A DNA stretch of 64,000 bases from Flavobacteriales bacterium (GCA_021739695.1 JAIPBM010000001.1:186001-250000), one strand, 5' to 3'; shown: positions 1 through 64,000, numbered from the stretch's first letter. Translations and numbers: made by a program. Notes: generated from the sequence alone by a model not told the origin.

Positions 1-135
1 CACTTCTTGCGATGCTGTTTTGAGGTCGGAGGCAACAACATTTTTACTGCCGTAAATTGAGCGAAGCTCCATTACGAGTTCGGTACCGATCTGGCCCGAA
101 GCTCCAATCACCAAAATGCCTTTTTTCTTTGTCAT
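1..135 (-). CDS. NAD-dependent epimerase / threonine 3-dehydrogenase-like protein (partial, N-terminus only)
   Basis: Only the first 45 codons lie in the window; the gene runs off the left edge. The visible part is a Rossmann nucleotide-binding start: a short lysine-rich beginning, then a GxxGxxG turn (GASGQIG, residues 10-16), then a strand ending in ASD that would bind the adenosine ribose. The wording ([16 protein letters not shown]) matches the short-chain, epimerase-type L-threonine 3-dehydrogenase common in Bacteroidota, which oxidises threonine to 2-amino-3-ketobutyrate. That specific role is an inference from a short fragment; any extended-SDR epimerase is possible. It is transcribed divergently from the RidA gene. 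Confidence 0.75.
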
Positions 136-157
136 TCGTTGCGTGTTCGCAGGTGGG

Positions 158-165
158 CAAATGTA
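158..165 (-). promoter_or_regulatory. -7 box for the partial epimerase
   Basis: TACATTTG on the minus strand matches the Bacteroidota -7 consensus TAnnTTTG, 22 nt before the ATG at 135. I see no clear -33 TTG. Confidence 0.45.
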
Positions 166-206
166 TCATTTTTCGAAGCCTGAAACGGAACACGAACAGT
201 TCCAAT

Positions 207-233
207 TTGCTTTGGAAGTGGTGTTTATATTTG
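207..233 (+). promoter_or_regulatory. promoter of the RidA gene
   Basis: TTG at 207-209 and TATATTTG at 226-233, spaced 16 bp, fit the Bacteroidota -33/-7 promoter. The box ends 18 nt before the ATG at 252, which supports that start over longer upstream readings. Confidence 0.55.
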
Positions 234-251
234 GGCAAAATTGCGAGAGAA

Positions 252-668
252 ATGAGTGCTTCAAAATTTGATTCGAACCGTGCGCCAGAACCTGTTGGCC
301 TTTATCCGCATGCCCGAAAGGTCGGCCAACTGTTGTTCCTTTCTGGAGTTGGGCCACGAGAGCGCGGAACCAAACAAATTCCTGGAGTGGAATTGGATGA
401 GGGCGGAAATATTCTCTCTTACGATATTGAGAAACAGTGCCATTCGGTATTCAATAATGTGCGAATGATACTGGAAGATGCTGGTTCGAGTTGGGATCAA
501 ATTGTTGATGTAACGGTTTTCCTGACCAACATGAAAGATGATTTCAAGACATACAACCGTGTTTATGCGGAATATTTCAAGGATAATTTGCCTTGCCGTA
601 CTACGGTTGAGATAAACTGTTTGCCAACTCCGATAGGAATTGAGCTGAAGGTGATTGCGACTGTTTAG
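252..668 (+). CDS. RidA family enamine/imine deaminase
   Basis: A 138-residue protein of the RidA/YjgF/UK114 superfamily. These small trimeric enzymes hydrolyse reactive enamine or imine intermediates such as those released by PLP enzymes. The family's conserved arginine is present in CRTTVEI (R116) and the nearby acidic residue in IGIELKV (E131), so it should be a catalytic member. The opening EPVGLYPHARKVG and the long form resemble RidA relatives annotated as 2-aminomuconate deaminase in aromatic catabolism, but no other gene of that pathway is in view. The frame is open further upstream to base 57, but this would overlap the divergent epimerase; the ATG at 252 follows a good promoter. A terminator follows 20 nt after the stop. 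Confidence 0.9.
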   Translation: MSASKFDSNRAPEPVGLYPHARKVGQLLFLSGVGPRERGTKQIPGVELDEGGNILSYDIEKQCHSVFNNVRMILEDAGSSWDQIVDVTVFLTNMKDDFKTYNRVYAEYFKDNLPCRTTVEINCLPTPIGIELKVIATV

Positions 669-688
669 TCGGCTAGCGCGCTTGCGTT

Positions 689-713
689 AAGGATGGAAGC
701 GGCATCCTTTTTT
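689..713 (+). terminator. terminator of the RidA gene
   Basis: Stem AAGGATG / CATCCTT (7 bp, loop gaagcgg) followed by a T run, 20 nt after the RidA stop codon. Confidence 0.7.
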
Positions 714-776
714 CTGACCTCCGCCATCGACTGCGCTCAGGCATCGGCCAGAAAAAAGATATAGCGGACAGCCTGA

Positions 777-794
777 CCCCGATCTTTATCGGGG
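777..794. repeat. short inverted repeat 3' of pyk
   Basis: CCCCGAT cttt ATCGGGG forms a perfect 7-bp hairpin, 27 nt past the pyk stop codon. There is no T run on the minus strand, so it may be a processed 3' hairpin or part of a dispersed repeat rather than a classical terminator. Confidence 0.45.
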
Positions 795-821
795 AAACGC
801 CCAAACAGAATCAATCATAGA

Positions 822-2246
822 TCAATTGACCATGCTCAATTTCATCATGTTTGATTGCCCGCGTTCGGTAATTGGCATGCTGGCAATGTTGATGACGAGG
901 TCGCCTTCTTTTACGAGGCCTTCGCGTTTGAGGCGCAGTTTGAGGTCGGCAATGGTGTGATCGGTGCTTACGTATTTATCGTAAAAGAAGCCGCGAACGC
1001 CCCAAACGAGGCTGAGCATGTTGAGTATGGATCGATTGTCGGTGAAAACGAAGACGTTTGCTTTTGGCCGATAACTGGCAATTTTGAATGCCGTGTAGCC
1101 CGAATTTGTCATTGTGATGATTCCTTTTGCATCTGACTGTTCGGCCAAGCTGACGGACGTTTGGCAAATGGCATCGGTGATGGTGCGGTCGATGCTGGCA
1201 ATGTGATTCACTTTTCTGTAGTAGATGTCGCCTTTGTTCTCTAAATGGCGGATGATGCTGTACATGGCTTTGATAACCATTGTTGGATGATCTCCAACGC
1301 TGGTCTCGCCACTCAGCATAAGTGCATCGGCACCATCGAGAACAGAATTTGCCACATCGTTCACTTCGGCCCGAGTTGGTGCCGGATTGGTGATCATGCT
1401 TTCCATCATTTGCGTGGCAATGATGACCGGCTTCGATTCGTTGAGGCATTTTTTGACGATCTGCTTCTGAACAACGGGAACTTCTTGCATTGGAATTTCC
1501 ACACCCAGATCGCCACGTGCCACCATCACAGCATCTGTTTCGCGAATGATGTTATTGAGGTCTTTAACAGCTTCTGGCTTCTCAATTTTGGCGACCACTT
1601 TGGCTGTTCCGTTGTGCTTTTTGATAAGTTCTTTCAGTTCAATAACATCTTCAGCCTTCCGGACAAACGAAAGTCCAATCCATTCTACATTGTGCTGCAG
1701 GGCAAATTCCAGATCGGCAATATCCTTCTCCGTCAAACAAGGCATTGAGATCTTTGTGTTCGGAAGGTTGACTCCTTTTCTGGATTCCATCATTCCGCCA
1801 TGCTCAACCGATGCGGTAACCTCCGTTTTTCGGTCGGTTCCAGTTACCTGTAAGATCAGTTTTCCATCGTTGATCAGAATGGTGTCGCCTTCTGCCACAT
1901 CTTTCGGAAACTCGGGATAAGAGAGATAGACTTTCTGTGCCGTGCCAACACATTTTTTTGTGGTGATAGTGATCTGATGTCCGCTCCTTATCTCCACTCC
2001 GCCATCAGTCACTTCTCCCAAACGGATCTTTGGTCCTTGAAGGTCGGCCAACAAACCAACGTGCAATCCCAGTTCATCGTTCAGCTCTCGGACGTATTGA
2101 ATCACTTGAAGATGGTCTTCATATTTTCCGTGAGAGAAGTTGAGCCGAGCAATGCTCATTCCGCTATCTATCATGCTTTTCAGCACTTCCTTTGATGACG
2201 ATGCCGGGCCAATGGTGGCTATGATCTTTGTCTTATTGAAACTCAT
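822..2246 (-). CDS. pyk: pyruvate kinase
   Basis: 474 residues, the usual bacterial length. It converts phosphoenolpyruvate and ADP to pyruvate and ATP, the last step of glycolysis. The N-terminus carries IATIGPASSS and ARLNFSHG (substrate and potassium-site region), then the B-domain, then KIEKPEAV with the catalytic lysine and metal-binding glutamate, and ATQMMESM...PTRAEVNDVANSVLDGAD, the family signature. The C-terminal regulatory domain is complete. The ATG shares its A with the TAA stop of the upstream IPExxxVDY gene, so the two are translationally coupled. It is the last gene of the leftward acpP-fabF-rnc-IPExxxVDY-pyk block, an order I recognise from other Bacteroidota. Confidence 0.98.
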   Translation of the reverse strand: MSFNKTKIIATIGPASSSKEVLKSMIDSGMSIARLNFSHGKYEDHLQVIQYVRELNDELGLHVGLLADLQGPKIRLGEVTDGGVEIRSGHQITITTKKCVGTAQKVYLSYPEFPKDVAEGDTILINDGKLILQVTGTDRKTEVTASVEHGGMMESRKGVNLPNTKISMPCLTEKDIADLEFALQHNVEWIGLSFVRKAEDVIELKELIKKHNGTAKVVAKIEKPEAVKDLNNIIRETDAVMVARGDLGVEIPMQEVPVVQKQIVKKCLNESKPVIIATQMMESMITNPAPTRAEVNDVANSVLDGADALMLSGETSVGDHPTMVIKAMYSIIRHLENKGDIYYRKVNHIASIDRTITDAICQTSVSLAEQSDAKGIITMTNSGYTAFKIASYRPKANVFVFTDNRSILNMLSLVWGVRGFFYDKYVSTDHTIADLKLRLKREGLVKEGDLVINIASMPITERGQSNMMKLSMVN

Positions 2247-2713
2247 TAATGCATAAGATTTAAGTATGATTTCAATGCTCCAGTATCAACTCGCTGGGCT
2301 GCATTTATCAGTGGTATCAGGTTTAATTGATCTTCAATTTCTGCCAGTTCAAACTCATCGAACTGACCATAGGCCTGAAAGAAATAATCAACCTTGGTCA
2401 ACTCTGGAATGAGCAACTCAGGCTGCTCCGTTGCAAACAGGTCTCCAGCCTTTGCAACCAGATCTTTGATCAACGGTTGATTGCTGATCAAAAAATATTC
2501 CTTGTGTGTCACCTCGTCTTCATACATGAATTGAGCATAGGTTGGCAAATGTGGTTTTTCTGGGTCTTCCAAGAAATCGCGCACCCGTTTAAAAGCACAT
2601 TTAAAGTGCTCATTCAAGGCATAACACAATCTGTAATCTTTCTGGTGACAATAGATATGAAACAACTCAAAGTCGGGTTCCTGAGGTAGCCATTCAGATG
2701 CGTTCAGTTTCAT
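2246..2713 (-). CDS. IPExxxVDY family protein
   Basis: 155-residue soluble protein with the family's name motif as IPELTKVDYF near residue 103. The family is restricted to Bacteroidota and has no known biochemical role. What is characteristic is its position between rnc and pyk, seen here. Its stop overlaps the pyk start by one base. A TACCTTTG -7 box lies 10 nt before its ATG, so it and pyk may have their own transcript besides any read-through from rnc. No signal peptide, membrane segment or catalytic motif is visible. Confidence 0.9.
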   Translation of the reverse strand: MKLNASEWLPQEPDFELFHIYCHQKDYRLCYALNEHFKCAFKRVRDFLEDPEKPHLPTYAQFMYEDEVTHKEYFLISNQPLIKDLVAKAGDLFATEQPELLIPELTKVDYFFQAYGQFDEFELAEIEDQLNLIPLINAAQRVDTGALKSYLNLMH

Positions 2714-2723
2714 AGCCGTGTTC

Positions 2724-2731
2724 CAAAGGTA
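2724..2731 (-). promoter_or_regulatory. -7 box for the IPExxxVDY-pyk unit
   Basis: TACCTTTG on the minus strand matches TAnnTTTG, 10 nt before the ATG at 2713. Confidence 0.45.
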
Positions 2732-2779
2732 TCATTGATCAGGCAGACAAACGAAGCCTTTCTGACAAATGATGGTTTC

Positions 2780-3499
2780 TTAAACTTCGATATTGAGCTT
2801 TTCGCAAGCTGCCTTTGCCGCTGCCTGCTCTGCCAGCTTTTTTGTGCGGTCAATTCCTTCTCCGCAAACTTCACCATCAATCATTAATGCAATGGCAAAA
2901 GATGGACGATGACCATCAATGGTCTGGCTCATCACGGTGAACTCAAACTGATGCTTGTCTTTCTGGCACCACTCAATCACTCTGCTCTTGAAATTGGCGT
3001 CTTCTTTCAGAAGCTGTTCAAGATCGATGAAATGATCGATCATTCGGTCTAGAATGAACTTTTCGGCATGAGTATATCCGCGATCGAGAAAGATTGCTCC
3101 CACAAGTGCTTCCAGTGCATCTCCGCCAAGCGATGAACTCGTTCTATTGTTCTCTGCGCTCTTATTCACCATTTCGGGCAAGCCAAGTTTGCGCGAAAGG
3201 CCATTCAGGTTTTTCCTACTTACAACCTTTGATCTGGTTTCGGTCAGGAATCCTTCATTTTCAAATGGATATCGTTTAAACAGATATTTGGCAACAACGG
3301 CACTGATCACCGCATCTCCCAAAAACTCCAAGCGTTCATTGCTTACAAGTGTTCCGTCCGATAGTTTTTCACCGGCAGACCGATGAATCAGTGCCAAACG
3401 GTAAATGGAAATGTTCTTTGGAGTAAATCCCAATATATTCCGCAACGCCTGGCTCAGTTCCTTGTCTTTTCTGAAAAAGCTGCGCAGGGTGTCGAGCAA
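2780..3499 (-). CDS. rnc: ribonuclease III
   Basis: 239 residues. RNase III cuts double-stranded RNA, processing rRNA precursors and structured mRNAs. The catalytic signature RLEFLGDAVISAV lies near residues 56-68, with the second acidic cluster in GGDALEALVGAIFLDRG (E in EALVGA). The C-terminal double-stranded RNA-binding domain ends with the alanine-rich helix AEQAAAKAACEKL. The start appears to be TTG (TTG CTC GAC), since no ATG is in frame between the fabF stop and the conserved FFRKDKELSQALRN segment; an even rarer codon slightly upstream cannot be ruled out. It begins 11 nt after fabF. Confidence 0.97.
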   Translation of the reverse strand: MLDTLRSFFRKDKELSQALRNILGFTPKNISIYRLALIHRSAGEKLSDGTLVSNERLEFLGDAVISAVVAKYLFKRYPFENEGFLTETRSKVVSRKNLNGLSRKLGLPEMVNKSAENNRTSSSLGGDALEALVGAIFLDRGYTHAEKFILDRMIDHFIDLEQLLKEDANFKSRVIEWCQKDKHQFEFTVMSQTIDGHRPSFAIALMIDGEVCGEGIDRTKKLAEQAAAKAACEKLNIEV

Positions 3500-3510
3500 T
3501 GGAATCCGGT

Positions 3511-4764
3511 TTATAGAACGAACTTTTTAACGATGATGGAAGCGTTGTGTCCTCCAAAGCCAAAGGTGTTGCTGATGGCAGCATTCACCACACGTTTTTG
3601 AGCTTGGTTGAAGGTAAAATTCAACTTCGGATCAAAGGCTGGATCATCTGTAAAATGATTGATGGTTGGAGGAACAAGATCGTTCTTCACCGACATAACG
3701 CAAGCAATGGCCTCAATGGCTCCTGCCGCACCAAGCAAATGGCCCGTCATGGATTTGGTTGAGCTGATGTTCAGATTGTACGCGTCAGTCCCAAAAACTT
3801 CCTTGATGGCTTTCGACTCGGCAATATCACCTAGCGGAGTACTTGTTCCATGCACGTTGATGTAGTCAATATCGCTAGGCTTCAACCCTGCATCGCGCAA
3901 TGCGCTCCTCATTACATTGATAGCTCCCAATCCCTCTGGATGTGGCGCAGTTATATGATGTGCATCGGCACTCATTCCGCCACCAACTATCTCTGCATAG
4001 ATCTTCGCTCCACGTGCCAAGGCATGTTCCAATTCCTCTACAATAAGACAACCTGATCCTTCGCCAAGCACAAAACCGTCACGGTCAAGGTCAAATGGGC
4101 GCGATGCCGTTTCGGGCGAATCGTTGCGTTGTGAAAGTGCTTTCATGGCGTTGAAACCGCCAACTCCTGCTTGTGTTACCGCAGCTTCAGACCCACCGGT
4201 AACGAAAATGTCCGCCATTCCCAAACGGATGTAATTGAACGAATCAATCAACGAATTGGTAGATGACGCACACGCAGAAACGGTCGTGAAATTAGGTCCG
4301 CGCAAGTTCCATTTCATAGAAATGTGGCCTGCGGCAATGTCTGCGATCATCTTCGGAATGAAGAAAGGATTGAATCGCGGTGTTCCATCTCCAAGCGCAA
4401 ATTCGCTGCACTCATCATAGAATGTCTTCAAACCTCCGATTCCCGAACCCCAGATCACACCGGCACGGTCATGATCGATGAGCTCTTCGTTCAATCCAGC
4501 GTCAGCCCAAGCTTCTGTAGCAGTCACCAATGCATACTGCGCATAAGGATCGAGTTTCCGCGCTTCCTTACGGTCAAAATGTGCTTCAGGGTCGAAGTTC
4601 TTCACCTCGCAGGCAAACTGCGTTTTGAACTTCGATGCATCGAAATGCGTGATGGGAGCAGCGCCACTTTTGCCAGCAATAAGGTTTTCCCAATACTCTG
4701 TAAGCGAATTGCCTACCGGAGTAAGGGCTCCCATGCCTGTAATAACTGCGCGTTTTAGCTCCAT
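3511..4764 (-). CDS. fabF: 3-oxoacyl-[acyl-carrier-protein] synthase II
   Basis: 417 residues, normal for KAS II. It condenses malonyl-ACP with acyl-ACP to elongate fatty acids. The catalytic cysteine sits in SACASSTNS, and the two histidines in HGTSTPLGD and MTGHLLGAAG; the fold-typical FGFGGHN lies at the C-terminus. It follows acpP at 76 bp, with a stable hairpin in the gap that may set the ACP-to-FabF ratio. rnc follows after 11 nt. Confidence 0.98.
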   Translation of the reverse strand: MELKRAVITGMGALTPVGNSLTEYWENLIAGKSGAAPITHFDASKFKTQFACEVKNFDPEAHFDRKEARKLDPYAQYALVTATEAWADAGLNEELIDHDRAGVIWGSGIGGLKTFYDECSEFALGDGTPRFNPFFIPKMIADIAAGHISMKWNLRGPNFTTVSACASSTNSLIDSFNYIRLGMADIFVTGGSEAAVTQAGVGGFNAMKALSQRNDSPETASRPFDLDRDGFVLGEGSGCLIVEELEHALARGAKIYAEIVGGGMSADAHHITAPHPEGLGAINVMRSALRDAGLKPSDIDYINVHGTSTPLGDIAESKAIKEVFGTDAYNLNISSTKSMTGHLLGAAGAIEAIACVMSVKNDLVPPTINHFTDDPAFDPKLNFTFNQAQKRVVNAAISNTFGFGGHNASIIVKKFVL

Positions 4765-4776
4765 TATTAACTTAAA

Positions 4777-4816
4777 TACCCGCTTCCCAGCGTTGGATAA
4801 CGTTAGGAAGCGGGTA
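4777..4816 (-). terminator. hairpin between acpP and fabF (possible attenuator)
   Basis: TACCCGCTTCC pairs with GGAAGCGGGTA, an 11-bp perfect stem, with a further inner pairing CGTT/AACG. On the transcribed strand it lies between the acpP stop and the fabF start and is followed by a weak T-rich stretch. It could be a partial terminator or an RNA-stability hairpin giving more acpP than fabF mRNA. Confidence 0.6.
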
Positions 4817-4840
4817 ATTTTTCCTCGTTAGAGGAGAAGG

Positions 4841-5077
4841 TTACTTAGCGTTTTCTTCGATGTATTTGATCGCTTCGCCAACGGTACCGATGTTTTCAGC
4901 CTGATCGTCTGGAATAGCGATGTTGAACTCTTTCTCAAATTCCATGATCAGCTCAACCGTATCCAAAGAATCTGCTCCCAGATCATTTGTGAAGCTAGCC
5001 TCAGGTGTCACTTCGTTCTCATCGACACCCAATTTATCAACGATTATAGCTTTTACTCTTGATGCAATATCAGACAT
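4841..5077 (-). CDS. acpP: acyl carrier protein
   Basis: 78 residues, very acidic, all-helical as expected. It carries the growing acyl chain on 4'-phosphopantetheine attached to the serine of [10 protein letters not shown] (near residue 37). The ATG is well supported by a complete Bacteroidota promoter 35 nt upstream. It is the first gene of the leftward fatty-acid block, immediately before fabF. Confidence 0.98.
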
Positions 5078-5111
5078 GATTATCTGCTTTTGGTAGGTTT
5101 TTTTATCGCTG

Positions 5112-5139
5112 CAAACTTAAACAAAATTCAATTCTACAA
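5112..5139 (-). promoter_or_regulatory. promoter of acpP
   Basis: On the minus strand, TTG at 5139-5137 and TAAGTTTG at 5119-5112, spaced 17 bp, match the -33/-7 consensus. The box ends 34 nt before the acpP ATG. Confidence 0.65.
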
Positions 5140-5203
5140 ACGTTAGTTCCAAGTGGCGACCGTCCGCTGGTAGGTCTCGCCCTATTCCACACATAAAAGC
5201 GTT

Positions 5204-5275
5204 CTCATTTTCAAGCACATAGCAACCCAATTAATCGGGTAGCTTAACAATTATTAAGACGTGCTTAAAAATGAG
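5204..5275. repeat. 15-bp inverted repeat in the acpP-tolC gap
   Basis: CTCATTTTCAAGCAC (5204-5218) and GTGCTTAAAAATGAG (5261-5275) are inverted copies with one mismatch, separated by 42 bp. The spacer has its own small pairs, CTTAA/TTAAG and CCGATT-like halves. The element sits between the acpP promoter and the divergent tolC promoter. Confidence 0.6.
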
Positions 5276-5300
5276 CCTGAAGCTGCCGCGCTCATTTGGT

Positions 5301-5308
5301 TAATTTTG
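5301..5308 (+). promoter_or_regulatory. -7 box for the TolC-HlyD-TsaB operon
   Basis: TAATTTTG matches TAnnTTTG and ends 4 nt before the GTG at 5313, the spacing expected for a leaderless mRNA. I see no good -33 TTG. Confidence 0.5.
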
Positions 5309-5312
5309 GCGC

Positions 5313-6683
5313 GTGAAAACAGGAAGCATGCATTTAGCAAGAATATCAGCCATTGTCCTTGTATCCATTCTAAGCTTATTCTCTACTGAGATAATGGCCC
5401 AAGACGAATGGACATTGGAACGATGCATAGAACACGCACTCGAACACAACATACAGATCAAGCAGTCTGCGCTGCAAGAGGAATCGGCACGATTGGACAA
5501 AACCCAATCGCTGGCACAACTGTTCCCATCGCTCAATGCGAACTCGAGTTTCAACGTAAACTTCGGACGGAACATTGACTTCGTGACCAATACGTACGTA
5601 AACCAGCAGATCAACAACAACAGCTACGGAGCTTCCAGCAGCGTGACCTTGTTCAATGGTTTCAGCCTTCTTAACTCATTCAAACAATCGCAAGTTGACC
5701 TGAAATCTGCAGGTTACGACCTAGATGGTTTGAGCAACGACATCAGCCTGAACATTGCCACTGCTTTCATGCAGATCATGTTCAATGAAGAGCTTCTTGG
5801 CGTGGCACAAGACCAATATGAAGTGACCAAAGAGCAATTGATCCGAACTCAAAAGATGGTTGATGCTGGTTCTATTCCTGCTGGAAACGCCTATGATGTG
5901 GAAGCACAATTGGCTTCGAATGAACTGCAGATCGTGACTGCAGAAAATGCACTCAACACCTCTGTTCTTACGCTGAAGCAAATGTTGAATCTGCCAGCAT
6001 CAGAAAAATTCAGGATTAAAAGGCCAGAAATGGACCTTCCGCTTGAAGACATGAGCGCTACAACGGCTGGCACCATTTACGATCAAGCGTTGAACAATTG
6101 GCCGAAAATAAAAGCACGCGAATCGCGCTTGGAAAGCGCAAGAAAAGGAGAGAAGATTGCATTCGCGTCTTACACTCCTACGTTAAGTGCCAACGCATCG
6201 GTCAACACCCGATATTCCAGCGCAACTTCGTTCGGAGGAACGAGAGATTCATATCAAGATCAGCTGAAAAACAATATTGGTGAGAACATCGGATTTTCGT
6301 TGTCTATACCCGTTTTTAACGGACTACGAAGCAGAACCTCTGTTGGCAAGGCGCGCCTAAGCAGAATAAATGCAGAGCTTTCTCTTCAGGATGAGAAGAA
6401 CAAACTCTTTTCGTCTGTACAACAAGCATATAATGATGCGCAATCTTCAAAACGTCAATTTGATGCCAGTACCAAAAGCGTGAACGCAATGGACAAAGCA
6501 TTTGAATACGCCCAGCAGCGCTATGCGGTTGGAATGACGAATACCTTGGAATTCAATACCGCATCCAACAATCTTTCGCGTGCGAAATCTGAGTTGCTAC
6601 GCTCTAAATTCGACTACATTTTCAAAATGAAGGTGCTGGATTTCTACCAAGGCAAAGCCATTACCTTTGATCCAACCAAATGA
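5313..6683 (+). CDS. TolC family outer-membrane efflux protein
   Basis: 456 residues. TolC-type proteins form trimeric outer-membrane and periplasmic channels for efflux pumps or type I secretion. A signal peptide spans about residues 6-30 and ends before QDEWTLERCIEHALEHN, the typical first segment of mature Bacteroidota TolC proteins. Two internally similar halves of long helices and strands follow (NVNFGRNIDF, GFSLSIPVFNGLRSR). The start is probably GTG at 5313, 4 nt after a -7 box; an in-frame ATG at 5328 is the alternative. The stop overlaps the start of the adaptor gene by 4 nt (ATGA), so the two are coupled. Confidence 0.95.
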   Translation: MKTGSMHLARISAIVLVSILSLFSTEIMAQDEWTLERCIEHALEHNIQIKQSALQEESARLDKTQSLAQLFPSLNANSSFNVNFGRNIDFVTNTYVNQQINNNSYGASSSVTLFNGFSLLNSFKQSQVDLKSAGYDLDGLSNDISLNIATAFMQIMFNEELLGVAQDQYEVTKEQLIRTQKMVDAGSIPAGNAYDVEAQLASNELQIVTAENALNTSVLTLKQMLNLPASEKFRIKRPEMDLPLEDMSATTAGTIYDQALNNWPKIKARESRLESARKGEKIAFASYTPTLSANASVNTRYSSATSFGGTRDSYQDQLKNNIGENIGFSLSIPVFNGLRSRTSVGKARLSRINAELSLQDEKNKLFSSVQQAYNDAQSSKRQFDASTKSVNAMDKAFEYAQQRYAVGMTNTLEFNTASNNLSRAKSELLRSKFDYIFKMKVLDFYQGKAITFDPTK

Positions 6684-8089
6684 AAAACAATAAGACTCTT
6701 GTATTACTGGTGGCCACCGTTGTTGTGCTGCTTGTGGTTGCATTAATTGCCAAAAAGAAAGGATTTGTTGGTGGAGCTCCGGCCACAAAGGTGGCTGTTG
6801 AAGAAGTTGCCAAACGAAGCATCATAGAAACCGTTTCTGCCAGCGGAAAGATCCAATCTGAATCGGAAGTAATCATCAGCCCAGACGTTTCTGGAGAGAT
6901 CATGGAACTGCCTGTAAAGGAAGGCGATAAGGTGAAGGAAGGTCAATTACTCGTGAAGATCGATCCAGACATTCAGCAATCGAATGTTGAGCGCTTGGAA
7001 GCTGCATTGAATACGAGCAAAGCAAATTTCGCGAACGCGAAATCGCGTTTAACGCAATCTGAGTCACGTCTCATCAATTCTAAAGCCAACTACGAACGAA
7101 TTAAAAAACTGTTCGAGGATAAAGTGGTGGCTCAATCAGAAATTGATGCCACGACCAGCGAGTACGAAGTGGCAAAGAGCGAAGTTGAAGCTTCGCGCCA
7201 AAGCATGGAAGCGAGTCGATTCAGTGTGAAAAGTGCAGAAGCTGCGTTGAAGGAAGCTGAGAAAAGCCTTACCAGAACCGAGATCTATTCTCCAGTAAAC
7301 GGTACCATTTCCAAGCTCAATTTCGAAAAAGGAGAACGCGTTGTGGGAACCACTCAAATGCAAGGTTCAGAGATCATGACCATTGCCGATCTGGATGAAA
7401 TGGAGGTTACCGTTGAGGTGAATGAGAACGACATTATCCGTGTTGGCTTTCAGGACACCTGTGATATTGAAGTAGATGCCTATTTAGGAAAGACCTTCAA
7501 AGGAATCGTTACCAATATCGCCAATTCGGCCATGTCTTCTGGTATGGGAACCGATCAGATCACCAATTTTGAGGTGAAAGTTCGAATTCTCCGTTCTTCC
7601 TATGCTTCGTTGGTGAATGAAAAGCAACCTGACCAATCTCCTTTCCGACCTGGAATGAGCGCAACGGTTGACATCCGCACCAGAGAAGTGAAAGATGTGT
7701 TGTCTGTTCCTATTCAGGCAGTTACAACCCGAAGCAAGAAGGATTTGGAAGCAAAGGATGACGAAGGCGAAGCAGAGCGACAAAACAGACGTAAAGGGCC
7801 TGCTTCTGAAGACGAAGATGAAGCAGAAACGGTGGACAAGACAGCCGTGGTGGAAGATGCCATTGAGCTCATTTTTGTGGTTGAAGACGGAGAAGTTGTA
7901 GCCAAAGTTGTGAAAACAGGTATTCAGGATAATGAGTTCATTGAACTGATTTCGGGAGCTGAACTGGGCGATAAAGTGGTTACCGCGCCATACCGCGCCA
8001 TATCGAAGAAGCTCAACCCGGGCGATGCTGTTGAAGTTGTGACCAAAGAAGAACTGTACAGCGCCAAGGAAGACGGAGCGGCAGAGTGA
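6680..8089 (+). CDS. HlyD/MacA-type periplasmic adaptor subunit
   Basis: 469 residues. Membrane-fusion adaptors bridge an inner-membrane transporter to TolC. One N-terminal membrane segment (about residues 5-24, VLLVATVVVLLVVALIA) is followed by a lipoyl half (GEIMELPVKEGDKVKEGQLL), a long coiled-coil hairpin (about residues 100-200) rich in Ala, Ser and Glu, the second lipoyl half (SPVNGTISKLN) and beta-barrel domains. An unusual acidic, lysine-rich insert lies near residues 350-395 between barrel and C-terminal domain. The usual ABC ATPase and permease partners are not next to it; tsaB follows instead, so the transporter must be encoded elsewhere. Confidence 0.93.
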   Translation: MKNNKTLVLLVATVVVLLVVALIAKKKGFVGGAPATKVAVEEVAKRSIIETVSASGKIQSESEVIISPDVSGEIMELPVKEGDKVKEGQLLVKIDPDIQQSNVERLEAALNTSKANFANAKSRLTQSESRLINSKANYERIKKLFEDKVVAQSEIDATTSEYEVAKSEVEASRQSMEASRFSVKSAEAALKEAEKSLTRTEIYSPVNGTISKLNFEKGERVVGTTQMQGSEIMTIADLDEMEVTVEVNENDIIRVGFQDTCDIEVDAYLGKTFKGIVTNIANSAMSSGMGTDQITNFEVKVRILRSSYASLVNEKQPDQSPFRPGMSATVDIRTREVKDVLSVPIQAVTTRSKKDLEAKDDEGEAERQNRRKGPASEDEDEAETVDKTAVVEDAIELIFVVEDGEVVAKVVKTGIQDNEFIELISGAELGDKVVTAPYRAISKKLNPGDAVEVVTKEELYSAKEDGAAE

Positions 8090-8104
8090 TCATTGATCGT
8101 TCCA

Positions 8105-8803
8105 GTGGCCGTTATTCTCCATATTGAAAGTTCAACTTTGACGTGTTCTGTTGCTGTTTCGAGCAACGGGAAAGTATTGGCCGTTCAAGAAACGCACGAC
8201 ACATCTTACGCGCATTCGGAAAAACTGGTGGTTTATATTGATGAAGCCATAAAATTGGCTGGAATTCAACCCCGCGAACTGGATGCCATTTGCGTTTCTA
8301 AAGGTCCTGGTTCTTATACTGGTTTGCGCATTGGTGTTTCTGCGGCAAAAGGTCTGTGTTTCGGATTGGGAATTCCGCTAATTTCTATCGGTTCGTTGGA
8401 ATCACTGGCGCACTGGGCCAAAGTCCATTTTCAGAACGAATTAGCAGATGTTTCCATTCTCTGCCCAATGATAGACGCTCGGAGAATGGAGGTTTACACA
8501 CAGCTTTTCAATGACTCTCTACATGAACTTCAGCCTGTTTCGGCTATGATCATTGACCAACAGAGTTTTGCTATGGAATTGGAAATAGGCAAGGTTACTT
8601 TCTTCGGTGATGGTGCCGCCAAATGCAAGGAGATCATCGACCATTCGAATGCTGTTTTTCTGGATGGATTCAATCCAAGTGCAAGCGGAATGATCACGTT
8701 GGCCGAGGCCAAATTTGCTGCTAAGCAGTTTGAAGATGTGGCCTACTTCGAGCCTTATTATCTGAAGGATTTTATGGCTGGGAAGCCGAAGAAGGTATTC
8801 TGA
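8105..8803 (+). CDS. tsaB: tRNA threonylcarbamoyladenosine biosynthesis protein TsaB
   Basis: About 232 residues. TsaB is the inactive ASKHA-fold partner of TsaD in making t6A37 of ANN-decoding tRNAs. The start matches the family closely when read from GTG at 8105 (MAVILHIESSTLTCSVAV); a TTG 12 nt upstream is less likely. Downstream are the family's SKGPGSYTGLRIG loop (about residues 60-72) and MIDARRMEVYT. It begins 15 nt after the adaptor gene and is presumably in the same operon. It ends 4 nt before the convergent response regulator. Confidence 0.95.
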   Translation: MAVILHIESSTLTCSVAVSSNGKVLAVQETHDTSYAHSEKLVVYIDEAIKLAGIQPRELDAICVSKGPGSYTGLRIGVSAAKGLCFGLGIPLISIGSLESLAHWAKVHFQNELADVSILCPMIDARRMEVYTQLFNDSLHELQPVSAMIIDQQSFAMELEIGKVTFFGDGAAKCKEIIDHSNAVFLDGFNPSASGMITLAEAKFAAKQFEDVAYFEPYYLKDFMAGKPKKVF

Positions 8804-8807
8804 CCGT

Positions 8808-9443
8808 TCAAGCGTAGCCGTTCTTCAACGCAAAACGAATAAGTCCTGCAATGTTGTGAATATCAAGCTTGTTCATCAGGTTGGTGCGATGCGTATCAAC
8901 CGTTCGTGGACTGATGAATAGCTTTTCTCCGATCTGTTTACTACTGAGTCCTTCAGATATCAACTGCAAAATCTCCACTTCCCGTTCGGTAAGTTCTACT
9001 TCCACTCCATTCAAATTCTTCTCCACTGTTTTTCCGGCCAAACTCATGGTCACTTCACTGGAAAACACATTCTGGCCTTCAAAAACCTTTCGAATTGCCG
9101 CTGTAAGTTCATCTTGCGCAATATTCTTTAGCAGATAACCGTCCGAACCGCAATCGAGCAGCTGCTGTACCATGCCTCGTTCGCTGTGCTGGGTCAGCGA
9201 TATCACTTTCACCTTCGGATATTCCTTCTTGATTCTTCGGGTTGCCTCCATGCCGTTCATCACTGGCATGTCTACATCCATCAGCACCACATCCACGTCA
9301 AAAACCTTCAACAGTTCCAATGCTTTTTGACCATTGTCGGCTGTGGCCACGCAATCGAAACCTTCGATGTCGTCAAGCAGCGATTTCAGCCCGTCCAAAA
9401 CTATGCGGTGATCATCGACCAATATTAACCGGATGTTGCTCAT
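8808..9443 (-). CDS. NarL/FixJ-type response regulator
   Basis: 211 residues. The receiver domain (1-120) has the acidic pair LVDDHR, the phospho-accepting aspartate in VVLMDVDMPVMNG (near residue 56) and the lysine in LLKNIAQDE. A LuxR-type helix-turn-helix fills residues 145-211 (LTEREVEILQLISEGLSSKQIGEKL, split here by residues for description). It binds DNA once phosphorylated, most likely by the histidine kinase encoded just upstream: that gene's stop overlaps its start by 4 nt. Targets cannot be told from sequence. Confidence 0.96.
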   Translation of the reverse strand: MSNIRLILVDDHRIVLDGLKSLLDDIEGFDCVATADNGQKALELLKVFDVDVVLMDVDMPVMNGMEATRRIKKEYPKVKVISLTQHSERGMVQQLLDCGSDGYLLKNIAQDELTAAIRKVFEGQNVFSSEVTMSLAGKTVEKNLNGVEVELTEREVEILQLISEGLSSKQIGEKLFISPRTVDTHRTNLMNKLDIHNIAGLIRFALKNGYA

Positions 9444-11398
9444 GGTAGCGGAATTCTAATGGTTGCAACAGTTCCTTGTTCTGGGCTTGGCTGGTAGTTC
9501 ACTTCACCATTCATCGCTTTGGCTCTACTACTTATGTTCATCAGTCCAATTCCATTCTGGTTTTGCTCCGAATCAAATTTAAAACCCTTTCCGTTATCTT
9601 CAATCACCAGAATGAGGTGTGTTTTCGATTTCAATAACTGCACAGAAACAGCCTTAGCGTCAGAATGTTTGATGATGTTGTTGATAAGCTCCTGCGAAAT
9701 GCGATATACGCTGATTTCCAAGTTCTCAGGAAATCGTTCACCTTCCACTTTATGGTGCTCAAATTCATAGTTGATGTCGGTGCTTCCCAAGCTTTTGCCC
9801 AACATATCTTCAATGGCCGGAATGAGCCCTCTTTCGCTCAATACACGCGGCATCATCTGATGGCTGATGCTCCGAACTTCAGCAATGGATTCGTCCAGCA
9901 TGGCTTTCGATTCTGCATAACGAGTGCGCTGTTCATCTGAAACATCTTTGATCATGGAGAACCCTTTCTGTAAACGCAAGCTCAGCGCAGTCAGCGTCTG
10001 CACAATTCCATCATGCAGATCTTTGGCAATACGCTTCCGCTCTTCTTCCGTAGCTTCAATCACTGCAGAAATTCCTCGTTCTCGCTCTTTAATGAGTGCA
10101 GCATCTTTTTCGGCCTGAGACTTCCGTTTGGATCGCTGAAGGAGCGCAAAACCAAGTAACACCAACATAACCAGACCACTTAACAGACCGATGACCCATT
10201 TGGTCTGGTTCTCTATTTTGAGTTTAGCCTCGGCCAAGGCAACTTTTTTGTCAGCGATCTCGGTTTCCTGCTCCGCAGTTCGATATTGTGTTTCGAGTTC
10301 TTGAACTTGAAGACTGCGTTCCGCGTTCACCAAACTGTCCTTTATGGCGACATAACTCATCCAATAAGGATAAGCATCTTCAAAGCGACCCAATTTGCTC
10401 AGTGTTTTTGCTTTCTCCCAATAGACCTTCCAAAGTAATGCCTTATCGTCATGCGATTCTGCCACAGTTTGCGCAGAATCCAAATAGCTGAGCATGGTCT
10501 TTCGGTCATTAAGCATACGGTAAACCTCGGCTATGTTGTAATACGTAGAGGCGTATCCTTCCGAATTGCCAATTGCCTGCTGAATCCGAAGCGTTTTAAT
10601 CAAATACTCCAGTGCCTGATCGAAATCCTTTCTGCCCAAATGAACATCCGCCAAACAATTGTAGGCGCGTGCAAGACCATAAAGATCATTCAATTTGATC
10701 TTAAGTGGAATTGACATCAGCACGTAATGTTCTGTCGAGTCAAGGTCTGGTATTTCGCGATACAAGAATACCTGAGCGATGTTTGTGTAGCTGGCCGCAA
10801 TCCCATAAGTATGATTTGCTCTTTGCCTAATCTGTAGTGCCTGTCGGTGATAGCGCAAGCTTTTATCAAACTGATGATCCTCATTAAGAATGAGGCCGAT
10901 ATTATTATAGTTGTTGCCTAGGCCGATATCATCACCGATCCTCTCAAAGATCTCTGCTGAACGGATGTAGTGATCGATGGCTTTTTCTGTGGCGCCTTGG
11001 TTCCAATAGATGAGACCGATATTGTTGAGTGCTCCCGCCTCGGTTTTCAAATTCTTCTTGAGCTTGGCCTCCTTCAGTGCCAGGGCATACCAATACAAGG
11101 CCGAATCGGGCATCGACTTGATATCATAGGCCACCCCGATGCGGTTATAAATGCCGGGCACAAGCGAATCTCGTCCACTTTTAGCGCACCATTTCAGCGC
11201 CTTGTTCCCAAAATGGATGGCCGAATCGGGCTGGTTGAACACATAGACCCAAATAAGAGCATTGTAAGTGCTTTCATCTGCTTTTCCAGCATGATGGATA
11301 GACAAGAGACTATCAGCATTCGATTGTGCCCAGGTTTGAACCGAGAACAACAGAAAAAACAATACTAACGAACGTCTAAAGTAGCGTTGGCGAATCAT
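9440..11398 (-). CDS. TPR-containing sensor histidine kinase (HisKA_3 type)
   Basis: 652 residues. A signal peptide (residues 1-25) leads into a periplasmic array of TPR repeats (about 60-370; NNIGLIYWNQGATEKAIDHY is typical). A coiled region precedes one membrane helix at about 400-423. The kinase part has the HisKA_3 dimerisation motif with the phospho-accepting histidine in KDLHDGIVQTL (about residue 461) and a HATPase_c domain (VIEDNGKGF, GIGLMNISSRA). It is the cognate kinase of the NarL-type regulator 4 nt downstream. The TPR sensor suggests detection of a protein or peptide in the periplasm, but the signal is unknown. Confidence 0.95.
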   Translation of the reverse strand: MIRQRYFRRSLVLFFLLFSVQTWAQSNADSLLSIHHAGKADESTYNALIWVYVFNQPDSAIHFGNKALKWCAKSGRDSLVPGIYNRIGVAYDIKSMPDSALYWYALALKEAKLKKNLKTEAGALNNIGLIYWNQGATEKAIDHYIRSAEIFERIGDDIGLGNNYNNIGLILNEDHQFDKSLRYHRQALQIRQRANHTYGIAASYTNIAQVFLYREIPDLDSTEHYVLMSIPLKIKLNDLYGLARAYNCLADVHLGRKDFDQALEYLIKTLRIQQAIGNSEGYASTYYNIAEVYRMLNDRKTMLSYLDSAQTVAESHDDKALLWKVYWEKAKTLSKLGRFEDAYPYWMSYVAIKDSLVNAERSLQVQELETQYRTAEQETEIADKKVALAEAKLKIENQTKWVIGLLSGLVMLVLLGFALLQRSKRKSQAEKDAALIKERERGISAVIEATEEERKRIAKDLHDGIVQTLTALSLRLQKGFSMIKDVSDEQRTRYAESKAMLDESIAEVRSISHQMMPRVLSERGLIPAIEDMLGKSLGSTDINYEFEHHKVEGERFPENLEISVYRISQELINNIIKHSDAKAVSVQLLKSKTHLILVIEDNGKGFKFDSEQNQNGIGLMNISSRAKAMNGEVNYQPSPEQGTVATIRIPLP

Positions 11399-11451
11399 AA
11401 TGTGGGGTTAGATTGACCTACAACAAAGAAACTGATTCCTACGACATTCGT

Positions 11452-12993
11452 CTATAGTGGAATATTCCCGTGCTTCTTTCGGGGCAGCGTTCGGGCTTTA
11501 TTCTTCAGCATGCTAAATGCTCGAATCAGTTTTTCGCGGGTTTTTGAAGGCAGAATGACCTCATCAACATAACCTCTTTCTGCTGCGCGATATGGATTGG
11601 CGAAATGCTCAAGATATTCCAGCTCCTTCTCTTTGAGTTTGGCTTCTGGATCTGCAGACGACATGATTTCGTGTCTGAAAATGATCTCTGCTGCGCCTTT
11701 GGCTCCCATAACTGCAATTTCTGCCGATGGCCACGCATAGTTCATATCCGCACCAATGTGCTTGCTGTTCATTACATCGTAAGCTCCGCCATATGCTTTT
11801 CGGGTAATGACCGTAATCCGCGGAACAGTAGCCTCGCAGAATGCATAAAGCAATTTAGCACCATTCGAAATGATGCCATTCCATTCCTGATCTGTTCCTG
11901 GAAGAAACCCTGGAACATCCTCAAACACCAATAGCGGAATGTTGAAACAATCGCAAAAACGCACAAAACGTGCGCCTTTTGTGGATGCATGAATATCTAA
12001 AACACCTGCCAACACTGCTGGCTGATTGGCCACGATTCCAATGCTTTTTCCAGCCAATCGGGCAAAGCCAACTACCATGTTCTCGGCAAAGTGTGCATGC
12101 ACTTCCATGAATGAGCCAGCATCAGCCACCGCTTCAATTACTTCCTTGATGTCGTATGGCTGATTTGGGTTCTCGGGAATGATGTCATCCAACTGCAGGC
12201 GATTTTCATCTCCAGCGTGATATTCCAACGTTGGCGATTCTTCCTCACAATTCTGTGGCATATAGCTCAACAGTTTCTTAAGCTGTTCTATGCACTCAAG
12301 ATCATTGGCACAAGCAAAATGCGTGACGCCAGACTTTGTTGAGTGCGCACTTGCGCCTCCCAATTCTTCTGAAGTAACCTCTTCATGAGTCACTGTTTTG
12401 ACCACGTTCGGCCCAGTTACGAACATGTAACTCGAATCCTGAACCATCATCACAAAATCAGTAAGTGCAGGAGAGTAAACCGCACCGCCAGCGCATGGTC
12501 CCATAATGGCCGAAATCTGTGGAATTACCCCAGAAGCAAGTGTGTTTTTATAGAAGATGTCCGCGTATCCACCCAGCGAAACAACGCCTTCCTGAATACG
12601 AGCGCCACCAGAATCGTTCAATCCAATTACCGGAGCACCATTTTCCATGGCCAGGTCCATGATGCGGCATATTTTCTCAGCATGCATTTCGGCCAGCGAA
12701 CCACCGAAAACGGTAAAATCCTGCGCAAAAACGTATGTCGTTCTTCCCTTCACGGTTCCATATCCAGTAATTACACCATCGCCTAGAAACTTCTGTCTAT
12801 CAAGACCGAATTCTTGCGAACGATGCGTTACGAACATCCCTAGCTCCTCAAAACTCCCTTCATCCAGCAAGAGATGAATGCGTTCCCTTGCTGTCAATTT
12901 GCCTTTGGCATGTTGAGATTCGATGCGCTTTTCGCCACCGCCCAACTTGGCCAATTCCTGTTTTTCTCTAAGCTCGTTTATCTTCTCTTTCAT
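11452..12993 (-). CDS. acyl-CoA carboxylase beta (carboxyltransferase) subunit
   Basis: 513 residues, the normal length for propionyl-CoA carboxylase beta or methylmalonyl-CoA decarboxylase alpha. It moves CO2 between carboxybiotin and an acyl-CoA. Both crotonase-like halves are present: [14 protein letters not shown] and [13 protein letters not shown] in the N-terminal half, and the C-terminal half with [15 protein letters not shown] and PSAEIAVMG. With the methylmalonyl-CoA epimerase at 27838 and the biotin carrier at 36029 it fits a propionyl-CoA to methylmalonyl-CoA route; the biotin carboxylase subunit is not in the window. It starts 8 nt after pheS, likely on the same transcript. Confidence 0.95.
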
Positions 12994-13001
12994 GGCAGGA
13001 A

Positions 13002-14024
13002 TCAGTAAGCAGATTTGAATTGATCTAAGAATCGTTTGTCATTCTCGAAAAACAAACGAAGGTCTTTTACCTGATATTTCAGCATTGCAGTTCGTTCAAT
13101 ACCCATTCCGAATGCAAATCCAGAATAAACCTCTGGATCGATGCCACAAGACTTCAACACATTCGGATCGACCATTCCGCAGCCCAAAACCTCCAACCAT
13201 CCTGTTCCTTTTGTAATCCGGTAATCAGCTTCTGTCTCCAAGCCCCAATACACATCCATTTCGGCACTCGGTTCGGTGAATGGGAAATAAGACGGCCGCA
13301 AACGGATCTTCGTTTCAGGACCGTAAAATTCACGTGCAAAATAGAGCAGCGTGTCTTTCATATCAGCGAACGAAACGTTCTTATCTATATACAGTCCTTC
13401 AATCTGGTGGAAAATGCAATGCGCTCGTGCCGAAATGGCCTCATTTCTAAAAACTCGACCTGGAGAGATTGTCCTGATAGGCAGTTTTTGGTTCTCCATT
13501 GTTCGTACTTGAACGGATGATGTATGCGTTCTCAAAGCAAAATCTGGATCCTTAGCCACAAAAAACGTGTCCTGCATATCGCGCGCTGGATGTTCTGGTG
13601 GAAAATTCAATGCCGAGAAATTGTGCCAATCGTCTTCAATTTCAGGTCCTTCGGATACAGTGAAACCAATGCGTTCAAAGATTCCGACAACTTCTCTTCT
13701 CACCATATTCACAGGATGCCGGGTTCCAATTTCCATTGGAAATGGAGGAACCGTCAGGTCAATATTCGGGTCAACTTGTGATTCGCTTGACTTCAGTTCT
13801 GCCTGAAGGTCTTTGAATTTGCCCTCGGCCAGACCTTTTAGCACGTTCAATTTTTGACCAAAGGCCTTCTTCTGCTCATTAGGCACATCTCGGAATGCCG
13901 TAAATAACTGAGGGATTATTCCCTTTTTAGACAAAAATTGGAGTCGGAAGTTTTCCAGATCCTCTTTGCTGGCAATGACCAGTTCTTGAATCTGCTTCTC
14001 GTAGTCTTCGAGTTTCTTTAACAT
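13002..14024 (-). CDS. pheS: phenylalanyl-tRNA synthetase alpha subunit
   Basis: 340 residues. PheS forms the catalytic core of the alpha2beta2 phenylalanyl-tRNA synthetase. An N-terminal coiled-coil arm (residues 1-90) is followed by the class II catalytic domain: motif 1 around [15 protein letters not shown], motif 2 in [24 protein letters not shown], and motif 3 at [15 protein letters not shown]. The ATG at 14024 is chosen because a TATTTTTG box ends 4 nt before it; nine upstream in-frame codons would overlap that box. pheT is not in the window. Confidence 0.97.
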
Positions 14025-14028
14025 GGGG

Positions 14029-14036
14029 CAAAAATA
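14029..14036 (-). promoter_or_regulatory. -7 box of pheS, leaderless spacing
   Basis: TATTTTTG on the minus strand, ending 4 nt before the pheS ATG. It also forms part of the T-rich tail of the terminator just upstream. Confidence 0.55.
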
Positions 14037-14039
14037 GAA

Positions 14040-14062
14040 CAGGCCGCGCAATTGGCGGCCTG
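14040..14062 (-). terminator. terminator of the cyclophilin gene
   Basis: CAGGCCGC / GCGGCCTG (8-bp stem, 7-nt loop) lies 24 nt past the cyclophilin stop and is followed on the minus strand by TTCTATTTTT. Confidence 0.7.
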
Positions 14063-14085
14063 CTTAAATTCCTGTTAGGATAAGA

Positions 14086-14724
14086 TCATTTGCTTAGGAT
14101 TTTCACCCGCATCGGGATTGCTTCTACCGGTACATCGCCTTGCTGTGTTTTCACTGCAGCAATCTTATCAACCACATCTAAACCATCAATCACTTCTCCA
14201 AAAATGGTGTACTGCATGTCAAGGTGTGGTGTTCCGCCAACTTCAGCATAAGCCTTTCGTTGCTCATCGGTATAGGTGATGCCCATTCTGGCTTCCATCT
14301 GCTTCACCATTTCTTCGGTGTACGTTCTACCCTGAACAATATAAAACTGTGAACCACTTGACTTGCGCTCCATATTCACTTGATCTGGCGTTCGAGCTGC
14401 GGCAAGAGCACCTTTTTTGTGAATGTATCTAGGAGTGATCTCCGCTGGAATTTCGGGACGATTATCGATTGTTCCAAGACTAGCATTTCCACCACCTTGA
14501 ATCATGAATCTATTGATAACGCGGTGAAAAACCGACCCATCAAACTTTCCAGACTTTGCCAATTCAAGAAAATTATCTCTGTGCAATGGAGTCTCGTTGT
14601 AGAGTTTCAATGTGATATCGCCATAAGCAGTGCTTATCAAAACAATCGGTTCTTTCTTGTTTTGTGCAAAAGACCCTAAGCTGAATAAGGCGACCAAAAG
14701 AGTGAGGATAATCTGTTTCATCAT
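14086..14724 (-). CDS. secreted cyclophilin-type peptidyl-prolyl isomerase
   Basis: 212 residues. A signal peptide (residues 1-21, ending SFAQ) sends it to the periplasm or outer membrane side. The cyclophilin domain shows FHRVINRFMIQGGG (catalytic arginine in HRV) and SQFYIVQG; the usual third motif is lengthened by an insert of about 30 residues (TYTEEMVKQMEARMG...) typical of Bacteroidota secreted cyclophilins. It catalyses cis-trans isomerisation of prolyl bonds in exported proteins. A codon later, a second ATG could also serve as start. Confidence 0.93.
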   Translation of the reverse strand: MMKQIILTLLVALFSLGSFAQNKKEPIVLISTAYGDITLKLYNETPLHRDNFLELAKSGKFDGSVFHRVINRFMIQGGGNASLGTIDNRPEIPAEITPRYIHKKGALAAARTPDQVNMERKSSGSQFYIVQGRTYTEEMVKQMEARMGITYTDEQRKAYAEVGGTPHLDMQYTIFGEVIDGLDVVDKIAAVKTQQGDVPVEAIPMRVKILSK

Positions 14725-14763
14725 GTTATATTTATTGTTGAATTTGTACTTTTAATGACTCGT

Positions 14764-14771
14764 CAAATATA
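14764..14771 (-). promoter_or_regulatory. -7 box of the cyclophilin gene
   Basis: TATATTTG on the minus strand, 39 nt before the ATG at 14724. Confidence 0.45.
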
Positions 14772-14813
14772 TTGTCTGAATTGAAACACAAGGCTAACCA
14801 AAAAACAGTCCAA

Positions 14814-15182
14814 ATGAATACGAAGTTTTCAAAATGGGGTTTCCTTTTCCTTCTGATAGTCTCTAGCACAGGTTTTACCTCGTGTGAAAAGCAGGAGACC
14901 GCGACTGCGTCTATCGAAGTGGTAGAGAAATATACCGCAACACAAGGTACAGTAACCCGATTCAGGCCCATAGATGGAGCAGAACTTAAAATTTATGGGC
15001 CCACTGGCTCCAGTATTGAAGCAATCTTGTTCACAGATGCAGAAGGAAAAACTACGTTTACATACGAATATGAGGCTTACCTGAATTGCGATGTTTCCTA
15101 TTTGGGAAGGGTATCCGAAGGAAATCCAGTGAAATTCGAACTGGGAAAAACAACTAGTACAACGATAATACTACCAGAGTAA
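14814..15182 (+). CDS. small lipoprotein, paralogue A
   Basis: 122 residues. The ATG at 14814 gives a clean lipoprotein signal (hydrophobic residues 6-20, then GFTSCEKQ with the lipidated cysteine). The rest looks like one beta-sandwich domain: alternating hydrophobic strands, an AELKIYGPTGS segment and DAEGKTTFTYEYEAYLN, the wording of carboxypeptidase-regulatory or Ig-like domains. The final EFELGKTTSTTIILPE-type strand is shared with the next gene, which starts 37 nt downstream and appears paralogous. Function unknown; probably an outer-membrane-anchored surface or periplasmic protein. Confidence 0.8.
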   Translation: MNTKFSKWGFLFLLIVSSTGFTSCEKQETATASIEVVEKYTATQGTVTRFRPIDGAELKIYGPTGSSIEAILFTDAEGKTTFTYEYEAYLNCDVSYLGRVSEGNPVKFELGKTTSTTIILPE

Positions 15183-15219
15183 GTTGGTTTCGGTTAATTT
15201 TACCCCTGAAATTAAAAAA

Positions 15220-15585
15220 ATGAAACGCACTAAAATTTTATTGCCACTTCTAATCTTAGGAGTACTAATTGGTTCTTCTTCCTGCAAGAAAAACCGTGAC
15301 GCGAAAGCTGTGATCACTGTTCTAAAGGATTCGGTCAATTTTATCACTGGAGATACTGTGCAAGTAGCAGCCGTACAAGCCATTGTGCGCTTTTACCTTG
15401 ATCAGATAGGTGCAGAACAGATTGACACGACCATTCGTACCAACACATCTGGCAAGGCCGAGTTTGTGTGGTTTGAAGACGCCATCATTCAGTATGATGT
15501 GGTCTATAACTCATTTACCGACCTAGAGAATTACATTATCCTCAAGCAAGGAGAAACCGTTGAGAAAACGGTAATCGTTCCTTAG
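15220..15585 (+). CDS. small lipoprotein, paralogue B
   Basis: 121 residues. Start at 15220 gives the signal MKRTKILLPLLILGV and lipobox GSSSCKKN. It follows the same plan as the preceding gene: a strand with VQAIVRFYL, then TNTSGKAEFVWFEDAIIQYDV and a closing ILKQGETVEKTVIVP. The shared pattern is 'value, user supplied, then T/S-G-K-A/T' loops of a single beta-sandwich. The two genes look like a tandem duplication that has diverged. No enzymatic motif is visible. The stop overlaps the convergent 115-residue gene by 4 nt. Confidence 0.8.
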   Translation: MKRTKILLPLLILGVLIGSSSCKKNRDAKAVITVLKDSVNFITGDTVQVAAVQAIVRFYLDQIGAEQIDTTIRTNTSGKAEFVWFEDAIIQYDVVYNSFTDLENYIILKQGETVEKTVIVP

Positions 15586-15929
15586 TTGGTTAATTCAGCA
15601 TTCTTGAAGTAATCCAAGATTGCTTCTTTCATCAAAAGGCTTTGTTGCGTAGGATTGAGACGCGGAAGTTTTGCCAATTCCTTGTAATGAGGCCAACCGT
15701 CAGTGTCCATTCCAATGTACTCGTAATATCCGTATTGGCTAAGTAGACGACAGATTGCAATGTGCATCAAATCAGTCTTCTCGCTTTTCTTGAATGTCCG
15801 ATATCCCTGCCCAAGCTCTTGAACTCCAATCAGAAATAATACCGCATCCAAGTCCAATCCTTCCCCAAATTTCGCTTCAAGCTCTGAAACAAGTTCACGC
15901 CAAGCTTTCTGTAGTTCCAATTCTAGCAT
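15582..15929 (-). CDS. conserved hypothetical protein, helical
   Basis: 115 residues, mostly helical, cytoplasmic. An acidic N-terminal helix (LELELQKAWRELVSELEAKFG) is followed by LDAVLFLIGVQELGQGY and, at the centre, KSEKTDLMHIAICRLLSQYGYYEYIGMDTDGWPHY-like text (quoted in parts: DLMHIAICRLLS, GYYEYIGMDTDGWPHY). I recognise it as a Bacteroidota-restricted hypothetical but know no function. A TAATTTTG -7 box ends 4 nt before the ATG, suggesting a leaderless mRNA. It is divergent from the VWA gene. Confidence 0.8.
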   Translation of the reverse strand: MLELELQKAWRELVSELEAKFGEGLDLDAVLFLIGVQELGQGYRTFKKSEKTDLMHIAICRLLSQYGYYEYIGMDTDGWPHYKELAKLPRLNPTQQSLLMKEAILDYFKNAELTN

Positions 15930-15933
15930 GGCA

Positions 15934-15941
15934 CAAAATTA
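15934..15941 (-). promoter_or_regulatory. -7 box, leaderless spacing, for the 115-residue gene
   Basis: TAATTTTG on the minus strand, ending 4 nt before the ATG at 15929; a CAA (minus TTG) lies 21 bp further out. Confidence 0.5.
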
Positions 15942-15970
15942 GTACGGAAAGGCAGGAAACCTCAAAACGC

Positions 15971-15978
15971 TATTTTTG
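15971..15978 (+). promoter_or_regulatory. -7 box of the VWA gene
   Basis: TATTTTTG, ending 10 nt before the ATG at 15989. Confidence 0.5.
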
Positions 15979-15988
15979 CGCGCACAAA

Positions 15989-17155
15989 ATGTCAATACAA
16001 CTCATTCTCAAGCGCCTCATTCTTTCCTCCTTCCTGGTACCACTGTGTTTGCTAATTACAACACAGCATTCGGTGGCTATCGAACTTCCCGATGTGAAAG
16101 AAGGTGCACCGATGGATATTGTCCTTGTCATAGACATTAGTGGAAGTACGGGTGGTATTCTATCCTCAGTTAGAGGAAAATTCTGGGAGATCCAGAACGA
16201 AATATCAAGACTTGAGCCCACACCTAAATACAGAATCGGTATTGTGTGCATGGGCCGACCAAGCTTTAAAAAAGAGAACAACTACGTTCAGGTAATTTCT
16301 GACCTGACTGATGATATTGATGCTGCTGCATATCCGTTTTTTCAGATCAAGGACGTTTCTGCCCCTGGAAATTATTTCCTAGGTCATGCATTGGATGTCG
16401 CGGTTAACGGAATGTCGTGGTCAAGCGACCCAAATGCCATCAAATTGATATTCCTTGCTGGAAATGGAAAACCGTCTGCGGGCCCAGGATATACAAAACC
16501 GGTTCGAGAGGCAGCTGAAAACGGAATTATCATCCATTCACTTTACTTTCTTTCGTATTCCAATCAGCAAGAACAAGCAGAATGGAATTCCATTGCAACA
16601 GAAACGAAGGGCACATTCAGCGTTATTGGGCTTAAAGAACCTGCTATTGTGCTTGAAAAGCCGTACGATGGTTCAATGCTTCGCGAGGCCAACCACATGA
16701 TGAACACGACCTACCTTTACTACGGTCAGGAAGGATTGAGCCGTTACGAAATGCAGGCTGATCTGGATGAAGAAGCCGAGCTACAGGGCGAAAACCAAGT
16801 GGAAGCACGAACGTTTTTCAAAGCCACAAGCCTCTATCAGGGCAAAAATGCTAAGTGGGACCTAGTTGACCTACAGAATACCGGAGGAAATGTGCTTAAG
16901 CAGAATACCAAACTAATGGATGAGCGCTTGAACGAATATTCGAACGAAGAATTTCTTGCTCACTTGATGGAAGTTGGCTACGAACGCAAAGAATACATCT
17001 CCATTATTAAGATGCTAAGCACGCAACGTGAAGAGTTCCTAAAAGAGAAGCGCGAAAAAATGGAGAATTATCGCTTCGGAAAGACCTTTTTCGGGGTAGT
17101 TAATCGGCAAATTGTGGAGACAGCCGAAAAGCACGGATATACACTAGAATACTGA
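15989..17155 (+). CDS. secreted von Willebrand factor A domain protein
   Basis: 388 residues. A signal peptide (about 1-30) precedes a VWA domain (about 42-215) with an intact MIDAS: DISGSTGG gives the DxSxS metal site. The later region (about 220-388) is charged and probably helical, with EEAELQGENQVEARTFFKATSLYQGKNAKWDLVDL, cited here only in part as EARTFFKATSLYQG. VWA domains bind protein partners through a divalent metal. The frame extends upstream across the divergent gene to 15794, but the ATG at 15989 follows a promoter and starts the signal peptide. Its TGA overlaps the ATG of the CvpA gene by one base, so the two are coupled. Confidence 0.88.
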   Translation: MSIQLILKRLILSSFLVPLCLLITTQHSVAIELPDVKEGAPMDIVLVIDISGSTGGILSSVRGKFWEIQNEISRLEPTPKYRIGIVCMGRPSFKKENNYVQVISDLTDDIDAAAYPFFQIKDVSAPGNYFLGHALDVAVNGMSWSSDPNAIKLIFLAGNGKPSAGPGYTKPVREAAENGIIIHSLYFLSYSNQQEQAEWNSIATETKGTFSVIGLKEPAIVLEKPYDGSMLREANHMMNTTYLYYGQEGLSRYEMQADLDEEAELQGENQVEARTFFKATSLYQGKNAKWDLVDLQNTGGNVLKQNTKLMDERLNEYSNEEFLAHLMEVGYERKEYISIIKMLSTQREEFLKEKREKMENYRFGKTFFGVVNRQIVETAEKHGYTLEY

Positions 17156-17715
17156 TGAATTGGCTTGACATTCTGTTGGCCATACCAATGATCTGGGGCC
17201 TTTACAAAGGTTTGACGAGCGGCTTCATCATGGAAATTGCCCGATTGGTTGCACTGATCACTGGCGTTTATCTGGCAGTAAGGTTTGCTCAAGAACTTTC
17301 AGAATACGTCTATCAGAATTCGGATATCACGAACGAATTTCTTCCCATCCTTTCGTTCGCCATCATTTTTGTAGGAGTCGTTCTACTAGTACATTTCTTT
17401 GCCAAGGCCATTGAGCAATTAGCCAAAGCAGTCGCCTTGGGATGGGCGAATAAAGCTGCTGGTGCTGCTTTTGGGGTTCTCAGAATGACGTTCATAGTTA
17501 GCATCGTGATAATGATGCTTTCACGCTTTGAACTGTTAGATAAATTCAATCGGGGCGAAACAGCAGGGAAATCGTTTCTCTATTCGCCAGTAACACAATT
17601 AGCTCCGTTCATTCTTCCTATTTTGGAAGATGTGAACAAAGATTCCATACTAGATAAGGTTGACAGAAAAGTGAATAAAGCGCGCGATGCGATCCGTGAT
17701 ATTATCCACGAATAG
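17155..17715 (+). CDS. CvpA family membrane protein
   Basis: 186 residues with four hydrophobic helices (about 5-25, 28-48, 62-85, 100-125). The opening [22 protein letters not shown]-type text is the CvpA hallmark (seen as [12 protein letters not shown]). CvpA proteins are needed for colicin V production in E. coli and in other bacteria for envelope integrity; the molecular role is unresolved. Coupled to the VWA gene (TGATG). Its last 14 bases overlap the convergent pgk gene. Confidence 0.93.
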
Positions 17716-18892
17716 CTTTGATTCCTGGAAGCTCTTTTCCTTCCATATACTCCAATAGCGCACCTCCACCAGTTGAAACGTAGCTAAATTTATCAGCAAG
17801 ATTGAACTTGTTGATAGCTGCTACAGAATCGCCTCCACCAACCAAAGAAAACGCTCCGTTTTCTGTTGCTTTAGTGATTGAAAGCGCTACGGACTTGGTT
17901 CCATGCTGGAACGATTCCATTTCGAAAACACCCATTGGACCGTTCCAAAGAATGGTCTGAGACAACTGAATAACGGCATCGTAAGATTTCTCTGCTTTTG
18001 GGCCAATATCCAATCCTAACCAACCATCAGGAATGGCGTTGGTATCGCATGTCTGTGTGTTGGCATTATTATCAAATGCATCGCCCGCAATTGTGTCTTC
18101 TGGCAAGTGGATTTTAACGCCTTTTGCTTCAGCATCCAGCAGAATTTGCTTCGCAGTCTCCAAGTAATCATCTTCTACCAGCGATTTTCCAACCGAACCA
18201 CCCATTGCTTTCGCAAATGTGTAGCTCATTCCTCCACCGATAATAATGTGGTCAACGCTATTGATGAGGTTTGAAATGATGGAAATCTTCGAAGAAACCT
18301 TGGCTCCACCCATCACAGCCGTAACCGGTCGTTTTGAATCTTTAAGCACCTTATCTACACTTTCGATTTCCTGCGCCAACAAATAGCCGAATAGCTTGTC
18401 GCTGGGAAAGAAATCTGCCACAATGGTTGTTGATGCATGAGCTCGATGAGCGGTGCCAAAAGCATCATTCACGTAAACATCTCCCAAATTGGCCAACTGC
18501 TGTGAAAAAGCTCGGTCGCCTGCTTCTTCTTCTTTGTGAAACCGCAGGTTTTCCAAAAGCAACACGTGACCCATTTTCAACGAATCTGCTGCGGCTATGG
18601 CTTCTGGTCCAACACAATCTGAAGCAAATTTCACAGATACTCCAATTAATTGAGTCAGATGCGCAACTATGTGCTTAAGAGAAAACTTATTTTCAGATCC
18701 GCTCTTTGGCCTTCCGAGATGACTCATTAGAATAACTGCACCGCCATCATCCAAAATCTTGGTGATGGTTGGCAGTGCCGCGCGTATTCGTGTATCGTCA
18801 GTGATATTGAAATTTGCATCCAACGGAACGTTGAAATCAACCCTCACAAGCGCTTTTTTACCAGCAAACGAAAATGTGTCCATAGTTTTCAT
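17702..18892 (-). CDS. pgk: phosphoglycerate kinase
   Basis: 396 residues. It makes ATP from 1,3-bisphosphoglycerate in glycolysis, or runs in reverse in gluconeogenesis. The N-terminal signature [14 protein letters not shown], the arginine and histidine of the 3-phosphoglycerate site (MSHLGRPK), the hinge and the nucleotide domain ([24 protein letters not shown]) are all present. The start at 18892 (MKTMDTF) is set by a TATTTTTG box ending 5 nt upstream; a longer reading would include the promoter. A perfect 16-bp palindrome lies just upstream. Its 3' end overlaps cvpA's end by 14 bp. Confidence 0.98.
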
Positions 18893-18897
18893 GGTCG

Positions 18898-18905
18898 CAA
18901 AAATA
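18898..18905 (-). promoter_or_regulatory. -7 box of pgk, leaderless spacing
   Basis: TATTTTTG on the minus strand, ending 5 nt before the ATG at 18892; a minus-strand TTG lies 22 bp upstream inside the palindrome. Confidence 0.55.
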
Positions 18906-18915
18906 GAAATCAGCT

Positions 18916-18931
18916 CTTGCTTTAAAGCAAG
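18916..18931. promoter_or_regulatory. perfect 16-bp palindrome, candidate operator
   Basis: CTTGCTTTAAAGCAAG is self-complementary over all 16 bases and lies between the divergent pgk and epimerase promoters, overlapping the position of the pgk -33 element. This is where a dimeric repressor or activator would bind. Confidence 0.5.
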
Positions 18932-18952
18932 TGATACCATTGTATTGAATCA

Positions 18953-18960
18953 TACTTTTG
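18953..18960 (+). promoter_or_regulatory. -7 box of the epimerase gene, leaderless spacing
   Basis: TACTTTTG, ending 4 nt before the ATG at 18965. Confidence 0.5.
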
Positions 18961-18964
18961 AGTC

Positions 18965-19993
18965 ATGATATTGGTAACGGGCGGAACGGGTTTGTTGGGT
19001 TCTCATCTACTGTTGAATTTGGTGGAGAACGGTGAGTCGGTAAGGGCCATTTACCGAACCGAAGCCAAGCGCGATGCGGTTCTCGGCATTTTCGGTTATT
19101 ACCAAGAAAATCCAAGGCCATTATGGGAACGGATTGATTGGGTAATCGGAGATGTTTTGGATATTCCAAGCTTAGAAGACGCTTTTGATGGCGTTTCTCA
19201 AGTTTATCATTGCGCTGCCGCTGTCACATTTCTACCTGCTGATGAACCGTACATGCACAAAGTGAATGTGGAGGGCACGGCCAATGTGGTTAATCTATGT
19301 TTAGAAAGACCTGAGTTACGATTATGTCATGTAAGCTCGGTGGCAGCCATTGGGCGAGATGGCTCCGAAAAGGTGATAAACGAACAGAACGAGTGGAAGG
19401 AAAGCAAGCACAACGCATCGTATGCGGTCAGTAAGCATCATGCCGAAATGGAGGTTTGGCGTGGCATTACAGAAGGCTTGAACGCTTTCATGATCAACCC
19501 ATCGTTGATCATCGGACCTGGCGATTGGTCGCAAAGCACAGGAGCCATGTTCAGAAAAGCATGGAAAGGTTTGCCTTTTTACACACGAGGCGGCAACTGT
19601 TTTGTGGATGTTCGTGACGTGGTAGCAGTGATGATGGCACTGATGAAATCAGAGGTTCGGAACGAACGCTTTATTGTAGGTGCTGAAAACCGCTTGTTCA
19701 AAGAGGTTTTTGAGCGCATAGCACAAAACATGGGTAAGAAGCCGCCAACGCTTGAAGCTTCTCCGTGGATGACAGAGCTAACGTGGCGTGCAGAAAAAAT
19801 GCGCAGCGCCATAACTGGAACCAAGCCATTCATTACAAAAGAAGTTGCACATCATGCTTTGCAACTGAACCGCTACGATAACGCTAAACTGTTGCAGAAA
19901 CTTCCTGATTTCAGCTTCAGAAAAGTGGATGAAACTTTAGATTTTGTGTGCGACAAATTCATGTACGACCAGACAGCTACTGCGCTGAATTGA
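18965..19993 (+). CDS. NAD-dependent epimerase/dehydratase family protein
   Basis: 342 residues, extended short-chain dehydrogenase. The Rossmann motif GGTGLLG is at residues 6-12, a serine-containing HVSSVAAIG strand near 117-125, and the catalytic YxxxK as YAVSKHH near 155. The set resembles dihydroflavonol-reductase-like or 3-beta-hydroxysteroid-like reductases (NPSLIIGPGDW), so a sugar or hydroxy-ketone substrate cannot be chosen. Start supported by the -7 box 4 nt upstream. Its end overlaps the convergent DUF4296 gene by 17 bp. Confidence 0.92.
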   Translation: MILVTGGTGLLGSHLLLNLVENGESVRAIYRTEAKRDAVLGIFGYYQENPRPLWERIDWVIGDVLDIPSLEDAFDGVSQVYHCAAAVTFLPADEPYMHKVNVEGTANVVNLCLERPELRLCHVSSVAAIGRDGSEKVINEQNEWKESKHNASYAVSKHHAEMEVWRGITEGLNAFMINPSLIIGPGDWSQSTGAMFRKAWKGLPFYTRGGNCFVDVRDVVAVMMALMKSEVRNERFIVGAENRLFKEVFERIAQNMGKKPPTLEASPWMTELTWRAEKMRSAITGTKPFITKEVAHHALQLNRYDNAKLLQKLPDFSFRKVDETLDFVCDKFMYDQTATALN

Positions 19994-20330
19994 CCTCGCT
20001 TTCCTGTTCTGATAGATTTTCCAGAACCTTATCGTAAATCACATCCATTCTATCGGTTTGGGTAGAATAGTAGTACAGACTGCTATCAAAATCGGCTTTG
20101 GAAACATTATTGGTCGCGAATATGGAGCCGAAAGCTTCGTCATACTGAAGCCCCGAAGAATCTGGATTGTAAATCTTGAGGTTGGCGGCAGTTTCTACAA
20201 TATGCATGTCCACCATCATTGAAACCATCTTTTCCTCATCTATTAGGTAAGCTGGTTTCTTAGGTTCGTTTTCCTGACAAGAAACGACAAAAAGGGAAAT
20301 CGAAAAGAGGAAGATGACTGCTTTTCTCAT
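19977..20330 (-). CDS. DUF4296 domain lipoprotein
   Basis: 117 residues. Lipoprotein signal with the cysteine in FVVSCQEN (about residue 18), then the DUF4296 domain: EEKMVSMMVDMHIVETAANL and the later SLYYYSTQTDRMDVIYDKVL. The family is small, Bacteroidota-specific and of unknown function. It follows dihydroorotase with a 4-nt overlap, in the order polyprenol glycosyltransferase - dihydroorotase - DUF4296 that I recognise as conserved in the phylum. Confidence 0.92.
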   Translation of the reverse strand: MRKAVIFLFSISLFVVSCQENEPKKPAYLIDEEKMVSMMVDMHIVETAANLKIYNPDSSGLQYDEAFGSIFATNNVSKADFDSSLYYYSTQTDRMDVIYDKVLENLSEQESEVNSAQ

Positions 20331-21670
20331 CGATCAAAGGTCAATCGTTGGCCAAGAACAGCATCGTTTAGTTTGCCATTCGAGTAGACCAGATTTCCGT
20401 TCACAAATGTGTGTGTAACGGACGAAGAGAATGTTGTTCCCTCAAAAATGGACCAGCCACATTTGTACAGAATATTCTGCTTAGAAACCTTCCAATCGTG
20501 TTTAGGATCTACAAGAACAAGGTCTGCAGCGTAGCCTTCGCGGATAAATCCACGGTTTTCCAACTGAAAACAAATGGCCGGTGCATGGCACATTTTCTCC
20601 ACCATCTGCTCAATGGATAAAACGCCATTTTTCACATGTTCCATCATGGCCGGAAGCGCGTGCTGAACGAGTGGTCCTCCCGAAGGCGCCTTTAAGTAGC
20701 TGTTCTGTTTCTCCTCCCAAGTGTGCGGAGCGTGATCGGTGGCAATAATGTCAATTCGGTCATCGAGCAAGGCTTTAAAAATGCCTTTCCTGTCCTCTTC
20801 GCTTTTAACCGCAGGATTCCATTTGAGCAAGGTTCCTTTTTCCGCGTACATCGACTCATTGAAGGTCAAATGATGAATGCAGGCTTCAGCAGTTATACGT
20901 TTTTGGGCCAACGGAATGGAATTATCGAAAAGGTGCGTTTCCTTTTCTGTTGAGATGTGAAGAATATGCAGCCGCGTATTATGTCTTTTCGCCAACTCTA
21001 CCGCTTTTGATGACGACAGATAGCACGCTTCTACACTTCGGATATTCGGGTGTTCCCAGATCGGAATGTCTTCACCGTATTGCTCAATCGCTCTAGCCGT
21101 GTTTGCTCTTATGGTGGCTTCGTCCTCGCAATGCGTGGCAATCAACAACGGACATTCTGCGAATATTCCATCGAGTGTTGCTTCATTGTCTACCAACATA
21201 TTTCCTGTGGATGAGCCCATAAAGATCTTGATGCCGCAAACGTTTCTTCCATCGGTTTTCAAAACCTCATCCAAATTATCGTTGGAGGCTCCCATGAAAA
21301 ACGAGTAGTTGGCCAACGAAACCTGAGCTGCGCGATCGTATTTCTGCTGCAGCAGTTCCTGTGTGAGCGCATTCGGAACGGTGTTGGGCATTTCCATGTA
21401 ACTCGTAATTCCCCCAGCAACAGCCGCGCGCGACTCGGTAAAAAGTTCGCCTTTGTGGGTCAGTCCTGGCTCACGAAAATGCACTTGATCATCAATTACT
21501 CCGGGAATGAGGTAAAGTCCATCGGCATTGATCTCGTTCACGAGTTCGTTTGCAGCAAGCTGAATTTGATCCTCAATTTTTGCGATGCGTCCATCTTCAA
21601 TCAAAAGGTCTTTAACCTCTTGTCTTCCTTCGTTTACAATGGTTGCACCTTTGATCAGATGTCTCGTCAT
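20327..21670 (-). CDS. dihydroorotase
   Basis: 447 residues, class I dihydroorotase size. It closes carbamoyl-aspartate to dihydroorotate in pyrimidine synthesis. The amidohydrolase fold is clear: PGVIDDQVHFREPG near residue 60, the bridging-ligand region around KIFMGSSTGNM, TATHCEDE-type metal ligands (LIATHCEDEA), LHILHISTEKE, and the late metal aspartate in IATDHAPHTWEEK. The first motif has DDQVHFR where most dihydroorotases have DxHVHFR, so one of the two metal-binding histidines is Gln. It is coupled by 4 nt to the DUF4296 gene and starts 4 nt after the glycosyltransferase. Confidence 0.93.
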   Translation of the reverse strand: MTRHLIKGATIVNEGRQEVKDLLIEDGRIAKIEDQIQLAANELVNEINADGLYLIPGVIDDQVHFREPGLTHKGELFTESRAAVAGGITSYMEMPNTVPNALTQELLQQKYDRAAQVSLANYSFFMGASNDNLDEVLKTDGRNVCGIKIFMGSSTGNMLVDNEATLDGIFAECPLLIATHCEDEATIRANTARAIEQYGEDIPIWEHPNIRSVEACYLSSSKAVELAKRHNTRLHILHISTEKETHLFDNSIPLAQKRITAEACIHHLTFNESMYAEKGTLLKWNPAVKSEEDRKGIFKALLDDRIDIIATDHAPHTWEEKQNSYLKAPSGGPLVQHALPAMMEHVKNGVLSIEQMVEKMCHAPAICFQLENRGFIREGYAADLVLVDPKHDWKVSKQNILYKCGWSIFEGTTFSSSVTHTFVNGNLVYSNGKLNDAVLGQRLTFDR

Positions 21671-21674
21671 TCCT

Positions 21675-22406
21675 TTATCGTTTATAACTCTTGAACAGGC
21701 TTTTGATTCTCATTTCCAACACTCCGAAAATGGCTTCTTTGAAAATGCCTGAACTCATTTTCGACTCGCCTGCTGTTCTGTCTGTGAAGATTATCGGTAT
21801 TTCCTTAATGATGAAGCCGTATTTCCAAGTGATGAATTTCATCTCTATCTGAAATGCATAACCGTAAAACTTGATGTCATCCAACGGAATTGTTTCCAAT
21901 ACGGTTCTTCTGTAGCATTTGAAGCCAGCAGTTGTATCTCTGATGGTCATTCCCGTAATGAAACGTACGTAAGTTGATGCGTAATAAGACATCAGCACGC
22001 GGCTCATTGGCCAATTAACCACATTTACACCTCGGATGTAGCGCGATCCGATCACAAGGTCGGCCGGTTCATCCACGGCAGCATTGTAAAGATTGGTCAG
22101 GTCTTCTGGATTATGCGAAAAATCGCAATCCATCTCAAAAATGAACTCGTATTCACGCGCCAAGGCCCATTTAAAACCATGGATGTAGGCAGTGCCCAGC
22201 CCAAGTTTGCCAGACCGTTCTTCAATAAAAAGCCTCCCTTGGAATTCTTCTAATAGTTCCTTTACCATGGAGGCCGTTCCATCGGGCGAACCATCATCAA
22301 TAATCAGAAGGTCGAACTTTTTATCCAACGACATCACCTTACGGATCATCTGATGGATGTTCTCCTTCTCGTTGTATGTTGGTATGATAACTAGACTATC
22401 TGACAC
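21675..22406 (-). CDS. polyprenol monophosphomannose synthase-like glycosyltransferase (GT2)
   Basis: 243 residues. A single GT2 catalytic domain: VIIPTYNEKENI at the start, the DDGSPDGTA nucleotide-sugar loop (residues 37-45), the metal-binding FEMDCDFSHNP (about 92-102) and the acceptor-side TTAGFKCYRRTVLE. These match dolichol-phosphate mannose synthase, which transfers mannose from GDP-mannose to a polyprenyl phosphate. No C-terminal membrane helices are present, as in the short form. It lies 4 nt upstream of dihydroorotase and 18 nt downstream of the GT4-GT2 fusion. Confidence 0.92.
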   Translation of the reverse strand: MSDSLVIIPTYNEKENIHQMIRKVMSLDKKFDLLIIDDGSPDGTASMVKELLEEFQGRLFIEERSGKLGLGTAYIHGFKWALAREYEFIFEMDCDFSHNPEDLTNLYNAAVDEPADLVIGSRYIRGVNVVNWPMSRVLMSYYASTYVRFITGMTIRDTTAGFKCYRRTVLETIPLDDIKFYGYAFQIEMKFITWKYGFIIKEIPIIFTDRTAGESKMSSGIFKEAIFGVLEMRIKSLFKSYKR

Positions 22407-22424
22407 GGCTGACGGCTAAATTAC

Positions 22425-24500
22425 TCAACCTTTGAGGCTCTTAATTGATGTGATAAGACTTTTTAACAAGCTTCCTCCCGGAAGGTTGTAAATCAGGGTG
22501 ACCAACTTGGCACTGTTGCGAGGTGCTTCTGGAAATTGAATTAAAAAAAACAGGAGTTCTCTGATCAATTGCGTTCGCTGACCAGTGCTTTGATAATGCC
22601 TGATGAGCAATTCTTTCAAACCTCGCTGTTTATTTCGAATGAAGTTTACCGATAGTTTCTCGTTAACCAATGGATTATTCAGCAGAGACGAAAACACATA
22701 AATCAAATGCAAAATACTGTCCCTGGACTGTTTATCAGTATTTCCCGAATGAACCCGAAGTTTAGCCGTATATCCGCTTACTGGCAAAACTGGAAATTCT
22801 GACGTTATTCTTGCCCAAAGTTCTACGTCTTCGTTAATGAATAGAGCTGGATTAAATTGATATTTGTACAAAATTTTTCGGGAAACACAAACGGAATCGG
22901 GCGCAAACTGATTGGCAATGACGTACTCGACATCTGAATTAAACTTATTGCGATCACTATATTTTACCTTATGCTCTTTGATTCCGTTTTCATAAAACCA
23001 AATCAATCCTGTGTGAAGCATTGTATCTTGCTTCAAGGAAACAGCAGCTTTTCGCAGCGTGCCTAGATGGTCTGGCAACCACAAGTCATCACTGTCTAAA
23101 AAACATATAAACCTTCCCCTGGCAGCGGTAATTCCGACATTTCGAGCTATACTTCTTCCTTTATTTTGTTGCTTAATGTAAATAATGCGTTGGTCTTCAT
23201 TTGCATATTCTTTTACTAGACCTTCCGAATTGTCCTCAGAACCATCATCAACAATAATATGCTCGTAGTCGGAGAATGTCTGAGCTTGAACGCTAACTAT
23301 CATTTCTCCTAGAAAGGATGCGCGATTATAAGTTGGTGTAATTATGGAGAAAAAAGGCTCAGCTACGTTGTTTTGGTCAGATGATAATAGATCTGCAACG
23401 ACACCATTAAGCGATTGGAAAATGGATTCAACTTCCTTCGCCCGTTCTGACCACTGATAAGTATTGCCACGTGACAATGCATTAATCCTAAATTGTTCCA
23501 ATTCCTCTCGGTTCTTACTGAGGTGAAGAATTGCACTAACAAATTCTGCCTGATTGATTGCTTTAAAATAATCTACCTGAGGATGACAGTCGTCAAAACC
23601 ACGCATTCCTTCAGGGGTACTAACGATGGCTTGACCAAGCGCAAGAAAATCACAAATCTTATTACGAACACCTCCGCATACTGCACCATCAGGGTAAGTT
23701 GCCAAGCAGATGTCTGATTTAAGTATCTCGTCTTCAAAGTCTTCGATAAAGCCCGTATACAACACATTGCCGCTTTTTGGCAATGGTTTCGTGCCACCAC
23801 CGATAACGACAAATAGAATGCTTGAGTCTTCCGATTCAACTTCTGCAGCTATATCCAAAAGCATTTCCAAAGCCATATCGTTGCTTGGAAATCCATCTAT
23901 TGGAAGAACTGAAGTGCAAATAAATCGTTCATTCTTTGGACTGAGAATCTTTCGAATCGGAATAATCTGCGTGGCGTTTTTAACAATGTGTAACTTTGAC
24001 TCGGGCTTGTTGTAGATCTCCGAGAGAATCTTGCTGGTTTCAGACGAAACAGTTATTACAAGGTCTGATTCAATAACAGCGCTTTTCTCCCGGTCAAAGG
24101 TTATTTGCTGACCTTCTTCATCTGCACCAAAATTCTGATGCTCATAAAAGACAGAGGTATGTGCGTCATAAACCCTTGGAACTTTTGGAAGTGCTCTCGA
24201 AAGCCTTACCCACATCCAATTGTTGAGTTGATGTACATAAATTACATCGGGCTTGAATAAGCGCACCCTCACAAAAAGCCATGCAAAATTAAATGCCCTA
24301 TCAAGAATTGATATGCCAGATTCTAGAGAATCTTTGCTCATAAAAGCAACACGGCTTTTTCCTTTTCCAGATTTATCGCAAACGTGCAATATCTCATGGC
24401 CAATGTCTGAAAGACCATCACCAATAAACATTGGGCGAGTACTTTCTCCGTACCCATTTTCCTTAATATTTGAAACGATTAGAATCCGCAACTTACTCAT
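22425..24500 (-). CDS. two-domain glycosyltransferase (GT4-like + GT2)
   Basis: 691 residues holding two transferases in one chain. The N-terminal part (about 1-370) is a GT-B, GT4-like domain: LRILIVSNIKENGYGESTRP at the start, VYDAHTSVFYEH, the linker VIESDLVITVSSET and the donor site GGVRNKICDFLALGQAIVST. The C-terminal part (about 385-690) is GT2: FFSIITPTYNRASFLGE, IIVDDGSEDNSEG, and CFLDSDDLWLPDH with the metal-binding DxD. It probably adds two sugars in a row to a surface glycan. The stretch is more AT-rich than its neighbours. The ATG at 24500 overlaps the M28 peptidase end by 8 nt. Confidence 0.88.
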   Translation of the reverse strand: MSKLRILIVSNIKENGYGESTRPMFIGDGLSDIGHEILHVCDKSGKGKSRVAFMSKDSLESGISILDRAFNFAWLFVRVRLFKPDVIYVHQLNNWMWVRLSRALPKVPRVYDAHTSVFYEHQNFGADEEGQQITFDREKSAVIESDLVITVSSETSKILSEIYNKPESKLHIVKNATQIIPIRKILSPKNERFICTSVLPIDGFPSNDMALEMLLDIAAEVESEDSSILFVVIGGGTKPLPKSGNVLYTGFIEDFEDEILKSDICLATYPDGAVCGGVRNKICDFLALGQAIVSTPEGMRGFDDCHPQVDYFKAINQAEFVSAILHLSKNREELEQFRINALSRGNTYQWSERAKEVESIFQSLNGVVADLLSSDQNNVAEPFFSIITPTYNRASFLGEMIVSVQAQTFSDYEHIIVDDGSEDNSEGLVKEYANEDQRIIYIKQQNKGRSIARNVGITAARGRFICFLDSDDLWLPDHLGTLRKAAVSLKQDTMLHTGLIWFYENGIKEHKVKYSDRNKFNSDVEYVIANQFAPDSVCVSRKILYKYQFNPALFINEDVELWARITSEFPVLPVSGYTAKLRVHSGNTDKQSRDSILHLIYVFSSLLNNPLVNEKLSVNFIRNKQRGLKELLIRHYQSTGQRTQLIRELLFFLIQFPEAPRNSAKLVTLIYNLPGGSLLKSLITSIKSLKG

Positions 24501-25473
24501 TATAAACAATTTGCATCACCGTTTGTCCAACCGCTTTCAATGTTTCGCGGTCAATAACATCGATGTTATCGGAGTGCGTGTGCCAATAGTTCGCAAACCG
24601 CGATTCTGTTTGAGCATCATGCTGAACGATATCGATGCAAGGAATGTGTGCGAAAAGATTGACGTTGACATGATCATCCAAAATTTCCCATGTTCGGTTA
24701 TACTGGAAATGCTTTCCGTAGCCAAGTTGATGGCCCATGTCCCATACCTTGTACACCACATCAGGCGCATACTCCATAGACGTTGCATCCAAGGTAAAAA
24801 TGGCGTCTTTCGCGCCTACCATATCAAGCAATATCCCGTATCGGTAACCGGTCGAATCAACACGTTCCGACCAATACCAAGAACCTCGACAAAAGCCGTG
24901 ATCGTATGGGTCGTCATAGACATCCGTTGCTGGGCGTCCTTGGTCTTCAAGGTCAAATAGGACGATATCCACGCCTACTTCTGGTGACCGTTCTGAGATC
25001 AACCGCGCCATCTCCAATAGAACGGCTACACCACTCGCATTGTCGTTTGCGCCTGAAATTGGCTTTTCCTGGTCTTGAACATCTCTGTCTGCATATTTCC
25101 GACTATCCCAATGGGCGAAAAGCAGAACACGATCGGAACGTGCAGTGTCTGAAGAGGCAATGATATTCCTGAACGCAGATGCATAGCCAGTGTAGACCTT
25201 CATTGAATCGACCTGCTCAGAAACAGCGAACCCATATCTTTTAAAGGTTTTCACCAGATGATCGCCACATTTCTTGTGAGATTCCGTTCCCGGTACTCTA
25301 GGGCCAAACGCCAATTGTTGCTTGATAAAAGCGTAAGCAGAATCAGCCTGAAAATCGGGAGCAGCGTTAAGTTGCTGTTGTGCAGGAATCCGCTTATTGG
25401 GATTGCAGGCGCCAATTGCCAAAAGCAACGCAAAAAAGAAAGACGCTTTACCCCAATTGCCAATCAGCACCAT
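24493..25473 (-). CDS. M28 family zinc peptidase / glutaminyl-peptide cyclotransferase-like lipoprotein
   Basis: 326 residues. A lipoprotein signal (AIGACNPN) anchors it in an envelope membrane. The M28 fold follows with zinc ligands in [11 protein letters not shown] (His), SGANDNASG (bridging Asp), FDLEDQGRP (Glu pair) and the last His in [11 protein letters not shown]. The AHWDSR...HSDNID wording is that of glutaminyl cyclases, which form N-terminal pyroglutamate; in Bacteroidota such lipoproteins modify secreted proteins whose signal peptides are cut before Gln. Whether this one is a cyclase or an aminopeptidase is inference. Its start lies inside the end of cysS (26-bp overlap). Confidence 0.92.
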
Positions 25474-26938
25474 CTTTTCCGTCCATAATGGTTACACCGA
25501 TGGCTTTCAGTTTATCGCGAATAGCATCGGCAGTATTGTAATCCTTATTCTGTTTGGCAATGCTGCGTAAATCAAGCAACACGTCCATCACATCATTCAA
25601 TGTTTTTCCACTTTGGCCATCCGACACATTGCTTCCTAAACCAAGCACATCCTCGAAATAACTGGCAAAGAGCGCTACTACCTGCTCAAATTCGTTCTTA
25701 CTTGGAATGAGCTTCTCTTGCCCATTCTTCAACCCGTTGATGTATGACGAAATATCGAACAGCGTAGCAATGGTCAAAGACGTGTTCATGTCGTCATTCA
25801 TTGCTTCAGTACATTCTTCCGACCATTTGGCAATTTTGGCTGCCACTTCTGGTGTGTCTTGGTTCCAATTCAAGGAAAGTTCGCGAGCAGTTGCAAGTGC
25901 GCTCCTTAACTTGGAATACCCTTTTTGAGCCGCCAACAGCGCTTCATTGCTAAAATCGAGTGTGCTTCTGTAGTGCGCCTGCAGAATAAAGAACCGTATG
26001 GTCATAGGATCGAAAGCCTGATCCAGCAATTTATTATCTCCAGAAAAGAACTCGTGCAACATGATGGTGTTGCCCAACGATTTGGCCATTTTCTGACCGT
26101 TAAGCGTGATCATGTTATTGTGTAGCCAATACTTAGCTGGTTCTTCTCCATTCGACCCTACCGATTGTGCAATTTCACACTCATGATGAGGGAAAAGCAG
26201 GTCCATTCCACCTCCATGAATATCAAAGGAGTTTCCAAGGTATTTGCTGCTCATTACAGAACATTCAATATGCCAGCCCGGAAAGCCTTCGCTCCAAGGA
26301 GAAGGCCATCTCATGATATGCTCAGGCGAAGCCTTTTTCCAAAGCGCGAAATCCAGCCCACTTTTCTTTTCGTCCTGCCCATCAAGATCGCGCGTGTTTG
26401 ATTGCAGGTCCTCTATCTTTCTTCCCGACAGCTTTCCGTAGTGATTTTTTTCAGCATATTTCTTCACGTCAAAATACACGGAACCATTGGAAACGTAGGC
26501 AAACCCGTTCTGAAGCAACTTCTCGGTCATGGCAATTTGCTCGATGATATGCCCTGAAGCTTGAGGCTCTATGGAAGGCCGATTATTGTTCAGCGCATCC
26601 ATATCTCGATGATATCGGTCCTTGTAATACTGAACGACCTCCATCGGTTCCAATTGCTCAAGACGCGCTTTTTTGGCCACCTTATCTTCGCCATGGTCGG
26701 CATCGTTCTCCAAATGTCCTACATCGGTAATGTTGCGAACGTAGCGCACCTTATAACCAAGGTGTTTCAGGTATCTGAAAACGATATCGAATGTGATGGC
26801 TGAACGGGCGTGGCCCAAATGCGCATCGCCATAAACCGTTGGTCCACAAACATACATGCCTACAAACGGTGCATTTGCAGGAACAAATTCTTCCTTCTTT
26901 CTAGTTATCGTGTTGTAAAAGTGCAGCTTGCTACTCAT
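25448..26938 (-). CDS. cysS: cysteinyl-tRNA synthetase
   Basis: 496 residues. Class I synthetase charging tRNA-Cys. The ATG at 26938 gives the family start [17 protein letters not shown]; longer readings run into upstream sequence with no similarity. The zinc cysteine is in [10 protein letters not shown], the HIGH-type motif is HLGH, the second zinc cysteine in WHIECSVM, the remaining ligands in HHECE, and KMSKS appears as KMAKSLGN. The downstream M28 gene overlaps its 3' end by 26 nt, suggesting coupling. Confidence 0.97.
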
Positions 26939-26957
26939 TTTCTTTATGCCTAAGCAG

Positions 26958-26965
26958 CAAAGATA
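26958..26965 (-). promoter_or_regulatory. -7 box of cysS
   Basis: TATCTTTG on the minus strand, 19 nt before the ATG at 26938. Confidence 0.45.
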
Positions 26966-27023
26966 GGTTTCGTGAACAACCGATCGTCTGAACGTGGTTT
27001 CTTTTTGATAGGGGTCTGGGTAC

Positions 27024-27059
27024 AAAAAAGGAGTTACCGATTTTCATCCGCAACTCCTT
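27024..27059 (-). terminator. terminator of the CAU tRNA gene
   Basis: AAGGAGTT / AACTCCTT (8-bp stem, extended by inner pairs) followed on the minus strand by TTTTTTG, about 12 nt past the tRNA 3' end. Confidence 0.75.
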
Positions 27060-27070
27060 CTTACGTTTTG

Positions 27071-27144
27071 TGGGCCCACCTGGGCTTGAACCAGGGACCC
27101 CTTGATTATGAGTCAAGTGCTCTAACCAGCTGAGCTATAGGCCC
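27071..27144 (-). tRNA. tRNA with CAU anticodon (Met, or Ile2 if lysidinylated)
   Basis: The sequence folds into a full cloverleaf: acceptor GGGCCTA / TGGGCCC, D arm GCTC/GAGC with AGCTGGTTA loop, anticodon stem CTTGA/TCAAG with loop CTCATAA, and T arm CCTGG/CCAGG with TTCAAGC. The anticodon is CAT. Elongator tRNA-Met and the lysidine-modified tRNA-Ile2 share this loop and cannot be separated with certainty by eye; the variable loop looks like the Met type. It is not initiator tRNA. CCA is not encoded. Confidence 0.95.
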
Positions 27145-27168
27145 GTGCCTTGCGGCTTTCTGCTTCAT

Positions 27169-27197
27169 TTGAAGCGGAGGCCAAAAGTATATATTTG
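27169..27197 (+). promoter_or_regulatory. promoter of the HAD phosphatase gene
   Basis: TTG at 27169-27171 and TATATTTG at 27190-27197, spaced 18 bp, with the ATG 25 nt downstream. It overlaps the divergent tRNA promoter. Confidence 0.6.
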
Positions 27198-27212
27198 ACT
27201 CTTGTTAACCAA
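27182..27212 (-). promoter_or_regulatory. promoter of the CAU tRNA gene
   Basis: Minus strand TTG at 27212-27210 and TACTTTTG at 27189-27182, spaced 20 bp. The -7 box directly abuts that of the divergent HAD gene. Confidence 0.55.
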
Positions 27213-27222
27213 TACGGTTTTC

Positions 27223-27846
27223 ATGAAGCCAAAAGACTTTCAGAATATCATTTTCGATCTTGGTGGAGTCATTCTGAACATTGATTATTCAAAAACCATC
27301 GCTGCGTTTCGCAATCTTGGCCTTCTGGATTTTGAGAATAATTATTCTCAATTGGTGCAGACAGACCTTTTTGATAATTATGAACGTGGAGAAATCAGTT
27401 CTGCAGATTTCAGAAATGGCATTCGAGCCGTTTTTAGAATGGAATTATCAGACGCTGAAATTGACCATGCGTGGAACATGATGCTGTTGGATCTGCCACC
27501 ACAACGACTTGACCTTCTGCACAGATTGGGAAGCGAAAAAAAACTGGCGTTACTAAGCAATACCAATGAAATTCATATTCATCAGTTCGAAAAAAGCCTA
27601 ATGAGCAATTTTGGGTTTGAAGATCTTTCAGATTACTTCCAGAAGCTGTATTACTCTTACCATGTTGGAATGCGTAAACCCGAGGAGCGGATCTTTCAAC
27701 TCGTGCTGGATGAAATGGGTTTCAATCCATCAGAAACCTTGTTCATTGACGATTCTCCGCAACACATAGACGGGGCGAAAAAAGTTGGTTTGCAAACCTA
27801 TCACCTGTGGGTTGACCGAGGCGAAACGATCCTTGATCTATTCTGA
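27223..27846 (+). CDS. HAD family phosphatase (YihX / epoxide-hydrolase N-terminal type)
   Basis: 207 residues. The nucleophile motif is IIFDLGGVILNID (residues 9-21), motif II LLSNTNEIH, and motif IV LFIDDSPQHIDGAKKVG; all catalytic residues of a HAD phosphatase are present. The FDLGGV start places it near YihX-like sugar-phosphate phosphatases. Substrate unknown. The ATG at 27223 is chosen since it gives the usual short lead into the nucleophile and follows a good promoter. Its end overlaps the convergent epimerase gene by 9 bp. Confidence 0.93.
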   Translation: MKPKDFQNIIFDLGGVILNIDYSKTIAAFRNLGLLDFENNYSQLVQTDLFDNYERGEISSADFRNGIRAVFRMELSDAEIDHAWNMMLLDLPPQRLDLLHRLGSEKKLALLSNTNEIHIHQFEKSLMSNFGFEDLSDYFQKLYYSYHVGMRKPEERIFQLVLDEMGFNPSETLFIDDSPQHIDGAKKVGLQTYHLWVDRGETILDLF

Positions 27847-28242
27847 AATTTCTTGACACAATTCCATCAACACTCCTGACGTGTCTTTTGGATGAACGAA
27901 GCAAATAAGCTTATTGTCGGCACCACGTTTTGGCTGCTCGTTCAGCAATCGGAAACCTTCGGCTTTCAAACGCGCCATTTCCTGATGGATGTCGTTTACG
28001 GCATAAGCTACGTGATGAATTCCTTCTCCACGCTTTGCCACAAACTTGGCGATGGCGCTTTCTGGCGATGTTGCCTCTAGCAGTTCAATCTTGTTGTTGC
28101 CAGTTTGGAAAAAGGCAGTGACCACATTTTCCGATTCCACCGCTTCTTGCTTATAACACTTGGTATTAAGAAGTTGCTCGTAAATCGGAATGGAGCGCTC
28201 TAAACTTTCAACCGCAATTCCCAAATGTTCGATGTGTTCCAT
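27838..28242 (-). CDS. mce: methylmalonyl-CoA epimerase
   Basis: 134 residues, the standard size. A vicinal-oxygen-chelate protein converting (2S)- to (2R)-methylmalonyl-CoA. Metal ligands are visible in EHIEHLGIAV (His), EGIHHVAYAV (His) and GVLMELCQ (Glu). It belongs to the propionyl-CoA route together with the carboxylase beta subunit (11452) and the biotin carrier (36029), although here it stands alone between a HAD phosphatase and a secreted protein gene. An upstream terminator isolates it from the next gene. Confidence 0.95.
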   Translation of the reverse strand: MEHIEHLGIAVESLERSIPIYEQLLNTKCYKQEAVESENVVTAFFQTGNNKIELLEATSPESAIAKFVAKRGEGIHHVAYAVNDIHQEMARLKAEGFRLLNEQPKRGADNKLICFVHPKDTSGVLMELCQEISE

Positions 28243-28254
28243 GGCGTAAAATAA

Positions 28255-28286
28255 AAAGGCCGCTCCATAGAATTGGAACGGCCTTT
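28255..28286 (-). terminator. terminator of the secreted-protein gene
   Basis: AAAGGCCGCTCCA and TGGAACGGCCTTT pair over 13 bp with one mismatch and a 6-nt loop; the minus-strand tail is TTTTTATTTT. It sits between the gene at 28306 and mce. Confidence 0.8.
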
Positions 28287-28305
28287 ACTGTTTTGTTAAA
28301 ATCAA

Positions 28306-29118
28306 CTACTTCTTGAATGTTGCCGTTGCCGTACCGTAATTGAGGTAGTAAGTGCCCTTTTCCAATCCACTTACATCTACTCGTTTTGCAACTCCTTTGG
28401 CCACGATGTTTCCGTATCCATTGTAAATTTCATACAAGGTCATATCAGAGAAATTGAGTGCGTCATCTGCCTTCTTGCCATCGCCTGGTTGGAATGTGAT
28501 CTCTGGAAGTGGCGAATTGATCTTGGCTTCAAACGAATAGCGAGGCTTTCCACGCTGATCCAGTTGTTTTACGCGAAATCTGTTCTGACCAGTATGAACC
28601 GTAGTAAGTTGAACTTCGTAATCGTTCTTTTCAGGATTTCCTTTGCCTTCAAATTCACCTACTTCAACCCATTTGTTCCAACGGAACTGCTCGATGGTGT
28701 AAGGAAGTTTTCCTGTTTCGTTCGAAGTTGTGAGTTCAAGCAATCCAGCTTTGCTGATACCAATTGAAGCCACCTCAAAGGTGCTCATCGGCTTAAGCAC
28801 TTCAGGGTTTACAACCTTTGGCTTACAATCATCCTTGTGAGAAATTCTGATCTCAACAGCAGAACCAAGTTCCAACTGAAAGAAACTCAGGTCAATCTCA
28901 TAAGCGCTTGAATTGATCTCGTCAGTTGTAACCTGACCGTTAACCTTTACTTCAAAGGTGCAAAAACCAACCCCTTCTGAGGCAAATGGATTCTGGACAT
29001 ACAGGTTTCTACCGTGGTAGTTTCCTTCCAAAAGAATGGTTCCTGCCATGGATGGCAAGGAGAAAAGTACTACAAGAACAGATAGAATCTGTTTTCTGCT
29101 GGTAAGGAGTTGTTTCAT
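28306..29118 (-). CDS. secreted protein with T9SS-like C-terminal domain
   Basis: 270 residues. The ATG at 29118 gives a signal peptide ending LPSMAG; the mature part begins TILLEGNYHGRNLYVQNPF. It contains a conserved beta-rich domain (VGFCTFEVKVNGQ, SHKDDCKPKVV) seen widely in Flavobacteriales but without known role. The last 60 residues (LYEIYNGYGNIVAKG...VDVSGLEKGTYYLNY) follow the pattern of type IX secretion sorting domains, so surface export or attachment is likely. A strong terminator follows. Confidence 0.82.
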   Translation of the reverse strand: MKQLLTSRKQILSVLVVLFSLPSMAGTILLEGNYHGRNLYVQNPFASEGVGFCTFEVKVNGQVTTDEINSSAYEIDLSFFQLELGSAVEIRISHKDDCKPKVVNPEVLKPMSTFEVASIGISKAGLLELTTSNETGKLPYTIEQFRWNKWVEVGEFEGKGNPEKNDYEVQLTTVHTGQNRFRVKQLDQRGKPRYSFEAKINSPLPEITFQPGDGKKADDALNFSDMTLYEIYNGYGNIVAKGVAKRVDVSGLEKGTYYLNYGTATATFKK

Positions 29119-29271
29119 TTGTGTGGAAAACATGTTAGTAACAGGCAATATTACAGGGTTGTAAAGATAAATCAAAACAGATGCCAATTGAATGTGCAAG
29201 TTTTAGACAAATGGTCGACATACTTGATTTCTTTGAGCTTAAACGTTAATCTTGTGTAAAGCACTTAGGCA

Positions 29272-30306
29272 ATGACACAAAGATATACCCGCGCCTTTCT
29301 ACTCATATTTCTTTCCACGGTTACATTTTATTCGTGTGAAAGGGTTGAAAATACACAGACGCATCGGATAGCAAAGGGCAATGCCGAGGTAGGTGGATTG
29401 TTGAAAGTAGCCGTTCCGCAAAACCCTAAAACCTTCATACCAAGCCAAATAACAGATGCCGTATCTTCAGAAATAGGGCTTCATCTTCATTGCGGACTTT
29501 TGCGACTTGACGATCAATCGCTAGAGGTTCTTCCTGGATTGGCCGAAAGTTGGTCTGTTGATGATGCCGGCACATCGTATGTTTTCGCCCTTAGAAAAGG
29601 TGCCACATTTCACAGAGACGCGTGTTTCGGCAATAGTTCGAGAGAAATTACCGCCAAAGACTTTGCTTATAGTTTCGGTCGGCTTTGCGCCTCAGATGCA
29701 GCTGCTTTTGAAAGCACATTCAGTAATCGGGTTGTAGGAGCTGATGCATTTCACTCTGGAGAGTCTCAAGAACTAACAGGTGTAACAGTAATTGATGACT
29801 ATAAACTGAAGATTCAACTACTGAAACCAGATAAGTCATTCCTATTCGTTTTGGCACAACCTTCTACTGCAGTTGTTTCTGAGAAGGCCGATCTGAAATA
29901 TGCCGGAGAATCGAAGGTCGGTGCCGGGCCGTTCAAGTACAACCTTGATGAAAACGGATTGCTTCTTGAGCGGAATCCAGATTATTTCTTGAGTGACGCC
30001 TTTGGCAATCGTTTGCCTTACATCGATTCGCTTAGTTTCAAAACCATTTCAACAAAAGAAGAACAGTTAGCGGCTTTTTTCGATGGAGAAATTGACGTGG
30101 TTTCTGGGCTTTATCTTGATCCTGTGAAAGAGATTCTTGAACAGCACGTGGCTGAGTTTTCTGGAAAGCATCCGAAATTCGTGATGCAACGAGAGTCTGA
30201 ATCGGTTGGTTATGAATCGTATTGCATTTATGATGCTGTGGTTAAAGACCTAGGCAACAACTTTATGGGTTATCGCGATTTTTCGCATGTTCAGATTGAA
30301 CAATAA
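29272..30306 (+). CDS. short solute-binding lipoprotein, family 5 (SBP_bac_5)
   Basis: 344 residues. Lipoprotein signal with cysteine in FYSCERV, then the N-terminal lobe of a peptide/nickel-type binding protein: LKVAVPQNPKTFIPSQ, PGLAESWSVDDAG, YVFALRKGATFH, TAKDFAYSFGRL, GAGPFKY and ERNPDYF. Full members run to about 500-550 residues; this one stops shortly after the first lobe returns, and the reading frame ends cleanly 24 nt before the next gene. So it is a half-size protein, either truncated or a specialised short form. No permease or ATPase genes are adjacent. Confidence 0.85.
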   Translation: MTQRYTRAFLLIFLSTVTFYSCERVENTQTHRIAKGNAEVGGLLKVAVPQNPKTFIPSQITDAVSSEIGLHLHCGLLRLDDQSLEVLPGLAESWSVDDAGTSYVFALRKGATFHRDACFGNSSREITAKDFAYSFGRLCASDAAAFESTFSNRVVGADAFHSGESQELTGVTVIDDYKLKIQLLKPDKSFLFVLAQPSTAVVSEKADLKYAGESKVGAGPFKYNLDENGLLLERNPDYFLSDAFGNRLPYIDSLSFKTISTKEEQLAAFFDGEIDVVSGLYLDPVKEILEQHVAEFSGKHPKFVMQRESESVGYESYCIYDAVVKDLGNNFMGYRDFSHVQIEQ

Positions 30307-30330
30307 CTACTGTTTCAAGCTTACACATTC

Positions 30331-31035
30331 ATGGAATTAAAAGGAAAAATTGCGCTGGTAACGGGCGGAAGCAACGGTATTGGCAAAGAAATCGCTCTTC
30401 AACTTATTGAAGAAGGAGCCAAAGTATACATCACTGGAAGAAACAAGGAACGCTTAGAGGCCGCAGCATCCGAGATCGGAGCGCTTGCCATTCATGCCGA
30501 TGCTTCGCTTCAATCAGATGTCAACAGCACCTTCGATCGCATCATGACTGAAAATGAATCGTTCGACATTTTGATAAATAATGCAGGATTTGGTGCTGGT
30601 TGGGCAGAATTGGGCGACCTGAACATGGACGACATGCTACGTGTCTATCAAACCAACGTTTTCGGTGCGGCCATGATGGGACAGGCAGCGGCAAACATTT
30701 TCAAAAAGCAGAAAGCTGGAAATATCGTGAACATCGGTTCTACCGCTTCGGTCAAAGGTTATGCTAAGGGAAGCATCTATTCTTCATCAAAATTTGCGCT
30801 TCGCGGATTAAGCCAATGCTGGCAAGCCGACCTAAGACCATATAACGTTCGCGTGATGCACGTGAATCCATCGGAGGTGACCACTGCGTTTGGCAAAGCA
30901 GACGGAGTAAGCAGAGATGAGGTTTCGAATAAGCTCAGACCAAAGGAGATTGCTGATGTAATTGTTGCTCAGCTAAAAATGGACGATCGCGGTTTTGTTC
31001 CTGAAGTGACAGTTTGGGCAACCAATCCTTTCTAA
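30331..31035 (+). CDS. short-chain dehydrogenase/reductase
   Basis: 234 residues, classical SDR. TGGSNGIG (residues 11-18) binds NAD(P); NNAG follows near 86-89; the catalytic serine is in NIGSTASVKG and the YxxxK in YSSSKFALRG (about 150). Closest in wording to 3-oxoacyl-ACP reductase-like enzymes, but with no fatty-acid genes around, the substrate is undetermined. It starts 24 nt after the solute-binding lipoprotein. Confidence 0.93.
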   Translation: MELKGKIALVTGGSNGIGKEIALQLIEEGAKVYITGRNKERLEAAASEIGALAIHADASLQSDVNSTFDRIMTENESFDILINNAGFGAGWAELGDLNMDDMLRVYQTNVFGAAMMGQAAANIFKKQKAGNIVNIGSTASVKGYAKGSIYSSSKFALRGLSQCWQADLRPYNVRVMHVNPSEVTTAFGKADGVSRDEVSNKLRPKEIADVIVAQLKMDDRGFVPEVTVWATNPF

Positions 31036-31062
31036 AAGTAAGGGATTCACGTAGTAGCGTGC

Positions 31063-31070
31063 TATATTTG
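31063..31070 (+). promoter_or_regulatory. -7 box of the sugar dehydrogenase gene
   Basis: TATATTTG, 26 nt before the ATG at 31097. No clear -33. Confidence 0.45.
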
Positions 31071-31096
31071 GTTTTCACAATTCCAAATTGACCTTT

Positions 31097-32563
31097 ATGA
31101 TCAGAAAGTTTACGCTCCTATCCCTTTTTTCTATTTCAAGCTTTGGATTCGCTCTTGGGCAGCCAAGCACGGTTACTGTTGGAAATACTACACTTGATGT
31201 AAGGGTTGTCATTCAAGGAACCAATTCTACAAATGGAATAGATATTCCTTGGGAAATTACTTGGGGACCAGATGACCATATTTGGATGACCGAACGTTAC
31301 GGACGCGTCAGTCGTCTGAACCCAGAAACGGGACAACGCACCACAATTCTCGATCTGACCAATACGGTTTACGATAATTCCGAAGCAGGCCTGCTAGGTT
31401 TGGCACTGCATCCAGATTTCGAGAATACACCGCAGGTTTTCTTGGCCTACACTTATTCAAGCGGAGGAATTAAGGAACGGGTTGTACGATACGACTATAA
31501 CAGTACGAGTGGAATGCTTGAGAATCCATTGACGTTGGTGGAGGGGATTAATGGAAATACTACCCACATCGGATGCCGATTATTTGTCCTGCCTGACAAT
31601 ACACTACTTGCAACCACTGGTGATTATCAAAATCAATCTTCACCTCAAAACGAGACTTCTGTGAGCGGCAAGATATTGAGAATGAACTTTGACGGCAGCA
31701 TACCTGACGACAATCCCTTCGGGACAAGTAGCTATATCTATTCGAAAGGACACAGAAACGCGCAGGGATTGGCGCTGGCTCCAAACGGCATTCTTTACAG
31801 TTCTGAGCATGGTCCAACCACGAATGACGAGTTCAACATCATCGTTCCTGGTGGGAATTATGGTTGGCCAGATGTAGAAGGATTCTGCACAGGTGCTGAA
31901 CTTAGCGACTGCAACGCCATGACCAATTATCAAGACCCATTGGCCATTTGGTATCAGAGTTCTACCATTGCCCCTTCTGACCTCATTTGGTACGACCATC
32001 CTGCCATTCCAGAATGGCAAGGAAAAATGTTGATGACCGTACTAAAGGCAGAGCATCTGAAGGTAATTGAAGTTGACAACATGGATGGAACAACCGTGGT
32101 AAGTCAGGAGATTCTATTCAATAACGCCCATGCAAACAATCCTTCTTCCTCTTTTAGCAGCGGATTGTTCGATCGATTAAGAGACATCTGCATGTCACCA
32201 GATGGACGGGTTTTTCTTGCTACCAACGGGCCATCTTGGGGAACCAGTCTAACATGGCAGAATTCCATCATCGAGCTGAAAAATTCAGCTTACATCGCAA
32301 CTTCTGTCGAACACGCAGTTAAGCAGATCCGTACGCAGGTTTATCCGAATCCAAGCAGTGGCAGCACCAATTTGGTATTCGATGAGGCAATGATCGGTTC
32401 TGCGTTTTCCATCTGCGATCAGGTTGGCCGCGTGGTTTACACTGGAATTGTTAGCGCGCGAAAGACGGTACTTGATCTTTCTGATCTGGCACCTGGTTTG
32501 TACACCCTGCTCTCGTCCAATTCGAATTATTCAACAAACGAAAGGATATTGATTACCGAATGA
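31097..32563 (+). CDS. PQQ-dependent sugar dehydrogenase-like protein with T9SS sorting domain
   Basis: 488 residues. A signal peptide (1-20) precedes a six-bladed propeller of the soluble glucose/sorbosone dehydrogenase type (about 30-390): IPWEITWGPDDHIWMTERYG, EAGLLGLALHPDF, HIGCRLFVLPDNTLLATTGD, and YSKGHRNAQGLALAPNG, where the catalytic-like His-Arg lies. The last 80 residues (VYPNPSSGSTNL...LAPGLYTLL) form a type A T9SS sorting domain, so the enzyme is displayed on or released from the cell surface. Family members oxidise sugars with PQQ; this is not proven for Bacteroidota forms. The TPR gene follows with a 4-nt overlap. Confidence 0.93.
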   Translation: MIRKFTLLSLFSISSFGFALGQPSTVTVGNTTLDVRVVIQGTNSTNGIDIPWEITWGPDDHIWMTERYGRVSRLNPETGQRTTILDLTNTVYDNSEAGLLGLALHPDFENTPQVFLAYTYSSGGIKERVVRYDYNSTSGMLENPLTLVEGINGNTTHIGCRLFVLPDNTLLATTGDYQNQSSPQNETSVSGKILRMNFDGSIPDDNPFGTSSYIYSKGHRNAQGLALAPNGILYSSEHGPTTNDEFNIIVPGGNYGWPDVEGFCTGAELSDCNAMTNYQDPLAIWYQSSTIAPSDLIWYDHPAIPEWQGKMLMTVLKAEHLKVIEVDNMDGTTVVSQEILFNNAHANNPSSSFSSGLFDRLRDICMSPDGRVFLATNGPSWGTSLTWQNSIIELKNSAYIATSVEHAVKQIRTQVYPNPSSGSTNLVFDEAMIGSAFSICDQVGRVVYTGIVSARKTVLDLSDLAPGLYTLLSSNSNYSTNERILITE

Positions 32564-33300
32564 GACATCTTTCCATTGTTTTCCTTTTCCTGGTTTTGAA
32601 TTCCTCTTTGCATGCACAAGTAAATAATGCTGAGTTTGACAACGTTGCCAAGAAATATGAAAAAGGCAGTTTTGAATCAGCGCTCGAATCGGCCGAAGCG
32701 CTGATGGACAACGACAAATACCGCAAAAATCCGGAGCCTTATCTGTGGGCTTCCATGTGTTTCTACGAGTTGTCGAAGTCTGATGATGAGAAAATCAAAG
32801 AGCGCTATAAATCCGCTTTTCGCGATGCATTGAAATTTGCTGGCAAAGCCGTTTCTAAGGATAAGGAAGGGGCAATAGTAACGGACAATCAAGAATATTT
32901 TGATCTGATGAAGAAAGAAGGGATTGCCGCAGCAAGAGCTTTCGAGAAGGAAAATGATTACCGAAAGGCATCGTATACCTACAAACAATTGCAAGACATT
33001 GCGCCAAACGATGCATTCATCCAATTTGCAAAAGGAGTAACGGATATCCGATTGAGTTCCATGTTTGAAGCTGAGCGCGAGATCAAAGCAAGCTTTCCTG
33101 TTTTGGAGGAGAATTATCGTAACCTAGATTACAAACCAGACCCGATCAGTTCACCACTCTTAAAAGAAGCTGTGGTCTATTACATCGATCATCTTACAGA
33201 GGTCAATTATCTCGATTCTGCAAAGACCGTGTTGCTTACCGCCCGCGTTTTCTTTCCGCTGGATGAAGAAATAAAAGGAAAGCTGGAAGGTTTGAAATAA
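32560..33300 (+). CDS. secreted TPR-like protein
   Basis: 246 residues with a signal peptide ending LHAQ at residue 20. The rest is helical with repeats of TPR length (YEKGSFESALESAEALM, EKENDYRKASYTYKQLQ), so it likely mediates protein contacts in the periplasm. It is coupled by ATGA to the surface sugar dehydrogenase, which suggests a helper role, but this is inference from position. Confidence 0.85.
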   Translation: MRHLSIVFLFLVLNSSLHAQVNNAEFDNVAKKYEKGSFESALESAEALMDNDKYRKNPEPYLWASMCFYELSKSDDEKIKERYKSAFRDALKFAGKAVSKDKEGAIVTDNQEYFDLMKKEGIAAARAFEKENDYRKASYTYKQLQDIAPNDAFIQFAKGVTDIRLSSMFEAEREIKASFPVLEENYRNLDYKPDPISSPLLKEAVVYYIDHLTEVNYLDSAKTVLLTARVFFPLDEEIKGKLEGLK

Positions 33301-33348
33301 TCAAACTTCCGTTCAGGAATTGTTGCTGTTCCCTACCTGATTCTGAGC

Positions 33349-35943
33349 TTATTCGCCCAACATTCCTTTGATCATATCATTGGTTTCCTTGGCTTTCACC
33401 TCATCAATTACTGATGCGATAGTTTCCACCAACGACTTGGCTTCGGCCGAATCCTGCGCTTCGGCAGATTGGCGAAGACCCATCAAAACCTGAAGTGAAG
33501 AAAGGCGCATCCACCATGCTCCTTCGTTAAGAGCAAGATCCTTCAGCATTCCAAGTCCTTTTGTTTGGGTTGCGATGTCTTGCTTCATCAAGTATTTACC
33601 AAAGATCTGAACGTAAACGTATTTCTCGTTCGGATCAGAAATCTTATCAATACCATTCAGGAAGAAATCGATTTCTTCGGCACCACCTTTTTGAGAATAG
33701 AGCGATGCAATAGACGACACAAGCGAACCTGAAGCATCTTTTTCAGCTTCTTTGGCCAAGCTTAGCGCACGGTTCTCATCATACTCGGCTATTGCCTTAA
33801 GCGCTGCGCCTAAAACCATGTATGATCGATCTTTCATTGCGCCTTCAATCACCAATTTCACGTTTGGATCGCTGCTAAATGTTTCTGCCAAAAGTGCCAA
33901 CGCTTCTGCGCGTACCAGCGATTTTTGGTCTTTCTGAGTCAACCAGATCAACTTGTTTTTAAGAAGCGAAGTATCTGCCACTGCTTTTCCTTTCAGCGAT
34001 GCAAGTGCTATTCTCCGCGCAGCCCAGTACGTGTCGTCCAGTGCATTCAGAATTGCATCCAAGGCAGCAGGATCATTTGATGCTTTCAGACCATTCATGG
34101 CTTCCACCTTATCTAAGAACAGTGGCGCATTTTTCAGTTTGAAAATATTCTCTTCTTCAGAAATGGTTTCCTCTTTTGTTCCCAAAAGCATGTTCTCTGC
34201 ATCAACAATTACAAGCGATGGCTTGCCCAACACATCGAAATCAAATGTCTGCTCTTCATCTGTAAGGTCAATTCGATATCTGTTAACAGCTCCTCCGAAA
34301 TACACATCCACATCCATCGGAATTCTGTACAGAGGGAATTCTTTCAGGTCTTGAGTTTGGCTGATGGTTACGCTGTATTTCTTCATCTCCTCGTTGTAAT
34401 TGTGAGCGATCTTCAGGTTTGGGTGACCTTTGTCCAAGAACCATTGGTTGAAGAACCAATTGAGGTCCATTCCGGTCACTTTCTCCATGGCCAAACGCAA
34501 TTGGTGAATTTCCACCGACTGGAATTTATTGTCATTCAAATAAAGGTTCAAGCCTTTGAAGAATGCCTCGTCTCCAATTGTTTTGCGAAGCATATGCAGA
34601 ATACGTCCGCCTTTGTTGTATGAATGCGCATCAAACATGTCCTCTTTATTGTCATAATAAAATCGGATCATGTCTACTGGACCGCCAGATTGGGCCAAAG
34701 AAGCTATGTACTGACGCATTTGCTCGTAACCGTGCTTGTCAGCCTCATCGCGACCATGACGATGCTCTAGCCATAGATATTCGCCATAGGTGGCAAAGGA
34801 TTCGTTGAGCGGCAAATTGCTCCAGCTTTCGCAGGTTACAAGATCACCGAACCAATGGTGAAACAACTCGTGCGCAATGATCTCTTCGTTGTCGCCATCA
34901 ATCAGTTCGCGCTCGGTGCGTTGCACAAATTCGCCATGAATGGTAGCAGTGGTGTTTTCCATGGCACCAGAAACATAATCGCGCACAACAATTTGGCTGT
35001 ATTTCTCCCAAGCGTATGGATAATCGAGCACGTCTGAATAGAAATCGAGCATGTTTGGCGTTTCTCCAAAAATGGCCTTCGCATATGGCTCAAACGCTGG
35101 CTCAACGTAGTAATCCACATCAATTCCTTTCCACTTATCTTTTATCACAGCAAACTCACCAACGGCCATCATGGCCAAATAAGGCGCGTGTGGTTTGGTC
35201 TGTTTCCAATGGTCAGTTCTTGTTCCGTCTCCGTTTGGACGTGAACTCAGCAATAATCCATTTGAAAGGGTCACGTAACGGCTATCAACGGTTATTTTGA
35301 TGTCCTGCGTCATGTTCTCATTCGGAGAATCGATGGTAGGGAACCAGCAAGAACTTGATTCGGTCTCGCCCTGCGTCCAGATCTGTTTTGGCTTGTCTTT
35401 ATCCTCGCCTAGTGGATTGATGAAATAAAGTCCTTTGGCATCTGTGATGGCTGCGCTTCCTTCCGCTTCCAATTCTTCCGGTTTGGCCACATAATCTACC
35501 CAAATGATCAGCGTTTCGTTGCGCGCATATTCCTTATCCAGTTCAATGAAGATCTTCTCGTTATCGTAGGTGTATTTCAGCGATTGCAGGTTTCCATCCT
35601 TTTTAATGCTCACCGCCCGAAGGTCAAAACCTTTGGCATCGAGCGTCAGCTTTTTGCTTGAATAGAAATAAGGCTGTAGCGTGAGCTCTGCTTTGCCGAT
35701 CAACTGTTGCTTGGTCCAATCGAAGCGAACATCCAGCGAAGTATGAAGCAGGTCGAACGTACGGGTGTTGGAAGCCATGTACGTGCGGGTTTCCTTTTCA
35801 ATCGGCTCCTCTACTACTATTTCAATCCCATCTGTTTCTGACGCAACTGCAGTTGTCTGTTTCTGTGTTTTGCAGGCACCTAGGCCAAGGGCCATTACAA
35901 GTACTCCGATGATCCACGCATTATTCTGAGTAAGAATTCTCAT
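33349..35943 (-). CDS. M1 family aminopeptidase lipoprotein
   Basis: 864 residues. Lipoprotein signal with the cysteine in LGLGACKTQ (residue 24). The M1 core follows: the substrate-binding GAMEN (about residue 325), the zinc motif HELFHHWFGD (about 357) with the distal glutamate in NESFATYGEYLW. The C-terminal third (about 590-864) is a helical HEAT-like region, common in the ERAP-related M1 group. It removes N-terminal residues from peptides outside the inner membrane. The ATG at 35943 gives the signal peptide; an upstream extension does not. Confidence 0.95.
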   Translation of the reverse strand: MRILTQNNAWIIGVLVMALGLGACKTQKQTTAVASETDGIEIVVEEPIEKETRTYMASNTRTFDLLHTSLDVRFDWTKQQLIGKAELTLQPYFYSSKKLTLDAKGFDLRAVSIKKDGNLQSLKYTYDNEKIFIELDKEYARNETLIIWVDYVAKPEELEAEGSAAITDAKGLYFINPLGEDKDKPKQIWTQGETESSSCWFPTIDSPNENMTQDIKITVDSRYVTLSNGLLLSSRPNGDGTRTDHWKQTKPHAPYLAMMAVGEFAVIKDKWKGIDVDYYVEPAFEPYAKAIFGETPNMLDFYSDVLDYPYAWEKYSQIVVRDYVSGAMENTTATIHGEFVQRTERELIDGDNEEIIAHELFHHWFGDLVTCESWSNLPLNESFATYGEYLWLEHRHGRDEADKHGYEQMRQYIASLAQSGGPVDMIRFYYDNKEDMFDAHSYNKGGRILHMLRKTIGDEAFFKGLNLYLNDNKFQSVEIHQLRLAMEKVTGMDLNWFFNQWFLDKGHPNLKIAHNYNEEMKKYSVTISQTQDLKEFPLYRIPMDVDVYFGGAVNRYRIDLTDEEQTFDFDVLGKPSLVIVDAENMLLGTKEETISEEENIFKLKNAPLFLDKVEAMNGLKASNDPAALDAILNALDDTYWAARRIALASLKGKAVADTSLLKNKLIWLTQKDQKSLVRAEALALLAETFSSDPNVKLVIEGAMKDRSYMVLGAALKAIAEYDENRALSLAKEAEKDASGSLVSSIASLYSQKGGAEEIDFFLNGIDKISDPNEKYVYVQIFGKYLMKQDIATQTKGLGMLKDLALNEGAWWMRLSSLQVLMGLRQSAEAQDSAEAKSLVETIASVIDEVKAKETNDMIKGMLGE

Positions 35944-35976
35944 TCTATTCTTTTCTTTGATTTTTTTAACGGTCGG

Positions 35977-35984
35977 CAAAAATA
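35977..35984 (-). promoter_or_regulatory. -7 box of the aminopeptidase gene
   Basis: TATTTTTG on the minus strand, 33 nt before the ATG at 35943. Confidence 0.45.
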
Positions 35985-36028
35985 GCTTAAGCCTATAGAA
36001 TGCAGCGGCCATTAGCGATTTTTAAGAT

Positions 36029-36532
36029 ATGAGCAAACGTGTTAAGGTTTCCGGGTCAGAGTTTCTGGTCGATTTTGAAGAGGAAAACAAGAAGACTGGA
36101 ACCGTAAATGGAAAAGCGTTCAGTTGGGATGTAAGCAAAATTTCGCCCAAGGTATATCACATCCTAAAAGACAATCGCTCTTTTAATGTAGAAGTATTGG
36201 GCAAGGTTGATGGCATTCATCAACTTAAAGTGAACGGTACGATATACGAAGCTCAGACCATCGACCAGTTTGACGAATTGCTGAAAAGCCTTGGGATGGA
36301 AAAAGGAGCTGCGGGAAAAGTAAACGAGCTGAAAGCCCCAATGCCCGGAATGGTTCTTCACATAGACGTCAGACCTGGCGACCAATTGAAAAAAGGCGAC
36401 CGTGTATTGGTGCTGGAAGCCATGAAAATGGAAAACGTCATCAAAGCACCGGCAGATGTTACCGTTGCTTCAATAGAAGTTGAGACAGGAAAAACCGTAG
36501 ACAAGAACCAAGTAATGGTCCGATTCGCTTAA
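36029..36532 (+). CDS. biotin carboxyl carrier protein of an acyl-CoA carboxylase
   Basis: 167 residues. The C-terminal 75 residues form a biotinyl domain with the biotin-accepting lysine in LEAMKMENVI; the MPGMVLHIDVRPGD start of the domain is typical. The N-terminal part has the small beta-domain seen in Bacteroidota carriers that precede propionyl/acetyl-CoA carboxylase genes. It probably serves the beta subunit at 11452. No biotin carboxylase gene is adjacent. Its end overlaps the convergent kinase gene by 4 bp. Confidence 0.93.
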   Translation: MSKRVKVSGSEFLVDFEEENKKTGTVNGKAFSWDVSKISPKVYHILKDNRSFNVEVLGKVDGIHQLKVNGTIYEAQTIDQFDELLKSLGMEKGAAGKVNELKAPMPGMVLHIDVRPGDQLKKGDRVLVLEAMKMENVIKAPADVTVASIEVETGKTVDKNQVMVRFA

Positions 36533-37458
36533 TCGTTTACCAACGAAATATCGAACTGAACAAGGTCGATGAAATCCTGAACACGATCATCGATTTCATC
36601 TTGAGAAAGGTCGATCAGTCTTTCTGTTCCGAATTTCTCTACACAGAATGAAGCCATTGCTGAGCCAAAAATGATGGCGCGCTTCATATTGTCGAATGAA
36701 ATGTCGCGTGTGCTAGCCAAATAGCCAATGAATCCACCTGCAAAGCTGTCGCCAGCGCCTGTTGGATCAAAAACTTCTTCAAGTGGCAAGGCAGGTGCGA
36801 AAAACACCGATTCCTTATTGAACAGCAAGGCTCCGTGTTCTCCTTTCTTAATGACCAAGTATTGTGGTCCCATTTCGAGAATGATCTGAGCTGCTTTTAC
36901 CAACGAATATTCTCCCGAAAGCTGACGAGCTTCTGCATCGTTAATGGTCAGCACATCCACTTTTTTAAGCACCGCCTTCAGTTCATCCATCATGATGTCC
37001 ATCCAGAAATTCATGGTGTCCAACACCACCAATTTTGGGCGGTTTTTCAATTGATCGATCACTGACATTTGAACAGCCGGTGTCAAATTGCCCAACATCA
37101 GAAACTCACAGTTCTGATATGCATCCAGCACCACTGGCTCAAAATCGGCCAATACGTTCAGTTCGGTTGCCAAGGTATCGCGCGTATTCATATCGTTGTG
37201 ATACTTACCTGCCCAGAAAAAGGTCTTTTCGCCTTCTTTGATCTGAATACCGTCTGTATTGGCACCATGATTCCTCAGATTGGCCAAGGCATCTGCCGGA
37301 AAATCGTCTCCAACCACCGAAACCATATTGATCTTTTTGGTGAAATAAGATGCAGCAAGCGCAATGTATGTAGCGGCACCACCGATTATCTTATCGGTCT
37401 TCCCGAATGGAGTTTCAATAGCATCGAAGGCAACGGTTCCAACTGTAAGTAGGCTCAT
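36529..37458 (-). CDS. PfkB family carbohydrate/nucleoside kinase
   Basis: 309 residues. Ribokinase-fold: IIGGAATYIALAASYF near residue 30, the substrate glycine pair, and the anion-hole/catalytic base motif DPTGAGDSFAGGFIGYLA (about 235-252). In Bacteroidota such proteins are often called sugar or adenosine kinase; substrate is not determined by sequence. The ATG at 37458 is used because it directly starts the first beta-strand (SLLTVGTVAFD). A good divergent promoter lies upstream, overlapping that of tRNA-Asn. Confidence 0.92.
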   Translation of the reverse strand: MSLLTVGTVAFDAIETPFGKTDKIIGGAATYIALAASYFTKKINMVSVVGDDFPADALANLRNHGANTDGIQIKEGEKTFFWAGKYHNDMNTRDTLATELNVLADFEPVVLDAYQNCEFLMLGNLTPAVQMSVIDQLKNRPKLVVLDTMNFWMDIMMDELKAVLKKVDVLTINDAEARQLSGEYSLVKAAQIILEMGPQYLVIKKGEHGALLFNKESVFFAPALPLEEVFDPTGAGDSFAGGFIGYLASTRDISFDNMKRAIIFGSAMASFCVEKFGTERLIDLSQDEIDDRVQDFIDLVQFDISLVND

Positions 37459-37482
37459 TTTTAGCGGATTTGAAATTTTTGC

Positions 37483-37512
37483 CAAAGGTATTGGATTATA
37501 TTAGTGAGCAAA
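37483..37512 (-). promoter_or_regulatory. promoter of the PfkB kinase gene
   Basis: Minus-strand TTTG at 37512-37509 and TACCTTTG at 37490-37483, spacing 18 bp; box 24 nt before the ATG. It interleaves with the tRNA-Asn promoter. Confidence 0.6.
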
Positions 37513-37521
37513 CTACATTTG
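37491..37521 (+). promoter_or_regulatory. promoter of tRNA-Asn
   Basis: TTG at 37491-37493 and TACATTTG at 37514-37521, spaced 20 bp; the tRNA starts 12 nt after the box. Confidence 0.6.
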
Positions 37522-37533
37522 CAGCCCTTAAAT

Positions 37534-37607
37534 TCCTCCTTAGCTCAGCTGGTTAGAGCATCTGACTGTTAATCAGAGGGTCCTTGGTTCGAGCCCAAGA
37601 GGAGGAG
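37534..37607 (+). tRNA. tRNA-Asn (GTT)
   Basis: Cloverleaf with acceptor TCCTCCT / AGGAGGA, D arm GCTC/GAGC, anticodon stem CTGA/TCAG with loop CTGTTAA (anticodon GTT, codons AAC/AAU) and T arm CTTGG/CCAAG. CCA is not encoded. It forms the left border of the accessory region. Confidence 0.96.
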
Positions 37608-37610
37608 CAG

Positions 37611-37637
37611 AAACCCCGCCAATGGCGGGGTTTTTTG
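37611..37637 (+). terminator. terminator of tRNA-Asn
   Basis: AAACCCCGCC / GGCGGGGTTT, a 10-bp stem with a 3-nt loop and a T run, directly after the tRNA. Confidence 0.9.
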
Positions 37638-37665
37638 TTTTCATCCCCTTCCTTTCTGCGCCAAT

Positions 37666-37701
37666 AAAAAACCCCGCTCTGGTTCCGGAACGGGGTTTTT
37701 T
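37666..37701. terminator. bidirectional terminator
   Basis: AAAAAACCCCG / CGGGGTTTTTT, an 11-bp stem with a 14-nt loop; A and T runs on both sides let it work on both strands. It would end the leftward gene at 37769 and back up the tRNA terminator. Confidence 0.8.
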
Positions 37702-37704
37702 CTG

Positions 37705-37758
37705 CTTTCTGAGGTCTGACATCTCACATCTCGTATCTGCTATCTGACATCTGGTATC
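37705..37758. repeat. degenerate ATCTG-type tandem repeat
   Basis: A run of variants of TCTGACATC / TCTCACATC / TCTCGTATC / TCTGCTATC, about 8-10 nt each, between the terminator and the end of the hypothetical gene. Such runs recur near mobile or patchy genes in this phylum. Confidence 0.5.
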
Positions 37759-37768
37759 CGGCAACTCA

Positions 37769-38524
37769 TCAAACAACCACACTCTGAACCACTGTACTCC
37801 ACGAGCTGCTGTTCTCCTCCTTGCTGGCATTTACCCAGCGGAAAAAGGCATAGATCCGCTTCCCGCTATGTTCCTGTCCGAGCGAAGCAATGAAGATGGC
37901 CTTCTTGCTGATCTTGCTGTAAGGACATTCCGCTGCGGTGGTCGGTACTTTCTGAGCACCGGCCGCGGTATCTGATGGAGGCCTCGGGATGGTCGGATCA
38001 GGTATCGGAAAACTCCCCGTATCCTGACCCACGCTCACCAGCGCATAGCGCATCTCCACATGGTCCGCATCAGGGTGCTTGCTGGCACGGTTACCGTCTT
38101 CGGTGGTGCGTACACGGATCTTCACATCACCCCCTTCCATCGGAATGATCTTGGCCAGCGGTGTGGTTTCGATCTTGGTTCTTTCGGTAGGCGCATCGCG
38201 CTCGGATAGGTGCAACGCACCCCTGTCATCGCTTGTAAGGGCAGGCGACACGCTCATCCTCGTCAGCAAAGGGTTGGCAAATTGAATGAAGGCTTTTTTC
38301 TGAAGGTCCTTTTCGGCCGTGATGGTTTTTGTCCGTTTCGAAGCATCCTTATGCTTGGCATAGATAAGCACCCAAGCGTCCCGTCTGCTACTCCATTCGG
38401 TCAGTTCGCCAACCGTCAGGCCAAGACGTTCGCCATTGGTAGGTGTTTCCGCTTCCAGATAATCTGTCGTTGAAGTGATGTAGGAGTCGAAACCCCCGTC
38501 TGATTGATCTATTCTAGTTGGCAT
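37769..38524 (-). CDS. hypothetical protein with C-terminal Ig/FN3-like strand segment
   Basis: 251 residues, no signal peptide. The N-terminal 100 residues are helical (GERLGLTVGELTEWSSRRDAW, quoted in part), followed by a polar region and a C-terminal stretch (KKAIFIASLGQEHSGKRIYA and FFRWVNASKEE) with the text of fibronectin-like strands. I recognise the plan, a helical half with an LGL-T-x-xE-x-x-xW start and a 'GKRIYAFFRWVN...W' end, from hypothetical proteins scattered in Bacteroidota and Verrucomicrobiota genomes; none has a known role to my knowledge. GC is higher than in the flanking cassette. The 21-bp repeat array lies about 180 bp upstream. Confidence 0.75.
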   Translation of the reverse strand: MPTRIDQSDGGFDSYITSTTDYLEAETPTNGERLGLTVGELTEWSSRRDAWVLIYAKHKDASKRTKTITAEKDLQKKAFIQFANPLLTRMSVSPALTSDDRGALHLSERDAPTERTKIETTPLAKIIPMEGGDVKIRVRTTEDGNRASKHPDADHVEMRYALVSVGQDTGSFPIPDPTIPRPPSDTAAGAQKVPTTAAECPYSKISKKAIFIASLGQEHSGKRIYAFFRWVNASKEENSSSWSTVVQSVVV

Positions 38525-38702
38525 TTGTTCTCGTATTTAAACGTGTTTGTAAAAAATGATCTGGGTTCTGAGGCTTCGCCCCTTCATTGAAGCATTCCGC
38601 TGCAACTTCTATGGAGCCCTTACAGAGCAGCGCTTCAAATGGCCCGCGCCCCCAATTACCGGCCAAAAGGAAGACAGGGTCCACCTTCGGGTCAGGAATC
38701 CC
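38525..38702. other. intergenic stretch upstream of the hypothetical gene
   Basis: Between the gene start at 38524 and the repeat array. I see no TAnnTTTG box. A degenerate hint of the 21-bp repeat (ccaccttcgggtcaggaat) lies just before the array. Otherwise nothing recognised. Confidence 0.4.
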
Positions 38703-39067
38703 ATCCCAAGGGAGGAGAAGTAATTCCTTAAGGACGAGATATTATTCCTTAAGGAGGAATCATATTTCCTTAGGGAGGAGAAACAATTCCTTAAGGACGA
38801 GATACTGTTCCTTAAGGAGGAATCATATTTCCTTAAGGACGAGATACTATTCCTTAAGGAGGAATCATTGTTCCTTAAGGAAGAGATGGTATTCCTACAG
38901 GAAGGGTTATTATTCCTTACGGAGGAGATAGCTGGCAACAAAACGAGGACAGCTTCGTTTCTCAGGCAATAAACTGACAGTAAGCCACTTACATTGATGA
39001 TTTTTAAATCCTGTTCTGACCTGTTCATGACCTTTGGCCCTTGGTTTACCCAAATTTCAAAAGGCAT
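38609..39067 (-). CDS. possible heptad-repeat ORF over the 21-bp array (doubtful)
   Basis: An open frame of 152 codons reading the array as SSLRN-x-x heptads (SSLRNND, SSLRNSI, SSLRKYD, SSLRNCF). A competing open frame runs on the plus strand (38587-38931) through the same palindromes. The openness of both is a simple result of the 21-bp period and lack of stop codons in the unit, so neither is proof of a gene. No promoter box is visible before either start. Kept here at low confidence since similar heptad proteins are annotated in some Bacteroidota. Confidence 0.2.
   Translation of the reverse strand: MPFEIWVNQGPKVMNRSEQDLKIINVSGLLSVYCLRNEAVLVLLPAISSVRNNNPSCRNTISSLRNNDSSLRNSISSLRKYDSSLRNSISSLRNCFSSLRKYDSSLRNNISSLRNYFSSLGMGFLTRRWTLSSFWPVIGGAGHLKRCSVRAP
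38703..38933. repeat. 21-bp palindrome-containing tandem repeat array (10-11 units)
   Basis: Units start at 38724, 38745, 38766, 38787, 38808, 38829, 38850, 38871, 38892 and 38913, exactly 21 bp apart, with a degenerate unit at 38703. Each opens with TTCCTTAAGGA, a near-perfect palindrome, followed by about 10 variable bases that alternate between a CGAGATA type and a GGAATCA type, so there is also a 42-bp period. Because 21 is a multiple of three, both strands stay open and would encode heptads (SLRRNHI / SLRTRYY forward; SSLRNSI / SSLRKYD reverse). No cas genes are near and spacers are not unique, so this is not a CRISPR. Confidence 0.9.
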
Positions 39068-39118
39068 TTCGGTTGTTGCAAGCGCTAAATTTTGCGGCCT
39101 ACAGCGGGAATCAGCAAG

Positions 39119-39403
39119 CTATTTCAGTTCTAATTTTCGCGCGAGCAAGAGAAGCCTATAGGCACCGAATGTGCTGTAGGTATTCAGCAGTTTCCGCGCG
39201 TTCTTCAACCGTCTGTTGATGCAGTAAATGCTCACACCTTCTTCTGCGGCAATGTCATCAACCAACTTCTCCATGGCAGAGGCCTCCACGGCCCGAAGCA
39301 TTTCGGGGGTTATCTCACTAAGTTTCTTTGCATCCAGATATACCACGCCTTTGGCAGTGTGTACAAGCAAGGCTTGCTCTTCCGGTGGCGTTGGGGTTGA
39401 CAC
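39119..39403 (-). CDS. small protein with possible LuxR-like helix-turn-helix
   Basis: 94 residues. The first third is a polar lead (ALLVHTAKGVVYLDAKKL), then a helix (TPEMLRAVEASAMEKLVDDI). The last 45 residues, AAEEGVSIYCINRRLKNARK and FGAYRLLLLARKLELK, follow the spacing of a GerE/LuxR C-terminal HTH (short helix, GxS turn, recognition helix, final leucine-rich helix). If so it may bind DNA, for instance the palindromic array 190 bp away or the promoter of the divergent RT gene. This is a weak similarity judged by eye. Confidence 0.5.
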   Translation of the reverse strand: MSTPTPPEEQALLVHTAKGVVYLDAKKLSEITPEMLRAVEASAMEKLVDDIAAEEGVSIYCINRRLKNARKLLNTYSTFGAYRLLLLARKLELK

Positions 39404-39666
39404 GTGTGCGGGTAGAACAACAACACTAAGTTATCTGATCCCCTAAAATGCCACAATACCAAATTGCGGCCATAAATTACAGTTCTAAAAAAGCTCCTGA
39501 AGCGCAGGGGCAAGGTGTTGGAAATGTGGGCGGGGGTTTGTAGTATTGGGAAACTGTAAGAAGGAATATGGCAAGATTACGAATCGGTGAGCTAAACAGC
39601 GTTGAGCATTAATGAAAAATCGTTTTTCAAGACCACAAAAACAACAACCTTTAATTGAATCATCAA
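39404..39666 (+). other. noncoding leader region upstream of the RT gene
   Basis: 263 bp without a credible gene and without a clear TAnnTTTG box. It holds a G-rich patch (gcgcaggggcaaggtgttgg and gggcgggggtttg) and a perfect hairpin TGAAAAA-TCG-TTTTTCA at 39613-39629, ending 37 nt before the RT ATG. RT-based defence loci often carry a noncoding RNA next to the RT, so this region is the natural candidate, but no specific RNA family is recognised. Confidence 0.4.
39613..39629 (+). promoter_or_regulatory. hairpin upstream of the RT gene
   Basis: TGAAAAA and TTTTTCA pair perfectly over 7 bp with a TCG loop. It ends 37 nt before the ATG at 39667. It may be an operator, a weak terminator of a short upstream RNA, or part of a noncoding RNA. 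Confidence 0.45.
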
Positions 39667-41358
39667 ATGACGAAAGACCCAACCACTAGTCGAAGTAATC
39701 TTTCAGAGGTTGTTATTGGTGGCATCACTTACAACCTAGAAATATCCTTAAAACGACTTAAGCAAGATCTTCGAGATGACTGGTTTCCAGATTTCCTAGA
39801 CTTCAAAGACTTATTCGATAACAAGGACTTTTTTCTAAATCAATTAAAAAAGTACACGGGTACAAACGACCTCTACGAACCTGGGAATTCATTACACTTT
39901 GATATTCCAAAACCTGGCTTTACCGTTAGATACTCAAGTGAGACAAATATTGTTGACCGATTAATGTACCAAGCTTGCGTTGACAAACTAGGCCCAGAAC
40001 TTGACTCTATACATTCAGAATCCATTTATTCTCATAGAATAGATACCGACAGAGGTGAGAAATACTTTTTTAGATATCCAGTGGAAGAATGGAATAAGTT
40101 TCTTACCGATGCCAAAATCGAATTAGATAAAAACGAAAATGAGGTATTGCTAATAACCGACCTTTCCAACTACTACGAATCCATAAGTATTAAGGACTTA
40201 ATCACCACTCTGGATTTTCAGATTGATTCCCTCATCAAGAACAAGGACAAGAACAAGGAATTAAAAAAGGTATCCAGTCAAATAAAGAAACTCTTGGATA
40301 GGTGGTGCGAGCCTAATACCAAAAGAGGTATCCCACAGAACCGTGACGCTTCCTCTTTTCTTTCCAATATTTTTTTGAACCCTGTTGATGATAGCATGCT
40401 AAAATCTGGATACAAATATTTCAGGTATATGGATGATATTCGAGTCGTTTGTAAAAATAAGTTTGAGGCCAGAAAAGCATTAAAGCTTTTGGTTAGCGAA
40501 CTGAGAAAAAAAGGACTTAACGTAAACTCGAAAAAGACTGAAATATTAGACTTAAACAACGGTTCACAGCGACTTCTTATAAACGAGGCTCTACAGAAGA
40601 ATGACAAACAAATTGAGCAGATTGAAAACCTTCTAAAATCAAGACAAGCTAGGGGTGTACAAATTGCCATTCCAATGCTAAGAAAAAAAACTATCTCCCT
40701 GATTGAAAATGGCGTGACTCTGGAAAGACATTTTAGGTTTTGTGTGAACCGCCTGGAACGGTTAGTTAGAATACCTGAAATAAGAAATAAGATTGATATC
40801 GATGACATCACGGACGCTGTAATTAACCAACTCATTGACCAGCCGTGGTCTACAGATTCATTTGCTCGATATTTAATTAGTACCCCTCTCTCGGACTACC
40901 ATCTACAGAGAATTGCGAGCTTGCTATTGGATGATGAAAAAAACATTTATGAGTGGCAAGAATATCACATTTGGAGAATTTTAATCAATCACAATTGTAA
41001 GGAGGCTTCATTAATTCTAAAGGCAAGGCATAACTTGGAGCATCGTGCAACAAATCACCCCATTATAGCAGGTTCAACTCTTTACTTATGTTCTCTTGGA
41101 GATGGTAACGACAGGAAACATGTAGCCGACAATTTTCAAAACCTAACCAATTTCTTCGTGCAAAGGACTGCTCTTATTGGTATTAAAGAATTGGATTATA
41201 CAACCATAATTAAAGGTTCAGTGGAAAAATTCATGGACGATTGCCATAAAGGAAGTTATCGGGTACTAAACAAGGATTTTACTGGTGTCTATTCCATACC
41301 ACCTTCAAAATTGAACTTCAAGGATTTTTATGACGAATTGCCAGAATTCATATCATAG
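39667..41358 (+). CDS. reverse transcriptase (defence-type, unassigned group)
   Basis: 563 residues from the ATG at 39667 (a TTG 12 nt upstream is possible). The RT core spans about residues 75-300: IPKPGFTVRYSSETNIVDRL before the fingers, motif A LLITDLSNYYESI with catalytic D165, motif B RGIPQNRDASSFLSNIF (220-236), motif C FRYMDDIRVV with D256 and D257, then motif D with KKGLNVNSKKTEIL. The C-terminal 260 residues are charged and helical with no recognised domain, as in Abi/UG-type RTs. There is no maturase, endonuclease, Cas1 or integrase domain, so it is not a group II intron, CRISPR-RT or retrotransposon. The TAG stop is directly followed by the ATG of a family A polymerase gene, so the two are surely co-expressed. 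The gene is clearly more AT-rich than the host core genes. Function is likely anti-phage defence, inferred from family and context. Confidence 0.9.
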   Translation: MTKDPTTSRSNLSEVVIGGITYNLEISLKRLKQDLRDDWFPDFLDFKDLFDNKDFFLNQLKKYTGTNDLYEPGNSLHFDIPKPGFTVRYSSETNIVDRLMYQACVDKLGPELDSIHSESIYSHRIDTDRGEKYFFRYPVEEWNKFLTDAKIELDKNENEVLLITDLSNYYESISIKDLITTLDFQIDSLIKNKDKNKELKKVSSQIKKLLDRWCEPNTKRGIPQNRDASSFLSNIFLNPVDDSMLKSGYKYFRYMDDIRVVCKNKFEARKALKLLVSELRKKGLNVNSKKTEILDLNNGSQRLLINEALQKNDKQIEQIENLLKSRQARGVQIAIPMLRKKTISLIENGVTLERHFRFCVNRLERLVRIPEIRNKIDIDDITDAVINQLIDQPWSTDSFARYLISTPLSDYHLQRIASLLLDDEKNIYEWQEYHIWRILINHNCKEASLILKARHNLEHRATNHPIIAGSTLYLCSLGDGNDRKHVADNFQNLTNFFVQRTALIGIKELDYTTIIKGSVEKFMDDCHKGSYRVLNKDFTGVYSIPPSKLNFKDFYDELPEFIS

Positions 41359-42948
41359 ATGAAATTATTCTTAGCGCATAGAATTGATATTTACAACCAG
41401 GCCGACTCCTTTTATGTCGGTCTCTTTGAAGATGGGGAATACCGAAAACTCTCTATTGAGGAAATTCGAGATTATCAACATGAAATTATCACTTACAACT
41501 TAAATCATTTACTAGACCATCTTAGAATGGTTTACGAAGGAAACTTACCGATAATAACCGATTTAGGCCAAATAATTAAAATCAACACGGGTAGGTCGAA
41601 GAAAACCTATTCCAAGAAGAAATATCCTTGGATTTTTTGGAACAGAATTCACAGAGACCTAGGGGAAGAAGAATCAAATCGATTGTATTCAATAATTAGG
41701 GAAGGAACGGAAGAGAAACAACTGGTTGAAACCTTGAAAGCCTTAGCAACCAAGGTAAAAAAGTTCTACGAAGTGTCTTTTATTAATCTTAAGGAATTAA
41801 AACAAGAATCCAGATTTAACAATCTAGAAAATGCCATACAACAAGTGCTCAACGAGCGGCAAGTTGAAGGCATACACGTAGATGTCGAGAAGCTTGATGG
41901 TTTGATTACTGAACTGGAAACGAATAAAAATGCACTAGTCAATAGACTGAGATACAAGTATGGAATTATCAACCTAGACTACAAGTACCTCAGACGATTT
42001 CTCATCAAAAAAGGATTCAAACTTTCCAACAAGGATTTCGACCATTTTAATCTTATTAGCTTCCTAAAAAACGAAAAAATTAGTTCGGAGCTCTGTAAAG
42101 ACATCTACATTACCATACGGGTAAAGTCTGACTATGAAAAGCTGAAGCAATACATTATTGAAGAGGGCAATTTAATATTTCCGGTATTTGATTGCATAGG
42201 AACAATTACATCTAGAATCCTAATCAATTACCCACACATTCAGCAGCTAAAACGAGAGAACCGAACAATCTTTAGAGCAAAGGAGGGATATGCCTTGCTT
42301 TACTGTGACTACAATCAATTTGAGCCTGGTATTCTTGCTTCTAACTGTAAAGACGAGGCAATGCTCGATTTGTATAACAGTAGTGACATCTATACAAGTT
42401 TTAGCGAATACATATTTGGAACGAAGGCGTTGCGTAAAGAGGCCAAAGTCTTGTTTCTTTCTTATTTGTATGGAATGTCAAACAAGAAATTAGTGTCCTC
42501 AATCAATCGGGTCATTACATCGAAAGGGTTAACTCAGAATACATCTGCAACGGAATTCTTTTCCAAATTTGAAAAATTGGAGATGTTCAAATTATCAGAA
42601 TATGAAAAAGCAGTTAATCAAGGATATATTCAATCGGAAACTACCCTTCGCAGAAACATCAAAAAAACAAAGGATGGGAAAAAAGGAAAAAAATCAGAAA
42701 CTCGGTTTGTTCTGAGCCAACTAATCCAAGGACAAGCCTCATTCATACTCAAGTCTGCCATACTCGAAGTATCGCAAGACAGTGAAATTGAATTCTTAGT
42801 TCCAATGCATGATGCCGTACTCTATCAAGTTCCGAAAAGTAAGATTGAAGAAAAGAAGGAACATATTGAAACGGTTTTTCTAAAGAATTTTCTGGCTTTA
42901 TGTCCAGATATAAATGCTAAAGTGGATTTCAAGGCATTTGAGGAATAA
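41359..42948 (+). CDS. shortened family A DNA polymerase, partner of the RT
   Basis: 529 residues. The C-terminal part (about 165-529) aligns by eye with the palm, fingers and thumb of E. coli Pol I: a GTITSRILINYPHIQQL segment for TGRLSS...PNLQNIP, motif A LLYCDYNQFEPGILA (D317; the steric-gate Glu is E322), motif B RKEAKVLFLSYLYG (R359, K363, Y371; Leu367 replaces the Phe762 equivalent), R449 and Q457G for Arg841 and Gln849, and motif C VPMHDAVLYQV (H484, D485, but Ala486 where Pol I has Glu883). Both catalytic aspartates remain. The first 130 residues resemble a degenerate 3'-5' exonuclease fold (ITYNLNHLLDHL, IITDLGQI) without its acidic catalytic set. There is no 5' nuclease. It starts on the base after the RT stop. 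It cannot be the housekeeping polA. Confidence 0.88.
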   Translation: MKLFLAHRIDIYNQADSFYVGLFEDGEYRKLSIEEIRDYQHEIITYNLNHLLDHLRMVYEGNLPIITDLGQIIKINTGRSKKTYSKKKYPWIFWNRIHRDLGEEESNRLYSIIREGTEEKQLVETLKALATKVKKFYEVSFINLKELKQESRFNNLENAIQQVLNERQVEGIHVDVEKLDGLITELETNKNALVNRLRYKYGIINLDYKYLRRFLIKKGFKLSNKDFDHFNLISFLKNEKISSELCKDIYITIRVKSDYEKLKQYIIEEGNLIFPVFDCIGTITSRILINYPHIQQLKRENRTIFRAKEGYALLYCDYNQFEPGILASNCKDEAMLDLYNSSDIYTSFSEYIFGTKALRKEAKVLFLSYLYGMSNKKLVSSINRVITSKGLTQNTSATEFFSKFEKLEMFKLSEYEKAVNQGYIQSETTLRRNIKKTKDGKKGKKSETRFVLSQLIQGQASFILKSAILEVSQDSEIEFLVPMHDAVLYQVPKSKIEEKKEHIETVFLKNFLALCPDINAKVDFKAFEE

Positions 42949-43003
42949 GCTCCCCCAAGCTCGCGCAAGAATTCCGTAGGATGTCTTGTGTGGCATGAAA
43001 CAC

Positions 43004-43030
43004 GATCAGTATCCTGACTGATCTTCTTTT
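43004..43030 (+). terminator. candidate terminator of the RT-polymerase cassette
   Basis: GATCAGT / ACTGATC (7-bp stem, loop atcctg) followed by TTCTTTT, 55 nt past the polymerase stop. Confidence 0.5.
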
Positions 43031-43143
43031 ATGCAAGCGTTTTTGCAACACCCATCCTCAAGCCCGCTAGCTCGCGTTCAATGTCATTAATTAAGCCGTT
43101 TGAGAGATTGCTTGGAGTTACGTCCTTTCAGGCCGTGAGCTCC

Positions 43144-43208
43144 GCTTCGGTCGGTTCGTTGCTCACAATGACGCTCAGAGCATCGTCATTACGAGGAACG
43201 ACCGAAGC
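43144..43208. repeat. palindromic dispersed repeat (MITE/REP-like)
   Basis: Arms GCTTCGGTCGGTTCGTTGCT...CAATGAC (43144-43172) and GTCATTACGAGGAACGACCG...AAGC (43185-43208) are imperfect inverted copies around a 12-bp loop. The words GTCATT-CGAGGAACGA-GAAGC recur in short repeats of many bacterial genomes. Confidence 0.65.
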
Positions 43209-43394
43209 AACCGACCAACGGGAGTTCATCGAGGGAAGAGATAATCTCTATTCAACACGGCCGATCTCTTAACTTGATGACGTTGAGACTGCGTTTGCAA
43301 AGCCTGCCCACAAGCAATAGTTACAGAATAAGCACCCGGTACAACTTAGCGAAGCGTTTTAACCGGAGATAAACGCTCGCTATGGCGTCATGGT

Positions 43395-44306
43395 TTATTG
43401 GATAACGATTTTTCTGGTTATCACCGCTGAATCGTTGGATAGCCTGAGCAGATAGATGCCCTTGTCTTGCAGTTCTATTTCCGTCTGACGAATGAATTCC
43501 TTTTCCATTACTACCCTTCCCCGAATGTCAATGACCTGAAGCAACAGTGCCGTTTGCAGATCGCATTCAACCTTTACGAGTCTTTCGGCTGGATTCGGAT
43601 AAACATCTGTTCTGATCGATGGATGCTGAAGATCACCCACATCCATGGCATCGCCTTCCATGCAACGGATAGATTTACCTGCTTCCTTATTATCGTTCGA
43701 ATAGCCCGCATATCCACTAGCAGAGACCAAGAGATAGGAGCCGGGATTGTAAATGTCGATGGCAGTGGCTGTCCACCATGTGCCGGCAAGACCGATCAGG
43801 TCAAACACCCCATAGGCGCCCCGTTGTCCGCCCGGTAGTGCTGTGAACCCTGATTCGTTGGTTGCTCCCGTATTAGGAACGGCCCAATGGGCTGTGCCTG
43901 CTTCTTTCAGTGCGTTTCCTGCGGCAACACCACCGTAGAGGTCCATCAGTTCTGCCCATTCTGCATCCGTTGGAACATGCCATCCTGTCGGACATAGCTT
44001 CTGAGTGTTCACCGTATACCAGTTGTACATGGCGCCATAAGTGTCTGCATTGGCAGCCTCATCATTGCCGTACCAGCAGCGGCCTGGCGTGGTCAGAGCT
44101 GGCCAGTCTGTATAGTCACTCACCAAAGGAACGGGTGTGCCATCATTCAATCTGGTGGTTTTCAGATTCTCGGCCATCCACACCTGCGTGCCTATGACAA
44201 CCGTATTGTAGACATTCCCATCAATGTCTGTTACCTGGCCCATGGTTTCTGTTGAAAACTGGGTGGCAAACATTAAAACCATCAACAAGCGCAGATTTTT
44301 CATCAT
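43395..44306 (-). CDS. FISUMP-domain secreted protein with T9SS sorting domain
   Basis: 303 residues. A signal peptide ends near TMGQ (residue 24). The central domain (about 25-225) is the 'Fibrobacter succinogenes major paralogous' type: DIDGNVYNTVVIGTQVWMAE at the start, LCPTGWHVPTDAEWAELMD, and SIRCMEG at the end. The last 75 residues (VYPNPAERLVKVEC ... KGIYLLRL) are a type A T9SS sorting domain. FISUMP proteins are surface lipoproteins or secreted proteins of unknown ligand, with a C-type-lectin-like fold. It is transcribed toward the RT-polymerase cassette and lacks a visible promoter box. A second possible ATG is one codon downstream. Confidence 0.93.
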   Translation of the reverse strand: MMKNLRLLMVLMFATQFSTETMGQVTDIDGNVYNTVVIGTQVWMAENLKTTRLNDGTPVPLVSDYTDWPALTTPGRCWYGNDEAANADTYGAMYNWYTVNTQKLCPTGWHVPTDAEWAELMDLYGGVAAGNALKEAGTAHWAVPNTGATNESGFTALPGGQRGAYGVFDLIGLAGTWWTATAIDIYNPGSYLLVSASGYAGYSNDNKEAGKSIRCMEGDAMDVGDLQHPSIRTDVYPNPAERLVKVECDLQTALLLQVIDIRGRVVMEKEFIRQTEIELQDKGIYLLRLSNDSAVITRKIVIQ

Positions 44307-44560
44307 TCATTACTAAAACAGAACTCTACTCGTCTGGCTTTTCGAATCCGCCCCATTTTTTCGCTGGTCACTGGTCTCCACCTTGCTTTTATAGTGGTTC
44401 AACTCCACTGGCAGGAACAACACTGTCCATTTCTAAAGAACCACCAAAGAGGTTTATCGACAGCTGTTGTTTCACATTGCGAAGGAATATCACGCTACGG
44501 GGATATGAGTGAGAGCGGTCATTCGTCCCTATGATTTTCCTCATCACAGAGGTACCCCCG

Positions 44561-44620
44561 CACACAAACGGGTGCTCCGCAGGCGCTGCGCTCAGCTTGT
44601 CGAAGCGGATCACCCGTGTG
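44561..44620. repeat. imperfect inverted repeat element
   Basis: CACAAACGGGTGCTCCGC (44563-44580) and GCGGATCACCCGTGTG (44605-44620) pair imperfectly around gctgcgctcagcttgtcgaa-type loop sequence. Confidence 0.5.
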
Positions 44621-44785
44621 GAACTAAGTATGATAGGTTTACCTTCGGTGATAACGCTTCGCTAAGTTTCTGCCCAAGGCAAAGAGATTGCTTGGCTAAG
44701 TTGTAACTGATCTCAGAGCCTTGGATCATAGGCTCTATCCGCAATTGCTAAAGACCCTGCAAGAGCAAAACCGGAAAATAGATGC

Positions 44786-44824
44786 TTAACAGCTGTTGAT
44801 CGATCAACACCGATGGGCTGTTAA
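44786..44824. repeat. nested palindromes
   Basis: Outer arms TTAACAGC (44786-44793) and GCTGTTAA (44817-44824); immediately inside lies GTTGATCGATCAAC (44795-44808), a perfect 14-bp palindrome. Could be an operator or the remnant end of an element. Confidence 0.5.
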
Positions 44825-44890
44825 TTTAACCGATCACCGTCCGAAAGTCGGGATTTCTAGTTTTTATCCAGTTCAATTCTGTACAAATAA

Positions 44891-44922
44891 AAAGCCCGTA
44901 TGAATCAGATCATACGGGCTTT
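44891..44922. terminator. strong bidirectional terminator
   Basis: AAAGCCCGTATGA / TCATACGGGCTTT, a perfect 13-bp stem with a 6-nt loop. The minus-strand tail TTTTTATTTG fits termination of the MORN-like gene. Confidence 0.88.
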
Positions 44923-44941
44923 CGTTCTTATTCAGAAACAA

Positions 44942-45331
44942 TTACTTGTCCTTGACGGCAAACTCCGTCTGTTTCACGTATCGGTTGGCATTGATCACTT
45001 CGCCATTCGCATATTTCATTTCGATGTAAGCACTATCATACTGATCCCAAACGCGGAACTCGCCATGACGTTTGCCGTTCTGGTAACTGATCTCGGCAGT
45101 TTTTGAGCCATCTTCTGCAAAAGATTCCCATTTACCTTCAGGAACATCATTCTTGTAGTAGCCCGTTTCTTTCACCGCTCCACTTTCGTAATAATTGGTC
45201 ACTGCTACCAATTCGCCCTTTTGAACGTATTCGCTTTTCACAGAACCATTTTCATAATTGGTCTTTACCGTACTTTGCGCAAAGCAAGTAGAACCTGCCA
45301 AAACCACTAAACTCAACATCAACGCTTTCAT
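44942..45331 (-). CDS. secreted MORN-variant (YwqK-like) repeat protein
   Basis: 129 residues, signal peptide ending CFAQ (residue 19). The mature part has four to five repeats of the type YYESGAVKETGYYKN / YENGSVKSEYVQKGE / QNGKRHGEFRVWD, the MORN-variant motif of 'YwqK family antitoxin' annotations. Such proteins are widespread secreted or periplasmic repeat proteins in Bacteroidota; an antitoxin role is not implied here. It ends in a strong terminator and has a -7 box 22 nt upstream. Confidence 0.9.
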   Translation of the reverse strand: MKALMLSLVVLAGSTCFAQSTVKTNYENGSVKSEYVQKGELVAVTNYYESGAVKETGYYKNDVPEGKWESFAEDGSKTAEISYQNGKRHGEFRVWDQYDSAYIEMKYANGEVINANRYVKQTEFAVKDK

Positions 45332-45352
45332 GACCGTGTCTTTTTGTTAAAC

Positions 45353-45360
45353 CAAAGTTA
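45353..45360 (-). promoter_or_regulatory. -7 box of the MORN-like gene
   Basis: TAACTTTG on the minus strand, 21 nt before the ATG at 45331; a minus-strand TTG lies 21 bp further out. Confidence 0.5.
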
Positions 45361-45442
45361 CGATAAAATTATTTCTGTTAACAATTACGTAACATTAGAA
45401 TAACGAAACGGGTCTAAAATTGTTTCAAACAAGTTCAAATAG

Positions 45443-46321
45443 ATGAAAAACTTAACATTGGAGAATGATTACCTGAATGTTAACATCAGCCCAAAAGGGG
45501 CCGAACTGTGCGGTCTTTTGGACAAGCGCGATGGCGTGGATCACATGTGGAAGGCTGATCCAGCGTTCTGGCCACGCCACGCTCCTATTCTTTTCCCGTG
45601 TGTGGGCGAATCGAAAGATGAGACCATTACCGTAGAAGGCATCACTTATCCGATGGGACGACATGGGTTTGCACGTCACGAAATGTTTTCGGTTGTAGAA
45701 AGCACCGAATCGAAAGCTGTGTTTGAGCTGAAAAGCAACGCGAACACACGGATAAACTATCCTTTTGAGTTTGTGCTGAGGATCGGTTACGCGCTTTCTG
45801 GCACCTGTTTGACCCAAACGTTTGAAGTACTGAATGCTGACCAACGGAACATTGGTTTTCAGTTAGGCGGACATCCGGCCTTCACGGTTCCTTTTAAGGA
45901 AGGAGAAAAGTATGACGATTATGAAGTCCGCTTTGATATTCCGCAAACTTTGGACCGCCATCTGCTGACTGACAAAGGGCTTTACAGTGGCGAACAGCAA
46001 TTGTTCTTATCAAATTCAGACCGTTTTGGGCTGTTTTACGATCTGTTTAAAGAAGACGCGCTGGTCTTCAAAAACATCCCTTCAAAGCAGGTTTGGATTC
46101 AACATAAAGATGGTGGCAAACGACTTCAGGTTACATACAACGGATTTCCGCATCTGGGAATCTGGTCTATTCCTGGTGCCGATTATGTTTGTATTGAACC
46201 TTGGATCGGCTGTGCTGATATGTTTGATCAGGCAAAAGATTTTTTCGAAAAAGACTGTTTGATCAATCTAAGGCCGAACGAACGGTTTGCGGCATCATTC
46301 GACATCTCGCTAGCACATTAA
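45443..46321 (+). CDS. aldose 1-epimerase family protein (LacX-like)
   Basis: 292 residues, galactose-mutarotase-like beta-sandwich. Family residues are seen in AELCGLLDKRDGVDHMW, RHAPILFPCVGE, MGRHGFARHEMF (His-Gly-Phe-Ala catalytic area), GGHPAFTVPF (second His) and ICIEPWIG-like text (VCIEPWIGCAD) with the catalytic Glu. LacX-type members interconvert anomers of free or phosphorylated hexoses; exact substrate unknown. It ends with a 4-bp overlap with the convergent PAS gene. Confidence 0.93.
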   Translation: MKNLTLENDYLNVNISPKGAELCGLLDKRDGVDHMWKADPAFWPRHAPILFPCVGESKDETITVEGITYPMGRHGFARHEMFSVVESTESKAVFELKSNANTRINYPFEFVLRIGYALSGTCLTQTFEVLNADQRNIGFQLGGHPAFTVPFKEGEKYDDYEVRFDIPQTLDRHLLTDKGLYSGEQQLFLSNSDRFGLFYDLFKEDALVFKNIPSKQVWIQHKDGGKRLQVTYNGFPHLGIWSIPGADYVCIEPWIGCADMFDQAKDFFEKDCLINLRPNERFAASFDISLAH

Positions 46322-49068
46322 CGCGCGGCCCTTCTTCGCAGTTCCTGATTGGTCCGTTCGAGTTCATCCAACATGTTCTTTTGGAGTAGTTCCAGTTCTT
46401 TTTGTTGAGTGATGTCCACTCCAATGCTTACCACTTGGTTCAACTCACCCTTTTCGTCCATTATCGGATTGAATGCCGTATTGATCCATACCTCGCTACC
46501 ATCTTTGGTCACAAGCACATTATCTGACTTGAATGTCTGGCCTTCTTTCATTTTTTGGTACGTGGCCTCAATCAGGCTGTGATCCGTATTCGGGCCCGAA
46601 AGGAAAGACCATGGTTCTTTGCCCAATGCCTCTTCGGCTGTATATCCAGTAATATTCGTAAAACCTTGATTGGCCCAGGTAATTCTACCCAACGCGTCAT
46701 GAATAAGCACGCCATTACTGGTTTCAGATGCGACAAGAGATAGCGTTTTGACCTGTACCTGCGCTCTTTTTTGTTCAGTGATGTCTTCGGTAATTCCTGC
46801 AACGCGCGAAACAGAACCATCAGAATGAAAGACAGGAAACGCTCGGTCTCTAACCCATTTAACGGTTCCATCCTTCATCAATAATCGATATTCTTCATCG
46901 TAGCTTCCGCTTGCGGCCAATTGACGGAATTTGGTTGTTACCCGATCACGATCATCTGGATGGATTGCACGTGACCAAGAAGCCGGATCTTCATATAGAC
47001 TTTGAATGGATTGCCCGTACAGTTTTTCGTACTGCGGACTTACGTACAGAACTTCGTTCAACTCCCAATCAGTTAGCCAGAATACTTCCGTAATGCTTTC
47101 TGCCATGTCGCGGAATAGTTGCTCACTCTGTCGCAATGCATTTTCCATGAGATGACGCTCCGTCATATCGATGATGATCCCATCCATGCGTGTGGCTTTT
47201 CCATCAGGGCCAAATGTGGAACGCCCACGAGAAATCACGTAGCTGGTTTTCCCGTTCTGAACCACCCGATATTCGGCAGAATATTCTCCCTTTTTCAGTC
47301 CATCAACCAAACGTTGATAAACGTAATCCCTATCGTCTGGATGAATAAGGTTGTAGAACGCTTCTGTGTCAACTTCCATCGAAAAGCTCTCAAAAACCTG
47401 CGCACATCGCTCGTCCCAAATGAGTTTATCGCTATTCACCTTCCAATGCCAAATTCCGACCTTGGCCGTATTAAGGATCAGGTCTTTTTGAAGATTCTGT
47501 GCTTTGAGTTCCTCTTTGGAACGAATCTGATCGGTCACATCCTGTAATGTTCCAATTAACCGAACCACTTTTCCGCTTGCATCTTTAACCTGCTTGGCGC
47601 TGGATGTAACGTATTTTACTTTTCCCGACTCCAGTAGAATCCGGTATTCCAATACGGAGGTTATGTTCTCATTCAGATCGTTTTGGGTGATCCCATTTAT
47701 TCGCTCCCTGTCTTCGGGATGTATAAAGGCTTTTACATCCGATAGTGTTATCTCTGACCTTTCGGTTTCATAGATTCGGTACATTTCTTCCGACCACCAC
47801 ACCTGCTCTGTTCCTACATCCCATTCCCAACTACCGACTTTGGCAATCTTTTGTGCCTCAATTAGCGAAGCTTCACTTCTCTGTAATTCGAGCTGAGTCA
47901 GAATTCGGTCGGAAATGTCTAGAACACTACCGATCCAACGAATCACCTTATCATCTCCATCAATACGTCTTCCATTTGCCTGTAAATGAATCACTTGGCC
48001 ATTATCTGGGCGAATAAGACGGTAAACGAAAGGCTTACCATTTCCTGAATTGATGCTCTCGCTCAGCACTTTCTTATATTCATTCCGGTCATCTGGATGG
48101 ATGCATGAAAGGAATAGCTTGTTCGTTATCTTGGTTGTTGGATCAATTCCCGTGATGCGATAGAAATTAGGAGACCATCTTGTTTTTCGATGCGTGAGGT
48201 CAAGTTCAAAACTTCCGCTATTAGAAATTTCCTCGCCAAGAGTTAGGAGGCCTTGGTTCTTAAGAAGTTCATTTTCTATTGCTTTTCTTTCGGTGATATC
48301 CTGTAAGGTTCCAATCACCTTAATGATGTCTCCGTTCTCATTCTTGATGGGTTTGGCATTTGCCCGAACATCTTTGACCGTTCCATCTCCAGCAATTATG
48401 GTGTACTCAACAACAGGCATGAAACCGGCCGTTAGCCCCTTGACCATAAGCTCTCCAACACGTTCCTTGTCTTTGGGGTGGACAAAACCCACCGCTTGAC
48501 GAAGGGAAAAGTCTTGTGGTTCGCAACCATAAATGCGAAACATTTCATCGGAACAAGCAATGTTTTCACTGTTTATTTCCCATTCCCAACTACCGATCTT
48601 GGCAATTTTCTGAGCTTCCTGAAGTGAAGCTTCACTTCCACGTAGCTTAGCCTCGCTTAGTAGAAGTTCAAGTTGCGTCTTATAGCGTTGCAGCGCTTTT
48701 TTTATCGCAATAGGCAATCGCTTAATGGTGGATCGTTGAACGTAATCTTCTATGCCTTCGGCAAGTAGATCTATGGCAATATCTTCCGAAAGGTCGAACG
48801 CGAGTAGAATGAACGGTGCGTCAATTCCATGTTTTCGTGCCAAGCCCAATAACTTAACCGCATTGGTTCCTTTTAGGCTATAAGGGCTCAGAATAACATC
48901 AGGAGAATTGGAAAACAAGGTTTTTTCGTACTCGGCAACCGAGCTTACCACATGCGCATCGAACAACATTTCTGCATCCTGAAGTTCGCGCAAGAGAGAC
49001 TCTGTCTCTGCGTGAAAATCTTCAAAAATGAGAATTTGAATAGCTTTGGTCTGTTGCTTCATGTACAT
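46318..49068 (-). CDS. receiver-like plus six-PAS sensor protein lacking an output domain
   Basis: 916 residues. Residues 1-130 look like a response-regulator receiver (IQILIFEDFHAETESLL, PDVILSPYSLKGTNAVKLL), but the phospho-accepting position reads S/P rather than a clear Asp, so it may be inactive. Then six PAS/PAC units follow at about 147-260, 270-385, 400-515, 525-640, 650-765 and 775-890; four start with the same IAKIGSWEWE-type wording of PAS_3. The chain ends in a coiled helix, ELLQKNMLDELERTNQELRR, where a HisKA domain would usually begin. No kinase, GGDEF or HTH follows; the convergent gene occupies the next bases. It may signal by binding a separate kinase, or be a truncated kinase. 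Confidence 0.9.
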   Translation of the reverse strand: MYMKQQTKAIQILIFEDFHAETESLLRELQDAEMLFDAHVVSSVAEYEKTLFSNSPDVILSPYSLKGTNAVKLLGLARKHGIDAPFILLAFDLSEDIAIDLLAEGIEDYVQRSTIKRLPIAIKKALQRYKTQLELLLSEAKLRGSEASLQEAQKIAKIGSWEWEINSENIACSDEMFRIYGCEPQDFSLRQAVGFVHPKDKERVGELMVKGLTAGFMPVVEYTIIAGDGTVKDVRANAKPIKNENGDIIKVIGTLQDITERKAIENELLKNQGLLTLGEEISNSGSFELDLTHRKTRWSPNFYRITGIDPTTKITNKLFLSCIHPDDRNEYKKVLSESINSGNGKPFVYRLIRPDNGQVIHLQANGRRIDGDDKVIRWIGSVLDISDRILTQLELQRSEASLIEAQKIAKVGSWEWDVGTEQVWWSEEMYRIYETERSEITLSDVKAFIHPEDRERINGITQNDLNENITSVLEYRILLESGKVKYVTSSAKQVKDASGKVVRLIGTLQDVTDQIRSKEELKAQNLQKDLILNTAKVGIWHWKVNSDKLIWDERCAQVFESFSMEVDTEAFYNLIHPDDRDYVYQRLVDGLKKGEYSAEYRVVQNGKTSYVISRGRSTFGPDGKATRMDGIIIDMTERHLMENALRQSEQLFRDMAESITEVFWLTDWELNEVLYVSPQYEKLYGQSIQSLYEDPASWSRAIHPDDRDRVTTKFRQLAASGSYDEEYRLLMKDGTVKWVRDRAFPVFHSDGSVSRVAGITEDITEQKRAQVQVKTLSLVASETSNGVLIHDALGRITWANQGFTNITGYTAEEALGKEPWSFLSGPNTDHSLIEATYQKMKEGQTFKSDNVLVTKDGSEVWINTAFNPIMDEKGELNQVVSIGVDITQQKELELLQKNMLDELERTNQELRRRAAR

Positions 49069-49122
49069 GAACCTTTACTTGTTCCATGTGTTTAGAGTTT
49101 CAATTCTGCAATGAATTTCACC

Positions 49123-49130
49123 TATTTTTG
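49123..49130 (+). promoter_or_regulatory. -7 box of the redoxin gene
   Basis: TATTTTTG, 28 nt before the ATG at 49159. Confidence 0.45.
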
Positions 49131-49158
49131 ACAAGTTCAACAAAACAAAAACACCACT

Positions 49159-49758
49159 ATGAAGATTCTAGCGCTTACACTACTTACCATCTTAAGTACG
49201 ACTTTCATTGATATTGACCAACTGAATATTGGCGATAAGGCAGCCAAAGCAGAACTTAAAATGCAAGGAATTGATGGAAAATCAATTTCTCTGAAAGAGT
49301 TGAAAAAGGAAAATGGTGTTTGTGTCATCTTTTCGTGCAACACATGTCCTTATGTAATTGGTTGGGAAGATCGCTACAATGAAATTTACAAGGAGTGTGC
49401 AAACAACAACATCGGTTTTGTGCTGGTCAATTCCAATGAAGCGAAACGGGACGGTGACGATAGCATGGCAGCAATGAAAGACCATGCTAAGGAGAAAGGT
49501 TATTTGGATTTTGCCTACGTGGTTGATGAAAACAACGTTTTGGCCGATGCTTTTGGAGCAACCAAAACGCCTGACGTTTTCTTGTTCAACGGCAATATGG
49601 AACTTGTTTACAAAGGTGCTATAGACGATAACATGAAGGAAAAGGATAATGTAAAAGAGCCTTTCCTTAAAAATGCGGTTGAAGCGCTCAGATCGGGTAA
49701 AGCAATTGATCCAGCTGAGACAAAAGCCCTTGGCTGCAGCATTAAGCGTGCTAGCTAA
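49159..49758 (+). CDS. thioredoxin-fold redoxin (AhpC/TSA-like), exported
   Basis: 199 residues. A short signal peptide (about 1-20) leads to a thioredoxin fold with the motif FSCNTCPYVIGW (CxxC as CNTC), then VLVNSNEAKRDGDDS, VVDENNVLADAFGATKTPDV (cis-proline in KTPDV) and FLFNGNMELVYKGAIDD. The 'CPYV...RY' wording is that of redoxin proteins found across Bacteroidota; role probably thiol or peroxide handling in the periplasm. A terminator inside the convergent gene follows 42 nt after its stop. Confidence 0.92.
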   Translation: MKILALTLLTILSTTFIDIDQLNIGDKAAKAELKMQGIDGKSISLKELKKENGVCVIFSCNTCPYVIGWEDRYNEIYKECANNNIGFVLVNSNEAKRDGDDSMAAMKDHAKEKGYLDFAYVVDENNVLADAFGATKTPDVFLFNGNMELVYKGAIDDNMKEKDNVKEPFLKNAVEALRSGKAIDPAETKALGCSIKRAS

Positions 49759-50267
49759 AGTCCCAACTGCTGGAGTTTGATTTCCAGCTCACCTTCTTTA
49801 AAAGACCCTTCATGAAAATGGCGGGTCTTTTTTTGTGTGTTGATGAAAAGCGTGGCAGGCAATGCGCCAGACCATTCTTCGCTAACTCTCGGAATCCATT
49901 TATTCGGATTGTCTTCATCCATCAATAGCACTTCACTTTTCAGTTGCTTTTCCTTCAGAAATGGAATCACTTTCGATTCCAATTGGTTCACAAAATCGAG
50001 TGTTACCAAAAGCACTTTTCTGTTGGTCCCTTCAGCATTGACGTGTATGTTTTCGAAAAACGGAAGTTCCTTAACGCATGGGCCACACCACGTAGCCCAA
50101 AAATTCACAATGTAAGTTGTATCTCCTCCTTCATTCAGCCTTGCCTCAAGCACATCGAGCCCAATTACAGGAACCTTTTGGGCGCTGCAATTGTGAGAAA
50201 GCAACATGCCGCTCAGAAGAAAAGATATGGCCATCAATCTAAACAACCTTGGCCTTGTAGTTTTCAT
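49755..50267 (-). CDS. TlpA-like thioredoxin, periplasmic
   Basis: 170 residues from the ATG at 50267, which starts a signal peptide or anchor (about 1-30, ending CSAQ). The thioredoxin domain shows FWATWCGPCVKELPFF (CGPC) and the cis-proline in GALPATLFIN. Such proteins reduce disulfides in the periplasm, for instance during cytochrome maturation. Its start overlaps the ppx end by 29 nt. Near its C-terminus the DNA also forms a terminator for the opposite strand, which constrains those codons. Confidence 0.92.
   Translation of the reverse strand: MKTTRPRLFRLMAISFLLSGMLLSHNCSAQKVPVIGLDVLEARLNEGGDTTYIVNFWATWCGPCVKELPFFENIHVNAEGTNRKVLLVTLDFVNQLESKVIPFLKEKQLKSEVLLMDEDNPNKWIPRVSEEWSGALPATLFINTQKKTRHFHEGSFKEGELEIKLQQLGL
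49800..49835 (+). terminator. plus-strand terminator embedded in the TlpA-like coding sequence
   Basis: AAAAGACCC / GGGTCTTTT (9-bp stem, 14-nt loop) followed by TTTTG, 42 nt past the stop of the plus-strand redoxin gene. Confidence 0.75.
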
Positions 50268-51129
50268 ACAGCAATCGGGTAATTCCGTCCGAAAGACCGA
50301 ATTCTGGAACGATGATGTCTTTGATCTTGGCACGTTTCAAAATAGCACGGAAAATTTCGCAAGCAGGAACAATCACATCGGCACGATCAGGATTCAATCC
50401 CAATTTGGCAATTCGATCCTCAAAACTCATTTCGCGCAGCAAAACATGTAGTTCTTTGAGTTTGCCACGTCCAAGCGGAAGTCTGCCTGGAATCTCAGCC
50501 ATCTTGTATAACTTGTTGATATTACCGCCCGAACCGATAGCGTCCAACTTCTCCATTCCTTCGGTTTTCTCTTCCACCCAACTCAGCAGTTTTTCCCAGT
50601 ATTCTGGTTCTACTTTATTGTTCAACAAGCGCAGCGTGCCAATTCGGAAAGAGCGACTTGCCACAGGTTTGTTGTTGCTGAAAACAGTAAGCTCGGTACT
50701 ACCTCCGCCAACATCTATGTACAAATAGCTTCGGTCGTTTTGTAGGCGTTCTTCAAAATGGTTTGAAAAAATGATGTCGGCTTCCTTCTTGCCTTGAATG
50801 ATCTCTATATCCAGTCCTGCCTCTTCCGAAATCCGCTCCACGAGTTCTTCTCCATTGGTTGCATTGCGCATGGCCGAGGTGGCGCAGGCACGGAACGAAA
50901 CCACTTCGTGTACGCCCAACAGCAAACGAAAAGCGCGCATCGTATCAACCAGCTTCTCCTTCTTATTTGCGCTGATAGCTCCGGTTGTGAATACATCCTC
51001 TCCCAATCGGACAGGAACCCGTACCAATGATGATTTCTTGAAAACGGGTCCGTTCTCGCTTTCAAAAACATTGGTTATCAGTAGCCTAACAGCATTTGAA
51101 CCGATATCTATTGCCCCAAATTTCAGCAC
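50239..51129 (-). CDS. Ppx/GppA family exopolyphosphatase
   Basis: 296 residues, the short form common in Bacteroidota (full E. coli Ppx is over 500). ASKHA-fold: the phosphate-1 loop GAIDIGSNAVRLLI at the start, the catalytic-Glu region ATSAMRNATNGEEL, and the phosphate-2 loop YIDVGGGSTELTVF. It removes terminal phosphates from polyphosphate or pppGpp. The start is GTG (GTG CTG AAA). It overlaps the TlpA-like gene by 29 nt downstream and follows the SixA-like gene by 70 nt. Confidence 0.94.
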   Translation of the reverse strand: MLKFGAIDIGSNAVRLLITNVFESENGPVFKKSSLVRVPVRLGEDVFTTGAISANKKEKLVDTMRAFRLLLGVHEVVSFRACATSAMRNATNGEELVERISEEAGLDIEIIQGKKEADIIFSNHFEERLQNDRSYLYIDVGGGSTELTVFSNNKPVASRSFRIGTLRLLNNKVEPEYWEKLLSWVEEKTEGMEKLDAIGSGGNINKLYKMAEIPGRLPLGRGKLKELHVLLREMSFEDRIAKLGLNPDRADVIVPACEIFRAILKRAKIKDIIVPEFGLSDGITRLLYENYKAKVV

Positions 51130-51164
51130 ATTTTCCCCTTTTGATTTCTACCCGTTTCCGAGCT

Positions 51165-51172
51165 CAAAGGTA
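51165..51172 (-). promoter_or_regulatory. -7 box of the Ppx gene
   Basis: TACCTTTG on the minus strand, 35 nt before the GTG at 51129. Confidence 0.45.
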
Positions 51173-51199
51173 GGCGATCTTTAAGGGATGTCTGTGATT

Positions 51200-51694
51200 T
51201 CAGTCCACCTCTTTGGGAAACAGAGAAAACAGTTTTTTGCCTTTAGAATTGGCCACTTCAGACCAATTGTTTATTGGCAGTTCTATGGCAAATACACCAC
51301 AGGTTGGCAGATTATACAATGACTCTTTTTGAAGTTGATTGATCAGCGAAGTGAACGATGGATTATGACCAAAGATCATGAGCGTATCGATGTTGTCTTC
51401 TACATTCCCGATCAATTTCAGCAATTCGTAGGTCGAGGCTTCATAGATCCCTTCGTTGGCACGAATCCGTTGCAAAGGGAAATCCAATTTCCGTGCAACG
51501 ATGATCGCTGTATTCATGGCGCGGATGGCAGGACTTGAAAGAATCAGATCAGGAAACACATCCTGTTCCAGCATTTCTTCACCAATGGCGAACGCATCGT
51601 TGATGCCGCGCGGCTTTAGCGGGCGATAAAAATCTTCCAGATCGGGATAGGCCCAACTCGATTTTCCGTGACGTACTATGATAAGTGTCTTCAT
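51200..51694 (-). CDS. SixA-type histidine phosphatase
   Basis: 164 residues, the size of SixA. The phospho-histidine motif is VRHGKSSW (residues 6-13); the second arginine/histidine pair lies in ILSSPAIRAMNTA and the late histidine in IFGHNPSFTSL. SixA removes phosphate from phospho-histidine proteins, in E. coli from the nitrogen PTS; the target here is unknown. The ATG at 51694 is preferred to a TTG two codons upstream. It is followed by ppx, with which it shares a polyphosphate/phosphate theme. Confidence 0.94.
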   Translation of the reverse strand: MKTLIIVRHGKSSWAYPDLEDFYRPLKPRGINDAFAIGEEMLEQDVFPDLILSSPAIRAMNTAIIVARKLDFPLQRIRANEGIYEASTYELLKLIGNVEDNIDTLMIFGHNPSFTSLINQLQKESLYNLPTCGVFAIELPINNWSEVANSKGKKLFSLFPKEVD

Positions 51695-51762
51695 TCGCAA
51701 TCGAAATTAGACACAATCGATCAATACGATCGGGGCGGTAATGATTCCTTAACGAAGCGTTC

Positions 51763-53382
51763 TTATTTCACGAACGTTACCACTTCCTTGCTCTCCAAAA
51801 GATAGGTCTGCAGAGAAGCACTGGCTTGCATGTCTGTCCAAGCCAAAAGCTTGGCAAGTTCAGCATTAAGCAGTGCAGCATATTTATCTGCCATCGGTTT
51901 TTCGAAATACAACCTTCCGGTTCTTCGGATGAGAAAATCCGACAGCTCGTTCACCATTTCGTTCTTAACGCAATAGCCAAGTTCAGACTTTAGAATAGCG
52001 AAGGTTCTATCCTCATTTTTCAGGTCGATATGAGAAATGATCTCTAATCCGTTGCTTCCATATTTGTGAAAAAGACCTGTGAGCTGTTCCTGCGTAAGCT
52101 CCGTTTCGCCAAGCTCAGACAGAAATGCTTTGAAGCTGTGAAACAGGCCACCCGAAAGTTTCCTTGACGAGGATCTTGATGCAGCTCGCGGCACTTGAAA
52201 CTCCGTATACAATTGGGTCATTGCTAGATCAACTGTCCGTTCGGCCATTTTACGATAGCCTGTCAGTTTTCCGCCAGCAATACTGATCAACCCGTGTTCG
52301 GAAATAAAGATCTCGTCTTTCCGAGAAAGTTCCGAAGGCGACTTGCCATCCTCGTGGATCAATGGTCTTAGTCCTGCCCAAGTAGAAAGAATATCGTCTT
52401 GCTTGAGTGGCTCAATATCGAATGCATTATTCGCTGCATTCAGCACGTAATCCACGTCTTCCTGTGTCACCTTTGGGCGCTCAATTCCGCCTTCGTAATT
52501 CGTATCGGTAGTGCCGACATACGTGGCATTGTCTCTCGGAATGGCAAAGATCATCCGCCCATCAGGCACATCAAAATAAACTGCTTGCCGCAATGGAAAT
52601 CGTGCATGATCGAACACTAGATGAATGCCTTTGGTGAGGTGCAATCGTTTGCCTTTCACCACTTCGTCCTTCGATCGCACAGCATCAACCCACGGCCCAC
52701 CAGCATTGATGGTGCGTTTCGCCTTTATCTCAAACTTATTGCCTGTGCGCAGGTCAGTGACCTTGGCGCCAGAAATGTGTTCGGTCTTGTAAGTGAAATC
52801 GTTGAACTCGCAATAATTCAAAAGCGCTGCTCCGTCTTCTGCGGCAGTTTTTGCCACTTCAATCACTAATCGGGCATCATCGCTGCGATATTCCCAGTAG
52901 AGCACACCTGCTTCCAACCCTTGCTTTTTCAGCAATGGTTCCCGTTTTAATGTTTCGCTTCGGCCAAGAACCGTTCTGCGTTCGCTGCGCTTCACTCCTG
53001 CCAACCAATCGTATGTGTAAATGCCTACAGATGCAGACGCTTTTCCGAACGAACCGCCTTCGGTTATCGGAAGCAGCATTTTTTCAGGAATCACCAAATG
53101 TGGAGCATTATGATAAACCGTTGTGCGTTCATGCCCAACTTCTCGCACCAGTCCGAATTCCAATTGTTTGAGGTAGCGAAGACCGCCATGAATCAGTTTC
53201 GTGCTGCGGCTACTGGTACCAGCAGCAAAATCCTGCTTTTCTACCAACGCTACTTTCAGTCCTCGGCCGGCAGCATCAAGCGCAATACCAACCCCCGTAA
53301 TTCCACCACCGATTACTAGGATGTCGAATGTCTCCTTTTGGAGTTTCTCAATGACTTCAGAACGGTTTTTGGCAGAGAACAT
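51763..53382 (-). CDS. glpD: aerobic glycerol-3-phosphate dehydrogenase
   Basis: 539 residues. FAD-dependent oxidase of glycerol 3-phosphate to dihydroxyacetone phosphate, feeding electrons to quinones at the inner membrane. The FAD loop is LVIGGGITGVGIALDAAGRG (about residues 20-39), followed by GTSSRSTKLIHGGLRYLKQ, the family signature, and AGGPWVDAV. The C-terminal domain (about 400-539) is complete. No glycerol kinase or transporter gene is adjacent. Confidence 0.97.
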   Translation of the reverse strand: MFSAKNRSEVIEKLQKETFDILVIGGGITGVGIALDAAGRGLKVALVEKQDFAAGTSSRSTKLIHGGLRYLKQLEFGLVREVGHERTTVYHNAPHLVIPEKMLLPITEGGSFGKASASVGIYTYDWLAGVKRSERRTVLGRSETLKREPLLKKQGLEAGVLYWEYRSDDARLVIEVAKTAAEDGAALLNYCEFNDFTYKTEHISGAKVTDLRTGNKFEIKAKRTINAGGPWVDAVRSKDEVVKGKRLHLTKGIHLVFDHARFPLRQAVYFDVPDGRMIFAIPRDNATYVGTTDTNYEGGIERPKVTQEDVDYVLNAANNAFDIEPLKQDDILSTWAGLRPLIHEDGKSPSELSRKDEIFISEHGLISIAGGKLTGYRKMAERTVDLAMTQLYTEFQVPRAASRSSSRKLSGGLFHSFKAFLSELGETELTQEQLTGLFHKYGSNGLEIISHIDLKNEDRTFAILKSELGYCVKNEMVNELSDFLIRRTGRLYFEKPMADKYAALLNAELAKLLAWTDMQASASLQTYLLESKEVVTFVK

Positions 53383-53451
53383 GGAACGATTTGAGGCCGC
53401 GAAGTTAGCGGTTCGTTTGCTTGGTTTCGAAGCTAAAACCCGAATCCGAAA

Positions 53452-54834
53452 TTATTGTTCGAACAAACTTGGGTCTGGCTCTAGGCTGATGTTCTCATCA
53501 CCATTCTGGTATGGCAGATACGTGATGATGAACTGAAACATCTCGTCCGTGGTCTTCATGTCCTCGTTCACGGGCTCCACAACCAATCTTGGGGGATCGA
53601 ACGGGTTGTTCGGATTATTGAGCGTGTTGTCATAAATGCCTTCGGCATGAATGATGGACCCCTTGGGAATCTTCAGCATTTGATGAAACGTGTAGAAATA
53701 TTGCCATCGAAAGTCCCATTTTGGAATGGAAATCAGAGGGATTTCTTCTCCAGAAGGCGTGGTTGCCCAAGCTTTGAAGCTCCTGCCGATCAAGTGCATA
53801 TGCGGATTGATGGTAAGCAACGAAACATCCTGCGGAACCCGAAAATCGGTCATCACTTTCATAACGGTATCTGGCGGAACAACCAAGGAAGGCACAACCA
53901 CAGAAACGCCCAAGGTTCCCAACATCCATTCGTGCACCGGGCGCTTTGGCGGGCCATCAGCAAAGAAAATGTTGAAGTAAGAACGGTCGTAGGAATCAAT
54001 AGGAGATGGGCCGTAATGCATGTTCTTGATGAGAAATGCCGATTTGCGCGAAGCCTTGTAACTCCCGATTCCTTCGGGATAAATAGCAGGCAATACGCTT
54101 GGCAGATAGTTACTTACTGAAGGCGTAAGCGTAGGAAATGTACCATCATCATTGGCAAGCCCAAGCGCCTGATAACTTTGCATTGTGCTAGCATCCACAT
54201 CAGTTACCACATGTTGGCCATCAAAAACATTCTTCTTCTTGTCGAATTCGTAGGTCAACAAATGTCCGTTCATGTGATGGACGAGGTCACGATTTCCGGG
54301 CACAAACTCAATTAGCCGAATAAAGGTGTCGTTCGGAAGTTCGAACGGCACTTTCATCATCATGAACTTGTCTAAGTTGTTGCCTTCAATGAAAACGGAA
54401 TCTTGAAACCAAACCACAAGATCGGCCTCTCCAAACATTGAACCCTTTGGAAATTGTGGTGGTTCGGGTGCTTTTCCTTCGCCCTCTTCACGGCCATCAT
54501 CCGCCCATTTAGCAAGCAGCGCAATTTCTTGTTCGCTTAGAAAACGCTCTCCAACAAACGAACGATAATGTGGGTCGGCTGGCCAAGGCGGCATGTAACG
54601 GTCGGCTGTTACATCGCGAATCATTTTGGCGCGTTTGACCACATCGCGATACGTGACCATTTGAAATGGCGCACCACCATTGGGCCTATGGCAAGGCGTG
54701 CAGTTAGTATAAATAATCGGTGCAATATGCTGATTGAACGTGACCTTTTCGGGCAATTCAACCGCTTGTTTTCGGAATTCCCCGCATGAAGCGAATAGCC
54801 ACAGAACCAAAAATAAAAGTATCGAACGCTTCAT
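53452..54834 (-). CDS. lipoprotein with cytochrome c motif and copper monooxygenase-like domain
   Basis: 460 residues. Lipoprotein signal with cysteine in FASCGEF (residue 17). One CxxCH haem c site, TNCTPCHRPNGG (about residue 45), opens a cytochrome c-like domain that includes YMPPWPADP with a possible axial Met. The long C-terminal part (about 150-450) resembles the ascorbate-dependent copper type II monooxygenase fold: LVHHMNGHLL, KNMHYGPS and INPHMHLIGRSF place His and Met residues where the two copper sites would be. Such fusions occur in Bacteroidota and Planctomycetota with unknown substrate. It overlaps the upstream redoxin gene by 4 nt, so the two likely act together. Confidence 0.87.
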   Translation of the reverse strand: MKRSILLFLVLWLFASCGEFRKQAVELPEKVTFNQHIAPIIYTNCTPCHRPNGGAPFQMVTYRDVVKRAKMIRDVTADRYMPPWPADPHYRSFVGERFLSEQEIALLAKWADDGREEGEGKAPEPPQFPKGSMFGEADLVVWFQDSVFIEGNNLDKFMMMKVPFELPNDTFIRLIEFVPGNRDLVHHMNGHLLTYEFDKKKNVFDGQHVVTDVDASTMQSYQALGLANDDGTFPTLTPSVSNYLPSVLPAIYPEGIGSYKASRKSAFLIKNMHYGPSPIDSYDRSYFNIFFADGPPKRPVHEWMLGTLGVSVVVPSLVVPPDTVMKVMTDFRVPQDVSLLTINPHMHLIGRSFKAWATTPSGEEIPLISIPKWDFRWQYFYTFHQMLKIPKGSIIHAEGIYDNTLNNPNNPFDPPRLVVEPVNEDMKTTDEMFQFIITYLPYQNGDENISLEPDPSLFEQ

Positions 54835-55385
54835 TCAATCAGGCAACCAATGGCTTCGGTGTGTTTGGGTTGGATGGCTTTTCCTTCGCGGTAAGCAAGC
54901 AACGCATTTTCGAGGTAATTCTCTGAAACTTCCAGTTTTTTCTTGCCTAGATCATTCACCCAGTTGTCAATTTTACCGCTGTAAAGCACTTTCCCTTCTC
55001 CATCCAGCACAAAAACTTCGGGTGTAACGGTGGCATCCAACACATGCGCCAATTGCGTTTCGATGTCAAAAAGCATCTCAAAATCGAGGTCATATTTCAA
55101 TTTGAACTGCAACACTTCTTCTGCCGAGTACCATTTCTTGGAAAATACACCTACAAAACGCAGACTATCAGAAGCGAATTCTTCTTCCATCTGCCGCATT
55201 GCCAATGTATAATTGATGCACAACGGGCATTCTGGAGAAAGAAAATAGACGACCGTAAGTTGATTTTCGGACGGGTTGATGCTGATTGATTCTCCCTCGA
55301 TCGTTTCCAGTATTACTTCAGCCACATTTGGCTTAGAAGCGCACGCGCTGATAAAAAGTACTAGACCAACTAAGACTGACCTCAT
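54831..55385 (-). CDS. redoxin-domain lipoprotein
   Basis: 184 residues. Lipoprotein signal ISACASK (cysteine near residue 15). Thioredoxin fold with a CxxC as SPECPLCINY and the proline in TVTPEVFVLD. The ATG at 55385 gives the lipoprotein signal. It is coupled by 4 nt to the cytochrome c/copper protein downstream and may deliver copper, reduce its haem-binding cysteines, or pass electrons; this is inference from linkage. Confidence 0.9.
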   Translation of the reverse strand: MRSVLVGLVLFISACASKPNVAEVILETIEGESISINPSENQLTVVYFLSPECPLCINYTLAMRQMEEEFASDSLRFVGVFSKKWYSAEEVLQFKLKYDLDFEMLFDIETQLAHVLDATVTPEVFVLDGEGKVLYSGKIDNWVNDLGKKKLEVSENYLENALLAYREGKAIQPKHTEAIGCLIE

Positions 55386-55468
55386 GAAGGTCAAAGGTCA
55401 AAAAAGATTGGATAAACTGAGTCGGAGCCGAGCTCAGGTAAAATGAAGAATGAAGGTTCGAATGCCTA

Positions 55469-56161
55469 TTACGCGGAAACCCCAGCAAGAATTGATTCAA
55501 ACAATGCCTTGCCATCCAAATTTCCAAGGTTTTCATCTGCAGCACGCTCCGGATGAGGCATCATGCCAAACACATTTCTATTCTTATTGGTAACGCCCGC
55601 AATATTGTTGATAGATCCATTAGGATTAGACGCATCATCCACATTTCCGCTCTCATCGCAATAGCGGAAAAGTATTTGATTGTTCGCTTCCAGAGAGGCA
55701 AGTGTCTCAGCATCCACGTGAAAACGACCTTCGCCATGCGCAATCGGAATTTTGAGTGCAACACCTGGTTTCACCTCATTGGTTACCAACGAATCGGTCG
55801 TTTCGCAACGGATGTTCACATTCTTGCAGATGAATTTCTGGCTACTGTTGTGCAAAAGTGCTCCAGGCAAAAGTCCTGCTTCACACAACACTTGAAATCC
55901 ATTACAAACTCCAAAAACATATCCTCCGTTGTTGGCAAATTCAATCACTTCTTTCATGATGGGCGAAAAACGCGCTATCGCTCCTGATCGAAGATAATCT
56001 CCGAAGGAAAATCCACCCGGAAGCACCACAAAATCTACACCTTGAAGGTCGTGATCCTTATGCCAAAGCTCCACCACTTCTTGCCCCATGATGTTTCTTA
56101 GAACATAGATCATGTCCTGATCGCAGTTCGAACCAGGGAAAATAACGACACCGAATTTCAT
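55469..56161 (-). CDS. purQ: phosphoribosylformylglycinamidine synthase subunit PurQ
   Basis: 230 residues. The glutaminase subunit of the split FGAM synthase, step four of purine synthesis. KFGVVIFPGSNCDQDM starts the class I amidotransferase fold, LPGGFSFGDYLRSGA lies before the nucleophile in GVCNGFQVLCEAGLLPGALL (Cys near residue 88; quoted as GVCNGFQ), and PHPERAADENLG holds the His-Glu pair. The ATG at 56161 is preferred to a longer upstream reading. Its partners purS and purL are not in view. Confidence 0.97.
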   Translation of the reverse strand: MKFGVVIFPGSNCDQDMIYVLRNIMGQEVVELWHKDHDLQGVDFVVLPGGFSFGDYLRSGAIARFSPIMKEVIEFANNGGYVFGVCNGFQVLCEAGLLPGALLHNSSQKFICKNVNIRCETTDSLVTNEVKPGVALKIPIAHGEGRFHVDAETLASLEANNQILFRYCDESGNVDDASNPNGSINNIAGVTNKNRNVFGMMPHPERAADENLGNLDGKALFESILAGVSA

Positions 56162-56179
56162 CTCAATATGCTTTGATGG

Positions 56180-56187
56180 CAAAATTA
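56180..56187 (-). promoter_or_regulatory. -7 box of purQ
   Basis: TAATTTTG on the minus strand, 18 nt before the ATG at 56161. Confidence 0.5.
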
Positions 56188-56222
56188 GACCTTTCGTAGA
56201 CCCTTTTCCACATTCAGAAGGG

Positions 56223-56230
56223 TATTTTTG
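56223..56230 (+). promoter_or_regulatory. -7 box of the glucosidase gene
   Basis: TATTTTTG, 22 nt before the ATG at 56253; divergent from purQ. Confidence 0.5.
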
Positions 56231-56252
56231 AACCGATTTCAACAGTTATACA

Positions 56253-57692
56253 ATGGATAGAAGAGAAGCGATACGCAGAGCAATGATCGGAAGTGCCGGA
56301 TTGGCATTGGCACCTTACGCTTCGGGTTCTGAAAGGCCTGAGACACTTGACTTTTCCGCTGCCGATTTCGGGGACGATTTTCTTTGGGGAGTTGCTACCG
56401 CTGCTTACCAGATAGAAGGTGGATGGAATGCAGACGGCAAAGGCCCTTCCATCTGGGACACATTCTCTCACAAAAAGGGAAAGGTCAACAATAACGAGAA
56501 CGGAGATGTGAGCTGCGATTTCTATCACAATTATGCCTCAGACATCGGTCTTGTTAAAAACATGAACATGGATGTGTTCCGTTTTTCAACGGCATGGGCG
56601 CGCGTTTTACCAAACGGAATCGGTCAGGTAAATCAGAAAGGCTTGGATTTCTACCATCGGGTAATCGACTCTTGTTTGGAGCAAGGCGTTCAACCTTGGA
56701 TCACACTTTACCATTGGGATTTGCCTCAGGCCTTGGAGGACAAAGGGGGATGGCAGAACCGCGACATTACGGGTTGGTTTGAAGAATACGCCAATCTGAT
56801 CACCAAAACATACGGAGATAAGGTTAAGAACTGGATGGTGATGAACGAGCAGGCATCGTTTACCATCGTAGGTTACATGCTCGGAATGCATGCTCCGGGC
56901 AAAATGTGGCCTAAAAATTTCCTTCCAACATGCCATCATTCAACCTTATGTCAAGCAGATGGCGGACGGATAATCCGAGCCAATGTGCCCAATGCCCAAG
57001 TTGGAACCACTTTCAGCTGTTCTCCCATTGAACCAGTGAACGAAAAGCATCGACACGAGAAAACCACCAAACGATTTGATGCCTTAGTGAACCGACTTTA
57101 CATTGAACCGCCACAAGGTTTGGGATATCCGATGGAAGACCTGCCCATGCTGCGAAAAATGGAGAAGTACATTTTGGATGGCGACATGAAACGAGTTGAG
57201 TTCGATTTCGATTTCTACGGCCTTCAGAATTATTCTAGGATGATTACTAAAGCAAACGGAATTGTGCCGTGGATGGCCGGAACACCGATTGCACCAAAAA
57301 ACCTGAAACCTCGACCAGAGATCACTGAAATGAACTGGGAAGTTCATCCAGAAGGGATTTACAAGATGCTCAAGTACTTTGATAAGTACGAGAAAATAGA
57401 CAAGATCATCGTCACCGAAAATGGAAGTGCTTTTCCGGATGTTGTAGAAGGAGATTTTGTTCACGACACCCAGCGTAAGAAGTTCTATCAGGATTATTTG
57501 CGCCAAGTTCTACGAGCCAAACGTGAAGGGGTGAACGTGCAAGGCTATTACTGTTGGACGCTGATGGACAATTTTGAATGGGCCGAAGGCTACCATCCTC
57601 GATTTGGACTTGTTCACATCGATTTTGAAACACAGAAACGAACGGTAAAAGATTCTGGACTTTGGTTTAAGAAATTCCTCTCCGACACATAG
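56253..57692 (+). CDS. GH1 family beta-glucosidase, likely exported
   Basis: 479 residues. The N-terminus DRREAIRRAMIGSAGLALAP resembles a Tat-type signal, though the arginine pair is split (RREAIRR) and export is not certain. The GH1 barrel begins DFLWGVATAAYQIEGGWNAD; the acid/base glutamate sits in VMNEQASF and the nucleophile in IIVTENGSAF; YCWTLMDNFEWAEGY and FGLVHIDFETQKR close the barrel. It hydrolyses beta-linked glucosides or galactosides. The acid/base motif reads NEQ where most GH1 enzymes have NEP. Start follows a -7 box by 22 nt. Confidence 0.95.
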   Translation: MDRREAIRRAMIGSAGLALAPYASGSERPETLDFSAADFGDDFLWGVATAAYQIEGGWNADGKGPSIWDTFSHKKGKVNNNENGDVSCDFYHNYASDIGLVKNMNMDVFRFSTAWARVLPNGIGQVNQKGLDFYHRVIDSCLEQGVQPWITLYHWDLPQALEDKGGWQNRDITGWFEEYANLITKTYGDKVKNWMVMNEQASFTIVGYMLGMHAPGKMWPKNFLPTCHHSTLCQADGGRIIRANVPNAQVGTTFSCSPIEPVNEKHRHEKTTKRFDALVNRLYIEPPQGLGYPMEDLPMLRKMEKYILDGDMKRVEFDFDFYGLQNYSRMITKANGIVPWMAGTPIAPKNLKPRPEITEMNWEVHPEGIYKMLKYFDKYEKIDKIIVTENGSAFPDVVEGDFVHDTQRKKFYQDYLRQVLRAKREGVNVQGYYCWTLMDNFEWAEGYHPRFGLVHIDFETQKRTVKDSGLWFKKFLSDT

Positions 57693-57758
57693 ATCGGAAC
57701 TTATTGCGCTTTTGTGCGTAATCGGTGATCAGGGAACTGAACACTTTATCACCAGGAA

Positions 57759-60700
57759 TTGAAGAGACAATTACCTTTTCTTCTTCTTTTTTGTATTGCC
57801 GTTACCACTTTTCAGCTGGTGAACGCGCAGGTATATGACCTTGTGGTTCTGGATGGCGAGAGCGGAATCTCTGGTGTTCAGATCAACGACATTGCCCAAG
57901 ATGCTAACGGATACATCTGGGTGGCAACCAACTCAGGCGTAAGCCGCTTTGACGGTAATGCATTTGTGAATTATAGGAAGCGAGACGGCCTTTCGGAAAA
58001 CGTTTGTACCACTATTTTTTGCGACAAAGACAACAAGATCTGGGTTGGACATCAAACAACTGGCCTTTCCGTTTTATACCCCGATTCAATTCAGCATATC
58101 TCTGAAGGATCTGGCCTTATAAACAATGAGGTTCACGATATTTTTCAAGATAAGGAAGGGAAAATTTGGGTGGCAACATTCGGTGGCGTTTCAAGCTACC
58201 AGTCTGGAAACTGGAGCAAACACTCAACAGAAAATGGCCTTGTAAGCAACAATACTCAGGCCATTGCCCAAGACGAAAATGGTAGAATCTGGATTGGTTC
58301 CTTCGGTTCCGGTATCGACATTATTGACGGAAACGGCATGGTGCATTTGCACATAGGCAATGGTCTGGTGAACAACTATGTTACCAGCCTGAGTCTGAAA
58401 AACGGTCATATGATGATCGGAACACTAGGCGGCATGAGTATTTGGAAAGATGGCAAGTTCAAAAATACTTCTGGCATGAACGGCCTCAGCAACAGCCAGG
58501 TAAATGAAGTGGCCGTTGCCAATAATGGAGACATCTGGCTGGCCACGTACAACGGATTGACCAGAGTTAGAAATGCCAACTTATTGCGCTTGACAGAAGA
58601 AAATGGTCTCCCGAACAATGAGGTGCTTTCGGTATTTATAGATGTGGAGGAAAACGTTTGGTTCGGAACCAAAAAAGGGTTGGTGCGCGTTCGGAATCTG
58701 GCATTCACACACTACTACTCCACAGAAGAGCTGGACATTGACCCAAGTTTTCTTTATCGCGACAGCAAAGGAGGTTTATGGGCAGCAAATGAGGCTGGTG
58801 GCGTGCTCGAATTTGACGGAGAACGATTCGTCAGCGCATTTGACGATCCAGACATCAACGACCATCAGATAAGTTCCATTGCGGAAGACGGCAATGGCAA
58901 TATCTGGTTTGGAACCATGGATTTTGGTGGGCTTTTTCAGTTTAACGGCAAGAAACTTTACATCTTCTCAGACGAATTCGGCCTGGCAGACAACAACATC
59001 AATTGTCTGCTTACGGATGCAGAAGGAAACCTGATCATTGGCACGCCAAACGGCCTAAGTATCCATGATGGAGATGGCTTTAAAAACGTATTCATCTCAG
59101 ATGATGTGGCTTCGAACCACGTGACGGCATTGGTGCTTGGACCAGAAAATCAAGTATATGTAGGAACCTCTGATGGGTCTGTTTTTGTGTTGAAAGACGG
59201 AGCAATTGATGTCGGAATCGAAATCAACTCAAGTTCTCCGATCACCGATCTTGCCTATGGTTCAATGGGTTTGGTGGCGGCAACGCAATCTGATGGGGTT
59301 TTCTTGCTGAAAAACGGTGAGGCCGTTCGAATTGAAGACGGAGGTGGTCTTACTGGTTCTTCCGCGCGTTCGTTGGCGGCTATTGGCAGTCAACTTTACG
59401 TGGGCAGCGCAAATGGTCTGCGCCAACTGTCTTTCATTCAAGATTCAATTCTTACACGTTCATTCGACCGAAGGGATGGTTTTATGGGTTCTGCTTGCAA
59501 GCGAGGTGTCATGCTGGCAGATGGCAATACTGTTTGGATCGGAACAACCAAGGGAATTGTGCGCTACAATCCAACTGAAGATGATGTAAACACCGAAAGG
59601 CCGCGACTTTTGTTCACCGATCTTCAATTGTTCTATCAACAAGTAGATTGGAAAAAGCTTGGTTTTGAACTTGCGGCCAACGGGCTACCAATAGACTTGG
59701 AACTTTCGTATACCGAAAACTCCTTGCAGTTCTTTTTCAAAGGAATTCATCATAAACAACCAGATGGCGTCTCATTCAGCTACATTCTCGAAGGGTTTGA
59801 GGACCGCTGGAACCCTGCAACCGATCAGCAATTTGCCAATTATCCAAACCTTCCACCTGGAGATTATACATTTAAACTAAAAGCTTGCAATGCTTCTAAC
59901 ATTTGTACGGAGGAACCGCTCGAATTCAAAGTCACTATCACTCCTCCAATTTGGCAAACTGCTGGTTTTTACGTGGCTTGGGGCATCATTGCTTTGATCA
60001 TCACTTACGCCTACATCAAGATTCGCGAGCGTAGACTTTTGGAAGAAAAGCGCATTTTGGAATCAACGGTCGAAGAGCGAACGAAGGAATTGCGCGAGCA
60101 GAAAGAAATTGTTGAGGATCAGAACAAACACATCACCGAAAGCATTGAATACGCCAAAAACATCCAAATGGCGGTTTTGCCATCGGATCATGACATCACC
60201 GCTGCTTTTGATGATCATTTCGTATTCTATCGTCCAAAGGATACGGTAGGTGGAGATTTCTACTGGGTGTTTTCTGAAGGGAATATTTCGTGGGCAGCAG
60301 CTGTAGATTGTACTGGTCACGGTGTGGCCGGAGCTTTCATGAGCATGATCGGAACCGACCTCTTGAATCAGATCATCATTGAAAAGAAGGTGAACGATCC
60401 TGCGCTTGTGCTAGAGGAAATGGACAAAGGCATTAAACTCGCCTTTGCGCAAAGTGCCAAAGAATTTGAAAGCGATCAGGGAATGGATGTGGCACTCATC
60501 AGAATTGACAAGAAGAAAAAGACCCTTGAATTTGCGGGTGCGCAGCGTCCACTTTATCTGATGTGCAACGGAGAATTGTTGCAAATTGAAGGCAATAGAC
60601 ACTCCATTAGTTGTGCAGAACAACGTGGAGCGGAGGCTTTTCTGAAATACACGCATAAGATTGAGGGCGAATCAATCGCCTACTTATTCTCTGATGGAAT

Positions 60701-60887
60701 TGTTGACCAATTTGGAGGGCCTAAGGGAAGGAAATTCATGATCACTAGGCTTCGCGGATTTCTGGAGGCAAACTGGTCGTTAAGTATGGAAAAACAGGCC
60801 AAAAACCTGAACACCACTTTTGACGATTGGAAAGGCCCCGAAATGACCCAAATAGATGACGTGATGCTTTTAGGAATTCGGCTTTAA
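57759..60887 (+). CDS. propeller-sensor SpoIIE-type protein phosphatase
   Basis: 1042 residues starting at TTG (57759), which begins the signal peptide KRQLPFLLLFCIAVTTFQLV-QA (cut near NAQ, residue 24); no in-frame ATG fits. About 14 'two-component regulator propeller' repeats (GYIWVATNSGVSRFDG, GKIWVATFGGVSSY, ENVWFGTKKGLVRV) fill residues 30-620 as two beta-propellers, followed by a Y_Y_Y domain (about 640-725), one membrane helix (about 735-755), a coiled coil and the PP2C-like SpoIIE domain (about 820-1042): GGDFYWVF, DCTGHGVAGAFMSMIG, and the late DDVMLLGI holds metal-binding aspartates. It is a transmembrane phosphatase sensing an extracytoplasmic signal, probably acting on an anti-sigma antagonist. 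The next gene has the same output domain. Confidence 0.94.
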   Translation: MKRQLPFLLLFCIAVTTFQLVNAQVYDLVVLDGESGISGVQINDIAQDANGYIWVATNSGVSRFDGNAFVNYRKRDGLSENVCTTIFCDKDNKIWVGHQTTGLSVLYPDSIQHISEGSGLINNEVHDIFQDKEGKIWVATFGGVSSYQSGNWSKHSTENGLVSNNTQAIAQDENGRIWIGSFGSGIDIIDGNGMVHLHIGNGLVNNYVTSLSLKNGHMMIGTLGGMSIWKDGKFKNTSGMNGLSNSQVNEVAVANNGDIWLATYNGLTRVRNANLLRLTEENGLPNNEVLSVFIDVEENVWFGTKKGLVRVRNLAFTHYYSTEELDIDPSFLYRDSKGGLWAANEAGGVLEFDGERFVSAFDDPDINDHQISSIAEDGNGNIWFGTMDFGGLFQFNGKKLYIFSDEFGLADNNINCLLTDAEGNLIIGTPNGLSIHDGDGFKNVFISDDVASNHVTALVLGPENQVYVGTSDGSVFVLKDGAIDVGIEINSSSPITDLAYGSMGLVAATQSDGVFLLKNGEAVRIEDGGGLTGSSARSLAAIGSQLYVGSANGLRQLSFIQDSILTRSFDRRDGFMGSACKRGVMLADGNTVWIGTTKGIVRYNPTEDDVNTERPRLLFTDLQLFYQQVDWKKLGFELAANGLPIDLELSYTENSLQFFFKGIHHKQPDGVSFSYILEGFEDRWNPATDQQFANYPNLPPGDYTFKLKACNASNICTEEPLEFKVTITPPIWQTAGFYVAWGIIALIITYAYIKIRERRLLEEKRILESTVEERTKELREQKEIVEDQNKHITESIEYAKNIQMAVLPSDHDITAAFDDHFVFYRPKDTVGGDFYWVFSEGNISWAAAVDCTGHGVAGAFMSMIGTDLLNQIIIEKKVNDPALVLEEMDKGIKLAFAQSAKEFESDQGMDVALIRIDKKKKTLEFAGAQRPLYLMCNGELLQIEGNRHSISCAEQRGAEAFLKYTHKIEGESIAYLFSDGIVDQFGGPKGRKFMITRLRGFLEANWSLSMEKQAKNLNTTFDDWKGPEMTQIDDVMLLGIRL

Positions 60888-60907
60888 CTTTAGCTTGAAT
60901 TGCCGTC

Positions 60908-63262
60908 ATGCTGAAACCCCGATTCATAGCCTTCTATCTTGTTTCCGTTTTCAGCTGCTCAGTATTCGCGCAGCAGGCTCAGGTCGATAGCCTGAATAAT
61001 CTTTTAGCTACAAAATATGCTAAAGATGATACTGCCCGCATCCGTGTTCTTGTACAGACCGGTGAAGTTCTACTGAGAATCGATCCAGAAAGATCTTTGC
61101 AACTGAGCAAAGAAGCATTGATGTTGAGTATTTCGCTTTCCGATAGTCGTTTCATCAGCCATATTTACAACAATACAGGTACTGCGAACAGGCTAAAAGG
61201 AGAGTATGGTAAAAGTCTCAGCTTCCACAACAAGGCATTGGAAAATGACCGGAAAAACGGAAATCGGAAAGATGAGGCGCTATCGCTGAACAACATCGGA
61301 AACGTATTCCTAAAGCAAGGACAATACCAGCCAGCCATTGAGAATTACGAGAAATCTCTGATCATTAGGCAAGACATAAATGATCTGGATGGAGTGGCGA
61401 GTTCGTTGAACAATCTTGGTCTGGTTTACAAGAACCAAGGAGATCTGGATAGAGCGCTGGCATACTACCAGAATTCGTTCAAGATCTTTCAGCAAATGGG
61501 TGATAAGATTGGTTTGGCCAACGCCTTGAACAACATTGGAATTGTACATCGGGCCAATGGAAATCAGGATAGGGCGTTGGAGAATTTTCTGAGTGCCTTG
61601 TCCCTATTCCGCGAATTGGGGAATAAAATTGGCGAAGCCAACACGCTCAACAATATTGGAAACATCTATTATCAGCAGAACAAATTCGAGCAATCGCTGG
61701 AGTTCTACGAAACCTCTTTGGCCATAAGCGAAAGCCTAGGCGACAAGAGTTCCGCGGCAGGAAAATACTCCAATATTGGTGGCGTTTATCTGGTTTTGGG
61801 AAACAAGGAAAAAGCACTGTCCAGCACCGAAAAAGCACTGTCTTTGCAAAAAAATATCGGTGATGACCAAGGACAGATAAGTACACTCAACAATCTTGGG
61901 GCGTATTTCAAAGAATCGGGCGATCTGGATAAAAGTCTCTCTTATTTTCTGGATGCGGAAAAGATCCAAAACCGCATTGGCGATCACGCATACAGCACCA
62001 TCACGCTTTCTTCTATCGGAGAAATTTACCAGCAGCGCAACAAGTCTCAACTTGGACTGAAATATTTTTCTAGAGCGCTTCGCGAAGCAAAACAATACGG
62101 CAGCGCAGAAGATCAGATCAACATTTTCGAAAAATTGGCCCAGACCTACGCCAATGCCGGTGACTTCAAAAGATCATACGACTATCAGCAACTGGCGAAG
62201 GCCGCGCGCGACAGCTTGGAACGCGTGGTAAGCGTACGCGATCTTGCAGAAATGCAAGCCAAATTTGAAACCGAGCAGAAGCAACGAGAAATTGAACTTC
62301 TGAACAAGGAAAAGGAGGTTCAGGATCTGAAAATCACCAAGCAGATCACGGTTCGAAATACGATCATTGCCTTTTCCATTCTTTCAGTGCTTATGTTGAT
62401 CTTAATTTATGCCCGATACCGAACCAAGAAAAAAGCCAACGAAGAACTTGGGCGCAAGAATGTGGAGATTGAAGAACAAAAACGAACGGTAGAGGAAAAA
62501 AACTGGGAGATAACTTCAAGTATCGAGTACGCCAAACGCATTCAGGATGCCATTATGCCATCCATGAAAGAGATACTGGCGGCATTACCAGAAAGCTTTG
62601 TTTTCTATCGTCCTAAGGGAATTGTAAGTGGAGATTTCTACTGGTTTGCCCAACAGGGCGATACCAGTTTCATTGCTGCTGTAGATTGTACGGGACATGG
62701 CGTTCCTGGAGCGTTTTTGAGTATGATCGGAAACGATCACCTCAATCAAATTGTGAACACTGAACTGATCAAAAAACCTGATCAGATTTTGAACCGATTG
62801 CATCACGAGATTCAATCAACATTGAAGCAGAAACATGGCGTTTCAGAAAATCATGATGGAATGGATGTAGCTCTTTGCGCCATCAATCATGCAGAGAATC
62901 GTCTGTATTTCTCATCTGCAAATCGGTATCTATATCTGATCAGAAACGGTGAATTGACCGAAACCAAAGGCGATCATTTCAACATTGGTGGCATTATGCA
63001 TGAAGATGTTCGGCACTACACTTTGTATGAATTCGACCTTCAAAAAGGCGATACGTTCTATGTCTTTTCAGATGGTGTTTCTGATCAGTTCGGAGGAGCC
63101 GATTCGAAAAAATTCGGTTATCGGAGATTGAAAGAACTCCTGCTAAAAATTCACACTGAACCGATGGAAAAGCAGCGGGGTTTGTTTGAGAAAACCTTGC
63201 TTGAATGGATGGGCGAAAGCGCCCAGATCGATGACTTTCTATTGATCGGCATCCGCCTTTGA
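60908..63262 (+). CDS. TPR-sensor SpoIIE-type protein phosphatase
   Basis: 784 residues. A signal peptide ends at VFAQ (residue 21); eight to ten TPR repeats follow (about 60-430; NNIGNVFLKQGQYQPAIENY, NLGLVYKNQGDLDRALAYY), then one membrane helix (about 483-503), a coiled coil, and a SpoIIE/PP2C domain (about 560-784) with GDFYWF, DCTGHGVPGAFLSMIG, FSDGVSDQFGGA and DDFLLIGI. The output domain is closely similar to that of the preceding gene, 20 nt upstream, so the two form a tandem pair with different sensors. Its end overlaps the convergent hypothetical gene by 24 bp. Confidence 0.94.
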   Translation: MLKPRFIAFYLVSVFSCSVFAQQAQVDSLNNLLATKYAKDDTARIRVLVQTGEVLLRIDPERSLQLSKEALMLSISLSDSRFISHIYNNTGTANRLKGEYGKSLSFHNKALENDRKNGNRKDEALSLNNIGNVFLKQGQYQPAIENYEKSLIIRQDINDLDGVASSLNNLGLVYKNQGDLDRALAYYQNSFKIFQQMGDKIGLANALNNIGIVHRANGNQDRALENFLSALSLFRELGNKIGEANTLNNIGNIYYQQNKFEQSLEFYETSLAISESLGDKSSAAGKYSNIGGVYLVLGNKEKALSSTEKALSLQKNIGDDQGQISTLNNLGAYFKESGDLDKSLSYFLDAEKIQNRIGDHAYSTITLSSIGEIYQQRNKSQLGLKYFSRALREAKQYGSAEDQINIFEKLAQTYANAGDFKRSYDYQQLAKAARDSLERVVSVRDLAEMQAKFETEQKQREIELLNKEKEVQDLKITKQITVRNTIIAFSILSVLMLILIYARYRTKKKANEELGRKNVEIEEQKRTVEEKNWEITSSIEYAKRIQDAIMPSMKEILAALPESFVFYRPKGIVSGDFYWFAQQGDTSFIAAVDCTGHGVPGAFLSMIGNDHLNQIVNTELIKKPDQILNRLHHEIQSTLKQKHGVSENHDGMDVALCAINHAENRLYFSSANRYLYLIRNGELTETKGDHFNIGGIMHEDVRHYTLYEFDLQKGDTFYVFSDGVSDQFGGADSKKFGYRRLKELLLKIHTEPMEKQRGLFEKTLLEWMGESAQIDDFLLIGIRL

Positions 63263-63964
63263 AGGCTGAATGCTGAGTTTCTTCCGCTCCACGTAGCCAG
63301 CAAAATTCTGGTAGGCTTCTGTTCTGTCGTCCCACTCAAAACGTTGCTTCAATAGCTCCATATAATGGGTCATTTCTTTGGCACTGGCGGCATTGTTCAA
63401 CTTTAGAACAGCATCTCCAAAATCAGATGCATTGCCTTTGAACAGATTGCGGATAATTCCGAATTTCTCATTCAAAGGAATGCCTGAGCGCAGATCCGTA
63501 AGCGGAGTATTATTGAATTGTCCCGCCAAGATTTTCTTATCGCCACCTTCGGCTGCTACTGTTTCTTTTCCGATCATCGGTTCTTTGGTTGCCTTAGGCT
63601 TTTCTTCCACCACTTTCACTTCGGCCACAGGTTCAGGAATCACTTCTTTCGCCACTTCCTCAACCACAGGCTTTTCTTCCTTTGCCACTATTAGCGCCAC
63701 TTTTGGCTCCTCAACTTTTGCAGGCTCTAGTGCAATAACTGGCTCAACAACAGCAACCGGAGTTGGTGCTGGAGTTGGTGCTGTCTTTGCTTTTACTGCC
63801 TTAGCCACAGGCGCGGCCACTTCTTCAAACTCCGTTTTTTTCACCGCATCATAAAACGCACGTAATTGTGCCAAAACGGCATCTTTCGTCAATTCTGAAG
63901 GGTTGTTCACCAGTTCATCCACACGCTCATTCAAACTATTCAACTGGCTGTTCAATTCACTCAT
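63239..63964 (-). CDS. conserved hypothetical protein, coiled coil plus Ala/Pro/Val-rich linker
   Basis: 241 residues, cytoplasmic. An N-terminal helix pair (SELNSQLNSLNERVDELVNN; residues 1-60) is followed by a low-complexity linker rich in Ala, Pro, Val, Glu and Lys (about 50-145). The C-terminal domain (about 150-235) starts PLTDLRSGIPLNEKFGIIRN and ends DDRTEAYQNFAGYVERKKL; similar C-terminal text (an I/L-N-x-K-F-x-F-I-x-x-L-F motif) occurs in conserved Bacteroidota hypotheticals. No enzyme motif. The linker's repetitive codons make it the weakest part of the prediction, but the frame is clean. Confidence 0.75.
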   Translation of the reverse strand: MSELNSQLNSLNERVDELVNNPSELTKDAVLAQLRAFYDAVKKTEFEEVAAPVAKAVKAKTAPTPAPTPVAVVEPVIALEPAKVEEPKVALIVAKEEKPVVEEVAKEVIPEPVAEVKVVEEKPKATKEPMIGKETVAAEGGDKKILAGQFNNTPLTDLRSGIPLNEKFGIIRNLFKGNASDFGDAVLKLNNAASAKEMTHYMELLKQRFEWDDRTEAYQNFAGYVERKKLSIQPSKADADQ

Positions 63965-64000
63965 TTGTTAGGGATTTTTACGGTTTACGCTGTAACGCTT

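What the first reader, a model, noticed from the sequence alone, without database searches (positions are those of the whole stretch)
39667..42948. Two-polymerase cassette: reverse transcriptase directly followed by a shortened family A DNA polymerase
Seen in the sequence: an RT with motifs A (D165), B and C (YMDD) whose stop codon abuts the ATG of a protein with Pol I motifs A, B and C. Both are AT-rich against the core genes and sit in a repeat-rich accessory region. Known: many lone bacterial RTs of the Abi/UG (DRT) class defend against phage, often with ncRNA or a partner enzyme. Inference: the RT may make a first DNA strand on an RNA template and the family A enzyme could copy, extend or displace it, or the pair may act as a toxic polymerase on phage sensing. 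I cannot match the RT to a named DRT group, so novelty is open.
Basis: partly seen in the sequence, partly recalled or inferred. Interest (0 to 1): 0.88.

Follow-up and report, generated by a model that had tools for sequence, protein, structure and literature searches.

The report
UG9 reverse transcriptase–PolA defence pair
A bacterium carries a rare, mobile two-gene unit pairing a reverse transcriptase of a known antiviral-type group (UG9) with a stripped-down DNA polymerase I; the pairing was already catalogued, its function seems untested, and comparative evidence here suggests the two enzymes work together to make double-stranded DNA during phage defence.

Summary
An RT (39667-41358) with an intact D165/D256/D257 triad abuts a family A polymerase (41359-42948) whose key polymerase residues are kept. 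Both are AT-rich (about 36% GC against 44-50%) and sit in a variable region beside tRNA-Asn. The claim that the RT matches no named group is wrong: it is a clear UG9 RT (PADLOC, 2e-152) and the polymerase is its catalogued partner (RTasPolA, 1e-108). The pairing is published (94% of UG9 RTs, myRT 2021). I found no functional study of UG9 in the held papers.

New here: 12 of 12 distinct UG9 loci across phyla, plasmids and viral contigs have the pair. In 297 Bacteroidota genomes this PolA type occurs only in the three genomes with UG9. RT and PolA diverge together (r = 0.99). Conserved DNA ends at the two genes, with no sign of a flanking ncRNA. The RT model resembles template-independent DRT4, DRT6 and AbiK. 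The PolA is Klenow-like, without 5' nuclease or intact exonuclease site.

Best mechanism (inferred): the RT makes a first strand without a dedicated RNA template and the PolA copies it into non-genomic dsDNA. Verdict: a new member of a known, uncharacterised kind.

The parts
39667..41358 (+). UG9-group reverse transcriptase (563 aa): RT core about 70-300, all-helical C-terminal domain about 328-563
   Evidence: PADLOC RT_UG9_small 2e-152; Pfam RVT_1; D165/D256/D257 invariant in 12 homologues; AF2 model and Foldseek hits to DRT4/DRT6/AbiK
41359..42948 (+). RT-associated family A DNA polymerase (RTasPolA, 529 aa): vestigial exonuclease-like N-terminus (about 1-75) plus Klenow-type polymerase domain
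   Evidence: PADLOC RTasPolA 1.2e-108; DNA_pol_A 2.8e-31; AF2 pLDDT 85.6 with Foldseek hits to Bst/Taq Pol I over the whole length; motif mapping
41356..41361 (+). Gene junction TAG|ATG, in frame, no gap; equivalent junctions are 0-3 nt gaps or 8-nt overlaps in all 12 homologous loci
43004..43023 (.). Terminator-like hairpin 56 nt after the PolA stop, likely end of the two-gene operon
   Evidence: consensus match only; 5 found against 2.9 expected in shuffles
37534..37608 (+). tRNA-Asn marking the left edge of the variable region that holds the pair
   Evidence: colinearity with congeners stops at 37608-37616
37617..44941 (.). Variable segment: differs from the same site in a congener, where colinearity resumes at 44942
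   Evidence: L120

Best explanation
This is a UG9-PolA module: a horizontally moved two-gene unit of the UG/Abi (defence-associated RT) family. Shown here: the genes are inseparable, co-inherited and tightly juxtaposed, the residues for DNA synthesis are conserved in both, and no third gene or flanking ncRNA is shared between loci. Inferred: the RT, built like the template-independent DRT4, DRT6 and AbiK enzymes, starts a DNA strand without a dedicated RNA template, probably from one of its own residues. The exonuclease-deficient Klenow-like partner then uses that strand as template and makes the second strand, giving non-genomic duplex DNA. When a phage disturbs the cell, this product accumulates or is protected and stops phage growth, probably through abortive infection, as duplex repeat DNA does in DRT3. 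Identity as UG9-PolA is about 0.97 likely, a defence role about 0.8, and the second-strand mechanism about 0.45 (the score given here).
For: UG9 and RTasPolA profile matches. PolA immediately downstream in 12/12 distinct UG9 loci from Bacteroidota, a Balneola MAG, an Obscuribacterales MAG, alpha/betaproteobacterial plasmids and two viral contigs. Reciprocal: the PolA type occurs in the same 3 of 297 Bacteroidota genomes and no others. RT and PolA pairwise identities correlate at r = 0.99, 0 of 5000 permutations as high, with matching main clades. An 8-nt gene overlap is kept in 8 loci across phyla. Close relatives (86-90% RT identity) share no DNA outside the two genes; window relatives at 65-72% share essentially none; the window's upstream RNA folds no better than shuffles, z = 0.42; no strong synonymous constraint inside the genes. 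RT fold: full-length matches to DRT4/UG15, AbiK and DRT6; the helical C-terminal domain is typical of Class 1, and Class 1 enzymes studied so far are template-independent (PMC13174585). PolA keeps R286, D317, Q320, E322, R359, K363, Y371, Q457, H484 and D485, invariant in 12. Precedent: DRT3 needs two polymerase activities to make duplex DNA (PMC13174585). Candidate defence genes (restriction-modification, Fic, RhuM, PDC families) flank several loci.
Against: No assay of any UG9 system was found. The RT model is of moderate quality (pLDDT 72; TM-scores mostly 0.4-0.5, best 0.54/0.60 to DRT6), and DRT9, which uses an ncRNA template, also appears among the matches. An RNA template acting in trans, lying further than 700-900 nt away, or overlapping the coding sequence is not excluded. 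The PolA has two active-site changes fixed in the family (Klenow E883 to Ala, F762 to Leu), so it may not be an ordinary copying enzyme. Nearby genes in the window itself are not recognised defence genes.
Confidence: 0.45

Rival explanations
1. RNA-templated first strand: the RT copies a cellular, phage or as yet unseen small RNA, and the PolA makes the second strand.
For: All RT catalytic residues are intact. The best sequence hits in the PDB are RNA-templated RTs (RT-Cas1, group II intron RTs). DRT2, DRT3a, DRT9 and DRT10 use cis ncRNAs.
Against: No conserved sequence or unusual folding flanks the genes and there is little synonymous constraint inside them. The full-length fold is closest to template-independent enzymes.
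Confidence: 0.25
2. The RT and PolA form one complex in which the PolA is mainly a regulator, sensor or structural partner (for example holding the RT inactive or binding phage DNA) rather than a second-strand polymerase.
For: Tight juxtaposition or overlap and co-divergence suggest a fixed complex. Family-wide changes in the PolA active site (E883 to Ala, F762 to Leu) and a vestigial exonuclease-like domain.
Against: The two catalytic metal-binding Asp, the steric-gate Glu and the O-helix Arg, Lys and Tyr are invariant in all 12, which is not expected if polymerisation were dispensable.
Confidence: 0.2
3. A retroelement: the pair makes double-stranded cDNA for its own mobility.
For: Found on plasmids and viral contigs and in distant phyla, with host-incongruent relatedness.
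Against: No integrase, terminal repeats, template RNA or conserved boundary outside the two genes. Abi-type C-terminal helical domain rather than a maturase or endonuclease.
Confidence: 0.05
4. A housekeeping or repair function (lesion bypass or end repair), not defence.
For: Family A polymerases act in repair; the window's own neighbours are not recognised defence genes.
Against: Rare (about 1% of Bacteroidota, 1 of 292 in the sampled phylum of L006), patchy and mobile; absent from all eight searched congeners; the related RTs with known function are antiphage.
Confidence: 0.05

Closest known systems
UG9 RT plus PolA-like partner (myRT 2021 class UG9-PRK14975; PADLOC DRT entries RT_UG9_small and RTasPolA)
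   Same: Same RT group, same partner family, same gene order and adjacency; profile scores are decisive.
   Different: No real difference; the window is a new Bacteroidota member. Its genes abut with no overlap, where most other loci found here overlap by 8 nt.
DRT3 (UG3 + UG8 + ncRNA)
   Same: Two DNA-synthesising enzymes encoded side by side; one has the Class 1 helical architecture; a model for duplex product formation.
   Different: DRT3 uses two RTs and an ncRNA; here the second enzyme is a family A polymerase and no ncRNA was found.
DRT7 (UG10 RT-primase-polymerase fusion)
   Same: A UG RT joined to a second polymerase of a different fold; reported duplex-like product.
   Different: DRT7 is one fused protein with a PrimPol domain; here two separate proteins, the second of the Pol I fold.
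DRT4 (UG15), DRT6 (UG12), AbiK
   Same: RT plus C-terminal helical domain; best full-length fold matches.
   Different: They act as single genes without a partner polymerase; identity is only about 13-16%.
Bacterial DNA polymerase I large fragment (Klenow, Bst)
   Same: Same fold over the whole length and same core catalytic residues.
   Different: Shorter N-terminal domain without the full exonuclease residue set; motif C HDE is HDA; O-helix Phe is Leu; no 5' nuclease domain.

Membership tests
UG9 reverse transcriptase | Best and near full-length match to the UG9 profile, well above other UG groups | tested here: met
   RT_UG9_small 506.8 bits over 17-559; next group UG21 235.9 bits
UG9 reverse transcriptase | Adjacent PolA-family gene | tested here: met
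   RTasPolA 362 bits at 41359; 12 of 12 loci
UG/Abi Class 1 (template-independent) RTs | C-terminal alpha-helical repeat domain | tested here: met
   Model is all-helical from 328 to the end; full-length Foldseek matches to DRT4, AbiK, DRT6. Formal class assignment of UG9 could not be looked up.
UG/Abi Class 1 (template-independent) RTs | Untemplated, protein-primed DNA synthesis | not testable with these tools
   Biochemical property. Y70 is an invariant Tyr just before the RT core, but its role is unknown.
Class 2 DRT (DRT2, DRT9, DRT10) | Conserved cis-encoded structured ncRNA next to the RT | tested here: not met
   No conserved flank within 700-900 nt among close relatives; upstream fold z = 0.42. 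More distant or overlapping RNAs not excluded.
DRT3 | Two RTs (UG3 and UG8) and an ncRNA | tested here: not met
   Second enzyme is DNA_pol_A, not an RT
DRT7 / UG10 | RT fused to a primase-polymerase domain | tested here: not met
   UG10 profiles score only 59-63 bits and no fusion is present
Family A DNA polymerase | Catalytic Asp of motifs A and C, O-helix Arg/Lys/Tyr | tested here: met
   D317, D485, R359, K363, Y371 invariant in 12; mapped onto the host Pol I
Family A DNA polymerase with proofreading (3'-5' exonuclease) | Four catalytic acidic residues of the exonuclease site | tested here: not met
   No conserved acidic residue at the exo III position, and the exo II position is not conserved; only one Asp (D10, not fully invariant) may correspond. 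Alignment of this region is weak.
Anti-phage defence system | Protects cells against phage | not testable with these tools
   Only indirect evidence: family, mobility, some defence-like neighbours

The most novel reading that the evidence does not exclude
UG9-PolA is a self-contained machine for making double-stranded DNA of non-genomic sequence: an untemplated reverse transcriptase writes the first strand and a dedicated, exonuclease-deficient family A polymerase copies it, with no RNA template at all. That would be a third route to defensive duplex DNA beside DRT3 and DRT7.
Probability: 0.35. Interest if true: 0.78.

Novelty: new member of a known kind. Interest (0 to 1): 0.45.

Why it matters
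Several defence RTs are now known to act by making unusual DNA rather than by copying genes. UG9 almost always travels with an ordinary-looking DNA polymerase, and its product is unknown. The comparative evidence here turns it into a sharp test: does it make duplex DNA without an RNA template, and is the polymerase the second-strand maker? If so, it would show how bacteria borrow a Pol I-type enzyme for immunity.

Tried and rejected
1) Conserved ncRNA: blastn of 700-900 nt flanks in two clades of close relatives, RNA folding of the upstream region and a synonymous-site scan gave no convincing signal. The top synonymous windows (z up to 3.4, about 100 overlapping windows, non-independent pairs) were judged not meaningful; two clades peak in roughly the same RT region (residues about 89-117), which I leave as a weak lead. 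2) Rfam: no RNA family at the locus. 3) Stop-codon readthrough fusion: RT and PolA are in one frame in the window, L003 and L004, but the stop differs (TAG, TAA, TAA) and L005 and the overlapping loci are out of frame, so rejected. 4) A wider partner set: neighbours were scanned; no third gene is shared between loci. 5) E. coli genomes: no match at DNA level. 6) Phage records: only weak RT-domain hits, no UG9; two IMG/VR contigs do carry the pair. 7) The main classification paper of UG/Abi RTs (NAR 2022) was not in the library, so formal class membership of UG9, and any test of it there, could not be checked.

Full report
Observation. The window encodes, on the + strand, a 563-aa reverse transcriptase (39667-41358) whose TAG stop is followed without a gap by the ATG of a 529-aa family A DNA polymerase (41359-42948). 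RT motifs A (D165), B (GIPQNRDASSF) and C (YMDD) are intact. Pfam finds RVT_1 (1.4e-15) and DNA_pol_A (2.8e-31). GC is about 36% over the pair against 44-50% around it.

Identity. PADLOC matches the RT to RT_UG9_small (2e-152, 17-559 of 563 aa), far above UG21 (236 bits), and the polymerase to RTasPolA (1.2e-108). NCBIfam reaches no curated cut-off for either protein. The pairing is known: myRT reports a PRK14975 (PolA-type) domain beside 94% of UG9 RTs in complete genomes (PMC8934634). UG9 dates from a 2014 phylogeny that placed it near the Abi lineage and saw it only in Proteobacteria (PMC4244168). In nine literature searches I found no functional study of UG9; PADLOC gives it a UG name rather than a Drt number, and a 2026 overview of DRT1-9 does not list it (PMC13213688). 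The main 2022 classification paper was not held.

Linkage. I collected twelve distinct UG9 loci: the window, L003 (Balneola MAG), L004 (Paludibacter MAG), L005 (Bacteroidetes MAG), L006 (Obscuribacterales MAG), L106 and L105 (two further genomes), plasmids of Dinoroseobacter, Falsirhodobacter and Paraburkholderia (L037-L039), and two IMG/VR contigs (L040, L041). In all twelve the PolA gene follows directly on the same strand. The junction is an 8-nt overlap in eight loci from distant phyla and a 0-3 nt gap in the four of the window's clade. In a sample of 297 Bacteroidota genomes the UG9-type PolA occurs in exactly the three genomes that have UG9, each time adjacent to it. RT and PolA pairwise identities correlate at r = 0.99 (0 of 5000 permutations reach it) and both trees show the same main clades. 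Some deep branches are long and unsure. The two genes therefore travel and evolve as one unit.

Mobility. UG9 is rare: 3 of 297 Bacteroidota, 1 of 292 in the phylum of L006, 2 of 393 in the order of L005; each count includes the genome the search was centred on. It is absent from the eight other genomes searched in the window's genus. In a congener, colinearity runs up to tRNA-Asn (window 37616) and resumes at 44942, with different genes between; in three others it stops at 37608. The pair thus sits in a variable segment beside a tRNA gene. Relatedness crosses phyla (the window's nearest relative found is a Balneola MAG at 72% RT identity). Other loci have candidate defence neighbours: a type IIG/ISP restriction enzyme and a DEDDh exonuclease (L041), RhuM and Fic proteins (L005), PDC-S11 and PDC-S45 families (L006), and a methyltransferase and HigA (L038). 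No neighbour is shared, so the minimal unit appears to be two genes.

No sign of an ncRNA. Proteobacterial relatives with 86-90% RT identity share no DNA outside the two genes within 700 nt; their similarity begins near the RT start. The two closest plasmid loci (96% RT identity) share 224 nt upstream and 58 nt downstream, which recent ancestry explains. The window and its 65-72% relatives share essentially no flank. The window's 263-nt upstream region folds no better than shuffles (z = 0.42), and four-fold sites show no strong constraint inside either gene. This argues against, but does not exclude, a cis ncRNA like those of DRT2, DRT3, DRT9 and DRT10.

RT structure. The AlphaFold2 model (pLDDT 72, nine sequences) has an RT core and an all-helical C-terminal half. 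Foldseek's first hits over the whole length are DRT4/UG15 and AbiK; DRT6 gives the best TM-scores (0.54/0.60); AbiA and Abi-P2 also match. Class 1 enzymes have such a helical repeat domain and, as far as studied, make DNA without a nucleic acid template (PMC13174585). DRT9 also matches, with lower TM-scores. Sequence profiles alone find RNA-templated RTs first, through the shared catalytic core.

PolA structure. The model is good (pLDDT 85.6, pTM 0.86) and matches the Pol I large fragment of Bst and Taq over its length. Mapped onto the host's own Pol I, the residues equivalent to Klenow R668, D705, Q708, E710, R754, K758, Y766, Q849, H881 and D882 are kept (Klenow numbering is from general knowledge). 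E883 is Ala and F762 is Leu throughout the family. There is no 5' nuclease domain, and the short exonuclease-like N-terminus lacks the full catalytic set, although alignment there is weak. It reads as a DNA-synthesising, non-proofreading enzyme with family-specific active-site changes.

Mechanism. Most likely the RT starts and extends a strand without a dedicated template and the PolA turns it into a duplex. Duplex product as effector has a precedent in DRT3, where two RT activities are needed, and a reported parallel in DRT7, an RT joined to a primase-polymerase. Shown: linkage, co-inheritance, conserved catalytic residues, architecture, no detected ncRNA. Inferred: untemplated synthesis, protein priming, second-strand synthesis, toxicity and defence. 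Rivals are RNA templating in trans and a regulatory PolA.

Verdict. The finding is real and correctly described, but the pairing was already catalogued. It is a new Bacteroidota member of a known and functionally open kind; the value lies in the evidence that the pair is an indivisible, apparently RNA-free two-polymerase unit, which makes a clear experiment possible.

Noticed in passing
38609-39067 (array 38711-38928): A 21-nt tandem repeat array (10 copies, palindromic TTCCTTAAGGAA cores); read on the minus strand it gives a 152-aa ORF with a seven-residue SSLRN-type repeat. Role unknown.
   Followed up: partly
L128:1-4078 (own genome, contig C44:1500-5577): A second reverse transcriptase in the same genome (560 aa, GVPQGG and FCDD motifs), preceded by a gene that resembles an AAA ATPase and followed by a gene of unknown type; it may be another defence-type cluster.
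   Followed up: partly
37534-37616: tRNA-Asn is the left edge of a segment whose content differs between congeners (L120 to L124), so it looks like an integration or variation hotspot.
   Followed up: partly
L041:3984-4865: In one viral contig a DEDDh exonuclease gene with a weak BRCT match lies 57 nt upstream of the UG9 RT, directly after a type IIG/ISP restriction enzyme.
   Followed up: no
39775-39792 (RT residues 37-42): An acidic N-terminal signature DDWxxD (D37, D38, W39, D42) is invariant in all 12 UG9 RTs; its role is unknown and it could mark a partner or metal-binding site.
   Followed up: no
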